DNA of 64,000 nt from NCBI GenBank assembly GCA_963971425.1, contig OZ020523.1:9854867-9918866 (forward strand), read 5' to 3'. A model generated the notes under the pieces. It saw only the letters and a list, made by a program, of their open reading frames with translations, was not told where the DNA came from and ran no database searches. Made by a program: the position numbers and the translations under genes. How positions within the stretch are numbered: the stretch's first letter is position 1; each line of letters begins with the position of its first letter. Of the stretch, positions 1 through 64,000 are shown piece by piece. The stretch is from Bryoerythrophyllum caledonicum (Eukaryota; Streptophyta; Bryopsida; Pottiales; Pottiaceae).

Positions 1-2162
1 TGTTGCACTCGAACCTCGTGGGTCCCATTTCTATCATCTATATAGAATCGCATGTGGTGTGGAAATGTTATGCCAACCAATGAATCCGGACCTGTTAGTA
101 GGTGGGGTGTTATGAACTGTTTCCAATCCTACACATTCTCTAACAACCGTGCCGTGACAAATGCCTCTGTAGGAGACGTTCCCCGTTCGATAAGGTTAAG
201 CATTTCTTTTAAGGATTCCACGTCCGATCTCTTCAAAGTACTTGATATACAACTGAAGCGTTGATCAATATCTTCATGTGTATGGCCAACTATAAGGAAT
301 GAGAGTTCCACCTCTTGAAAAAATCCCAATCCCACCAAGGATGCGCATAGAGCAAACATATAGATGTTTTTATTCTCACGGGTGCAATTATCTGCTTGGA
401 TGCGCAATGTTGGTGGCAAAAATCCCTTCCTCCGCAACACGTCTCCAATCACATACAACAACGTGCTCACGACCTGGTTGCTGTCATGTTTGTGGTGAGC
501 TCCAAACCATACGTCGCAATACAAACCGATTCCATGTACTAGAGCCCCGCATAAATGGGTCTTCACAAACCGGTGTTCAATGTTCTTTACGGTTTGACGC
601 ATTCTTGGTACCATGGTTGTGTTTTGGTCCATGCCATCCACAATGATGCACATGTACAACTCAGGGTGGATATAACACGACCTCTTGAATATCCAATAAT
701 GCCTACGTTCCTCCATCTGGATGCGTAGATGCAACATAAACAATTCTTTGATCCTAATCCTTGCATCGGCATTGGTTGTGCCCTCCATAGCACATTTATA
801 TTCCCAACAATGATAACACTTTGAGAACCTTGAGAATGGTGGAACCTGGACATGGGGATATCTCAAACGCCACATCCTATGGAACGAGCTAATTGAAATG
901 GTATCTCCATTGCATATTCTCTTCACCTCTTCATTCACGTAATTGAATACGTCAAATTTTATTGTATTCATAGGAAGGAGAATAAGAGGCACCACTGTGT
1001 TGTCATCTTTACGGCAAATAGAACGATGAGGTTGAGGACATCCAGCTTCTTCCACAAATGATTTGAAGCAAGCCTCCGCAGCAGACATTCTAGTGCTCTC
1101 TCTAATCGGATTCGATAGTGTGTTACCGTGGATTGCCGTCACTCTACCGTATATTAAACAATCTTTCTTCAACTCCTTAAAACGCCGTTGCGAATAACCA
1201 ATCCCAAGAGCGTAGCAAGCATTGCAAACAGGCCTGCCATCTAACTTCGTCTCAAATTTATCCCGACGAAATCCTTCCGTTCGTGTATAAAAAGAAACCA
1301 GCATTTGTCTTATCCATGTACTTCGGATTGAATACTCTGGTGCCCAAGCATTATATCGCATGTCTAAAATATGCCTTGCTGGAATGTCCCTCAAACAATT
1401 TTGCTTGCATCCTCCCTGTACTATTGCCCTTTCCACGCCTGCCAAAGATACCTTACTTGCTGCAGTTCCTGTCACATTTGACTCGTTTGAAACTATCCTT
1501 CTTCTGTTCTGCATAGAATAAGGTCGGCGCGCTCTTCTAACGTGAGCAAATCCCTCCACATGGGGCAAATCTCGAATGTTAGAGGGGGTGCATTGAGAAA
1601 ATGGTGAATTCTCATCAACGGGGTTTGAAGTTTGGCTACTCCACGGAGATCTTTCATTCAATTCAGGGGTGATAGATCGCCCTTGAACATCAAATCCTGG
1701 GGCCATTGTCCGTGTAGGTGAAATATGAGATCTATCTTCACCATGGGCATTTGGGAAATTAGGTGTTGTGGCCAAGTCACGAAGCAATGACCGGTTCCAA
1801 CGAATGATCAGGTCCATACATGAACCAAGCCGTTCACCCACAACTTCTCCTGTCCAATGTAATGCATCGTCAACCCGAATTACACGCACTGCCACCTCAG
1901 ATGGAAACATTCTACATCCATGCAATACCATTCCACTTTCAAAGGCATGCTCCCTTTTTCCCAAACCCACGACAATGCCTATTTTGGAGAGCAATTCTAC
2001 AGTCCTTCCCGCTTCAAAATCACCTATCCCAACCGATCTCTCTTGAATTTGGCGCGCCCGTGCTGCTCGTATCAACCGAGCCCCCACTGAACTATTAGGA
2101 AGGATATTTGATCTGCGAATGTTTGGAGGTTCTAAAGGAATCTGGGATGTTCCGCTTTCCAT
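1..2162 (-). CDS. DUF7869-like transposase-like protein, runs off the left edge, one in-frame TAG
   Basis: An intronless frame reads from ATG at 2162 down to TAG at 129-131 (677 codons). The same frame then stays open to the window edge, and its first residues after the TAG (DWKQFITPHL) look like a continuation of the domain. Visible motifs are a Cys pair in CNACYALGIG followed by YGRVTAIHGN, then an acidic series that could form an RNase-H-like triad: VDGMDQ (about residue 508), QADNCTRENKN (about 589) and GHTHEDIDQ (about 626). I recognise this as the uncharacterised DUF7869 family, which is spread through eukaryotic genomes in transposon-like copy number. Nuclease or transposase activity is inference. 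The TAG may be a nonsense mutation (CAG to TAG) or part of the TAR pattern seen in loci A and B. The 3' end lies outside the window. Confidence 0.72.
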
Positions 2163-4342
2163 CGATACTATTTGACAAATATAGACACGACAGTGGAAAA
2201 ATTGTCAAAATATATATTTTTTTTTTCAATTCAAAATCATCATTCATCCATCCAATAGACTACTCACTGATAGACATATACTTATACTCTCACATGTAAT
2301 GATTGATCATTTATAAGATTCACAAGCAGAGCTAATTGGACAAAATTGCAATTTCAAGTGATCCAATGTAAAACACAATACATATGATACATCCAAATAA
2401 CCATCATATCAGTATAAGAAGGTATTCCTGACCTGAATTTTAATTGTGAGTATCAGAGGGCGTGGTACCGGAGTTCAACGTCGCTCTATATGACGATATC
2501 ACCAATCAGTCTTCGTTGCTAAAACTTGTGCTCTTCTTTTCGTTCCAAAATCTTTACGACCTGACTATAACAAACACATTAGTGTCATTATATTATACAT
2601 GATGAAAACAACCTAAAATCTTTGTATATCAACTCCTAAAATTCATTTACAATTTTACATTAAATATAAGTACTAATTGTTGATCCTACTCCAAAGTGTA
2701 ATTAGAAGTCAACAGCATTTATTTGATGTCCTAATTACTACATCTCAACAATGATCCATTGATCAATATAATTATCAAAAGGACATAAATGTTGGCCGTA
2801 GAGCTTAAAAGATTATAAGGTTTGAAGTTGAGGAAAAGATTCATTCTCATCCCTACTTTAAAGGTATAGGATCAAATTTGACTTCACTTTGTATTTCATT
2901 TTTGCACTAAAGAAAGTCTAAATATTCTATTGTTTTGTTAATAGTTTTTGTTAGTTCTTTAGAACCAAGTTTAAGAGGTAGAAAATAAAAGCGTATTACA
3001 AGAATAATGTGCAATGAATACAGATTCATTATTTGCTACATCGTGATATATTACTTTGAAAATGATAATATGTTCTAGAATGACAATTGTAACGGTTAAG
3101 AAGAAATTTATCACTAATAAATATCAAAAATAGTAGAAGGGAATGCTTTGAAGATTTATAAGCTTTTTTTACTATAGAAGGTATGGTTTTTTCCAATAAT
3201 TTTCCTGAAAACATTTGACTCAGATTTAGATCTATATACAATTAGAAATTCACACAAAATATAATAATTATTTTCTAGTCCATTCTAAAAGTCTTAATTT
3301 TCCTTTATCGGTATCGAAAATCTTAATGGCAATAGAGAGTAATAGCAAAAGTTGTAAGTTCCAATATTAGGTATGGACGAACTTTCAAACCATCAACCCA
3401 AATACAATAATTTACAATAAAAAGTTGTTGTGAAGGACATTGTTATATTAAAATTTCAATGAACGTAAGTATCCTTAAGGAACAAACCCCTAAATTTCCA
3501 AGCCTTTTTCCATCAAGAAACACCCCAAAACTACCACAACTAAAAAGTGGCAAAGCATCTAATTTTGACGTCTAATTGAAAAGAAATGAAAAATAACCAA
3601 TTCACGTTTTACCATTTTTGTAACACAAATATGGAATACTTTGATAATCCAAACGATTGATTCTAATGTTTTCACCACATATTGTGGTAAAAAAAAATAA
3701 TGGCAAAGACTTTGAAGATCTCTAGTTTTTATGTAGAGAACAAGTTTTTTTCCCCCTTCCTCAAAATGTCTAAAAATGTTCGACTTGGGTTAAAATGTAC
3801 TTTTTACACTAAACAATAAAAAATTTGGTAAGAAAAGAAACGGTAATATTTATATGTATAAAAGTAGATTGTTTGACCATAAAATAATATTGTTTATATG
3901 TATAATAGTAGGGTGTTTGACCACAAGGTAATATTCTTAAAAGAAGGTAATATTTTGTACACGTATAAAAGTAGAGTAGTTAACCACAAAGTTTAGAAAT
4001 CCATATAAGGCAGCCGTTTCATAATAGTGAGTCTCTTTTTTACAATCATCCAAAGGTGAGCTCCACATATCATGTTTTTAGATGTTTTTAGATGTTTTTA
4101 GATGTTTTTAGATGTTTTCAGATGGTCAAGATTTCTACTTCATCCTATCATGTTGTTCACTGGTTTTTATGTGATTGCAGGTTCAAAGCGGAGAGTAGCA
4201 CGTCCTTTCTAAACTACTCAGGTGCACAATCATTCTAAACTACTTAGAATTTGATTTTGTTTGTGTTATATGCTGTGAACTTCAGTTTAGGGTTTAAGAT
4301 TGGGTCATTACTTAATTGGAAAACTTGAGACACTACATCTGA

Positions 4343-4452
4343 AAACCCTAATTATCTAAACTTTGTTGGCGATCTGGAAACCCTAATTTTTGGAACCCTA
4401 ATTTCGGCGGCGCCGCCATTTTCATGGCTGGACTTCTCACCTCAGGGGGGTG
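4343..4452 (+). promoter_or_regulatory. Telo-box cluster followed by an ATG in GC-rich context, possible captured 5' end of a plant gene
   Basis: AAACCCTAA or a near match occurs three times (about 4343, 4378 and 4394), followed by GGCGGCGCCGCC and ATGGCTGG at about 4424. Telo-boxes just upstream of the start are typical of plant ribosomal-protein and translation genes. The frame after this ATG stops within about 20 codons, so no intact gene follows. It could be a promoter and first-exon fragment carried by a mobile element. Low certainty. Confidence 0.3.
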
Positions 4453-4555
4453 CGTACGCGGGGGTGTCGTTAGCTTTCGATTAGTGTCTTAGGTTTTCAG
4501 CTAGGGTGTCTTAGGGTTTCTCCTAGGGTGTTTTAGGGTTTCACCTCGAGAACAA

Positions 4556-4700
4556 GGTGCGAGTGTACAACGTGTGAGTGAGTGAGTAACGCTCCAAGCT
4601 ACGTGAACAACCTGTGAGTGAGTGAGTGAGTAACGCTCCAAGCTACGTGGAAAACCTGTGAGTGAGTGAGTGACGCTCCAACTCGCGTGAACAACCTGCG
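4556..4700. repeat. Tandem repeat around GTGAGTGAGTGAGTAACGCT
   Basis: Three to four imperfect copies of a roughly 45-bp unit, each with a (GTGA)n run, then ACGCTCCAA and a CGTG-AACAACCTG segment. No coding potential is visible. Confidence 0.75.
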
Positions 4701-5112
4701 AGTAGATGAGTGAAGAACGTGCAAAAAAACCAACAAGGTACATGAGCAACTCGCAAGCAACATCACCAACTTCCTAACGTCCTAACTAACCTACTGGTCC
4801 TCTCTCCTCACTTCACCGTCATCTCTCTCCTTCTCTCTCCTCCATGTGCTGTGCGTGTCGAAGTCGATAGGATGACAACAGCTAGGGTCAGAGCGACGTT
4901 GGCAGTGTGGGCGGGCTAGGGTTTGGCGTCGGCAATGACGAGCGGGCTCAACTCTCTCACGGCCTGTGCGTACGCAGGGGGCTCTTAATCGTGCCGTTGC
5001 TCTTGGTTGATATCCCTTCCAGAGTCCATTGATACCCATCGTTTAGGCACATAACCGGTCATACCCTGATCCAGTCGTATACCCGGTCAAACCTTGTATC
5101 GCTGTAAGGAGG

Positions 5113-5143
<31 letters not shown>

Positions 5144-6161
5144 TTTTTTTTCCATAGATTTGGACGAAACTGAAATGCCTATAAGTAATTTTCAACAATT
5201 CAAAACAACTTGAATTTTTTTTCCCTTGTAGATTGAATCTGGAGGTATCATCCCAATTTTTTTCGGATTTTTTTAATTTTTTCTCTTTTTTCTAAAAATC
5301 CTCAAAGGTCGCTGAAAGCACCATAGTGAAGATTTGCAGAATTTCTTCCGATTTCGTAGATTCTGGCCCCAGCTCTAAATCTGAATTTCAGTCATTAACA
5401 TGATATTTTGTGATTTTGAGTCCAAATAATGAAATGAAGTTTATGAAGCCTACTTTCCATTCCACTTTGAAAATATGAAAAATTTGAAAACAATTCAAAA
5501 AAATTTGTATAAATTTTGTAAAAAAGTCCGGGCATACTTTAGTGGTTTATTTGCTGAAATTAGCCAAGTCCGTAATTCTTTAATTGCATATTAATTTCAG
5601 ATTTAGAGCGGAAGCCACTTTTTGGCATTTCATCCGCAAGTTTTCATCCACTGTTTTCATTCCTGTACTGGCATTTCATTCGTTGATTTTTTGCCTTTTC
5701 ATCCGCTATGTTTTTGCCTCCTCATCCGTTGTTTTTACAAATTTCATCCGTTGTGATTTTCCATCAGCTGTGAATCGTCATCCTCTGTTTTCATCCGTGC
5801 TACGATTTTCATCTTTTGTGGATGAAACTGTAATTTCCGCAGATTCACTTAACAGTGAGTTAATAACTTCCAAAATAATAATTTTTTGGGAATTCCAACT
5901 TCGGATTTGAACTTTTTAGGTGTGTTTTCATCTAGTGTGAAAGAAAAAAAATCGGACTAATGATTTTAAAAATTGACATTTTGTAGAGTCTTAAAAATTA
6001 GGGGTTTACCTTTACAAGTCAAGGAAGCCACATTTGAGTTGTAACATGATGCTTTTGTGTATTTTTCTTAGAAGGTGTAAGCATTGATGTATATGAACAT
6101 ACACCGTATTGACGATTGTATATTGTTTGTGATTATGATCAGGTTTCTTGTATGTGACATC

Positions 6162-9100
6162 ATGGCGCCACCACTTCCAATCGAAAGGCGCTGGGAGGAG
6201 TATGGTTGGTGGATTGCAGTAGAGGCGGAGTCGAAGCCAGTATTGTGGCTCACGGAACATCCATTTCAAATAGGGATGCGCACATCAGCATTGGGGAAGC
6301 CCTTCGCTGAACTTCGTGGAATTAATCTTCGACCAGACGATATGGTCTATGCAGTTTGCGAACCGGGGGTTGGCCAAACGGCATCAAAGACTTCTCTTTC
6401 AAAGAAGTTGCTCCTAGCACCTGTTCCTACAGATCTCCTTCAAAATTCAAGGCGGGTGAATAACATAACCTCGTTACAGACGTTTTGGCTCAGCACGGAT
6501 CTTGCGGTGCGCACTGCTAGGCATGAGCATGTGTTGGCATGTTTGGCGTTATCTGAAGAAGATGAGGCACGCGCTAGAAGATTTATGAGTGCTCATACCA
6601 TGTACGAGGCATTACGGCGGACGGAGCCAGAGCGTGCAAGTGTTGAGCGTGCAAGTCTACCAGCGGATCCAGAGGAGACCGAGCCCATTTATCGCGCATT
6701 AGCAAGGCCGACACAGTTGGATTGGCGGCCGTCCACTGAACTGCCACCATCGCGTGTTCGTGCACCAACAAGTGGTCGTCCATCTAAGCGCCCACGACGT
6801 GAAGAGGGCAACAGAGCTCCAGATTCTGATGGACGGCCGTCGCGTGGCCGTTCGGAGACATCGCGTGGCCGCTCAGAGACATCGCGTGGCAGGGCCTCGA
6901 CATTGCGTGGCAGGGCATCGACGTCGCGGGGCAGGACATCGCCATTGCGTGGCAGGGGCCGTGAATCGATAGCTGGACAAGCCGAAACTCATCGTAGATC
7001 CTCAACATCTACAGCGGGTGTCTCTATGAGTTTATCGGCCATGGATGACGACTTGCACAACTATTCTGATTAGTCATTGGGAGATTCGGAGGAGGAGGCA
7101 GACATTCCAGCAACCGTTCCAACTTCTAGGCATTTGAAAGCGCCCGTACCTACGAAGGAGGAAGTTGCGAGAGGTTCTATATGGGGCGACATTGTGTTCA
7201 AGGCGCACATTGACCGCATCGTCGAAGTGGTGAATCCGGAGACAAACCATCGGATACTGTCACAGAAGAGGAAATCAGAAGTGTATCACTTCTTACGAGA
7301 TCCCCAGAACAGGACCGGAGTGAGTAAATTGGTACTTCGTCCAATCCGGTACCTCGTGGATATCACTACCGACACTGGCATGGTTGAACGTGAGGGAGTG
7401 GATTTCCCGGTTACTGGAGCAGCACGAGAGTTTGAACGGATGTTTTTAAGCCATGCGGGTGCTTCTATACACGGTACTGTGGGCTCTCAACTATCTTGGC
7501 TTCAAGAGCGTATCATTTGGGAGCCTGTGGACGGGCAACACGTCGTAGCTACTTCCAAGTATGCAAAGGAGCAGTGGATGAGCGGCAACATCCCTCTGTC
7601 TGAGTATCAGAAGACGTTTGAGGAGCGGGAGGCTACCTTTGTTGTGTACGATGATCGACGACTTTACATTAACAAGTCAGTACAGGTCAATAATGCGGAG
7701 TGGCAAAGAAAACAACTTTCCACAATGAATGAGGATTTGGTGAAGCTCCGACAGATATGGGATCTGTATGGTAGGCCTGATAGCTCGGTTCGGGCGGACG
7801 ATGAACGCAGGGCTATCGCACTGGTGAGCGCAGCAAGTGCCGTGCGGAAACTGCCTCACAGAGATGACAACAAGATTACAATGTCCACATTGGCAAAGGT
7901 CATGGAGGACCTAACCAAGCATGCTTGGAATCCCAGCAATGAGTGCTTTGAAGCTGCCCTTCAAGTCAGCAAGGACTACGAAAACGGCTTCTTGTTTTAC
8001 AACAAGGATGAGGAGAAGAGGTGGAAGGCTTTGGCACTGAAGAAGAACTTGGATCCGAATGCAGATGTTCGACCGAGGCGGAAGCGGATGACCGGACATT
8101 GGTTGAGGCCACTTGGGAGACTTCCAGATTCGTACTATCTGGAGGTTGCAAAGGCATGTACAGCTAAGCCAGTAGGCGAGGATGGACGTAGACCTCGTCA
8201 AGCACTTTACTTCAACGGCGTTAAAGACCAAAATCCAAGGACTCGTACCCTTGCCGGTGTATGTGAGCGCATTATGAGACGAGAAGCGGTGATGAATACC
8301 ATTCGGTGGTTGATGGTAGAGAACAAGGAATCTTCACCGAATTCCATGGAAGAGTTCTTTCGTATATCTGTACGGAAGTATTTGCCAGGAGGCAAGGAGC
8401 AACTTGACAAATTTGCCGAGCTGTTGGATAGCAAAACAAGAACCAAATGGGGTGCGCCGTAGCGAGAGAAGGTGTCAAAGCTGAAAGACATAAGCGACCT
8501 CGTCCCTCCTTTCATCAAGGTACATTATCAGGTTGTTGCAGCAAAGGGGCAAGGCCAGAATGCACCATCCGTACGTGAGGGAGTTGCAAACACTGCCAAT
8601 TGGGAGTGGCAGTTGCATGTTCGGAGGCCAGGCCAGAACGACACACAGGATCCGCTTCTGATTCGGTGTAGAAGAGGACTATTTCGTTCAGAGTATGCGG
8701 AGTTGACACGACCATACCTGTGGATTATTGATTGTCGCCGTGGCGGTGGAAGGCATGGCAACGGTCATTGGAAAGATGAACAATTCACCAGAATCTTTGC
8801 ACAACTGGCGTTATGGATGACGACCGTTGAACGATGGAACGTCATTTTCCTATTACCACCGGCTGTGTTCGCCACGGAAGAGCTGATTACGAAGTTGAAG
8901 CTCCCGGAGGGTTGCTCTCATCGGCGTGGATGTTGGGCGTTTGGTCAGACCTTGGTTGATCATCCTCTGAACTTTACAGAGGGAGGGCGCTTACAACAAG
9001 CAGTTGAACCAATGGGCGATATCATTATTTGTCTCCAACATCCAGCTGGATTGTCTGTTGAGGCGAATTTTATTACTGGCCGCCGTCCACTTCCTCTTTT

Positions 9101-10202
9101 ATTTGATGATAACCGTGGCGGAGCACGAGAGCCTTCTGTTGTTGATGCTCTCGAGAGATCTCCATCTGAATTATCAAGACTGGTGGGTTCGTACTTGCCT
9201 CGGGGTTGGGGTTTGGTGGTATGTAACATGTCAACAGCGATTCCGACTATACTACACTCGGATTTCCAGGGATCTGAGATCATTGTCATCGACGATTGCA
9301 GCGAGAGGATTTCGTTCTTGTACGGTGAGTTGACCAACAACTTCCAAGGGCATTTGTTGATGTCTAACAACATCGATGGAACGGACAATGCTCCCACTAG
9401 TGTGGATGCTACCGAAGATGCGATTCCTTTACGAACGGAAGGTGACGATGATGTGGATTTCTACACCCATTTGAACGAAAGATTGCCACGTGAATATGGG
9501 ACGGACGAATCCACGCCTGACAACCGCTCGCTCGACTCGCAGCGAAGCAGTGAAGCAGAAGAAGGGGAAGACGAGGAGGACGATGAAGAGGAAGACGAAG
9601 GTGAAGATGGGGGAGCACCTAGGAGAGACGTGGTTCTAACAACGCCGCCGCCGCATGTGGGAGTTTGTGTACACGAGACACCTGTTGGAATGGGGGATGA
9701 TACCAGGGTACTGGATGTTCCTTCAGAGGCACCAACAGATGGGATGAACACATCCATTTCTCAGCTGTCAGAATCAGAGCAGTGTACGACCGATTCTCTC
9801 ATGTTTTTTTCGGAGTTGAGTAGGGGTGGACCGTCTTTGGGGCCTATTCCATCAGAGCTTGGATCTGCGACACATGGGAGCGCTGAAGGTATTGGAGGTG
9901 GCACTGGACCAATATTGCCATCTGTTTCAAGACAGAGCGAACCGGAAGATGTTGCTGAATTTCGAGAGACCTTCACTGCACCGATGACATTTAGGGATGG
10001 CTTCTATTATGATGCAGATGGCGTAAGGCACACGCGGCACGGCGACCCTGGCAGCTACAGATATGAACAGTCTACATCAGTCAGTCTTGGAGATAGTCCG
10101 GTGCGAGAAGAGGAGTTGGCTGAAATGGTAAATACTGCCATGGAACACGCTACGGGAGTAATATCTCCATAGGATGATGAAGACTCTGAGGTCATACCGT
10201 AG
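6162..10202 (+). CDS. Locus A: ParB-like plus beta-class methyltransferase-like mobile-element gene, one frame interrupted by TAG codons
   Basis: One frame runs from ATG 6162 (the ATG follows gtgacatc) to about 10200 with no frameshift. It is broken only by TAG at 7071, 8460 and 10170, with a further TAG at 10200; the next in-frame TGA is at 10239. The N-terminal part has an Arg-Gly repeat region (RGRSETS-type units, 6840-6960). The middle part (7074-8459) has a ParB-like signature: VLRPIRY, then WEPVDGQHVVAT (DGQH at 7530-7541), then TFVVYDD. The third part has a motif-IV-like strand (LWIIDCRRGG, about 8719), helices, FLLPP, then SPSELSRLV and a motif-I-like strand followed by EIIVIDD, which is beta-class order. 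The canonical DPPY and FxGxG residues are missing, so catalysis is doubtful. The C-terminus is acidic (9560-9615). The product is unnamed; the layout matches locus B. Reading it as one protein requires the TAGs to be decoded or to be mutations. Confidence 0.6.
6843..6960 (+). repeat. In-frame 21-bp repeats encoding RGR-S/T units
   Basis: Six tandem copies of a roughly 21-bp unit starting cgtggc encode RGRSETS, RGRSETS, RGRASTL, RGRASTS, RGRTSPL and RGRGR. Arg-Gly repeats like these usually bind nucleic acid; here that is inference. Units differ at synonymous and non-synonymous sites, so the array is not recent. Confidence 0.8.
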
Positions 10203-10759
10203 CTAAGCATACATAATGTTTAGGTGACTAGTACAGTGTGATTGGTATATTTGCTTTAGAGACGGTTTGTTTGATTGTAGTCTATGATCTTTGTAGTATT
10301 CAATAGTTATATCATGTATGGTTTTATATATATGAAAAATATAGAGTTCTAAACCTCACACTTCATCATTGTATTGCGTGCTTTATTAGTACATCTCCTA
10401 CAAATTGTATTTGTAACACGACACTAATATTTATTTAAATTCATATAAAATTTATTTCATGCAACAAATTGTATATGAATAGTTTCTTGTAAGTACATGG
10501 TCAATGTAATATTGTCAATGGAATAAAAATGAAATACCATAATCATATATTATGCATAATCTTACCGAAATGGTGAAAATGATTTACTTGTGTACACATT
10601 GAGAAACCAATATTCAATGAAATTGTCACAAAAATATAGCAAAAAAAAATAGGGATTGTTGGATTTTTTTTCCTTCCAAAAGACATTTCCGCTCAAAATC
10701 TTGTTGTTATTGAGCGCCAATTAGCGCACTTGGCCAAGTGCATAATTGCTTAATTGCGT

Positions 10760-12907
10760 GTTTATAGTATTTGAAGTTAAGCATATGGTTCATATTCTTC
10801 CCTGCGTGCTGTGGATCAGCAGACTTTGACTTCATTTGGTATCTAATTTTGACACTACAGAAGGTCGAAATCCATAACCATCTTGTTAAGGATGATGTTA
10901 GTTCCTTGTACACCAATTTTTAGAGGTAGAGAACAGGTTTAGCATATTCAAAACAACTGTACAAGGAGTGGAAGTTCGGAATTTGTTAATTCTAACTGTA
11001 ATTTTTTGTGAACTTAATATGTTTGAGATTGGTAGTCCAAATGGTCAATAAGATGGTTTACACCACATATTGTTGTGGAAAAAATAAAAAGTGAAAAATA
11101 AAAAGATATCTAGGTTTTATTTGGAAAACAAGAAGTTTTTTTGGTACCTTGCCCAACAACGAGTGACAATGTGTGAAAATGTTTGACTTAGATTGATATG
11201 TTATTTTTCACTAAAGACAAGAACTTACTTTGACATCATTAAGAAAAATAATATTACTTGCGAGTACTGAAAATCTCACATTCAACAGAGTGTCCTAGCA
11301 ATAGATTTTGGACGTGCCCGACTTGCCTGCTCTCCCCATTTGAAATTCAAAACTCTAAATTTTTTTGAACAAATGTCCAATTTAGGTAATAATTGTATTC
11401 CCACTAAAGTCTTTGTAATACCTTTCTATAGTGTAATTTTTCAAAGATGAATGTTAGAAATTGACACCATAGGAACCTGACCGAACTTTCAAGAAGTCCA
11501 TTTTTGACACTTGATCCTTTAGGGGTTAAATATGCTACACCCGTTTTGCATCCCTAAACATTGGTATAAAATAGAACTAATATCATTTCTGACAAGATGA
11601 TGATAAATCTAGATCATGTGTGATGCAATCTTTTGAAGCCAAGTGAACTTAACCCCTAAGGTACCGTGACAGTTTTACACCAAAAACACTTCAAAATTAA
11701 TGGATTCTAGTGCAATGAACAAAGAGGGTAACAAAAACTTTGATTTTTAGTTCTGACCGTAGGATCTCAATTAAGACTTATTAAGTAATACAAGTACAAA
11801 ATTTCATAAACTTTGACTACATGGATTGAAAGATTATAGTGTTTGAAGTCAAGCAAATGGTTCATTTTCTTCCCTGTGTTTAGTGGATCAGCAGACTTTG
11901 ACTTCAGTTGGTGTCAAAAAAATTCACTACACAAGGTCTAAATCCATTACCATCTTGTTAAGCATGATGTTAGCTCCTTACACACCAATTTTTAGAGGTA
12001 GAGACGGGGTGTAGCATAAGAAGGTTTACATTACATATTGTTGTGGCAAAAATAAAAAATGAGAAATACAAAGATCTCTAGGTTTTATGTGGAAAAGAAT
12101 AAGTTTTTTTGGTACCTTGTCCGACAATGAGTGACAATGTGTGAAAATGTTTGACTTGGGTTGGTATGCTATTTTTCACTAAAGACAAGAACTATTTTTT
12201 GACAACCTGAAGGGAAATAATATTACTTGCGAGTACTGAAAATCACACTTTCAATAGAGTGTACCAGCAAAAGTTTTTGGAGGTGCCCGAGGTGCCCGCC
12301 CTCCCCATTCAAAATTCAAAACCCTATAATTTTTTCATCAAATGTCCAATTTAGGAAAAATTTGTTTTTCCACTGAGCTCTTGGTAATGTCTTTCAATAG
12401 TAAAAACTTCAAAGTAGAATGTTCGAAATTGACACCATAGGAACCTGACCGAACTTTCAAGAAGCCCTTTTTGGACACTTGGTCCTTTAAGGGTTAAACG
12501 AAGGGAATCCAATGAACCTAGGAAAGCAAATGAACCATGTTGTCTACTTGCTATTATTGACACCATTGGAACTTGTTACAATCGCTAATAAAAAAAAGGA
12601 CTTGTACATCCACATAAAGGTCATTCTACAAACAACATAGTACAGAAGCTCAATCAACACATAATATTAAAGTTGTATAAAAATAAATGTTTACCTCAAA
12701 ATACGTTGCACGTGTTAGTGGTACACGCACTGGTGCTTGATGGCGTTCAACATTTAGTCACCATTCCATCGTTGCTGTTGAACATGTTTTTCAACTCTTC
12801 TCACTTTACCTGCAATACATGCATAAAATTTATATGGTAAACTATGTGATAAAATCTCCTAATTATCTTCGTATTACATATAGCCCAAAATTATAATATT
12901 ATATGTA
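10760..12907. repeat. Tandem duplication, copy 1 (carries an extra MITE)
   Basis: This block and 12910-14268 share sequence in the same order: a 5'-truncated TTAA MITE ending at 11526-11529, a 120-bp linker starting with ATGCTACA, then a 330-bp segment from ACGAAGGGAATCC to TATTATATGTAAAA. Copy 1 differs by a full MITE at 11649-12497 between linker and segment. No gene is visible. Confidence 0.85.
11649..12497. mobile_element. TTAA MITE (piggyBac-like ends) inside tandem copy 1
   Basis: It begins TTAACCCCTAAGGTACC and ends GGTCCTTTAAGGGTTAA, so TTAA lies on both sides. The other tandem copy shows the unoccupied site (TGAA at 13857-13860, same flanks). There is no coding capacity. TTAA duplication and CCCYTAA termini point to the piggyBac superfamily, but no transposase is present to confirm it. 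Confidence 0.85.
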
Positions 12908-12909
12908 AA

Positions 12910-14268
12910 ATTATAATATTAAGTAATATATAAACAAAATTTCATAAACTTTAACTGCACGGATTGAAAGATTATAGTGTTTGAAGTCAAGCATATGGTT
13001 CATTTACTTCCCTGCGTGCATTGGATCAGCAGACTTTGACTTCACTTGGTGTATAATTTTGCACTACAAAAGGTCTAAATCCACAACCATCGTGTTAAGC
13101 ATGATGTTCGTTCCTTGTACACCAATTTTTAGAGGTAGAGAACGGGTGGAGTATATTCAAAACAACTGTGCAAGGAGTGGAAGTTCGGAATTTTTCAATT
13201 CACACTATGATTTTATGTGAACTTAATATGTTTTACATTGGTAGTCCAAATGGTCAATAAAAAGGTTTACACCACATATTGTTGTGGAACAAATAAAAAG
13301 TGAAAAATAAAAGGATATCTAGGTTTTATTTGGAAAACAAGAAGTTTTTTTGGTACCTTGCCCAACAATGAGTGACAATGTGTGAAAATGTTTGACTTAG
13401 GTTGATATGTTATTTTTCACTAAAGACAAGAACTTATTTTGACAACATCAAGGAAAATTATATTACTTGCGAGTATTGAAAATCTCACATTCAACAGAGT
13501 GTCATAGCAAGAGATTTTGGATGTGCCCGACTTGCTCGCTCTCCCCATTTGAAATTGAAAACCCTAAAACTTTTTGATCAAATGTCCAATTTAGGTGAAA
13601 ATTGTATTCCCACTAAAGTCTTGGTAATGCCTTTCTGTAGTAAATTTTTCAAAGATGAATTTTAGAAATTGACACCATAAGAACCTGACCGAACTTTCAA
13701 GAAGCCCATTTTTGACACTTGATCCTTTAGGGGTTAAATATGCTACATCCCTTTTGCATCCCTAAACATTGGTATAAAATAGAACTAATATCATTTCTGA
13801 CATGATGATAATAAATCTAGATCATGTGTGATGCAATCTTTTGAATCCAAGTGAACTGAAACGAAGGGAATCCAATGAACCTAGGGAATAAAATGAACCA
13901 TGTTCTCTACTTGGTATTACAGACACTATTGGAACTTGTTACAATCACTATTAAAAGAAAGGGGTTGTACATCCACATAAAGGTTATTCTACAAACAACA
14001 TAGTACAGAAGCTCAATCAACACATAATATTAAAGTTGTATAAAAAACAAAATTTACCTCAAGATACGTTGCAGGTGTTAGTGGTACACGCACTGTTGTT
14101 TGATGGTGTCCAACATTAAATCACCATTCCGTTGTTGTTGAACATGTTTTTCAACTCTTCGTACTTTACCTGCAACACATGCATAAAATTCATATAGTAA
14201 ACTATAAGTTAAAAACTTCTAAGTATCTTCATACTACATATAGCTTGAAATTTTAATATTATATGTAA
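12910..14268. repeat. Tandem duplication, copy 2 (empty MITE site)
   Basis: Holds the truncated MITE copy (right end TTAA 13734-13737), the same linker and the same downstream segment as copy 1, without the 849-bp MITE. Many substitutions separate the copies, so the duplication is not recent. Confidence 0.85.
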
Positions 14269-15318
14269 AAAGCGGGAACCTAAGGAGAAACAAAGCAAAA
14301 GGTCCAAAGACCAAAGTCAAATTTCCTCTAGTAAACTTGAGGCACAAGATTCCAACATGGATATAAGGTTTTCATGCAAATGTAGAGGTCATATCTTTTC
14401 CCAGTTTCTAAGGTGAGCTCTCTTGCAATTGAAACCTCAAGGCAATGTAATATTTACTTCATTGACTAATTCCTGTGAACTTTGTGTTATGTGTAGATTG
14501 GAGGAAATTTGCACATCAAGGAGATTTTTGAAACTCTGGTAAGCTTTTGAGTTTGTTTCAATTCTGAAAATGAGGGAACTCCAAGGTTAGGTTCTTGATG
14601 CTTGAAGTTCAGTGAGAGTTATGATAGTGTTAGGTGAGTACAAATATTTTAGAACACAAATGAGGACACCAACTTGAGTGCGTACAAAATTGCAAATTCA
14701 ACAAAGTTCAGTGAATACACATGTAACAGTCAACAACTCGTGAGTTCAGCCTTCGTTCAACTAAAACTATTACACCAAAACCACACAGAATTGAAGTCGA
14801 GAGAGTAGCTAGCATTATGGCAGTAGATCCTCAGTATGGCACATTAACTCACTGCCTTAAACCCTAGCCGCCACACCCTGGCACCCAAACCCTAGCCGCG
14901 GCACCGAAGACCTAGCCGCCACACCCAAACCCTAGCTGCCGCACCCAAGAGCTAGCCGCCACACCCAAACCCTAGCCGCCGCACCGAAGATCTAGGCGCC
15001 GCACCCAAACCCTAGCCGCCGTTCCCATGGAGTTCGCACGACACCTCATGGAGTACCCGTAGACTGGAGGTGTGCGCGCGCACACCCCCAACTGCTGGTG
15101 TTCCTCCATCAATCCAAAAACGACCTGGCCTTCGTAAGTTTCCGTCGCGTGCCACCTCTTGACGACAATTGAAGAGCTTTATGAGTTCAGGGTTTCCATT
15201 AAAATTTAGGATTTTTTAATGAAGGCGCCACAGCCCTACAGAACCCTTGCAGTGGCCTAGCGGCGCGGCAGCCTCCCGGCATCAATCTCTCCGCACAAGC
15301 GCGGCGCTAGCGCTCCGG
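14269..15318. other. Intergenic; GC-rich CCTAGCCGCC tandem repeat at about 14858-15025
   Basis: 14269-14850 shows nothing recognisable. From 14858 a roughly 20-bp unit (ccctagccgccacacccaaa with variants) repeats about eight times. It contains the telo-box core AAACCCTAG. The DNA then becomes GC-rich up to the gap. Possibly promoter or 5' leader of the PPR gene, unproven. Confidence 0.6.
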
Positions 15319-15518
15319 NNNNNNNNNNNNNNNNNNNNNNNNNNNNNNNNNNNNNNNNNNNNNNNNNNNNNNNNNNNNNNNNNNNNNNNNNNNNNNNNNN
15401 NNNNNNNNNNNNNNNNNNNNNNNNNNNNNNNNNNNNNNNNNNNNNNNNNNNNNNNNNNNNNNNNNNNNNNNNNNNNNNNNNNNNNNNNNNNNNNNNNNNN
15501 NNNNNNNNNNNNNNNNNN
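15319..15518. other. Assembly gap of 200 N
   Basis: Exactly 200 N, a common placeholder length, so the true size is unknown. The upstream exons of the PPR gene may be affected. Confidence 0.99.
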
Positions 15519-16483
15519 ATCATTGTTGTTGAAACTCTTAATTGGAGACAGGGGCAGGCTAGGGTTTAGTTCCAGGACTCTTCACTGATATGAGCTTCGT
15601 CATAGCGCCACTGGGAAGAGTGGTGCACCTGTGATCCGAGGAGAATTGGAGATTCTCTGTGGTGAGAGTTTTGTGAAATTGTGTGGAGGAATGACCTAAA
15701 TTGTGGATCCGAGGCGCGAGATGTATGGCGTGCATTGCTTGTGGTGAGGGGGAGAATTCTGTTGTCCGGCTGTGCGGGTGGGGGCAGCTGGAGTGTATGT
15801 TTGTTGCTGGGAATGAAGCAGGCGGGTGTGGGGTTGATCGTGCAGGTCGTCAGGTTGGAAGGGAATAACAAGGGTGTCTCCTCTATGGGTTGCGTATTCA
15901 GGACCAGCGGTAGCAGGCGAGGTGTTTGCGGACCCGTGGCGCCTGTTTGGCGGGTCTGCCGCTCTGGAGGAGAGAGAGCGGGTTCAGAGCAAACCGAGCG
16001 ACGAGGATCAGCCCGCCGCATTACGTAAGCCGCCGCATTGCAAATTTCTCAGTTCTCTCAGTGTCCGTTGATTTTTACGTCATAAAGTTTGTGTCGCTAG
16101 ACGGAGTACAAGTGTCGATGGAGCTCGCATTTGCAGTGAGCATCGAAATGTGATAGTGTTGAAGGTGGAGGTTTCGGGTTGGTACTTAAAACAAGCGGCA
16201 GGGATTCCATTCAGGCGCATTTTCTTGGCCATTTAATGCAAAGATGGCGTAGTGGTGGCCGGGCTGAGTAATCCTGGGTTGGAGTATGGCACGATGTTGT
16301 GCATTCTGTTCCATGACAGAACGCCGCTAAGAACCAGAGTGTCCGAATTGCTGAACGTGATCTCGCGATCTTAGTTTGTCTAGAGTCAATGGTTGGATAG
16401 TGAGGGTCGTGCAGCTCCCAGCTTGTTTGGTTCCATCCGGTTCATTGTTGCCAGCGGTATTTGCGTTGTTGTATTGAAGCTAG
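15519..16483 (+). other. Probable 5' leader/intron region of the PPR gene
   Basis: Several ORFs of 60-115 codons overlap here on both strands but none resembles a known protein or continues into the PPR frame. In-frame stops at 16475 and 16481 end just before the PPR frame opens. The sequence TTGTATTGAAGCTAG up to 16483 could be a 3' splice site, so the initiator exon probably lies in this stretch or in the gap. Confidence 0.4.
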
Positions 16484-18612
16484 GATTTTAACGAAGGGGG
16501 ACCGCGATTTCCATTCGCAGAGGAAGAGCGGAGGGATTCCGAGGGAGCGAGTGGGCCCGCAGAGCATGCGGAGGCGTCGCCAACTGGGCGACCCTATGTG
16601 AAGGATGTCCTGGCGGTCCTGCGGATCGTGAAAACGAAGGAGGAGATGAAGCTGAAGCTGGGTCCGTTCGTGGGGAAGCTGTCGCCGCGCGACGCGACGG
16701 TGATCTTCAAGATGATGTACAATAGACAGGTCTCCGTGGAGTTTTACAAGTGGGTGAAGTCGCAGGAGGGGTTCCGTCCACACTTCCACCTGTACGTGGC
16801 GTTCGCGCACTGCCTGATGAGGGTGCAGAAGTGGGTGGCGCTGGAGATCCTGGTGGACGAGATGATCGAGAACGGGATGTCGCCGGACATCAAGTTCTAC
16901 GCGCAGGTGATCCGGGAGGCCATCCACCGGGGCCGGTTCCAGACAGCGGAGAAGTGGCTGTCGCGGATGCGGTCGCAGGGGTGCCCGCCGGACATGGTGA
17001 TCTACAACATCCTGATCCTGGAGTACGGGAAGCGGGGCAACTTCAGGCGCGCGATGCAGTACTTCGAGGATGCGAAGGGGGCTGGCCTGGCGCCTGACGG
17101 GGGCACATTCTGCGCGGCCCTGACCGCGTGCCGGAAGGCGGGTGACCTGGAGCGGGGGAGCGAGGTCATCAAGGAGATGAAGGCGGCGGGGATCCAGCTG
17201 GACCAAGTGGCGTACAGCATCCTGATCGACATGTTCGGGAAGGCAGGGCGGTGCGAGGACGCGGCGGCGACGTTCCACGAGCTGCAGGTAGGGTGGCATG
17301 TCGCTCTGTTGTGTTGTCAGTGATGGCGATGAGGAAATCTCGGGGATGAACATGTGCCCTGGCTGGATATGAGTTGTGGATGTAGTTGCATAAGTAGGTG
17401 ATGTCGTTGCATAAGTAGGTGATGTCGTATGTGGCAAGGGAGTTGGATGGAGTGGGAGGGTGAATTGGGGTGTGTCGATGAGGGTGGGCGTCGGTAGGAT
17501 GTGTCATGGAGAGGGAATGCGCGATTGATGAGTGTGTGGGCAACCTGTGGCAGACGGCAGGATATCTGCCAGATGCCGTGGCGTATAACACGCTGATCCA
17601 CGCATTTGCGAAAGTGGGGATGGTGGACCAGGCGACGCTGGCGTTCCAGGAGGCGCAGCGTGCAGGATGCCTGGGGGACCCGGTGATTTTCTACACAATG
17701 ATTCAGGTGTACGCAAAGGCCGGGATGGCGGAGCAGGCGCTGCACGTGCTGCGGCTGATGAAGGACCTGGGTCTGCGTCCGAACGAGCTGGGGTACGGGA
17801 GCGCGCTGAACGGGTTCATGCGTGCAGGTTCGCCGGAGGGTGCGATCAAGCTGTTCGAGGAGATGCAGGAGCAGGCGGAGGGCGGGATCGGCGAGAGCAC
17901 GTACATCACGATGCTGAACGTGTACTCGAAGGCGGGGTTGCACAGCACGGCCGAAGAGGTGTTGGCGGCAATGCGTCGGCGCGGGTTCCGCGGCAACACA
18001 GTGGCGTACAGCACGCTGATCGACATGTACGGGAAGGTGGGGAAGTTGGGCGACGCAGCGCGTCTGTTCTGCGCGATGAAGGAGCAGGGGTGCCGCGGGA
18101 ATCTGATCGTGTACAACACGATGGTGGACATGTACGGGAAGGCGGGGCGGATCAAGGAGGCAGAGCGTCTGGTGGCGGAGCTGCACGAGTCGCGGCTGTC
18201 GCCAGACACGGTGACGTACACGACGCTGATCAACGCGTACAACCGTCTGGGTCGGTTCGAGGAGTGCATGCGCATGTTCGAGGAGCACCGCGCGCAGGGT
18301 CTGAAGGTGGACCGGATCCTGGTGGCGATCATGATCAACGTGTACGGGCGGGCGCGTCAGTACTCGAAGCTGGCGGAGCTGCTGGAGGAGATGGCGCGGT
18401 CGGGGATCCAGGCGGACGCGCGGATCCTGAAGACGGTGGTGGAGATCTACGAGGATGGGGGCCTGTGCGAGAACGCGGCGGAGCTGTTGCGGAAGATCGA
18501 GGAGCTGGGGCCGGTGGAGAGCGGCACACTGCGCAAGCAGAGCCGGTGGGTAGCGCCAGTGCCGGGCAGGCGCCACATGATGAGACCTTTGTGTACTGAT
18601 ATAAATGATTGA
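16484..18612 (+). CDS. P-class pentatricopeptide repeat (PPR) protein, 5' end unresolved
   Basis: Exon 16484-17287 joins exon 17554-18612 across a 266-bp phase-0 GT-AG intron (CAG/GTAGGG to GGCAG/ACG). The first exon has no in-frame ATG before the repeat-like region; MKLKLG at about 16646 is the first Met, so an upstream exon is likely. Roughly fifteen 35-residue repeats follow, with patterns such as VAYSTLIDMYGKVGKLGDA and VTYTTLINAYNRLGRFEEC. No E, DYW or SMR domain is seen; the protein ends shortly after RRHMMRPL with TGA. P-class PPRs are RNA-binding factors for chloroplast or mitochondrial transcripts; target and organelle cannot be read here. Third codon positions are overwhelmingly G/C, unlike CFAP57 in the same window. 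The intron at about 17377-17427 holds a short tandem repeat. Confidence 0.9.
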
Positions 18613-19102
18613 TACGTTTTGCATGCTCTGTTTTATGCGGTGTCTGCTTGTACAGTCGTGTAGTCATTTTGTGGGAGCGGTTTGGTGTAGAGTTTATTTC
18701 TGGAATGCTTTTGGTGATGGTGACATTGGTACCTGTCGAATGTTAACTAATGTTTTGGAACTGTTCCTTTGCTGATTTTGTTGAGTATTTGTCGACATTC
18801 TCATTGAAGATGTTTTTACTCTTTTCAAGTCTGAATTGATATTATGCGTTGATGATTTCACATAAACAAGAACGAATGAGAGAGGACGTTCTTTTACAAC
18901 AGTGTGAGTAAAAGCCGTTGACAAGTTATGGTTGGAGTAATCAACTGATGAACTTGTTAGTAGAGACACGCTTAGACAGAGATTTGTCTCACTTATACCA
19001 ATTTACATGTTGCTAGGTCTCGGTATTCCACAAAATTATAGATTGTGCCACTACAGAAAAACAGCTACAAAGTTCTATCCACACCTTTTCGCCCACCTCT
19101 AC
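18613..19102. other. Short convergent intergenic region
   Basis: Between the PPR stop and the MINPP stop on the opposite strand. No further gene seen; presumably both 3' UTRs. Confidence 0.6.
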
Positions 19103-22100
19103 TTACAACCCGGAACGGCATGTACCCTGGCTCGGAGATGAGCTGAAGAGCCACCTGAACAAGTGCGATGGAATGGAGAAAAATCTTTGCAGAAACGTTT
19201 GATGAACTGGTTCATGCACTATTTGCGGAGTGCAGAGGGACTCGAAGCTGCGCTTCATGTGAGGTGCAACCACACGCTCCTGTGCAATAAATACACCAAC
19301 ATCATAAGTATGTAAAAGGTCTGCATCCAATTCCAGTAATTTTAGTTGTTCAGTTTACAATGCATATTTCTAAGATTGCAGCAGATGAAATTGATACCTT
19401 GAAAGTCTCAATTGGACAGAAGTAAGTGCCATTGCATGCCTGCACCCATGCCACAAGCAGAGAAGTAAGAATCTTCACTCCAGCAATGTTTTTAAGCTGA
19501 AGGGGAAGAGGAGAATGACTACAAAAATAATGCATAGAAAGTAAGATGTTTTTACCGGCATGAGAACAGGCTTCTCATTATGCAAGGCCTGCACCAAGTA
19601 CTCCTCTCCAGCCCCATTCTCAGCAGGACACTTGTGGAGAACTAAGGCGGTGTTGGCTGCAAAGGGAGCCACAAGAGCAGCACGCCACAAGCGATTGTGG
19701 GGAGGCATGATGGGAGCCTCCAGAGCTTTCTCACTCTGCACCTCCTTAAAATCTGCACCAATAACCCTCACATACATGGTAAGTGATTGCTGTCTACACA
19801 TGTGATATTATAATCTACATATATGTCGTATGACTGTAACCCTCTTTTGGTTTGGTTAGAAATCATCCTGCTAAATAGAAGGTCACCCCAGCACTGGTTT
19901 GAGAATGTTATAAGCTGAATTCATTCAAAACAAAAATGGAAAAAAAAAACCTGAACCAAAGCTTCTACTTACCGTTGCCTTCTAGAAACAGTCCAAGGAG
20001 ACAACTGAATGGAATAATAGTCTCTGCATGCGCAAACCGCAATCTCGCTTTCTCCACCACCTTGTGCGATTCTGTCAAACCAAAATAAATAAATGAGTAT
20101 ATCAAATAAAAGCTGGATGTTAGCCTCTTATTTTCAAGGCTACCTTAAGATATGTAAGCGCTTTCAATAAAATGTGAAACTTACTGTCAGCTGCCATGGC
20201 ACGGTTCATGGTTTGGACCACATCATCAAGCAATGGGACACCCATTCGGTAGTTGAGGCTCTCTCCGTAGCCTTTTAAGTAATGCATACCAAGATCATCC
20301 GCCCATTCAAGCAACTCCACCTGCACAGATTTATCATTCCAAAGTGTCCATTGTTGAATTAATATGAACTTGGGTATCAGAAAGTTTTCTTATTCATATT
20401 CTAACTAGAAAGATTTGCAATACCATTTTATGTTTTTTTTTGTGGGGCATTCTGGAGTTGAGCTCAGCAAGGATTAGTTTCTAAGTGTTTATGAGGACAA
20501 TAATGTCCATTCAACTGGAAAGATCTATGAAGGAGCTGAGTTATATATTAATGGAAAGAAGAGAGTTCGAGAATATATGTAGAAGACATTTCTGTTTAGT
20601 TTGAGTGGTGTTTCTATTTTTTAGTAGGTTGTACCTCATCGTCTGTGAATAGGCTGCATGATTGGTCAACCACGTCCAAAAGAGACGCCTCCTATTGAAA
20701 CGAATCAAAAACGGCAACAAAAAGACTAGTTAGAGAATAGGTTGTTTGAATATGCAGAACATGTTAGGGCTAGACAACGAGAATCAAGAGTGTAATCAAA
20801 ACTGCCTTCAAAACTCACAACAAACCTACCACAGTTTCAATATTTTAAAACAATCAAGTAACTTTTGACAAAGTGGATGTTTGAGTAAGAAAAGTAAATA
20901 CATTTTTGCATAGCAACCATAAAGAGGTCACATCCTCAATAGTGGCAGCCAACCCATAGCGGCTCTTCAGTTTCTCTGCAACTGTGTCATACACATGCCG
21001 TTGCCAACCAGCCACTTTGGGCTTCCGCAACTTCTTAGACTCCTTCACACATGCCAAAAGAACATACCAAAAAACACTTCTTAAAATCAACATGTTGGAG
21101 TATCTGAAATGGTAGTGAAACATGTTCAAATGCCAAGACATGACGGTACTTTTGCCCAACCATTGAGATCATTATAAGTCCACAAACTTTGGTAACAACT
21201 TTGATTTACAACTCCGAAAAATATGAAACCACTTGAGTTGAACTCCATTATATTATGTACCTTGTAAGCAATGCACGTATCGTGGAACCGGAGGTGGATA
21301 TCATGTCCTTTACTGTCGGTGATGACAGAGAAAGCGCGTTGCTTCGCAGGTCCTAAGGTTCCCTGGCCGGCAAACATACCCATTCCAAAAGCCACAGAAC
21401 TCGCCGCCGATCTGCCAACCTACAACCAACCAAACTCCATAAAATACGATGTATAATTGTAATATTTAGAACATTGTATACACTATCACCACGGCAACAT
21501 ATGTGCAAGAGTGCATAACAAGCTCCCTAGACATATAACAAGAAGAAAGCTTGTCCTACAAATGAACCAATTGTAAACTCCCACCAAGTTTCAATAAAAC
21601 GCCACTCTTTTCATACATAATACTACTCTTTCCTCACTCTTAGTAAACCAATGGAAGCCCTTAACTAGAGCTTGGTGGTCTCTAAACTCAGCCTTCAGGA
21701 AAGGAGGAGAGGTCATGTTGTACCATAAATCGAAGCCGGCTTTTTCAGCTGTAGATATTCAGAGCTGATTTTTATCATTTTCAGTAAGGAAAGAGATCAA
21801 AACTCACGGCATCATTGCCTCACTTTAGAAAGAACTCCAATATGCAAACACATACAGTTTTGAAGTGAGATTTCCATTTTTAGAGGTTAGATGAAGATGA
21901 TTTTTGGTACCTGGGTGGCGATGATGGGATACACATCAGGGTGATACTGGTCCGAGAAAATCTCTGGGTACATGATTTTGTAGCGCTGTGCCAAGTCATA
22001 GAGCTCCTCCTCACCCTTGGGCAGCAACTCCCCTCCGATCTGCTTGTCTGACCATGGCGACTTCCACGTGCTGATCCAAGCAGGTAGTGAGGCTGTGGAC

Positions 22101-23226
22101 TTCTCCTTCTGTGCTTCCTTGGCTAAGATCTGTAGCCTCTCCGCGAACTTCTCCAGCTCTGCAATCCTCTTCTTAGTTGGTCGGCGTGACCCATGTCTTG
22201 CCTGCAAAGCAAAAAAAACAGAAATGAACTCAATGAAAGTGGAGCACAAATTAAGATAAAGCAGCGGTTTCTATGTAAAAAAATAGGTTGTATGAAACTG
22301 GCTGCCCTGCGTGAGTCATGTCCAAAAAATCTAAGAATAATGCGCGTAGAGCGCAGATTAAAAACAACACCGGTTTCTGTGTAAATAATGAATCCAAAGT
22401 GGTAAAACTAGCTTTGACCTGTGTTGCTCCATAAGATTCAATTTCACAAAGAAATTTGAATTGTAGCTCTCATGAAAAGCTCATTATTAGAATCATTTGC
22501 GTCGTTATCCATGTTACTTAAGAAGCTCTTTGAGCAATGGTCCTGTAAGACAAATACCCTCCTCATTTATATACAAGATATTATTTATTCTTGAGAAAAA
22601 AGTTTGGAACTGACCACGAGGTTTACGTGAACAGGGACGCAACCTTGCGGTACACTCTCCACTGATTCGTCGCCATACTTGATCTCCTTCCCAGCTGCGT
22701 AGCTGCAAAAATCCACAACAAGACCATCCCAAACAATCAATCAATCAATCAACCAACCACATCTCACAGCAAAATCACGCAAGGAAACACCTTACTCCTC
22801 CCCATCCACAAGACAAAGAGATCCACACCAAAAGCATCTAGGGGAAAAAAAAACACTAAACTTCCAAAACAAAGAGCACCATAACGCTCTCAGGTCTTGT
22901 ATCTAGAAAATACATCCTCATCACAAAAGATCTCACCTTCAAATTTGAACATAAACCTAAACCATACCCGAAGAAGCAAAACCGCTAAAACCCAGATGAA
23001 TCCAACGATCCAACGATCCCTGCTCACCTCCTTTCAATCGTCAGGCGCAGCAATACCACTACAAACCAGATTTTGTGGTGAAATTGTGCAGATTTTAGCG
23101 TGTTTCTCACCTGGTCGTGGTGGAGACGTGTTGCCTGACGTCGAACGCATCGGCTGCGACTACGAGCCAGAGATTCACCACCAGAAGCACGAGAAACCTA
23201 ACAAATCCTCCGCCTCTTCTCACCAT
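19103..23226 (-). CDS. MINPP1: Multiple inositol polyphosphate phosphatase (histidine acid phosphatase), 11 exons, 500 aa
   Basis: Exons (plus coordinates, 5' to 3'): 23226-23111, 22702-22615, 22201-21911, 21419-21261, 21042-20902, 20691-20635, 20320-20185, 20071-19973, 19752-19556, 19439-19398, 19279-19103. All junctions are GT-AG and keep frame (1503 nt, stop TAA). Residues 1-26 form a signal peptide or anchor (MVRRGGG then a hydrophobic run to VVAADA). The catalytic phosphohistidine motif is ARHGSRRPT at about residue 69, and the proton-donor motif is LRFAHAET with HAE at about 344-346. The C-terminal CNGTYFCPIETFK-ERVVAPHMK block is typical of the family. MINPPs remove phosphate from InsP6 and lower inositol phosphates in the secretory pathway or cell wall. 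The start codon is the first ATG before the signal sequence. Both catalytic motifs are intact. Confidence 0.95.
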
Positions 23227-24788
23227 CGTGCTAAGCAAATGCTAACAATGAGGCTCGGACTTGGAAAGTGGGAGCTTTGAGAGTGCTTGGAGGCCAGGAC
23301 TTGGAATCGTTCAAGACGGAGACTTCGCCACGTCAGCCGAGGCGGCCAATCAGGAGGCCCCACCGGGATCCCATGTGGCACGCCGCGTGGGGCGACACGT
23401 GCCGGTCACTCTGAGGGCATAACAGTCATCATACGTAGCTAATTGTATGTAGTATTTTTAAATTGATATTGATTAAGTATAAAGTGGATATTTTAAGGTG
23501 GATATTAATTAAGTATAAAGTATTTATTAGAGGAAATTTTATAAATTGAATCCAATTACTAAGTTTATTTTTTTAATTCATTTTGTTTAGTGAATCACGT
23601 TTTTTTTTTTTGTTAATGCTTGTAGCTTTTTAGTGGGTTGACCGCCTTTTTCCTAATTAGAATGTAAAAATGGATTGGATAGTACAGAAAAGTAATGGAT
23701 TGTGGCATTTGAAATAAGCAAAACCTAAACCCTTAATCTATGGGCAGTATTTAAAAACTTGAATTTTATACCCTATACCCCTAAACCTATGGGCAATCTT
23801 ATAAATTTTTATTGAGAATTTCAACTATTTGAAATTATTGAGGGTTGTTGTCTTGTGGGCAGTAAATTGTAAGAGGTGAGCATTGAGCAATCAAATTTAG
23901 GGTTTAGGGTTAAAGATTTAGGATTTAGGGTTTGTATTTTAGATTTTGTGTAGAATGGTACATGAAATCAATATGCTCTTGTATGAATATAATGTACCTA
24001 CAAATTAGGCCACTATTTAATAAATTATTCAAATCTTTCTACATCAAAATTTATGTTACACTTTACTACTTTGTAAGCATAATAGTATGTTACAAAAACT
24101 CAACTAGTAACTTGTGACCTAATTACAACAATAGCACATTGAATGAATGTTGTGCAAACAAAATAGATTCAATTTATCATCTTAGTTACAAATAATCACA
24201 TTCTATCATGTAATTAGGGTTGACCAAAAAAAATACACTAAAATTTGATATGAAATCAATCTTCCAAAGGTTCTTAGAAGATGGAAAAAATGGAACAAGT
24301 ATTGTTTTCTAGACCACCAGTTTATATTAGTGAAATAAAACTTAAAGAAATATTTGGATTTATTACTTATTTCAGCGTGAATAAAAAACAATCAAATATA
24401 CAAGTTGTTACTCAAGAAATTCCTCAAAAGAATGTACGAAAATATATGGAGTTTTGATTTTGGATGATGACATATGCATTCTTCAAATAATAAATGCATA
24501 TGGATATTAAATGCAAATATGATGTCTATAAAAATAAAATAAAACGGAATTTGAATCAAAATTAATATGAAGAACATATTTAAGATTAACAACTTGAAAG
24601 CAAGAAGCAATATTGTTCAAAGATTTATTTTTATTGGAATTCGTCAAAAATTAAGTTATTGTTATTTCTAAAATCAATATAGAAGAATTATGATTTATCC
24701 AAAGCATGAGAAAAGAAAAAAGTTAAAAATCTCAAACTCGTAGAATTTTTAAGAGGTAGAGAAGTTCTTGGAAACTTGAAGAAACATC
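23227..24788. promoter_or_regulatory. Divergent intergenic region between MINPP and CFAP57
   Basis: Shared upstream region of about 1.5 kb. The first 200 bp are GC-rich (probable MINPP promoter and leader); the rest is very AT-rich. Telomere-like TTTAGGGTTTAGGGTT and related copies lie at 23895-23935. No ORF resembles a protein. No clear TATA box could be assigned among the many AT runs. Confidence 0.5.
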
Positions 24789-27700
24789 ATGGCTTTGGCT
24801 TCACTTATTCCACATTATGTGTTTGGAGCAAAATCAAGTATTAAAAATTCATTATTTTTTGTTGATGAATTTATAGTTGTTTATCCGGCTGGACATAATT
24901 TAGTGTTTTGGAATATTGCTGAAAAGTCTCAAAGAATAATATCAGGGTCCCCGGATACAGATGGAATTACATCTATTGTTTTAACTCCAAATAAAAAACA
25001 AATTGCAGTGGCAGAAAGAGTACTTCCTTTAAAAGATTCTAAAATTCAATCTTTGGCAGGTTAATATCCATTCTTGAGTTATCGTAATCAAATATGAAAT
25101 TTGAGGGTCAAATATGCAATTTTTATGTATTTGATGTTGGTTATGGCACTCAATTTGTTGTGTATTTCAATCTTTGTTTACACCACAGACTGCGTAGTTT
25201 TTGTTCTTGTGGTTAACCTGAGACCATTTTATAAACTACATTTAAGAAATTGAAAGAAAGAATAAACTATATGAATGATGATTTGAATTTTTTTGTAATA
25301 TCAACATTGAATAAATAGGTAATTTTCCTGAGTAACAAGAGATACTAATACTTTGGATGATAAATGAGTTGGTGTAGATGGCCAATCAAAATATCCCATT
25401 ATAAGTATATATGATACAAACTCATTGAAGAAGAAGAAGCTTTTAAGTGGACATGATGTTGGATCAAAAGAATATGTATCCATTGCAATTACATCCGATA
25501 CAAAGACAATCGTTGCCCAAGGTAATTTAAAGTCTAATTGTATATTTTAGTTTTATTTTGATTTTTTTGAAGATTGAATGAGAAGAACTTGTTGTTTTTT
25601 AATATTTTGAATCATACAATTTTATTATTGGCTAAAGGTGGAGGTCCTGAATGGAACTTAGTAATATGGAATTTGGATAAACAAAAAGTCATGGCATCAA
25701 CCAAAGTTTCACATCAAGGAAGTGATGCTTATCAAGTTTTGTGAATTCAAACTCTCATTGTATCAAAATCAAGTTTAGAAGCATGTATTATAAATAAGAT
25801 ACAATATCTATCAAATTTTTGTTTATATTCATGAGAACAATATAAGTATGTGTTTTATTATTTTGATCATTTGTTTTAAAAAACACGAATTCAACTTGAT
25901 GATGACAACGGCTTGTAGGTTCAATGTTGTCCTCAAAATGTGAGTTTGATAACAAGTGTAGGAGTTAATTTTGCTAAAACGTATAAAGCAACGGAGACAC
26001 AATTAAGACCTGTTACAACGGGTCTTACGCAAAAGGATAATGTGATCTTTGTATGCCATACTTGGCTTGTTGAAAAGAAAGAAGAAGACGAAGATGAAGC
26101 CTTTGATGTTGATAGTAGCGAGATTCAAAAGGATGGCTTGTGCATATATTCAATCAATACGGGGGATATTCTACTTGTTGATGGGGGTGAGGTCCGTTTC
26201 ACATCAAATTAGTATTTGTTCAATCTTGTGCATTAAATCATAGGTCAATTTTATTGAATTTCAAACTTTTAGAGTTTCATTGCATTCATAATAATTCACA
26301 AAATCAACATTCTTTATATATTCAAATCAATGTTACAGATTGTGAATACAATATGTGCAAATGAAAATCAAATTGATATAGTAGAGGCAATCATTCAATA
26401 TTCAAAAGGATTCATTTGCGGAACAAGAACAGGACTTGTATGTTTATATGAAAAACAAGAATCCGGAGAATTTCAGTACAAAAAGGTATAAACTATTTTT
26501 ACAATTTTGTAGTATTGGAAAATTTTGATTTACATTCAACTTCTTTATGTATTTTTTGAATCAGAATTAAAGTTATCTACAAACTTTTAAAACAAACTTC
26601 TAATGTTATTTTTTAAAAAACTAATGATAATGTAATTTATCGATATTTAGATCAACACTATAAAAATGGAAACCAAAGGAATGAAAGTACAAAGTGTAGC
26701 TATGTCGCCTGGTGAAGATTGGTTGGTATGTTCAATGGAAAACAATCAATTGATAGCATTTCCATTTCAAAACCTTGACATGGTTAAACCTAATGAAGTT
26801 CCAAAAGACATGATAGTTCAAGTGAGTTTTTTATATTATCCATCACATACCTTTATTATGCTTTTTAGATATGTGCATTATAACCTCAATTCAAATGATG
26901 GTGTACACATTTATGTTTTGAGGTGTTATATGTTTTAATGATAAAAAATTCCACATAGTTGATTAAATTATATCATTATGAAAATTTAACATTGTCTAAT
27001 AAATGACTAATTGCAAGATAAATTCAAAATACCTTTTTTTTCTTGAACCGTGTCCAATGTAGGCATTTCATACAAATATAATAACAGGAATGAGCATGTG
27101 TTTGAGACGCCCAATTATTGCAACATCTAGTCTAGATAAAAGTGTAAGAATATGGAATTATGTCAACAGATCTGTTGAGCTTATTGGATGGTATCCAGAA
27201 GATGCTCTTTCAATATCAATACATCCTAGTGGTAAATAACATAAATACTCACTTGAATTCAAACATATATGTTAGTCTTCATTATGATGTAAATGAAAGA
27301 GTACTAAAAATATACTAAATTACTAAATGAATTTAAAATACCAAATGTTTATAAGATTTTGTATCATGCAATTGAACAAAGTATATATGAAAGGATTTCT
27401 TTTTAAGAATTTAATAAAAGGTATGAGAATCATGTAGAAAATAAAAGGTAACACTTTAAGACAATCATGTGGATTTGATGAAGGTTATCAAATACTTGTG
27501 GGTTTTGTTGACAAGCTTCGATTAATGAATTTACTTTTGGAGGAGATTAAAATAGTAAAGGAATTTAATGTAAAAAGTTCAAGTGAATGTGTTTTTAGTA
27601 CCGGAGGTCAATATTTTGCAGCAACACATGCTAATGCTGTACATATTTTTGAGACATACACATGCACAAGTATTGGAAACCTACATGCTCATAGCGGAAA

Positions 27701-30700
27701 AGTATGTAATTTCTATAAAAAGATATAATACAAGTGTAAAATTGTATAGTAACATCATTTTTTTACTATAGCCATTAGTAGATTTATGTAGTTGTAGTTA
27801 ACAACATATGCTTCTACCATTGAGTGTAGTGGCAAATAAAAATGATCACACTATATATTTCTATAATTATATAGATGGTTACAATTAGTTGCTTTTTTAA
27901 GATGGAAATCAAATAATATTACTTTAAATATTGGATTTCATTGAAAACAACAAAATGCATGTTACAAACTTAACCATCTTATAAGTTCATTTACATTCTA
28001 CATAAGATTTCAAAATAAAGAAAATCTTTAACAAATAGATATTATTGTATTTAAATATTGGTTTTTTACACCATGTGATTTTGAATGTTTTGCACAAATA
28101 CTAAGTTTCACATTCATACAACTAAATGATAGTATTTTGAAACTAAAGGTTCGAGGGTTAGCATGGTCGTCTGATGATACTAATATTTTAACGGCTGGAA
28201 TTGATGGAGCCGTATATGAATGGGAGTTAAAAACTTTAAAGCGTGTACGTGAAAATGTAGTGAAAGGTTGTATGTATTCAAGTGTTGCACTTGTTAAAGA
28301 TTCACCAACCTTTTTTGGAGTAGGTTCAGATAAAAAACTCAAAGAACTTGATGATTCTATAGTCTTAAAGGTATATCCATAAATCATTATTACAATCAAA
28401 TCCATTGATTTCATTTAACAAAAATATTATAATATTTCAAAACATTTGTAGTATAATACTAATAGTAGTGTTTGAAATATTTCTAAAACTATAAGTTAAC
28501 TTCCTTTGAGTAAACTTCCAATTGGTTCAATGATTATTTTCATCCAAATAACCTCTTCACTTAAAAATTGAATGTTTGATTTTGTTTATTATTAATTAAA
28601 GATTAATTTTAATCATTCATTTGTCTACTAAAGATATGAACTCCGGTCTCCGAAGGAGGCCAATATGAATAAAGTGTTTGTTCATCATGTATCACTAATT
28701 TATCTCTATTATAGAGCTATATAAGTATTGTAGCATTGACTCAAGTTAAGCTTCCCTTTGGAAGTCGTTTACTATTTGCTGGAACGGAAAGTGGTAGTAT
28801 GCGTGCCTATAAATTTCCACTATCAGGTAGTTCCTATTCCAAAAAAAATGATTTCTTAAACTAATTTTAACTCACAATATAATTTACTTTTACAAATCAT
28901 TTTTATTGATTTTAGATAGTTATTAATATCACATATCACTACATTGTGAATAAGACATAATAATCAAATGATTGATCTTTTCTCTAAACTTCTTCAAAGC
29001 ATTAAATTTCTTTCCAATTTATCTATAGAATAAAACCATTAAAATCTCATTTAAACTTAATGTCAATTCAATAAAACTACACTTGGAAGAAAAGACATTG
29101 TGAGCAAGATGAATTCATTCAATAGTTTTTATATTTAAGTAGTTTCCATAGTAGAATATAAATTAAACATATTTTGATAATATTTAATTATAATTTTCTT
29201 ATATGATTAATTTTTTTTAATCTATATATATTGATCATTTAACACTTGTGATATTTTGTAATAAACAAACATAGTCCACTTCCAACATCAAATTTGTTGA
29301 GAGTCTCAATGACGCAGTGTTAATCATTTAACACTTGTAATATTTTATGATAAGTGTAGGAGATTTTTATGAAGTTCGTGCATGCACCGGCGCTATAACA
29401 CGTGTGTGCATTAGTGCTGATGGATTACAACTTGCATGTGCCGGAGAAGATGGTAGCATTGTAATGTTTGACATTCGCGATAAAGAAAGAAAAGTTGGTC
29501 CTAGGAGAGATAAAGATGCACTTGAATGGTCTTCCGAAGTTATGATTAACAAAAATGATATGGAAGAATTACGTCAAAATTGCATGGAATTAGAAAATAA
29601 GGTATTTGATTAGATGATATTGTATCATTGATTTTGATTGAACACAATATTATTGATCAATATTAGATGAAGTAAGTAATACGTATAATTTTATAGAATC
29701 TACTAACGTCAATGTAGATTGTAAATTTAGGTGGTTGAAACTGCAACACGTTGTGAGTATGAACTTAAAGCAAAAGATGTTGAATTCAAAGAACAAATGA
29801 AAGCAACAATAGATAGATTTACAGCAGAGATTGATGAGTTACTAGTAAAAATTGAAACCATGATACAACAAAGAGCACAAGAGGTATTCAAATATTTATA
29901 TTGTGAATGTCTTGATGTGTGTGTGTATTATATATATTAGTGTGGATCCCCGTTGTCTCCAACAAGGCAAAGGCAGTTCTTTAAGACTAAGGTAGAGGCA
30001 TCCAATTCCAATCACTTAAGCCACATGGGGACTCAAATGACATTGTATGTCAAAAACATTTATGTAGAAAGATGCGGAATTAGGATTGAAACTCATCAAA
30101 TATTTTTTCAATTTTTAATCTCAAAGATTTGGAATTGATATAGAATTTAAAAGCCCAAAAACCACCAGAGTCCATAATCAAACTATAGAGTAGGTGAGAT
30201 TTGGTGCCTTCCTTTGCCCAATGCCAATAAGTGAGGGTGAGTAAGGGGCGGTTTACACTACGGACCAAGAATTCGTCACATGCACCTCTAAAATATGTGA
30301 TTGGCTCCATCAACTCATCCCGGGATGACTTGGGTTTACACTACAAGGAAAAAAAAAGTGACCAAAAGAATTGAGGTCCTGAAAAGGCCTAGAAATAGGC
30401 CTAGTGGATAATGTTGAACAGTCTCTGAGATTTTAAGGTGAGAGAGGCAAAAAGGGTTCTGTCATTGCCGAACGAGGAGACCATGGGCCTGAAATGCCAT
30501 TTTATTATTTTTAATTTGATTTTTTTTTAAATTATAAAATAAAAATTAAAAAATTGAGGGGGCCAAATGTTACTGTAGATACAATGGCGGCCACCCTTTT
30601 TGTCTTTTTGGCTTGTTTTTTTTTCTTTGGTTTTTTAGGCGAAACTGCCCTTTTTAGGCATTCATTAAAAAAATCAGCACGCCTACTTTTTAAAATATGG

Positions 30701-33700
30701 TCATTCCTCCCGGTCCAAGTTCGGTTTACACTTAGTGAGAGGCCCAAGGGCTTTTAAAATTACATTTTTTTGAAGTGTGACCATGGAATTACTCCATTTT
30801 CCTTGGTCATGGCTCTTGGTCTGTAGTGTAAACCACCCCTTAACCCCTAAAGGACCAAAGTCCCCTCGGGGGACATTTTGAGTTCGGATAAGGTACCACG
30901 TTCTCAATTCTAGGCATTATTTTCTGAGATTTTTCATTGAATGGACAACTTTTGATTAGCTTTGCGTAGACATAAATTTTGTAGAATTCCGACTTACGGT
31001 TGAAACGTTGCAATTTATTTTCACTTACATATACAAATAGTGCAGCAGTTTAGTGTGACAAATCACAAATACTGTCACTAAACTTTAATAACTTCTAAAT
31101 TCAATAGAAATTCGAGTTTTTGTCCATTTAATAGAAAGAAAATTTCCTCTTGGAAAGAAAATTGAGACATTTCCATCTACCGTACGGATTCATGAATTTC
31201 AAAAATTTGAGAAGGATATGGTATATGCAAAATATAAAGTGTACTGTTGATTCTCAGCACATAGTTGCATTGCAGGATCTTTTAGGACATCTTCTACACC
31301 TCTTCTACTTCTAAAATTTGGTTCTCATGTGCCTAACATGATCTTTTTCAAGTTAACACAATAAATTCACGGCCTTTAGTGCAAAAAGTTGCCATCGAAG
31401 GTGGTCGAAGTTTGTTGAAGGTGTTTAGTATGACCTCAAAAAGAGATTATGTCTCACTTCAAAGGCTGATATCTTTCAATCTGTGCGGTCAAACTTACCA
31501 AAATTTTCACCACGCACTCTCATACAACTCTAGTACAAGATTCTATAGTGAAATTTTCAGAAAAAACATTTTGCATCATTTTGTATTGAATGCGCTGAAA
31601 ATGGTAGTCGTGGAGTGACTTTGAGGGGAAAATGTCTTGGTCCTTTAGGGATTAAAGAGAGAAGACATGCCATGGATAACCAACTCATGGAGGGTACCCA
31701 ATGTCGATTGGCCTTGTTTGACTTTTGAAGCAATGCCACCAATGAGAGCTCAATTGAGGTGGAGCAACCCAAAATTGGACACTTGATGACCGAATGCCGA
31801 TAATGACTGGTGTTTTCAGATTTTGAGTTATTAATTTTGGGTCGCTTCATGCATTTACCATTTTCATGCACCATTCCATGTATACTCTACTGATCGAAAT
31901 TGGGTGGCCGATTGGAATTGGGTGCCTCTACCTTATTACCTAGTGCTAGATTGTAGCTCCACAACAAGGTCTTATGCACTTGGGTTTTGGCTAGACATGG
32001 CATCACCTATAATTTATTATATAAATATGTATATACATATTCATATATTAGGCATAACAACTAACTCTTATATTTTTGTAATTTGATTTTTATAAGATAT
32101 AAACTTGTTTTTTTTTGTTTTTTTCATGCTATGGTATGATAATAATTAAGTATCTCATTTAAAAATAAAGTTGTGTTTAGAAGTAATACGTTATGTAATA
32201 AAAGATAGGAACTTGAACATGAACAAAAAAGAGTGGAAGTTGAAAAGCAAAATGTCAAAATATTACAAGATGTTGAAGCAGAGTTTCACACAAAAATATT
32301 GATTGAAAATGCCAGGTAAACCAATCTAAATTTAAAGTTGTATATTTTACCGTGCCTAATGGAATATATAGATTTCTTTTCTTCAGTCTTGATTCTTTTC
32401 ATTTTTGCAAATTGTTACATTCAAGAATTTGAAAAAGGGCTATCTACATCTTTACAAAGAGTATTAAATCTAAAATTCTACATTTGTGTAGTTGATTCAA
32501 ATTATTATATTTTGCTCATATTATGAGTTTTTCTTAATCTAATAAATATACCAAAAATATACACATAGATATAATACATTGGAACAAGAAAAAATAATGT
32601 CAGATGCTCATTGGCAAGAAGAAATGACTCTTGCAAATCATCTTAATGAGAAAGCTATGATGGTAATATATACATGTGTGTTTTATATACCAAAATAATC
32701 TAAAATTATATTTCTTATTGTATATAAGAAAATTTAATTATGAAAAATGAAAAGATTGGAATCTTAAACAAACCTCAAAGTTTAATATATATATAGTATA
32801 ATATACATATATATAATTCTTAATCAAGGTATTCTATGAGATTGTATATATTCTTACATTGTAGGATCTGATTGAGGCATATGAAGATAAACTTGATGGA
32901 GAAAAAGCTGCATATCAACAATTAAAAAAAGATAAAGAACAAGCTTACCTTGATTTTGCAGAAGTTCGTCGTCAACATGAAGAAGATCAAGATCAAGAAA
33001 TAGAAGAGACAAAACAAAGGTGGATTCAAATTATATTCAAATTTAAGATACTTTTCAAACACAATTTTTTATAAATGAAAAGTACATAATATTGAATTTA
33101 TATATTATAGTATAAGACACATTTATTCAATTAATTACTAATCCAATGAACACACAAGCACCTTAATGGTGCTCCTTATTTATTACTTTATTATCATGTC
33201 TTTCATAACACAAAATTAAAAAATAGTTATCTACTATAAGATAAACCTTCTAATATTGTGCACCAAAAGATATGAACTTTTCTACGTGCTAAATTCACTT
33301 TTTACAATCATGAATAATCATAATTCTAGTATAATATTGGACTTGAACCATTGACTTTTTTAGTGTACAATTTTCACACCTATTTTCACACTACATACAT
33401 GTCAACTAAAATTTTCATTATAAATCAAGAAATCAATCAAATACATTGCATCATTATTTTTTCATATCCAATTAAAACCAAATAATTATTGGTGAAAATT
33501 CACATACATATGGTTTGAAATGGAAAATATTACATTCTACATATTATTGATTTTATTATAATTATACACATCATGGAAAATATTACATTCTACATATTAT
33601 TGATTTTATTATAATTATACACATCATGGAAAATAGAAAAAAATCTTGAAATACTAAAATTCAATCATGGATTGCAGTATGATTTTTTATATTATATGCA

Positions 33701-36649
33701 TATTATTTTAAATACGTGAGTTTCAACTATATTAGTGATGAAACATATATATAAATATTGGTTCTTGAATATGGATCTTTGGTGCTAGCTATGAAAAAAA
33801 GATTTCAGTAGAAAAAGATATAATTCTACGTCTTAAAGGAGAATGTGGCATTTTGAAAAAGAAAGCGTTGGAATTTGCAAAGGAAGTAGAAACCGAAAGA
33901 GAAGAACTAAGACATGTGTTTCAACAAAAGAAGGAATTACATGAAATTATAGCAATATTTGAACGTGATGTGTTGTAAGAATATAGATAAAACTCATCTT
34001 AATTATTTTTTTGAGTTTTTGAAGAATTCAATAGAAATTTAAGATTTCATGAATTTGTAACATTTTTATTGTTTATTATGCAATAATTGATGTTAAAGAC
34101 AAGTGCTTTCTATCATTCCTTTGATGATTGTATTTACTATATTTAGCTTGTATTTTGTCACGTATAAATGCTTCATTACAATAGGTTGGTCCAAAAATGA
34201 TTTTGAACAAAATAAAAACAAATTTTTAAGGAAAGTATTGAAAATTAAGGATAACTTTACTCATGTTTTCTAACATTTAAAAATAAATAAAATGACATTT
34301 ATTCTACTATGAATTATAGTAATTTTTTCCTTAGAAAAAGTAATTTATATATACAAAATAATGTTCATTTATGATGAATGGTATACCACTAGTGATGCTT
34401 TGATAGTTGAGTTTTAAATTATTGCATGCGTAATAGTAGTAGGAACTAAGGCCTTTAAAGAAGGTCGGCGTGGATAGAGTGTCTATTTGTTCCTGTCACT
34501 ATATTGTTGTCCACAAGACAAGGATGAAATTGCATGCATATAATATATCTCCATTCAAATTCATTCATTTGTAGACAATTGAAGAGAGACATTCAAGAAA
34601 GAGATGAAATCATTATTGAAAGAGAAAGGAAGATTTATGATTCAAAGAGGGAAAAACAAGTATACAACTCAATTAACATATTACTTATAAATTTTAAAAC
34701 TTATAAAAAACTTAATTTCAAGCAAGTTCTACACTGTATGACATACAACATCTCTAATTAAATCCAAATTCTTGCATTTTCTACATACAAATTATGTCTT
34801 GAATATAATATCAAAGTCTGTATTTAAATATTTATATAATCATTCAGCTTCTAATATTGTTGAAAATTTTATATCAGGAATTAGAAAATTTTAAATTTGT
34901 GCTAGAACATAAGCTTGGTGAAATAAAAGAACAAGTGGCCCCCCGAGAACTTGAAATAAAAGAAACAAGAGAAATTGTAGTAAAAATGGAAGCAGAGTTG
35001 GTTAGGTAATAAATCATTAGATTTGTCTGTATTTATAATCTATTTAGAATGTATTGTGCCATTTGAAGGAATTCTTTGAATGTGCACTTTCACTAGAATT
35101 TGGCTTATAGTAGAAAAAATGTTGAGTTTTATATTACAATTATGTATGAAAAAATTGAAATATGATTGCTACGTACAATTCTTGAATTATGATTTCTACA
35201 CAAGTCTTACAAGTATAAGCATAATATTTCACATGTTTGGTTATTAAATGATTATTTTTGTTCATTTAAAATCATTTTCAAATTTGTAGGGCACATACTA
35301 TTATGGAAAAACAAAAATTTGAAGTGGCTGATATGAAATTAATAGTAGAAGGAGCTAAAAATGAAGGAAAAAAGATACGTCAACAAATTACAGATAGTAG
35401 AACATTGTTACAACGTTTCCAACACGATTTTTACATCTTGAATATAAACTTTGAGGTGTGTATAATTTTATTTTAAGATTTTTATTATTATGATTAATGT
35501 TCAATAAAATGCACTATTTTTTTTATTATCATTTTAAGATTTGTATGCATAAATATTGATTTTAGTCCCAAAAGTCTAAAATCTAACGATAAAACTTTAA
35601 ATTTGTGTATTTATTATATATTCATAAACTTGATAATTAAACTCATTTTTATAATAATTTGTAATTTTAGGCATCACAAGATGTAAAAGAGACCATACAA
35701 GAGATGTACAAAAAGTATGTTGTCGGTAAATTTACACTTGAAGAAATTGATCAAAATATAATTGTTGAATATGGTCGCCAACGCATGTTTCTTGAAAGAA
35801 AAGTAACTCATCTCTTTTATCTATAGTCTTTCTTATAAATTTGAAACTTCAACAATTAATTATGATTTTTCTTCTTTTATTATGAAGTACTTTATACTAG
35901 TACTTACAATTATATTTTTTAATTTTTAAAATTATTATCATTGATGCAAATATTTACTATCATTCTTTATTCAATATCATATGTTTATTGTATGTATGTT
36001 AGGATCTAAAACTAGAATCATTAGTTTCAATTAAAAACTAATATAATAATAATTCAAATATTTTTTAAAATGATATCTTATTAATGCGGAAACACCTGCT
36101 TTTCAAGTATGATGGATAAATGATACTATATTTATGATAAACATAAAGTTTTTCTATGATTGTAAGCTTATTTAAAAAACAATATCAAATAATATAGCCA
36201 ATTATATTTTGTCCATGATAACATTGTTTGATATGATATAGGTTGATAATCTTTCGAGGAAATTGTATCTTGAAAGTGAACACCATAGGGAATTGTATAC
36301 TCGAACATTAGAAGAAAACAAAGACCTGATGAAAAGGGTGGATTTTCTAACTCAAGATGCCATACAAGCTAAAGAACTACAAAAATTTAATGAAAAGAAA
36401 TCATCAAATGAAGTTACTACTCAAACTAAAGAACCTCGTCTAAAACAAATAAAAGTTCATGAAGTTCCAAGAATGAGTAATCTTGACATTATAAATTTAG
36501 AATCACATGTCCAAAATCTTGAACAAACAATGGTTCTACAAGCAGAAAGAATTAAATATCTCGAAGAATTGTTAGATAAAAGAGGAATAACACCAGAATT
36601 AAGACCAAAATCTAGACAAGAACTACCTCCCATGGACGCCGATTTGTAG
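24789..36649 (+). CDS. CFAP57: Cilia- and flagella-associated protein 57 (WD40 plus coiled coil), 21 exons, 1226 aa
   Basis: Exons: 24789-25059, 25378-25521, 25638-25735, 25919-26191, 26339-26485, 26651-26821, 27063-27231, 27484-27701, 28149-28370, 28715-28826, 29360-29601, 29731-29883, 32209-32315, 32569-32662, 32865-33019, 33789-33974, 34575-34659, 34878-35005, 35290-35455, 35671-35802, 36242-36649. All are in phase (3681 nt, stop TAG). Residues 1 to about 650 form WD40 propellers, e.g. FFVDEFIVVYPAGHNLVFWN, SSLDKSVRIWNY and VGFVDKLRLMNLL. From about 680 to the end it is charged coiled coil, including the family block KLKGECGILKKKALEF, EIQERDE-like heptads and VAPRELEIK. Length fits the usual 1250. 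The protein belongs to the inner-dynein-arm/axoneme machinery of motile cilia, so in a plant its role should be in sperm flagella. Donors of exons 3 (GTTTTG) and 4 (GTCCGT) are weak. Exon 8 start was chosen at 27484 by family length; 27448 is also open. Confidence 0.95.
28640..28700 (+). repeat. Short retroelement-tail-like repeat in CFAP57 intron 9
   Basis: The run from ggtctccgaaggaggcc to tgttcatcatg resembles 34445-34523 (intron 16) and the 3' region of the LINE fragment at about 45075-45150, all sharing GGC-x-TGAATAAAATGTTTGTTC-like sequence. Possibly a SINE, or a truncated LINE 3' end. Confidence 0.4.
30241..30843. mobile_element. MITE with GGGGYGGTTTACACTAC inverted ends
   Basis: The left end reads GTAAGGGGCGGTTTACACTA; the right end, reverse-complemented, reads TTAAGGGGTGGTTTACACTA, and the match continues through GACCAAGA. 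About 600 bp, no coding capacity. Subterminal copies of GGTTTACACT occur at about 30335 and 30721. It shares its right TTAA with the next element. Confidence 0.75.
30840..31655. mobile_element. TTAA MITE, CCCCTAAAGGACCAA ends, in CFAP57 intron 12
   Basis: Left end TTAACCCCTAAAGGACCAAA, right end (reverse complement) TTAATCCCTAAAGGACCAAG, TTAA on both sides, 816 bp. Same terminal family as 48060-49013 but a different interior. Noncoding. Confidence 0.8.
33520..33625. repeat. 53-bp tandem duplication in CFAP57 intron 15
   Basis: Two copies of a 53-bp AT-rich unit beginning atggaaaatattacattc, followed by a partial third copy. The copies appear identical, so the duplication is recent relative to the surrounding AT-rich intron. 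Confidence 0.9.
34440..34525 (+). repeat. Retroelement-tail-like repeat with hairpin in CFAP57 intron 16
   Basis: Contains GGTCGGCGTGGATAGAGTGT and a small hairpin TTGTC-CACAA-GACAA (34507-34521). The LINE fragment has the equivalent hairpin CATGTC-CATCA-GACATG in the same relative place. Lies just before exon 17. Confidence 0.4.
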
Positions 36650-38510
36650 TACAATACTTTATTCAAGCAAATACTTCATCATTTTCAAAAGTATATCCAA
36701 ATTTGATATACTAATTATCATTATCTAAAGAATCTAAATGTCCAATGAAATGCCAAGATTTTGTTCCAACCAATTTTTTATCAAAATAATATTTAGGAAC
36801 CCTAAACAAGAAGTAACATTAGTTTTTTAAAGATTAATGTAGGTGACACTACCGTGCCGAAGGATTGGATGAGCATCCCTGTGCCAATTAATTAGTTATT
36901 TCTAAAAATACAATGTTGGAAAAGTTCCAAAATAGAACATCCTTCAAAAACATTCTTCACCAAGTTAGAAAAATGATGTTCTTGAAAAAAAAAATTGAAA
37001 AATTTGGTAGCTATTTTTTGAAATATTTTTCTGCCAAATCCAACTTCCGGATACCACTTCTAGTGTAGCCCTTGTGATTGATAAAAAGAAACATTCATAA
37101 ACCCTTAACCCTTAAGCGTCTGGTGGCTACAATATTCTACATATATAGTGTCGTATTTGAACATGATAAGATTCAAATATTGAAATGGCCTCCAAATAAA
37201 AGATGTGAGTTGAAGAATCTTCAATTCAAAGGTGTAAGTCTTATTAAACTTTACTACGTTCCCTACATTCAATAGAGTAAAATACGTGCCTATACATACG
37301 ATTCCCAAACTGACGTATAAGGGTTAAGTAAATACTTAGTATTACTGACACTGGTATACAAGTCTAGTTCGTCTACTTTCGAACGAACGAACCCACTTCA
37401 TAGACGAACGAAAAACTTATCGTCGCCCACATTCGTTCGTCGCTTTCCCGCCAAACCAGCAAAGAGTCACCATCACGACAGCCAAAAGTGGCGCCAATTT
37501 TGAATCCCCACGCAAAGCTCCCAAACCCACCAACATGTACCACGTGAGTACACCTGGAACGGCGAATCCACGATTCTCTCACTCTCCTCCCAAACCCGTC
37601 ACCGAACACAAAGCCGCGATCTCTTACCGAAAACAAACATCTCAAAGCAAAAAGTCCAACTCGAGCTTAGATTCCGTTACAACCCCAAACGCGATACCTA
37701 CCCTAAACGAGCAGAGTCTACATCGCGCGTACATTATTCGGCGGAAGATCTACGGATTCTAGACGAGAGATGGAAGTGAATGCCACAAAGCGCTCGGAGA
37801 AGATTGTGTGTTGCTTGCTCGTCGACCTTGAGCTCCATCGTCGACCTTCACACGATTTCTTTCATTCTGAGACTCGCAGGATCTGATTTCGTGTTTCGCG
37901 CATTGTTTCCTCGCGTTTTTGCGCTTCTTTTGAACCAATTCTCGTTCATTTTGAGCTTCGTTTGAGCCAGTTCTTGTCCGTTTCCGCTCATATTGCGCTT
38001 GGTTCTTTGACATAATCTGAGGAAGCCGGAGATTGAGTTCGCGAGGTGAGATTGCTCGAGCTGGAGTTTTAGGTTGAGGTTTCGAGGTTTTTGCGATTAA
38101 TGAGTGAGATGGCGTGTGTGTTTTGTGTTTTTGCGCTTCTAATAGCCGTTCGATTTCCTCACGTTTCTATTCTAGGAAGCTGGAGATCACTCTTTATTGA
38201 AGAGTCCACGAAATTATATTGCTTGAGCTGGAGTTTGGAGAGGAAATGAGATGGAGTGTGTGTGTGCGTTTGAGTTGGAATTTTAGGTTTTTTCAATTGT
38301 TAACTATTGGATTATCAAGTTTTGAGATCATTTGAGGGTTCATTGGTGTGGCGGGAGTTTAGTTCTCACGGATGGAATGTCTTGACGCAGAGACGGTAGC
38401 GGCTATGGACGCGCATGTGGCTTGATTCATACTATGGGGACGCGCTTCAGGATTTTCTTTCCGTAGGCTTGATTGTCGTCTACTAGAGGATGTGAGGTTC
38501 GTTTTCTAGG
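36650..38510. other. Intergenic; includes a 223-bp TTAA MITE and the EXO5 leader
   Basis: 36650-37104 is the CFAP57 downstream region. 37105-37327 is a MITE (separate entry). 37400-38510 is GC-richer with several short ORFs on both strands, probably promoter and 5' leader of EXO5; none looks like a known protein. Confidence 0.5.
37105..37327. mobile_element. Small TTAA MITE (223 bp)
   Basis: Left TTAACCCTTAAGCGTCTGG, right end (reverse complement) TTAACCCTTATACGTCAG, TTAA at both borders. Same subfamily of ends as 49826-50546. Confidence 0.75.
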
Positions 38511-41314
38511 ATGGTGATGATGGAGGTGGTGAGTGAGAGGGCTCGGAGCATTCCCGTTGAGATTGTGGACGACGATGAACTGGCTGCCATCGAGACAGCA
38601 TTTCTCCAGGTTTCCTCAGTCCAGTGCTCTTCTGGCCGAGCGTTGCAGCCGAAGCGCTCGTTGGCAGAGTCCGCTAGCTACTGGTTGCGGAACGTCCAGG
38701 AGCGGGGTAGGAAGCCAGACAATGCGACATTTTCTGTGCCTCTTCTGGAAGTGCACACCGTTACCTCGAAGGTCGAGAGTAGCTGCTGCAAGAGTAGTGT
38801 GTCTGTGGAGTGCTGTAGATCAAGTGAGGAGGCAGTTTTGGTAAGTGCTGGAAGTGCAGAATCGAATGCAACTGGAGCTGCTGCTGCTGAGAATGGTGAG
38901 CAACATATTACAACACCTGTTGTCCAGGATATAGAAGATTTGGCCAGTGCCAAGGAAGCAGCGAAGAGCGAGGAAGATAAACCGCCCTCTGAGCCCAAGC
39001 CGAGATGCCTCTCTGTGACCGATTTCACAGCATTTGTAAGAAGCCTCTTCGTTTGTTTCTCATGTCTTCTCTTGTTGAGATTGCTGGTAACTTTAGTTGA
39101 CTGCTGCGAAACCACCACTTCTGGCTACATGGCTCATCTTTTTAGGTTACAAAACATAAGGCATGTATTTGGGAGCTACGTTGGTGGTTTCATAAGGGGT
39201 GCGGGTGGTTTCATGGCAACCAACCTTAATATTGTAGGTGTCACTAGGGTTATTAATAGATTTTTTTCTCCAATCAGAGCCTATGCAATCCTAAGTCACC
39301 TTATTACTCTATTAGGGATGTCATTGTTTTGTGTTTGCATTTTCAACTGTGTTGTGAAGGAATTTGAGAAAGATTTAGCCAAAGTACAGCCATGCAATTC
39401 GCACTCAACTTGTAACTTTACTTCATGGTTGGGGTTACACAAGAGTGTAAGGAGCTTACCAAGGCTTTTTATGCATTGTGAGACCCTTGACTCTATGACC
39501 AGAGTTACGCTACAAGTGAAAGAGACTTATTTCACACTCTTCGCTTCTTGACGTGACAGGAGTGGTGTGAAAAACAAGTGGAATTTACGAAGATACTGGG
39601 GAAGCCCAAACAGACGGAAGCAATGAAAGCAGGGAGTGCGCGGCACGCAGAGCTGGAAGTAGAGGTTAGCGTTTTTAATATAAAATACACATCAATAGCA
39701 TGTCTGGATATGATTTTAACATGAAATCTCTGAGCATTATACACACTATGATTTAATTTACTTCCGATATCTGCTCGTAGTGATTATGTGCTGAGCAAAG
39801 TGAGCATACGTAATTTAATAGTGAGAATAGATTTAATCTCCTAGGGACATGTCTCATTTCCCTTTTGATTCTGGCATCGGAAGTTCGTTCCTCATACCTC
39901 CTTCATGTTTGGAACAGGTACTGAAGAAGGTCGAAGTAGAAATAACATCGAAGGAGGACTCCTGGGCAATGCGGCTGATCAATTTTATCACTGGTGCACG
40001 ACAAATGCACACTGAAGGGATGACTCGAGAGCTTCCTGTGTAAGCGTATAAACTAGCACGCCTACTTTCTTAGATTGCCGTCTAGTGTTATGATTGCCTA
40101 TTGAGATATTGGTCCCCTGACCGAACCTTGGTACTGTGTTGGTCTGTCAATGCAGAGTGGGATTAATTGGAGGGGCATGGGTGATTGGCATTATTGATGA
40201 ATTGAAGATGTGTGACAAGGATGGAATGCATCGTCCTCAGTTGATAGATACCAAAACCCGCAACAAGCCTACGCCACCATCAGCACCTCAGAAACAGAAT
40301 GGAAGGTACTGAAATTCATGATTCATGAAATTATTGAAATTCATGATGTCATTAGTTTCTAAACGTTGCAATGTCTATGAAATCATTAGTTTTTGGACAT
40401 ATTTTCTGATGTTTTGTTTGCATGGAAATGGTTATTTGCAGAATGCAGCTCATGGTTTATAAGTGTCTATGGGACAATATAGTAACATCCGGACTTCCTT
40501 TTCAAGACTTCTTTGAGCATTTTAGGCTGCGCCCCCAACACCTTCTTTCGGAGGATATTAGGGTCCACGCTGCAGAAGTTTTTCTTGATGCTCAGGTTTG
40601 ATCCTCTTGCTTTCATTGATACTCGATTATTATTAACTCTGTTACTGTCAACCATCTGCCATTCCAAGGCTCAAATTCGCTGTCCTTGATTTGATGCAGG
40701 TACAGAATCTGCAAGATGTTGCTCGAATGTATTTGCAAGAGTGCACAACTTTTCCAGAATCTCACAGTTTGCTTCTCTTAAGGTACATCCGCGGGTAGCC
40801 TTCCTTGAAATGAGCACAGCCGCCAATACGTAGCTTATGCCTAAACATATTTCCATTGTGCACTTATGGTTTCGTGTCATGCGCTCAAGTAGAAATTTTC
40901 TTATGCAGTCGCACATTGACTCAGGTTGTTCATGTCATTTTTGAAGTAAGGATATTGATCGCATATTTAGGAGGATAACTTAATTTCTTTTGAGGAATCG
41001 AACTAGAAAAATGTTCTGATAAGTGCGTGGTGTTTTTCAGATATGAGTGGCAAGCAGATCGATCCCTTTTAGGCCAAGATGAGTTTGACATAGAGCGCGA
41101 ATGGCTGGATGCCCGAATAGGTTGGCACCTCGAGTTCTGGCATGGACTGAGGGAACCAGCCTACGTGCCCGAAGATGAAACTTGGAAGTGCCGATATTGC
41201 ACCTTTGCAGAATTGTGCCCCTTAGTGCAAGCTCTTAATATAGGTATCGAACCCAAGCAGAATTCACAAAGTCAGAAACCCCAGGAGGCCAAGGATACAT
41301 TGGAACCCAAATAG
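38511..41314 (+). CDS. EXO5: Exonuclease V (PD-(D/E)XK, Fe-S) homologue, 7 exons, 470 aa
   Basis: Exons 38511-39035, 39560-39664, 39918-40039, 40156-40305, 40442-40595, 40700-40782 and 41041-41314 keep frame (1413 nt, stop TAG). Residues 1-170 are a plant-style low-complexity extension with IPVEIVDDDELAAIE. The core has SVTDFTAF-EWCEKQVEFTK, MKAGSARHAELEVE, then the nuclease motifs GIIDELKM and LIDTKTRN, GRMQLMVYKCLWD, and the C-terminal cluster WKCRYCTFAELCP. The four expected Fe-S cysteines are about C178, C430, C433 and C439. Exonuclease V degrades single-stranded DNA in mitochondria or nucleus; the Arabidopsis homologue is annotated as chloroplastic. ATG 38511 gives MVMMEVV; the Met at position 3 or 4 is an alternative. 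Intron 1 stays open in frame almost to its end (see findings). Confidence 0.93.
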
Positions 41315-44300
41315 TAAATAGAGCACACGCAACAAGATTCATGAATGGAGTTACTGACAGAAAGGTGTTGGTCCTCCACTCACATTTTTTGTATCATTAA
41401 TATAAATGTGGTAGATGCTGTGCAATCTGCCTCTATCTTGAGAGTATGCTCCTGGCCTATCTATAATCTAAGTTGGATCTTGATGTAGTTGATGCGCAGG
41501 TATCCTTCGGACCTGACACTTCCTTCAACACCGAGGGAAGAGCTGGGCAATAATCCTTCTAGCAGCACTTATTGGTAATGAACCCCATCTCATACAACAC
41601 CTTTTCCTTGATCTTCAGCCTTCTTTCTTCTTTCTCTGCACATCTTCAGTGCCGTCTTCGAAATCTCATCATCAATCTGGAGCAGGCACTCTTCACCCTG
41701 CTTCTCGTCATCCTCTCCTGAAACCTTCGAGTCCACAGCCTCCATATCTGCAAGCTTCTAGGCCTCCTAGTCGGAACTAGACCCCACTTTCTCCTCCCAA
41801 CACCAGGGTAGCTTCTAGGCCGGCTGGTGTTATACCCAGCTATTCCATAGTTCATCCTCTCAGGCAATAACCTCTCATCAAATCTGACCGCAGGGTGTAC
41901 TCTATACTGAGGACTGGACCTAAACGCAGGACTGGAGCGATGGGAATGTATGTATTGGGGGCTGGAGCTGTTCCAGTGGAGCGGGACGGACCGAGTGCGT
42001 TGAAAGCTGGGCACGGATTTGATTCTACTTTGCCTTTCAGCGACGGCCTTCAAAGGTTGAGCTGCTGATCCTGCTTTCAAGCTTGAAATATGATGAGGAG
42101 CACTTCTGCTTCTGGAGTTTGCTTTGATGCTTGCAGTGGAAGTGTACGTGAAGCTTCGGGTCTCTCTTCTGTCTAGCAATGGGCTTCGTTCCAGGATTGA
42201 TGGCATCCCTGCCTCCGGCGCATCACTCACACTTTTCCTCCCAGCCATCAAGTGCCTATTCCCGGGTTCAGATCAGAGCCAACCGGGAGTCACGCAAAAG
42301 TATCTGAAGGAAAGGGTCAGATTGCTAGATCTTCTCCACTCTTCTACAACACACCACTTTGGAAACGTAAAGCCAATGGCCATGAGCAAAACTTGAGCTT
42401 ACAAGGCATAGGGTTAAAAGCTACTCTGAGGAACTTTCTACAAATAGTTGCCTTGCAACCTGCTCGCATACGAAAGTAAAAGCGGCCTCTACATGCTCTT
42501 TGAAGGTGTATTCTGGACCTACGATCGCAACGGTTGTACGCAGAAGGACAAGCTGAGCCATGATGAGGCGATGGAAGCTACATCATGAGTAGTATCCTGC
42601 AAAAGAGGGGCCTACGTTTCTGTCAATCAAACTTGGAGCACACTGCTTAGGGGCAAGTCATAAGAAGAGGGGCATGGGCCCAGCTGGAAGAGAGCAGATT
42701 CACGGTGCTTACGAGATCAGGGTGACTGCAAATCTCATGAAATCAAGGGACCAGAACGGAAAGTGCCAATTTTTGAGAAAGGTTTTCATGCAAATTCAAA
42801 CGCTTTAGCTTACCCAGAGGACTGGCTATATACTGAACTTGACTCCCGAGCTTGGTGGGCGGAGTCACCTGCATCTGGGGGGAAAGACAGACCTGACGTG
42901 GATTTAATGGATCTTCATCTTCAGCTCAGAAATGGCTTTGCCGCCCCCCTTAGAGATCGGTGCATTCACCATGTTGGCACAGCTCTCTCTGGCCATGAAT
43001 ATGGTGTATTTGGGAAGCACTAAAGTGCCAAAGTTACACTGGTCTCGAACAAGGTGTAACAGAAGATGACACTTTCTTTCTTATCATTGAAAATGTTATA
43101 ATTCCTTTCATGTGGCAAATCTTTACATGTTAACAGGTGCATGCAACGAGCTGTTTGCAGGTGAAATCAACCGATCGGGAAGCCCAGTAATTGTTGAAGA
43201 CTCATCGGTAGGGCCAGAAGAGACAATTTCCTCCAAAGGTATGGCACATTTGACCGGGTACTTTTTTTAATCTGTTGAATCTTTCTTGAACATTCTCCGA
43301 TTCTCGAAAGCTTTGAACGGACCATGATGTTCACCAGTACCAAAACCTCGAGAACCATGGCAGATACGGACACTTGTCCTCTTGTGAAGATGAAACCAGT
43401 GAAGGTGTATCTGATTAGTACTGTTTAATTCTTCCATCGGTGGATCCTGATTATTCCTGACATGACGACCCTGTTCGTAGTCCAATGGCTCCCGGGTCTC
43501 GACAGAAATGCAGGAGCAATCCAACTTTTGCAGAAAGGAGTCAAAATGGGTCGAAAGATTGTCAACAGAGCAGCGGTTCTAGAAACTGGAAGTTCCATGA
43601 GGATATGACAGCACCTGTGGATATACCTGATTGCTGCTATTTCAGTGGTGATTTGAATACCATAATTTCAAGGGGCAATTATAATGATTAATCCGAATGG
43701 CAATTGCTCGTGGATGATGTCAAAGTGATACTCAGGTGATGCTGGTACGATAACAGGGTGATACTGGGGCGATCATGGACCAAAAACAACGTTGGAGACC
43801 TGCGAACTAAATTTCAGGAAGATCGTCCCCCCAAAAGGGATTGCAGGAAGTCCGAAGACAGGTAAAACAACCTTAAACACAACCCCTCTCCAAACCTGTT
43901 TTTTTAGACTCACATCTCTTAAGCCGTGAATGGTGGCCAATGGGAGGTAACCACGTTGGCGTTGAGAAGGTCAAATTCGGCGAAAACTATTTCTAAATAT
44001 AGAAGCTGAAAATTTTGGAAATAAAATTTCAAAAACATATATTTTTGAAAAAACGAATTTTGAAGAACATTCATTTGCAAAAATTCTATCTTTAGAAATA
44101 AAATGATTCGGCACTCTGCCGAAGCTGACCCTTGGGTACAATACCATTCTATGCTCAAGGGTCGGATTTGGCACCCTTGTGCATAATAATAATATAAAAT
44201 AGAAGTCTGGCAAAGAACTTAAAATAGAATGTTCTTCAGTGTCTATATTTACATTGGTTAAAAAAATGAAGTTTTTGAAAAATAGTCTTCTAAAAGTTTG

Positions 44301-44393
44301 GCAGCTATTTTTAGAGTTTTTGTTTTGTTTTTGGAATCCGACCCTTTGGTACGGTATGAGTGGCTTCTCAAATATCTCTATAATTAACCCTCT
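41315..44393. other. Unassigned region with coding-like scraps and splice-like borders on both strands
   Basis: Minus strand 42251-41646 is a 201-codon Ser/Arg-rich ORF (starts MMAGRKSVSDAPEAG, contains SSPQYIHSHRSSPAFRSSPQ) with no recognised domain. On the plus strand several stretches look coding: about 41503-41570, 42252-42479, 42763-43023, an exon-like 43162-43240 (TTTGCAG before, AAAG/GTATGG after) and 43320-43691, where one frame is broken by TAG and TGA. They do not join into one open frame. It may be a degenerate gene beside EXO5, or the EXO5 3' region. I do not assign a function. Confidence 0.3.
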
Positions 44394-46177
44394 TTAATTC
44401 CTAAATTTTATTTACAATTTTACACCAAAAACACTTCAACCTACTAATTCTAGTGCAATGAGCAAGGAAGGAAACAAAAAATTGTATTTCTAATTTAACC
44501 GTAGGATCTCATTTAACACTTAATAAATACCACACTCACAAAATTTCATCGGCTTTGACCGCATGGATTGAAAGATTACATTGTATGAAGTAGAACAAAT
44601 GCTTCATTTTCATCCTTGCATTGAGTGGATCAGTAGACTTTGACTTCACTTGGTGTCAAAGTTTTGCACTACATAAGGTCTAAATTTTGTATCATCATGT
44701 TGATCATAATATTAACTCCTTGTACACCAATTTTAGAGGTAGAGAAGGGGTGTAGCATATTGAAAATAATTGTGCAAGGAGTGGAGGTTTAAAAAGTTCC
44801 AATTCATGTTTTGATTTTTTGGGGCCAAAATATGTTTTAGAATGAAATCCAAACGGTCAACACAAAGGTTTACACCACGTCTTATAATAGAAAAAACAAA
44901 AAGTGGAAAACATGAAAATCTCAAAAAAATTATGTAGTAAGAAAGAAGTTTTTTTGATTCCTTGCTCGACAATGTGTGGCAATGTGTGAAATTTTTTGAC
45001 TTGGGATAAAATGCATTTTTTCACTAAAGACAAGAAATGTTTTTTGACAATATGAAAGGAAATAGAAGAAGAAGAACTTCAGTCCCACAAGGCCGGCGTG
45101 AATAAAATGTTTGTTCGTTCCACCACTAAGTCCATGTCCATCAGACATGGTTTAGTAGTATGGAACTACTCCCCCTTCTCGAGGGTAGATAGTATGTACT
45201 CCGCAACAAGTAACCAAGAACAAAGAGCCAATGACATCTAGGGGCTGATGCAGAGAATTATTTAGTATGTTTTCAAATGGGATCTAGTGTGTTCGAGATG
45301 GGTTGGTTGTTTTTTATTTTCCTTTTATGTAGGAGTATGGACATAGCATGTTGGATAGCAATAGTGTTAATATTTGTGAAGGTGGTCTTGATTGAGGACA
45401 TGGGAATTTTGAATGTTTCCACAAGAGTTGTCATTGAGGGGATAAAAGTGGTGGCTCTTGCGCCCGCGGTGATGACAATTAGGGGGTCTACTTTCCATCT
45501 GAGTGTTTGGGTATCATTGAGGAGGGGTTGGTATTTATTTGTTTTGTTAACAATAGCTTCTAGTGAGAATCTATCATTACAATATTTTAATTCAATAAAT
45601 TGAATGGTGAGATTTGGGTCAATGTGGGTTGGAGGGGAGTCTTTGTATGGTAGCCCTCTAATACATAATAGGTTGGGTTTAAATCTGGCCATTCATATCT
45701 GTGAAAGTAATATTGGGTGGCGTAAGCGTGCTCGTATGGGTGTTTGGCATCACGGTATGCTTTCTCACAACCTTCTTTTGTTAATTTGTCGGCTTGTTCG
45801 TTACCGTCTATGTTAGCATGGGCTCGAACTTTATGTATTGTGGTAATTTGTGTGCGATTTTGGAGCATTTCGTCCATGGATGTTGAGAGGAAATATAATT
45901 AATTGCTAGTATTGAAAATCTCAAATTTACGAGAGTGTCCTAGCAAAAGTTTTTGGAGTTGCTTTGTGTGTCCACACTCGACAATTGTTTCTTTAAGATG
46001 GCATAACTTTGTTTTTCTATAATTCTAACAAGAATAAAACTTATACTCCCACATATCTCTTGTCTTCTTGCATCTCTGTACAAAATTTCAAGGATTGCAA
46101 ATATAAATTGCAACCATGGGAATGTGCTCCAGATTTGCAAAAGCCCACGTTGGGACTTTTTTTCATTTAGGGATTAA
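44394..46177. mobile_element. TTAA MITE split by a LINE fragment
   Basis: TTAA at 44394-44397 and 46174-46177. After removing the LINE insertion and one target duplication, the MITE is 953 bp, matching the uninterrupted relative at 48060-49013 (954 bp). Interiors align throughout (GATTGAAAGATT, GACTTTGACTTCACTTGGTG, TTCACTAAAGACAAGAA). Ends are more diverged than in the 48-kb copy, so it is older. Confidence 0.85.
45065..45887 (-). mobile_element. 5'-truncated LINE fragment with RNase H domain
   Basis: Minus-strand frames 45877-45587 and 45692-45273 hold HKVRAHANIDGNEQADKLTKEG, typical of the RNase H domain at the C-terminus of plant non-LTR retrotransposons, then a C-terminal region in another frame, so at least one frameshift. 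The insert is bordered by the direct repeat AGGAAATA (45057-45064 and 45888-45895). The 3' tail, at the low-coordinate end, is a (TTC)n run. The fragment is dead: reverse transcriptase and endonuclease are absent. Confidence 0.85.
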
Positions 46178-46375
46178 ATGTTAATGGTCAGAAGTGGAAA
46201 AGAAAATAACACATATCATGAATAACACCCAACCCCGGTCACGGTGACAGGATTAAATTTAGGTCCGCTTGGGAAGCCTTTTGGCAAAGTCCCCACCGGC
46301 TCACAAACGTAAGTGAAAAGGCAAGCTGCTCTGCCGAAGTTATGGAAAAGATTTTTTAAAAAAAGAAAACGACTA

Positions 46376-47900
46376 CAGTCTAACCTTGATAATATCACAC
46401 TTGTTAATAGAACACCTTGATATTGTCACCCAAAACCTTGAAACGGATTTTCGTAGTGTAAAACTCCCTTGTTAATATCACTATCACCCTTGATAATATC
46501 ACATTTTTTTTTTCAAAATCTGTAGTGTAAGTGTGACAATATAAAAAATGGATGGATGAATAAGCATAGATGATGTCCTATCTCGTCGGAATGTTGTACT
46601 GTATGTACAAGTGAGGGTGATTTGTGGATGAAAAATGTGGGCAAATCATAGATATTGGTGAGGACGAGAGTTCTAAGAAGTGCGAGGGTTTCGAGCTCGA
46701 ACTAGCATGACTCTGGAGAATATGAGGGTTTTCTTGCGGCGACCGTTTTCCTGAGAGTTTCCTTGCGGTGGCATTGTCCCGAGGGTATCTGCAAGTTGTG
46801 CGGGATTGTAAAGGTGGGGTCGTGATAAGTCCGCAGGTTGGGTTGCAGGTCGTTGGAGTGTGGAGGATGCGATCAAGTCGTTGGGTCGCAGGTCGCAAGT
46901 CGTTGGGTTGAATCATCGTCTCAATCATGGCTTCTGGCAATGCGTAGCAATCAGAGTAAATCTCAATGTCATTCTGGGACCTGCATATGTCTTTCTTCAG
47001 AGAATCCAGAACCTTCTTTCGTCTGGTTTATGAGGTGCCTTTGTTGTAAAGCCCCTGGATCACTGTGAACCGATTGTTGGTTTTCCGAAACAAAGCAGCG
47101 ACCCATTTGTTGCAGCGACCTGCTGCACACCCCCAACGACTTGAGTTACAATTCAGCTCCTGTGGGAGTAGCGATTTTTTCCCGGTACTACAACGGCCCC
47201 TAAATTTGTAAATTGCTAACAAATTGTTACTAGGTGTAGGAATCATGTGTGATCCTTAGGGTGGTACAGTACTGCAGTGGTGGATTGATTAGCTCGACTT
47301 GTGATTGTGGATTGCTATGAAGGCCTTTGAGGTAGAAATGGGCCTGAGCGGTGGGCCTAAGCCAACAATTGGCTTAGGCTCTGATCCGGAATTTCCTACA
47401 GAGTTTTAACAAACAAAAATTCAGATGAAGAAGAAGCCGCTCCTTCCAGAGTGTACCATATTTATATAATTGAGACTTGCTGGAGGAGCAAGTGCTAAAC
47501 CTGAGACCTAACATAATTTATATACGTTACACCTTGTCACTTGCTATGTCTCAATGATTATTTCACATGAGGTGAGATAAATAATTTATGTTAGGTCTCA
47601 ATGAATTTACTAGCTTGTTATGTCCTAATATGGATGTCACTAACTAAAAGTGATTCATTTCTTTGGTTTTTGTGAGTTATGGCATCTATTGGTGATTTAT
47701 TCAAGTTGGAAAACCAAGTGTATGATAGTTTGTTGTTTTATTTAATTTTCTAATTTTTTTGGGATTTTTTTGGGATTTTTTTTTTATAATATCACATTTT
47801 GCCTAAAATTGCCAAATGTGATATTATCAAAATTGTCACACCTTGATAATATCACACTTTTGGGTGAAACGGAGGGTGTGATATTAACAAGGTTAGACTG
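46376..47900. mobile_element. Non-autonomous pogo/Tc1-mariner-like element, TA duplication
   Basis: Left end TA-CAGTCTAACCTTGATAATA and right end (reverse complement) TA-CAGTCTAACCTTGTTAATA, so TA plus CAGTC...GACTG, like plant pogo/Lemi-type elements. The motif CTTGWTAATATCAC recurs several times near both ends (46384, 46466, 46486; 47840, and inverted at 47815 and 47874), possibly transposase sites. The 1.5-kb interior has no DDE transposase frame; it includes an inverted pair around gagacctaacataatttat (about 47505 and 47580). Confidence 0.8.
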
Positions 47901-48059
47901 TAATCACGTTACACCGGGCAGCCAACCTTGGCTCGTTGACCTCCTCATAGCGGATTGTGTGGAAGCTGCCCCTGACCTCTTTTGCATCCGGGCTTAGGCC
48001 TTGGTGAGGGAGAAAAACAAACCGTTGTCCACCAAGTTTGCGGACACATGGGGATGCTC

Positions 48060-49013
48060 TTAACCCCTAAGGTACCAAGACAGTTTTACACCAAAAACAC
48101 TTCAAAATTAATGGATTCTAGTGCAATGAATAAAGAAGGTAACAAAAACTTTCATTTTTAGTTCTGACCGTAGGATCTCAATAAAGGCTTATTAAGTAAT
48201 ACATGTTCAAAATTTCATAAACTTTGACCGCACGGATTGAAAGATTATAGTGTTTGAAGTCAAGCAAATGGTTCATTTTCTTCCCTGCGTTTAGTGGATC
48301 AGCAGACTTTGACTTCACTTGGTGTCAAAAAATTTCACTACACAAGGTCTAAATCCATTACCATCTTGTTAAGCATGATGTTAGCTCCTTACACACCAAT
48401 TTTTAGTGGTAGAGACGGGGTGTAGCATATTCAAAACAAGTGTGCAAGGAGTGGAGGCTCGAAATTTGTTAATTCACACTTTAATTTTTTTTGAACTTAA
48501 TATGTTTTCGATTGATAATCCGAATGGTTAATAAGAAGGTTTACATTACATATTGTTGTGGAAAAAATAAAAAGTGAAAAATATGAAGATCTCTAGGTTT
48601 TATGTGGAAAAGAAGAAGTTTTTTTGGTACCTCGCCCGACAATGAGTGACAATGTGTGAAAATGTTTGACTTGGATTGGTATGCTATTTTTCACTAAAGA
48701 CAAGAACTTTTTATCGACAACATGAAGGGAAATAATATTACTTGCGAGTACTGTCAATCTCACTTTCAATAGAGTGTCCTATCAAAAGTTTTTGGAGGTG
48801 CCCGAGGTGCCCGCCCTCCCCATTCAAAATTCAAAACCCCATAACTTTTTCATCAAATGTCCAATTTAGAAAAAAAATTGTTTTCCCACTGAGCTCTTGG
48901 TAATGTCTTTCTATAGTAAAAATTTCAAAGTGGAATGTTGGAAATTGACACCATAGGAACCTGACCAAACTTTCAAAAAGCCCTTTTTGGACACTTGGTC
49001 CTTTAGGGGTTAA
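48060..49013. mobile_element. Full-length TTAA MITE (954 bp)
   Basis: TTAACCCCTAAGGTACCAAG at the left, GACACTTGGTCCTTTAGGGG then TTAA at the right. Best-preserved member of the family in the window and close to 11649-12497. No coding capacity. Confidence 0.88.
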
Positions 49014-49825
49014 ACATGTACTAAGCTCTTACTAGATCCATCCACTACAGTACTCAAAAAAACGATGTCTAATGAATCCACACTAATTGATTCATAAATG
49101 CTATAACTTTTTACTCTTGATGAATACTTTTACCAACTACAATGATCCACCTCTTCAAGTCATACAAATAGTTGTGTTCTCGATAGACATCTCCATCAAA
49201 AGAAGCACTTCCTAATCATCTAGATACCCTAAACATCTTCTTCAGTCTAGCGCTATACTTAGCTGTAACTTCTTGGAGGGATGAATGTGAGAGCAGACAA
49301 GTAGCAGGCGCACATGGCCCAAGACTCAGACCCCCTTCAACTCGTCAGGCTGAACCCATCTGGTCACCCGCATCCCAATCCGGGACCACATGGGGGTAGA
49401 AAGCCATCGCATGTGCGTTTGCTTAAGATACCACCAATAAACAAACGGACATGCAACTAGACGGAGCTCCCATCTGGACCCCAACGTCAAATGGTGGGCC
49501 TTAGCTGATGTGAAATTTTGTTTTCTGACATTTTAAAGTTACACATTGAGAACATTATGGAACGACCGTGCCCACTTGGGAACTCGCTTGGGAATGCAAA
49601 TGGGAAGATTGGGAACACATGAGACCGATGTTGGAACACAGTGGGAACCAATAAGTTACAAATATGGTAAAAATTGTAAAGTCGAAGAAGGATAAACAAA
49701 TGGTTTGGTTACTAACCAAACTAGTTTTCCACCTCAACCCGATATGGGTGTGAGACACCAAACCCGGCCCCGTTGGAGGTGGGTTTGGTACCTCACAACA
49801 CCGTATGGTGCTCATGTGCATATGC
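49014..49825. other. Intergenic, nothing recognised
   Basis: Mixed composition, small overlapping ORFs only. 49740-49800 repeats phrases around CCAAACC and CACACC but shows no element borders. Confidence 0.5.
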
Positions 49826-50546
49826 TTAACCCTTAAACGCCGAAGCAGCCACAAATTGGCTTCTTGGATGACATTGTTGGATGATAATCAATGTAAACAA
49901 CTATTTTTCATCTAATTTTTTTGAAGGAGAGTTCCTTGTATGTACAAGCATTAGATGATGATGAAATTGGCCTCATTGAGGTAATCACATTTTATCTAAT
50001 AAAGGAAATGCTTGTGACACGGATCTCAATATAGTGAAATTAAGAAACTACTAGCTTTAGCTCTAGTTCTGAATTCAAGCCATCAAAATGATATTTTTTG
50101 AATTTGAGTCCAACTAATGAAATGAAGCTAATGATGTCTAGTTTCCATACCATTTTGAAAGTTTAAAAAATACGTAAAATCGAATAAGTTATTGCAATTT
50201 GAACTTGGACCTATAACCGTGGTTCTAATTTTAGCCGAACACGGAACTTTCATTTACACCACAAGTTTTGGCACTATGATGTCCACCTTTGGTAAAATTG
50301 TCAAATTTTTTTAGCATAATTTGTATTTAATATGAATCTTTTTCACTTTTTCTTTAGAAAATCACAATAAACTCAAATCTCCACCAAAAAATCTGTGATT
50401 TTTGTAACAGAATTGAGGCATATAATCTCATCTCTGAATTTTTTTAAAAAAAAAATCCACTTATATTTGATGAGAAACTAGAGCATACAGTTGATTGAAA
50501 ATTTAGATGGATGCCACGGTCATAGGCTCCGTCGTTTAAGTGTTAA
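49826..50546. mobile_element. TTAA MITE (721 bp), CCCTTAAACG ends
   Basis: Left TTAACCCTTAAACGCCGAAG, right end (reverse complement) TTAACACTTAAACGACGGAG, TTAA on each side. Interior unlike the 954-bp family. Noncoding. Confidence 0.72.
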
Positions 50547-51091
50547 TGATCTTCATCGCTAATGAACAAATGCAACCCACGCAACTATAGATGAAGCATT
50601 CTCCTCATGCACGCAAAGCCGGAAGAATCTGCCACCACGCGATGAAGTACAGTGCACTGCGAATCCGGGCCGAGTACGCCCGAAAAGCAGGCTCGCGACA
50701 TGCATTCGCAACGCCGCCGCGCCAACTTGACAGCCTCGACAACAAGTGTGCGAGGCCTCTAGTACGACCACCAGGCCGCCGTTCTAGACCTGAAAACTGT
50801 CGCGGCGTCGCTGCACTACAGATCTTGGCCACCAACAAGCTGGGCAACCATCACCTCTCTAGAAGACTATCACCCGAGTCTGTCTGGACTGGTGTTTGGT
50901 ACTGGTAATCTCGAACCCATCTGTCTAGTGGTTAGTACTTGGTGAAATCTCGTCCTCAGCTGGTGAGAGAGAGGGTCATTCTCTTGTTGATTATTCTCAG
51001 AGTTGAGTTTGGTTAGTTGCATTGTCTGTGGAGGGTGTTACAGCGCAAGGAGCTCAAGAAAGGACTCCTTTTCTCGGGTCTGGATATGAGA
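50547..51091. promoter_or_regulatory. Upstream region of the SRPBCC gene
   Basis: GC-richer stretch with overlapping ORFs on both strands (50591-50908 plus, 50847-50605 minus) that look like compositional artefacts. Probably promoter and 5' leader. Confidence 0.35.
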
Positions 51092-52588
51092 ATGGAACGT
51101 GAGATTTGGCTTTTTGTTTGTTTTTTGTTCCCTTCGATGTAAATTCTAAGTGCATTTTAAGCTTTTTGATGCCGTTTCTGTATTCCAGAGATGCTGAATT
51201 CGTCAGAGAGATAGTGAGATAACCGAATACGAGCTTTTTCTGTTTGTGAGGAGGCAGTGTGAATTTGCAGGAGACACGGCTATTTTTGTTCAATTGTAGA
51301 TACTATAGGGCATACCAGATCACTGAGTAGAGAAAAACAAGTGTAATTTGGTCACTCTTAATAGGTATAAGATAAATGGAAGAGCTAGGTGGTCCTTCAA
51401 TTAGGATCCTTTAATCAGTTTTAATTAAGTGTGGGAGAGTTTAGTGGTCTCTAAACCTAAGTTAGAAGAGCGTGGAAGGAGAGTTCATGTTTAACCATGA
51501 ATCTCAGCCCTCTTTTTTTTTCTTGGTATCTTGCCTGACTTTACTAACGGAATGTGAGTTTGGTGGAAATGGGTAAACTCAACGAGAATGTTGATGGTTT
51601 TCGTGGCTTGCACTGATTCATTTCTGCAGGAGTAGCAGAAGATGAATCTTTTGCAGAAGATGCATCTTCTTCTGCCGCAGAAGCTGATGCTGGTTCCGGG
51701 AAGTGGAGGGGCGGCATTGCGGGCGTGGTGATGGAGTGCCCGGTGGACGCGGTGTGGGAGCTGGCGTCGGACTGGGCCAACTGGCAGCGGTGGTGGCCGG
51801 GGAACCCCACGTTCGAGCTCCGCGAGGGCGAGAATCGCAAGCCAGGCTGCCTCCGCTACGCGGCCAACCTGCGCAACTTGGCCGGCGCTTGGGTCAACGA
51901 GCGCCTCCTCGCCATCGATCACGACAACCACTGCTTCTCCTACGCCGTGGAGGAAAACGAGGTCCACGGCGGCCTCACTGGCTACATCGCCAACGCTCAG
52001 GTACTCAACAGTTCATGACTTGAGTTTTGAGAGCCTTGTGGCCATAGGTTATGCAACTGAAGCTCAGGAAATCCAATCACGTCAGCTTCATCAGCTTCAG
52101 GCAGAACAGTAATCAGGTCATCAGAGAGGCTTGTTAGCACCTGATTATGAGAAAGTCATTACGGTAATAGACAGGTTTAGGGGTTACTTGCACATTCCCG
52201 GACAAAATGTGATCATAGGACACAATGTAAATTCTTGTCAAACTTCTTTAATGATCAATCAAGGGGTCAGAAATGGAAGGCATTGTACCTTTGAAGCAGG
52301 CAAAGATTAATCAATGGTTGCCCGCATTGTTCATTGACGTTGCGTATGGGCCCTGTTTTGCAGTTCCGAGGAACAGAGGACGGAGAGACGCTGGTGGAGT
52401 TCTTCAAGTACGAGACCGAGCCAGTAAAGAATCAGACTTCCGAATCATGGTCATTCATTATGGTGAATGTGTACACGGCCATAATCAAGGACCTCGAACG
52501 AGGAGCTCAACGGCTTGCAGCAGGTCTTGATCCCAAACCTGGGCACCCAGCGAGCTCCGAAATCTGGCTCCCAGCTCGTAACCACTGA
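51092..52588 (+). CDS. SRPBCC (START/Bet v 1-like) protein, lachrymatory-factor-synthase-like, 3 exons, 200 aa
   Basis: Proposed exons 51092-51098 (ATGGAAC), 51630-52000 and 52364-52588; phase 1 then phase 0, total 603 nt, stop TGA. The last two exons are well supported. The tiny first exon rests on a GTGAGA donor, phase agreement and lack of an ATG earlier in the exon-2 frame, so it is tentative; ATG 51731 is an alternative start but would cut the domain. The domain begins SGKWRGGIAGVVMECPVDAVWELASD, with NWQRWWP, CLRYAAN and FSYAVEEN, and ends FKYETEP...WSFIMVNVYTAIIKDLERGA. This is the plant polyketide-cyclase/LFS-like family, hydrophobic-ligand pockets of mostly unknown substrate. Faces the F-box gene tail to tail, 367 bp apart. 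Confidence 0.82.
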
Positions 52589-52955
52589 TTAATGCTAAGT
52601 CCCACACTGCCATGTAGAGGTATTAGAATGAGAGGACATTTGACAAGCATTGAGGTGTCAAATTAACTAATTGAATCAAAAGATTGGTATCCAGCATCAT
52701 TTTCTGCCAGACTTGCGTTTGGGGTAAACCTAGTTGTGGAATGCTATGCTTATTTCTTCGCAGATTCAAGGAGCATGTGGGGGACCGAAGCAACAGACAC
52801 TTTCTATTGGCAGAATGGCAGCTGTTCTATCTATCCCAGGGGTGGCGTCTAAGAAAGCTCTAGTTTTTGAGGTTGTACATTGTGGGAGGGGAGAAGAGGG
52901 GAGCGGTGAGAAAAGAATGACAGAAATGATACACCCAAGTTGCGGTACCTGGAGC

Positions 52956-54710
52956 TTAGGCTTGCAGCACTTGGCAGTGCACAATGTGCGATTTTAGCCG
53001 GTTTCGGCCTGCGAGGTTGGACCAGAGGTTGGTCACGAAAGACTTGAATTGCCCTTTTCCAGAAATCGTCTCCCAGAGTTGTCCCTGCTTTTCGGGTATC
53101 TCCGCACTGGCTACATCAACCAGAGTGATACTCATGTTGTTCCGAATTATGCAAAGTTTGCCTCCCAAGGGCACCAAAGCGACAGCTTCCATGGCTCGAG
53201 AGCTCCCGAGATGGAGTCTACTGTCGACGGATCGACTCCATGCATCAGCATCCCGATCATACATCCGGAGTTTGCACCCGTCCCGACAGTCGAGAGCGTA
53301 TAAATTGCCGTGAAGCTCCACACATGGGTTCCGCCAGCCGGAAACCATTCCGTCCATGACAGGAGACCAGTGGTTTGTCGCTGGCACATAGACCTCACTC
53401 ATCACCTGCCTGTGAGCTCCTAAACCCTTGAGAAACCACCTGCAAAAGTCATGTGCCATAACGTCAATCTACCAAATCGTGTGCTCTTCACAGCGAGTAC
53501 CACTAACCTATCCAGACCAAGAAAGTGCATGGGAAAAGGAGAAATGGAAAAGAAGAGCTCTAACTATACGGATATGAAACTAACCTTCCACCATATACCA
53601 CACCAATAAAGGGAACCATGGCTGTGCTCATGTCAGAAACCGAACACCATTTGTTTCTATTTGGATCGTACATTTCTGTAGATCTCAAAGATCTTTGAAT
53701 CCCCTCGCACTCCCCTCCAGCCACGTACAGGCAGTTGTTTATGACACAGAAGCCAAAGAAGTGTCGTTTCCTCTGCATATTCGGTGCACGATGCCATTTG
53801 TTTGTTCGTGCACTGTAATAAACAACGCGACGCATAGACCCATTCAAAGGGTCCTTCCCGCCAAATAGATATAAGTGGCATCCACTTAAAACAGCGCAAC
53901 CGAAGCCAAGTGCTTCAGAGTACTCAACTGGGACAGGCGGCAGAGGCTGCCACAGATGGTATCTGCAGCATCCAATCCACACATTCAGAAAGAGGACCTG
54001 ATGAGAAAAAACTGAAATGTGAAGCACGGGAAAGTGCGTACTACAAGAATCCAATATGTAGTACGTGACAAATCTTAGCGGCACTAACGTATTGATCACA
54101 GGAGATACACGGATAAAGCAAAACAGAATATCGGACTGTGGTGTGGTGTGATGTGGTATACTTTTATAAAGTATGGATGTGTTCCGTGATCTGATAACAC
54201 ATCCACACTTCATGAAAACATAAGGAAGACACCTAAGAGGTCCATGTAACTGTTAAAATACGAATTAAAAGCCTATCTATTATAACTGCAATACATGTAA
54301 AAGGCTCTGGCAGATAATTACATGGGATCGAAAGCATGCCACGATATACGGCCATCACGATCTCGTTTTATGACATAGACCCATTCTTCTGCCATACCCA
54401 GCCGCCGCCGGAGAGAGTAGAAGAAGTTGCCAGCAAGAAGACGATCCCATCTTTTACAGACAACACGTAGCTTTCGGTGATGAAATCTTGGTACTCGGAT
54501 GAGGCAAGCGATGGCGAGGTCATCTGGAAGGCCTGGTAACAATTCAGAAGGAATACGTCTTTCACCTCGTGTGGGCTTCTTTGGAAGGGCAATAGTAGGC
54601 TTGATGTCTGGTCTAATACAATGACCTACTGTTCGCCCTGGTACAAATCTTCTCCCACCGACTGACAAGCCTGCATCTACTCCTCCACAGTAACATGCCG
54701 CAGTCTCAAC
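52956..54710 (-). CDS. F-box/kelch-repeat protein close to At1g55270 (SAGL1-type), 5' end unresolved
   Basis: Exons (plus coordinates) 54710-54322, 53962-53585 and 53439-52956 keep frame, giving 416 residues to TAA. The first listed exon opens at a TTCCAG acceptor with VETAACYCGGVDAG, so a further 5' exon with the ATG lies upstream; ATG 54794 is in the same open frame and is an alternative start. The F-box is LLPGLPDDLAIACLIRVPR...LRVVCKRW. Kelch repeats follow: LSGCHLYLFGGKDPLNG, CVINNCLYVAGGECEG, YDPNRNKWCSV and GNLYALDCRDGCKLRMYD. The C-terminus SHIVHCQVLQA matches the plant family. F-box/kelch proteins are substrate receptors of SCF ubiquitin ligases; SAGL1 acts in Arabidopsis cuticle and phenylpropanoid control, and sharing that target here is only inference. 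Confidence 0.92.
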
Positions 54711-56500
54711 CTGGAAGTCCAAATCCAGAAGTAATCTTGTTAGAACCCGCCGTACCAGAAAAGAGAAAATTTGAGAAAGAGCAGGTTTTATCACTCATGC
54801 GCAAATATGATTTAGCACTTCTCACACTGGAGAGGCATTTGTCGTAGAATATACAAAGGACGAACATCAGCAAAGGATCACTCTAGGATAGTGCTCCAGA
54901 CTGTTCATTTTGCAAGAACTTCTAGACATAAACTGTCAGGCATAAGAATTACTATCACGTATCAACCACCATTACACGAAAACAAAAATGTACAACCAAG
55001 AGTTGATTAATAAGCATACTTTCATGAATGTAAAACAAAGAGGATCTTATGGAAGTGTGCGTAAAAAATTCCAAAATTCCAGGTTCATGCACCTTTCAAT
55101 CTGCAATCGCACACATCTTCATAGCAATAGCCTTACGAACTGATAGTTACATCCATTATATTACAGCTCACCTCGAGCTCCTTAATTTCCTCTATTCCAT
55201 ACTGAATTATATAATGACTTACGAATTTTAATCTGTCCAAAACGATGAGTCACGCTTAGGATTCTCGAACTAATCATCTCTGTAATTCATATGAAAAGTC
55301 CTTCGCTTAAGCACCAATCCTTCTCAACAGTCTTATAGTCATAGTTCGAAGCGTATTCATGTTCACGTTCACAGAGGCCAGCTACACGGCGTCACGTACA
55401 CGACACCCGACGGCCACCATGATTAAGCGAATAAAGGCAATGACAATCAGAATTACTGCCAAAGAACACGTCTCTCAGACCAGTGAATGATCATCCAAAG
55501 GGAAAGAATATCGCAACTTCACTTCTGAGGCTGGCAAAGAGCCGAAAAAGAAACTAATCAAGCTCACAGTGCCAGAGCACACACAACAGCCTAACAACGT
55601 TCAATAACCAAAACCTGCGATTGCTGACACTTTCAAAAGTGTTTTCGCAACATATTCGTCTCCTAATGAACTCAACACGGAAATGCATCAATAAACGGCA
55701 ACGCACGAACTCCAACGCTTCGACTTCAGGTCTCCGATTGCTTCTCACCTGAGGAACGGGATGTACAGCTCGATGCATTGCGGACGCACTGATATCCTTC
55801 GTCAAGCAGCATATTTCCCCGATTAACTCCGCATTAATCTGCTCGATGCGCAAACAATAAACCACTTGTTGCCGCCTCCCAAATCTCCTCGACGGCTTGT
55901 TGCGTACTCTCCTCTCAAACAACCGCAACCTCGTCCTCGCTCCGCCTCCCGGAAAACAAAATCCACACTCAACCTAGCTTACCAGCGCCGTTACTGGAGG
56001 GATTCGAGAGCGGAACAGCTCACTGGAACGAGAATTCGCAGCTCGTCTCGATGCGCCTGCGATGCTGCCGCTCCGCCACTCGCCGTCCGCCCTCACGCAC
56101 AATGCACCAACTCTCCAAGCCCTCCATAGCCATCGCCTCAAAGCCCTTCACTCACTCTAATCACAAAGTTCCTAGATCGCATCTAAATATCAATACTTCA
56201 TATTTCCTAGATTTGGCGCAGATAAGTGCCCTAAACCATCACTTCACCCAAAACCAAATGTACGGTTAAATCTTGATATAAGCTAGATGAGGTAATTTGG
56301 TAGATTTCGGGGCCGTCATTAAGGCTGAGGGTTTGAAGTTTGAACTGCTACTAACATTGGCAGAGCTGTAATTAGTATGAGGGCGGTAGAATACGCAACC
56401 CGCATTCAAATACAATACAGTGATAGGGGAACTGGCACGTGTCCTGTGCATTTACAGCTCAAAAGACTTTCATAGACGGACAAACAAGTCCAAAACTGCC
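54711..56500 (-). promoter_or_regulatory. Upstream region of the F-box gene, probable 5' exon(s) and promoter
   Basis: Contains the missing first exon somewhere. A minus-strand ORF 55928-55554 and plus-strand ORFs at 55866-56269 are low-complexity and match nothing I recognise, likely leader sequence. GC content rises near 55.4-56.1 kb as expected for a transcription start. Confidence 0.4.
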
Positions 56501-57563
56501 ACTGTCATTAAGAGGCATGAAATCACATTTTAAAGTAAAGTTTTGGATTTTTAACCGTAAGATCTTGAAATAGAGTTCTATGTGAATATTTGATATTTGT
56601 TTGGTTGCAATTCACCGTACGGATTTGTAGATTTTAGCGTTTGAAGTGCCAAAAAAGCTTTTTTTTCCCCTTGTCCAACAATCAGGATTGCTAGGGCGTG
56701 AGCTATGAGCCATGAGCCATGAGCAGTGAGCCGTGAGCGATGAGCTATGAACAGTGATAGTCACAAAAAAATACCCTATTTTTTTAGAATATAATGGAGA
56801 ATCGAGGAAAAATAGCAATATGAAAGTCTATATCCGTGGAAAATTTGAACAACCTATACATGATGTAATGCCTATATCCGTGTAAATATGCTTCTAATTT
56901 CATTGTGTTAGTATCTATTCTCATTTTAGTCTTACATTGGTCCCCGTATTTTGACAACTGTTTTTAGTACTATCAATTATAAGGTGTTGTGATATATGTT
57001 TTTACCATTTTATCCTTGTATTTTTTAATATACTTGTTACTTATTTTCTCTATAATTATGGCCTTGACTTTTATAATATAAATCAATTTGACAAAAAATT
57101 CAATTATACATTGTTGTTTATTCTTTCCAAAAAAAATTGTTACGTTCATGAAATTATCTATTTCTCTCTAACCTTTATCATTTTTTAAAATACAATAATT
57201 GGTATAAATTTCTACTGCTTTGACTTACGTCTATATTAATTGTAGTATTCCCAAATTCTATGAAATTTGATACTAATAGAATGCTCTCTAGAGTTCACAA
57301 ACTAATCATGTAACTTATTTTTTATTATAAATTATGATATTTGCTATTTCTCTTTTACAAGCTATGCTAATATCTATTGAACAAATAAAGTATAGAAAAT
57401 AAAATGGATAATATAATGAATACACGTTACAAATTTGAAGTTAGGAAGACAATAAAAACATGAAACTGAGTACTAAAAATAAAAGGAATACTGCAATGTA
57501 AAAGACACGTACAAAGTGAACAAAGAAAATTTAGAAATGAAGAAGTATATGACAATAGCAAAA
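56500..57563. other. AT-rich intergenic DNA with a MITE relic and a GAGCYATG repeat
   Basis: 56520-56650 resembles the inside of the 954-bp TTAA MITE (TTTTTAACCGTA-GATCT and a CCGTACGGATT block) but has no recognisable ends. 56695-56757 repeats GAGCCATGAGC-type 7-8-bp units about eight times. 56780-57563 is featureless AT-rich DNA. Confidence 0.55.
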
Positions 57564-60500
57564 TTAGAAAGTAGAATTAAAACTATCATCACTATCCTCG
57601 CTAGCCTCAATCGCTTCAATATCCACAAACTGAACAATACGAGGGTCATAACGACGAGTATGAGACGATGGACTGGAAGATGGTAAAGTAGCTAATAATT
57701 GAGCTAAGTCTTTTACATGCGAAGGAAGTAGAAACGGTTTAGGAGGTGATTCGGCGTCCGCCATCAATCTACAATAAATCAAACATTAATGTCAATACTG
57801 AGCTTTAAAATATTTAAAGAATGCAAGAAAAAAATAATTCACAACTTACTTACTCAAACGGTTTTGTTTTGCAACATGACAAGCATGAATGTCATCCTCC
57901 TCCAAGTCGATATCCGCTTGCGAAGATACAACACTCTCTACCAATGGTGGCGCGTCTCGAAGTGGTGCAAGGATGGCCTCAAAAATAGCAGGATCCGCCT
58001 CAAAAACAACCAAATGGCGGCTTGAGCGGCGGCAAACGTGAATTGAGGCTTCTAAATTAAAAAAGAAAATATTAACCCTTAAGCGGGCCGAATGTCGAAA
58101 AACGACATTTTGGATGACTGGCAGAGACTTTGAAGAGCCATAACTTCTTCATCCAGACTCCGTTTTGGACGAAATTACTTGTGTTAGGTCCCAAATCAAG
58201 TCTAGTTTGTGTGGTAAAAATTGCAGAACCATACAATGAAGTATGAATTAATGGCATGCATTTTAGTGAAGGCAGCTCTTGTTTTTGGGTTTTCAAACAT
58301 GGGGCATGCTTTACCATGGCAAGCCAATTATGTGAAGTCCAATTTAGTTTTTCATGATTTTTTTGCATAAGTATGATCTTAAGATGAAATCCAACAACTT
58401 TGTAGTTGGAAGATTTTTGTTTTGAATAGTTTAGGTATTGGATTTGCAATGATGTTTCTATCTTGAAAAAACTAAAATAATACATGGTTTTTGAGGAGAA
58501 GTTTCTCATTCATCCACCGTTGGATTTCAATTTTGTTGGTTGGGTTGGATTTGAATTTGAATCTTGTTTTTGTAGTGAAAACCTCAATTCCATCCAAGAT
58601 GCAAGGAAGTTATGGCATTCACTTTTGTGCAAGGGGCCTAGTTTTGGACATTTTTTCCTTAGTAAAATTTAGGCAGATTTCACCATTGCAAGGCCATTAT
58701 TTGCGCAAAGAAATTAATCTCATGGTTTTTTTTTGTTCAAGGGTGTTATTGAGATGAAGGTTAACATCTTTGTTCTCTGGTGATTTTTTCATTGCAATAA
58801 GTCTATTGGTAGCATTTTCACTTCAAAGTGAAAATCTTGAGATTTTGTGATGTTTTCTGAATACTAATATGTTATGATCTCGCAATCTATGAGGCCTCAT
58901 GACTCAGAATTTGACCCACATGATGTACAATATGTCTACTACAAGATTGTACGGTTGAGATCTAAATAACTTACCTTTGTTTCCATTTATGACACTTTTT
59001 TTGAGAATGTGTTCTTTTTGCTACAAATGAATCAAACCATTTAGGGGTTAATGGAACTCTACATCATCAAGGATTTAAACATCAAACATATCAAAATTAC
59101 CTGTAGAAGCATAGACATCAAGAATGACACCACCTAGCTTGATTAGAGCTTGAATAAGAATTTGTAATAAAATTGGATCTTTCTCCCGGCCTCCTCTCCA
59201 AAGAACAATTTCATTCATGATCTGTGATGCTTCTGATACAAAGTTGAAGAGAACATCATCCTCGCCAAGGTTGGTAGTGCCATCAAACAATGGTTGGTCT
59301 TGTTGAAAGGAGAACTAAGAACTTGATGGTTGCGAATTATGAATAAGGAGAAGGATGCAAAAACGTCGTGTCTATCCAAAAACAATAGTGTTGTTAAAAT
59401 AAATAAGTGAGAAAATAATATTATAGAAAGAGTAGAGATAGGGAAACACACTGAGATTGACTGGTTTGTTGGAGATGTCAATTGGAGTTCATTGATCCCC
59501 CACCAATCTTTGATGATTTTGAAGTCATAAGTCTTTGCATATGTACGTACGTCTGCTCGAATGGTCATTGACTCAGGCATAAAGATAAGTAAAGATGCAT
59601 GAATTTGCAAGTAGTAATGAGCAAAAATTAAGATAGCTTCTAATTCAGACACATTATACGTATTCCATTGCGGAATGTTATTCGTAGGAGATGAAATCTT
59701 CGGAACCGATAAACCTTCGGGAATGTCAATAATGATGAGATCAAATCTATCATGAGGGCACGATGCAGAACGCACCTGAGTTCCTCGACCTTTTCCAACC
59801 TACACATATAAAATATAACAAACATTAATTAACCACTCCAAAAAATTATCACTCTCAAGAAGGCAATAAACCACTCTAAAAAATTATAACAAATTAAATA
59901 TTAGTTATAGCAATATAAATGATTATAAATAAAACTACATACCATTGAAACGAAATCATGCATCTTCTTTATAAGAGGATGATTGCTCCCACATTCTATC
60001 AATGTGAAAATTGAAGTATTTTCAACAAGAATTTTTGTTGAAGAGACCATAGAAGAAGAAGCAATACACGCAGCATTTTTCTTGGCGTGAATATTAGTCT
60101 GATAAACCTGGTTGGCATTGGTGGCCTGAGAAGGAATTGATGAATTTACTAAATTCAATAAATTAGGTGGGGCAATCACCCCACTGCCATCCTCAGGAAT
60201 AATAGTCGTAGTTGAAATCTGAGTTACCTTTGAAGCTTCAGATGCCTTGGATGCCTTGGATGACTTTGTTGCCTTTATAATCTTTGTTGTTGTTGTTGAA
60301 TCTGTTGCCTTTGTTGTCATTGTTGGCTTTCTCTTCCCTTTCTTAGCTGTTACTAGTACCGCAACAACTTTGGAGGCATCCAATACATCATCTGCATCGT
60401 TTTCAGATACAACAGAAGAGACCTTGGCTTTTAATTCTACCTTCTCTTCTTCCTCCTCTGCAGGACTAAATGCAGGTAGACAATCTAAGTACCATGCTCC

Positions 60501-62719
60501 ATTCTGTAAATGAGCAAGACTCCACTTTTGAATGTGCATTGAAGTGTAGATACAAAGTGGAGACGCCTTGTCTGTCCAAGATGATAAAAATGGTGGTAAA
60601 GATTGTAGAAGTATAGTCTTCTTGGCCACCAACTCCTTACATAGATATCTACACAAAAAATTCAATAAAAAATTAGTTCTTATGAAATGAGATAATGTGA
60701 AATCAAATTTATAAGTTGATAATATTACCTGAATAAGACACGCTTGATAGCTAGAATACCAGTTGCCATATCAACGAGTTTAGATGATTTTGTGAAGGGG
60801 GTCTCAGCTTAAAAGAAAGGAATGAAATCCTTCTTCCAAACTGCAATACTCCAATGCTCCACGTATTTACCAATCCTCAAAATTCTAGGTGATGCCTCCC
60901 AATTAATGGGACCAAGATTGGGCGACATATCCTCAAACTTATGCATCACAACATCCTCCAACTAATAATACATAATAACATATATTGTATTTAGTCAATT
61001 TGATATTATGTTGTTAGTAGAGATGTAAGAAAAACCAATATATAGTACTCAAAATAATATGAAAATGGAACTAACATGAGCCCAAAATGTGGCACGAATA
61101 AGCCATAGATCAAAGACTGTTTCTTTAACAGCACCAGTTGGAAACCGTAGAGACTCTCGAGTCATCTTGGATGAATTCCACCATTTGAGCCAACATCCTT
61201 TGAACTTAGCATCAACCATTGCAGTAGCTACCTTCTGTAATTTTTCGAGGGTCATATCTGGCTTCGGAACATTGTTCCAATGTCTTGTGATCTAATAGAC
61301 AAAAATATATCACCAACATGAGATAACAAATAAAAAATAAATACAAGTTGAAAAGTATGGATCGAATAGAATTCAATACCTAGTAAAGGAAATCTGATCC
61401 ATTTTTAGGATCTGCCACTGCCAATAACTTTTCAAACTCATGGCTACAAATACTTTAGATAAATGCCTTTGCAGCCTTGTCCATTGCTTTCCAAACCCCT
61501 TTTAGCAGTTTGCTCCTCAATAGACATGTTTGCCTTATATTCTTGGCAAGCCTCATCAGATGCAGAAGCAATCTCTCGCTACAAAGGAAATGATTATTAA
61601 AAAAAATTAGCTAGAAAATGTAATATGAATCAGTATAAAATAATGCAAATGTACTCACCCGATAGAGGAAAGATATAAACACATTGATGGTCAATGTGTA
61701 CCAAGTGCGAGAATTCTTTTTGAATTTTTCACAAGTCATGAAATCCGCGTCCGGAATAAGAGTCTTGAAATCAGCCACAAATAAAACTCCGAAATGTTGG
61801 ATTTGGTGCAGCTTGTGCACTTAATTAGTTTTAATATAATCAAGCTCCGTCGACCTACAAATAAAGGTAAATAACTAGTTAATTATACTTTCAAATTATG
61901 CAATGAAAGTATAAGAAACAATACACATCATTAAATTGAATAAGAGTTCACTCACCTATTCACATCATTCATAGCATCGAGAAGGGGACCCAAAGTCCCT
62001 CGAGCATCAATACAAATGCATTCAATATGCCGATAGAAATTGGATTCATAACGATCTCCTGAATAATTCTTCTCAATATATCTCCACCACGCAGTGAACC
62101 GATGATTGCCCTCCCAAATGTAAAGCATTTTACCATGAAGGCATGAAAGTTCAGGATTGTTTTTTACTTCTTCATCAAATCGCTCACTGGCATCTTTCCA
62201 ATGGGCACTTTAAGTAGATGAGACCATTGGAGAGGCTTCATAAATTTGGCCAATCTCATTATAAATGGATACATATAGAGGACGGTCTCCAGAACGGTAG
62301 CCATTCACAAATTCTGCCTCAAGTTTCTTCACACCTTGATCAAGAATTGGTCTTATCAGTGGAAGAGGAATTAGCCGACATAATGGGATCAACACCCTAG
62401 CGTGGGACGGATGAACTTAAAGGCTTGAAAGGAAGCCAAAAAAATCGGGCTTTTGTTCTTTTCTGACCTAAGTCTCAACGGCATCCAAGTCTACCACCTC
62501 TTCGGAAAATTTTGCCTCTGCAATGTTTGTAACATCTTCCATGTCCTCATGAATCACATTAGCCTCCTTCGTTGCACTTGATGGTGCTGTAACATCCCCC
62601 ATGTCCTCCGATGGAATTGGACTTAAACTTGGTTGCCTCTCCTGATAGTGCATCAAATTAAAAATCATTAGAATATTAGACTCGACCGCGACACTTAAAG
62701 TGAGTCTAACAGTCCACAA
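57564..62719 (-). pseudogene. Locus B: intron-bearing ParB-like plus beta-class methyltransferase-like gene with eight in-frame TAR stops
   Basis: Exons (plus coordinates): 62719-61956, 61854-61659, 61578-61380, 61291-61076, 60961-60729, 60648-59943, 59799-59452, 59371-59101, 58051-57850, 57768-57564. Splice sites and phases all agree. ParB-like part: RPILDQGVKKLEAEF, GDRPLYVSIYNE, then LYIWEGNHRFTAWWRYI (EGNHR at 62113-62099). Next HWNNVPKPDMTLEKLQ, a Lys/Ser/Thr-rich linker (KATKSSKASKASEAS), a motif-IV-like strand FDLIIIDIPEG (59727-59713), LLIFMPES, then GGVILDVYASTG and RHLVVFEADPAIFEAIL, as in N6/N4 methylases of beta order. Canonical DPPY is DIPE, so activity is doubtful. Stops: TAG 62468, TAA 62417, TAA 62210, TAA 61821, TAA 61455, TAG 61380, TAA 60809, TAG 59315. 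One frameshift lies at an A4G4 run in exon 3. The true start is unclear (62719, 62668 or 62653). Confidence 0.68.
58072..59051. mobile_element. TTAA MITE (980 bp) filling intron 8 of locus B
   Basis: TTAACCCTTAAGCGGGCC at the left, TTTAGGGGTTAA at the right, TTAA on both sides. Without it the intron between exons 8 and 9 would be about 70 bp, like other small introns. Noncoding. Confidence 0.75.
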
Positions 62720-64000
62720 GGCAGATTTTGGTTGCCCTCTCTAGACCTTGGTAGTAAGGACGAGAGTGAGTAATTGAGGTGAAGAGGGAGTCAGGGTAGT
62801 GCGGTTGGCACAGTAAGAGAGAGAGAGTCGAAGTAAGAGAGAGAGTGAAAGTATAAATTGGAGGAAGGTTCCTCCGGAAGAACTCCGTGAATAGAAATTG
62901 ACGACTCTGAAAAGACTATTGGAGAGGAAAAGCAGCTATCACTTCACGCCCTAAACAAGGGACTCGACACCGAGACAATACTCCTATGCTCTTTATCGCC
63001 TATGCTCACAATGTGCCTGGTCATTTTATCACAATGCGTCTGGTCTACGTTGTGTTACACGCCTACTCTACATTATCATACACGTCTGGTCATTGTGATA
63101 CGCGCCCTAATTTCACGCACGTGATACACAATGCGACTTCACGCATATGCAACTTCACGCATATGCAACTTCACGCATATGCAACTTCACCCAGTGTTCA
63201 CGCGCCTGGTCCTCAATGTTCGTCATGTAATCGACATGCATGAAAGACGCTTGAACTTGGACAAACTCCTTGAACCAAAACTGACAACCCCCGAAAGCTG
63301 ACGACCTGCACCAATTTCACGAGCTTTGGCACCTCGTTCACAAGGGTCTCGGCACCGAGAGACTTCTAAAGTGAGACTCACAGCACCGCTGAAAACTCAA
63401 GCCAAACTATAGATCAGGCGAAGATGGGTCTCGTGAGCACTGAAGATGGGTCTCGTGAATTTTGTTGATCAGGCGCGCGAACACTTGGTGGTGTGCTACT
63501 TGGATAATCATACGCCTGAGCACGGACGCCGCTGCAGATTAGATCAGGTAGTCTCCCTTGTGCGGATTAATATCTCGCAGCATTGCCAGAGCTGCAAAGT
63601 AGTAGGATTTAATTCAGCATGACTCGGAAAACATGAACGTGCGTTGAACTCATGCAAGTTATACCCTGTTATTACTTGACTAGGGATTGACGTAAAGCTG
63701 CAGAGACGGAGTCGGGAATCGGAAACACATCCTGCGCCTGGGACACAAGAACCTCTTGCCAACTTCCTTCTAGGTCTGGCTGCAAGATGTAGGGGAACAC
63801 TCACTGGCCTTCTCGCAATCCATACTCCTCCACTACTCCTTCACCAAGCTACATGTCACAAAACCTCTGAAAAGAATCATGAATGACGCTAACACAGAAA
63901 ATATCTCTAGATTCAATCAGTAAAAGATTAATCAGAACATATTTTCTAGATCCTGTCTAACCTGGCGACGTCAGCATATATCGCTTCAATACCACCAATA
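62720..64000. other. Upstream of locus B; 16-bp tandem repeat, no gene recognised
   Basis: 62750-62860 is GAGAGTGA-rich. 63136-63190 is just over three copies of a 16-bp unit (acttcacgcatatgca). The rest has short ORFs only. Further 5' exons of locus B might lie here but I see no domain. Confidence 0.5.

Follow-up and report, generated by a model that had tools for sequence, protein, structure and literature searches.

Locus B, on the minus strand at positions 57564 to 62719 of the window (the whole 64,000-nucleotide stretch of DNA that was analysed), is a pseudogene, the decayed copy of a transposon accessory gene. On balance, we favor the view that it represents a dead copy of the ParB-methyltransferase accessory gene of a large MULE-like DNA transposon, and that the protein acts on the DNA of the element. 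An earlier note on this DNA had considered a plant nuclear gene family; this reading has to be abandoned, as copies, borders and duplications show that the gene is an accessory one, carried by a DNA transposon present in many copies.

The peptides quoted in that note were all recovered on the minus strand, in the order given, from ten exons bounded by GT...AG, and the eukaryotic nature of the introns is borne out. Exon 1 (61956 to 62641) encodes the ParB-like domain (RPILDQGVKKLEAEF, RPLYVSI, IWEGNHRFTAWW) and contains three in-frame stops; exon 2 (61659 to 61854) has one in-frame stop, and exon 3 (61380 to 61578) a frameshift and two stops. Exon 4 (61076 to 61291) is followed by exon 5 (60729 to 60961), again with one in-frame stop, and by exon 6 (59943 to 60648), which makes up a low-complexity linker. 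The methyltransferase-like part begins in exon 7 (59452 to 59799), with the motif IV-like strand FDLIIIDIPEG and the motif V-VII region; this exon served as the probe to find the genome copies. It continues in exon 8 (59101 to 59371), with motif X, the start of motif I (REKDPILLQ..GGVILDVYAST) and one in-frame stop, and in exon 9 (57854 to 58051), with the end of motif I and motif II (HLVVFEADP); the 3' border of exon 9 is approximate, the splice of an open relative falling a few bases further on. Exon 10 (57564 to 57768), bounded by GT...AG, was aligned to the same relative. In total, five exons of locus B (1, 2, 3, 5 and 8) have in-frame stops and one (exon 3) a frameshift.

In the open relative (contig C4, loci L049, L047, L035 and L048), all ten exons recur, separated by GT-AG introns, and form one open frame of 1097 codons, the start codon being left outside the model. 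Because its ten exons are open while locus B is interrupted by stops, the exon model can be accepted for the family, whereas the copy at locus B is dead. Joined, the ten exons proposed earlier make a single open frame in this relative, but not in locus B itself, with its stops and frameshift. In the proposed motif-I strand VILDVYASTG, the end of VYASTG lies at the junction of exons 8 and 9, which reads STG in the open relative but STE in spliced locus B. Protein identity between the two amounts to 56-87% per exon. For exon 7, dN/dS ranges from 0.03 to 0.24 in the 15 out of 55 pairs for which it could be computed, the other 40 being saturated at synonymous sites; the ratios are rough, since several of the 15 pairs have a dS above 1. 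Judged by sequence comparison, the gene family is under purifying selection. The exons are more than a product of chance, because they recur at very many places, are similar to those of the open relative and, in exon 7, show these dN/dS values.

The whole element measures 18,022 bp, from 56683 to 74704 in window numbering (L002:704), and reaches 10.7 kb beyond the window; its ends were for this reason located by alignment to a young copy, which assigns positions 56683 to 64000 of the window to the transposon. Two perfectly identical 10-bp target-site duplications, GTCCAACAAT, flank it, one on the low side at 56673 to 56682, its twin past the window end at L002:705-714 (74705-74714 in window numbering). 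The low terminus (56683 to 56760) consists of CAGGATTGCTAGGG and then an array of TGAGC-containing units: TGAGC occurs seven times in the terminal 250 bp of this end, and at most three times in 500 resamplings. Such arrays are present at the termini of all three elements compared. The element ends carry short imperfect inverted repeats; a search for inverted repeats within 55000-64000 yielded no convincing terminal pair.

The transposon family is very numerous, with at least 151 matches to the exon 7 probe (150 out of 1552 candidates were scored). Young copies are 99.6-99.8% identical and lie at unrelated sites, each with its own 10-bp duplication, and duplications of this length border all five insertions examined; the element was recently mobile. 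One young copy has all ten exons open. Of two copies of this burst that were compared, C1 is interrupted by an in-frame stop within its ParB exon, whereas C4 has no stop there, so that some young copies are already broken. Exon 1 was inspected in 20 fetched stretches, of which ten contain a complete open ParB exon, four a partial one, and six lack the GxHR motif.

On the opposite strand to the ParB-methyltransferase gene, and divergent from it, a transposase-like gene is found in three out of three elements (the L042 copy, the L047 copy and that of locus B). Mutator-like elements (MULEs) are characterized by target-site duplications of 8-11 bp, terminal inverted repeats, a MULE transposase and a SWIM finger. 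The 10-bp duplications at five of five insertions and the short inverted ends fit these features, and from the duplication length and the transposase patterns we presume that the element is MULE-like. The patterns in question (DSTY, FMADSA, CLFHW and CxC..CxH) were picked by eye; against Pfam, the transposase pieces matched no transposase family, MULE included (searched to E 1), and reached the SWIM finger at E 0.48, below the cut-off.

The model derived from exon 1 of the open relative shows an N-terminal domain with a predicted ParB fold of the ParB/Noc type, in line with what the earlier note had proposed. The GxxR motif of the putative nucleotide pocket reads GNHR in 11 out of 11 members; G and R are invariant in 71 of 71 sequences, N and H conserved in at least 90%. 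The N-terminal domains of bacterial ParB, Noc and KorB (PDB 7bm8, 7bnk, 7ng0, 8qa9; identity 11-19% in the four) differ from the transposon domain, which has a helical insert between two strands and no Pfam match: even with the E threshold set at 10, Pfam ParB was matched by none of 11 members, and the PF02195 profile found nothing in the genome at E up to 0.001. A PDB sequence search with the ParB alignments returned no ParB chain. We take its match to MdbA (E 1.5) to be chance, and likewise a PDB match of the helical insert to ribosomal protein eL24 (E 0.0056).

The suggested beta-class methyltransferase-like domain is confirmed by profile matches to a permuted domain with motifs IV, X, I and II in this order. 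Of the two profiles proposed at the outset, PF02195 gave no match, and PF01555 does match within the family: with an E threshold of 1 it hit all six members, the best at 1.9e-7, with member 1 below the cut-off of 26.7 bits (18.8 bits), as is locus B alone (E 0.012, 16.0 bits; exon 8/9 junction read as STE). Compared with phage methylases, the methyltransferase part of locus B obtains an hhalign probability of 71.7%, against 0.3% for a reversed control. PDB profile matches include the beta-class N6-adenine methyltransferases DpnA, CcrM and RsrI (E 2e-4 to 5.5e-3), which share the motif order and the motif X-I-II sequence; they carry DPPY, whereas this tetrapeptide is replaced in the transposon family. 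The tetrapeptide DIPE was rightly noted as altered, but decay is not the reason: D-x-P-[E/D]-G is a conserved motif of the family.

The methyltransferase-like domain could well be catalytically dead, serving AdoMet binding or structure, in a protein that would be a ParB-type DNA-binding clamp shielding or activating the element; we regard this as a strong contender, though somewhat short of even. D-x-P-[E/D]-G replaces the DPPY-type tetrapeptide in 40 of 50 loci, and DIPEG, DIPEA or DLPEG occurs in the five of 13 database relatives that cover the site, while motif I (LD..ASTG or a near variant) is retained, as is the acidic residue of motif II. Of 50 loci scored for the clade (one being unreadable), not one has the canonical [DNS]PP[YFW], which makes catalysis doubtful there. 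However, loss of the aromatic residue is no proof of inactivity, and in a sister family that shares this architecture, six of eight loci read DQPF, near DPPF (the other two lie outside the pattern used), and the motif X-I-II part exceeds Pfam's cut-off in eight loci; enzymes may therefore persist. An active N4-cytosine or N6-adenine methyltransferase, putting a bacterial-type mark on the transposon, is the less probable option: the permuted order, the matches to DpnA, CcrM and RsrI and the DQPF sister family speak for it, as does the 4mC or 6mA activity predicted for the Ectocarpus protein by its authors (PMC12477816), but the missing canonical tetrapeptide speaks against it.

Two further origins seem far less plausible. 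Giant Ectocarpus families with non-transposase genes are likened to Pack-MULEs in the same paper (PMC12477816), so the gene might be a captured host passenger without a role for the element; yet six subfamilies, 45-60% identical to the first, have kept its methyltransferase-like part, with the low dN/dS given above, and we consider this very improbable. A viral insertion, e.g. from a giant virus, is hardly credible: a ParB-methylase fusion in Bacillus cereus and ParB domains in phage polyvalent proteins are known (PMC5512222), but the locus has transposon borders with 10-bp duplications, searches of viral contigs, run with locus B and with each of two alignments, confirmed no relative, and tblastn of the methyltransferase part against phages gave no more than two matches, both weak (E 0.4 for the better one). 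The ParB piece hit 25 phage records, all at E 4 or more and mostly homing endonucleases, which were rejected. Locus A (window 6081 to 10172, plus strand) was also rejected as a homolog of B: it shows no significant BLAST similarity and no Pfam family, and its last third scores 0.3% in hhalign against the phage methylase profile, its likeness to B being one seen by eye. Spliced, broken locus B found no protein database relative at E up to 10 (6706 candidates); with alignments of other copies, 13 relatives appeared at E up to 1, and another gave 368. Among the top-ranked literature matches, none described a ParB-methyltransferase architecture in a land plant; a paper on adenine methylation (PMC12695648) mentions neither 'ParB' nor 'land plant'.

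Returning to the accessory gene, we hypothesize that it may enable the transposon to bind or mark its DNA, or to lift the silencing of it. The element carries two divergent genes, the transposase-like one and the ten-exon gene. The latter encodes a putative protein of some 1100 residues, in which an N-terminal ParB/Noc-type domain is joined by a middle region, the low-complexity linker and the permuted beta-class methyltransferase-like domain. Inside the nucleus, this protein would act upon the DNA of its own element. Its ParB part could load at specific sequences, for which the TGAGC-rich arrays inside both ends are the simplest candidates, a link suggested by position alone; the methyltransferase-like part would bind AdoMet, as writer of an N-methyl mark or as non-catalytic reader. 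As a result, the element might escape silencing by the host or be licensed to transpose, comparable to VANC in the Arabidopsis VANDAL elements, which are MULEs. More speculative, and on the whole unlikely, is a ParB clamp taken over from bacterial partition that loads at the TGAGC arrays of the two ends, spreads along the element and carries an AdoMet-using domain in which D-x-P-[E/D]-G is a novel active-site motif; this domain would write or read a mark of element versus host and thereby defeat silencing in plants. Open copies, defined ends, terminal repeats and a conserved non-canonical motif make silencing escape directly testable, and the model moss lends itself readily to transformation.

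ParB-methyltransferase accessory proteins are already known, in the literature found so far, from algal transposons. The family described here, with its very many copies and recent movement, extends them to a plant-like genome. They are reported to occur in brown, red and green algae, with Sola1-1_Ec32 of Ectocarpus encoding a ParB-like and N4/N6 methyltransferase accessory protein (PMC12477816). In Sola1-1_Ec32 and the similar algal systems, the two domains are likewise fused in a single protein, about 1100 aa long, within a giant DNA transposon and on the strand opposite the transposase (PMC12477816). Our family differs in transposon type (10-bp duplications), in its plant-like genome and in the conserved D-x-P-[E/D]-G. 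The VANC proteins of Arabidopsis VANDAL transposons are anti-silencing proteins targeting short motifs, often in tandem repeats, in the element's non-coding parts (PMC5735166). They too come from an accessory gene that a DNA transposon carries in a plant, and short repeats lie at both ends here; no ParB or methyltransferase domain is mentioned for VANC in the text compared (PMC5735166).

The ten-exon ParB-methyltransferase-like gene at locus B (window 57564-62719, minus strand) has its exons where the earlier note had placed them. This gene copy is broken: in-frame stops interrupt exons 1 (three), 2 (one), 3 (two), 5 (one) and 8 (one), and exon 3 is also frameshifted. Intron 8 (window 58052-59100, minus strand) measures about 1 kb versus 80 bp in the open relative, an element copy on contig C4 whose ten exons form one open frame; the extra length is probably a later insertion.

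Locus B alone matches PF01555 at E 0.012 (16.0 bits), under the cut-off, and a phage methylase profile with an hhalign probability of 71.7% (reversed control, 0.3%). PF01555 is matched by each of the six subfamilies with E no higher than 1 (0.0017 for the first member, 1.9e-7 for the best), and the six-subfamily profile matches DpnA (E 2e-4), CcrM (8.3e-4, covering alignment columns 49 to 214) and RsrI (5.4e-3). Motif IV, encoded by exon 7, was scored at 50 loci without flagged stops in the exon, i.e. the 30 best matches and 20 hand-picked divergent copies. D-x-P-[E/D]-G is found in 40 of them (DIPEG 31, DVPEG 4, DLPEG 1, DFPDG 3, DIPDG 1); the remainder have DIPKG (6), DIPQG, HIPEG or NILER (1 each), or no motif found (1), and a canonical catalytic tetrapeptide occurs in none of the 50. 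Five of 13 database relatives span the motif, reading DIPEG, DIPEA, DIPEG, DLPEG and DLPEG. Among 11 sequences of exon 7 (96 codons, 55 pairs), dN/dS is 0.03-0.24 in the 15 computable pairs, several of these with dS >1, and synonymous sites are saturated in the other 40; the methyltransferase-like domain, unusual motif included, has therefore long been maintained by selection.

When the genome (437 Mb, 894 contigs) was scanned with PF01555 and 150 of the 235 candidates were scored, at least 84 matches had E no higher than 1. The eight of these that exceed the Pfam cut-off are a sister family of mutually similar loci. Their motif IV reads DQPF in six and is unmatched by the pattern used in two; a ParB part with DGNHR lies upstream in the single locus checked. 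This family, too, looks mobile.

Searching the genome with the exon-7 peptide (116 aa) and scoring 150 of 1552 candidates gave at least 151 matches, with E <= 4.6e-31 for every match among those listed. Twelve sites have the same score, 116.7 bits at 49% identity in an open frame of 228 aa, which indicates a recent burst of copies. Burst copies on contigs C1 and C4 are 99.8% identical over two aligned pieces (6343 and 5862 columns) separated by about 20 unaligned bases; the alignment ends at the same points on both sides, the C1 copy is 12,222 bp long, and each copy has its own 10-bp duplication (CTTCGTGTCT, GGCGGTCGAG). Adjoining the C1 copy, hAT-like and gypsy-like reading frames were recognised by eye (L043:2799-8650). 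The element type nearer to locus B, with copies on C4 (taken whole) and C8 (two ends only), is 14,319 bp long, with 99.6-99.7% identity in the parts compared and bordering duplications CTTTTGGTAC and GTGATGTGAA. When this element was aligned to locus B plus 20 kb beyond the window, the locus B element could be read as 56683-74704 (window numbering continued), with GTCCAACAAT on both flanks. Duplications of 10 bp are compatible with MULEs. TGAGC-rich arrays sit just inside the element ends: the terminal 250 bp at the two ends of three elements hold 5+5, 8+7 and 4+7 TGAGC, and resampled ends (500 first-order resamplings per end) hold 0.28-0.40 on average and 3 at most.

Each of the three elements inspected carries, on the opposite strand, a transposase-like gene directed away from the ParB-methyltransferase gene. 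In the locus B element this gene is at 70601-73067 (L001:6601-9067), and its six matched pieces have 36-66% identity to those of the open relative. The transposase pieces scanned against Pfam yielded no transposase family, and a SWIM-like finger scores below the cut-off (E 0.48); the patterns DSTY ... FMADSA ... CLFHW and a C-terminal CxC..CxH are, by eye, reminiscent of MULE transposases.

The ParB part has 368 relatives in the database; among the 120 of them that were listed, the sole named organism is the moss Ceratodon purpureus, whose protein M758_UG129100 lies on a 112-Mb record, presumably the U chromosome, going by its tag. On this basis the genome is termed plant-like. An insert in exon 1 (W..W..N..F, alignment A3) gives a weak profile match to ribosomal protein eL24 (E 0.0056), taken to be fortuitous.

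Elsewhere in the window (C11:9854867-9918866), PPR-like and kelch-like reading frames were recognised by eye, and a 691-aa open frame (129-2204, minus strand) matches Pfam DUF7869 (E 1.2e-45), possibly another mobile-element protein. Locus A (6081-10172, plus strand) consists of three successive stop-to-stop frames of 330, 462 and 569 aa in the same reading frame; by eye it has a PVDGQH stretch and strands like motifs IV and I. It matches no Pfam family, and its BLAST similarity to locus B is not significant.

The ParB-methyltransferase architecture inside a transposon is already known from algae (PMC12477816); the literature searched yielded no report from a land plant. What is new is the MULE-like carrier at very high copy number in a plant-like genome, the structural evidence behind the ParB part, and the conservation of a non-canonical motif IV alongside a sister family with DQPF. 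Anti-silencing or self-marking, with or without catalysis, would most likely be the role of the protein, judging by the arrangement of the element. This arrangement, a DNA transposon with a divergent accessory gene, a DNA-binding-type domain and short terminal repeats, resembles VANC anti-silencing (PMC5735166). It is also consistent with what the Ectocarpus authors suggest, namely that such proteins bind their own transposon and modify it epigenetically (PMC12477816).
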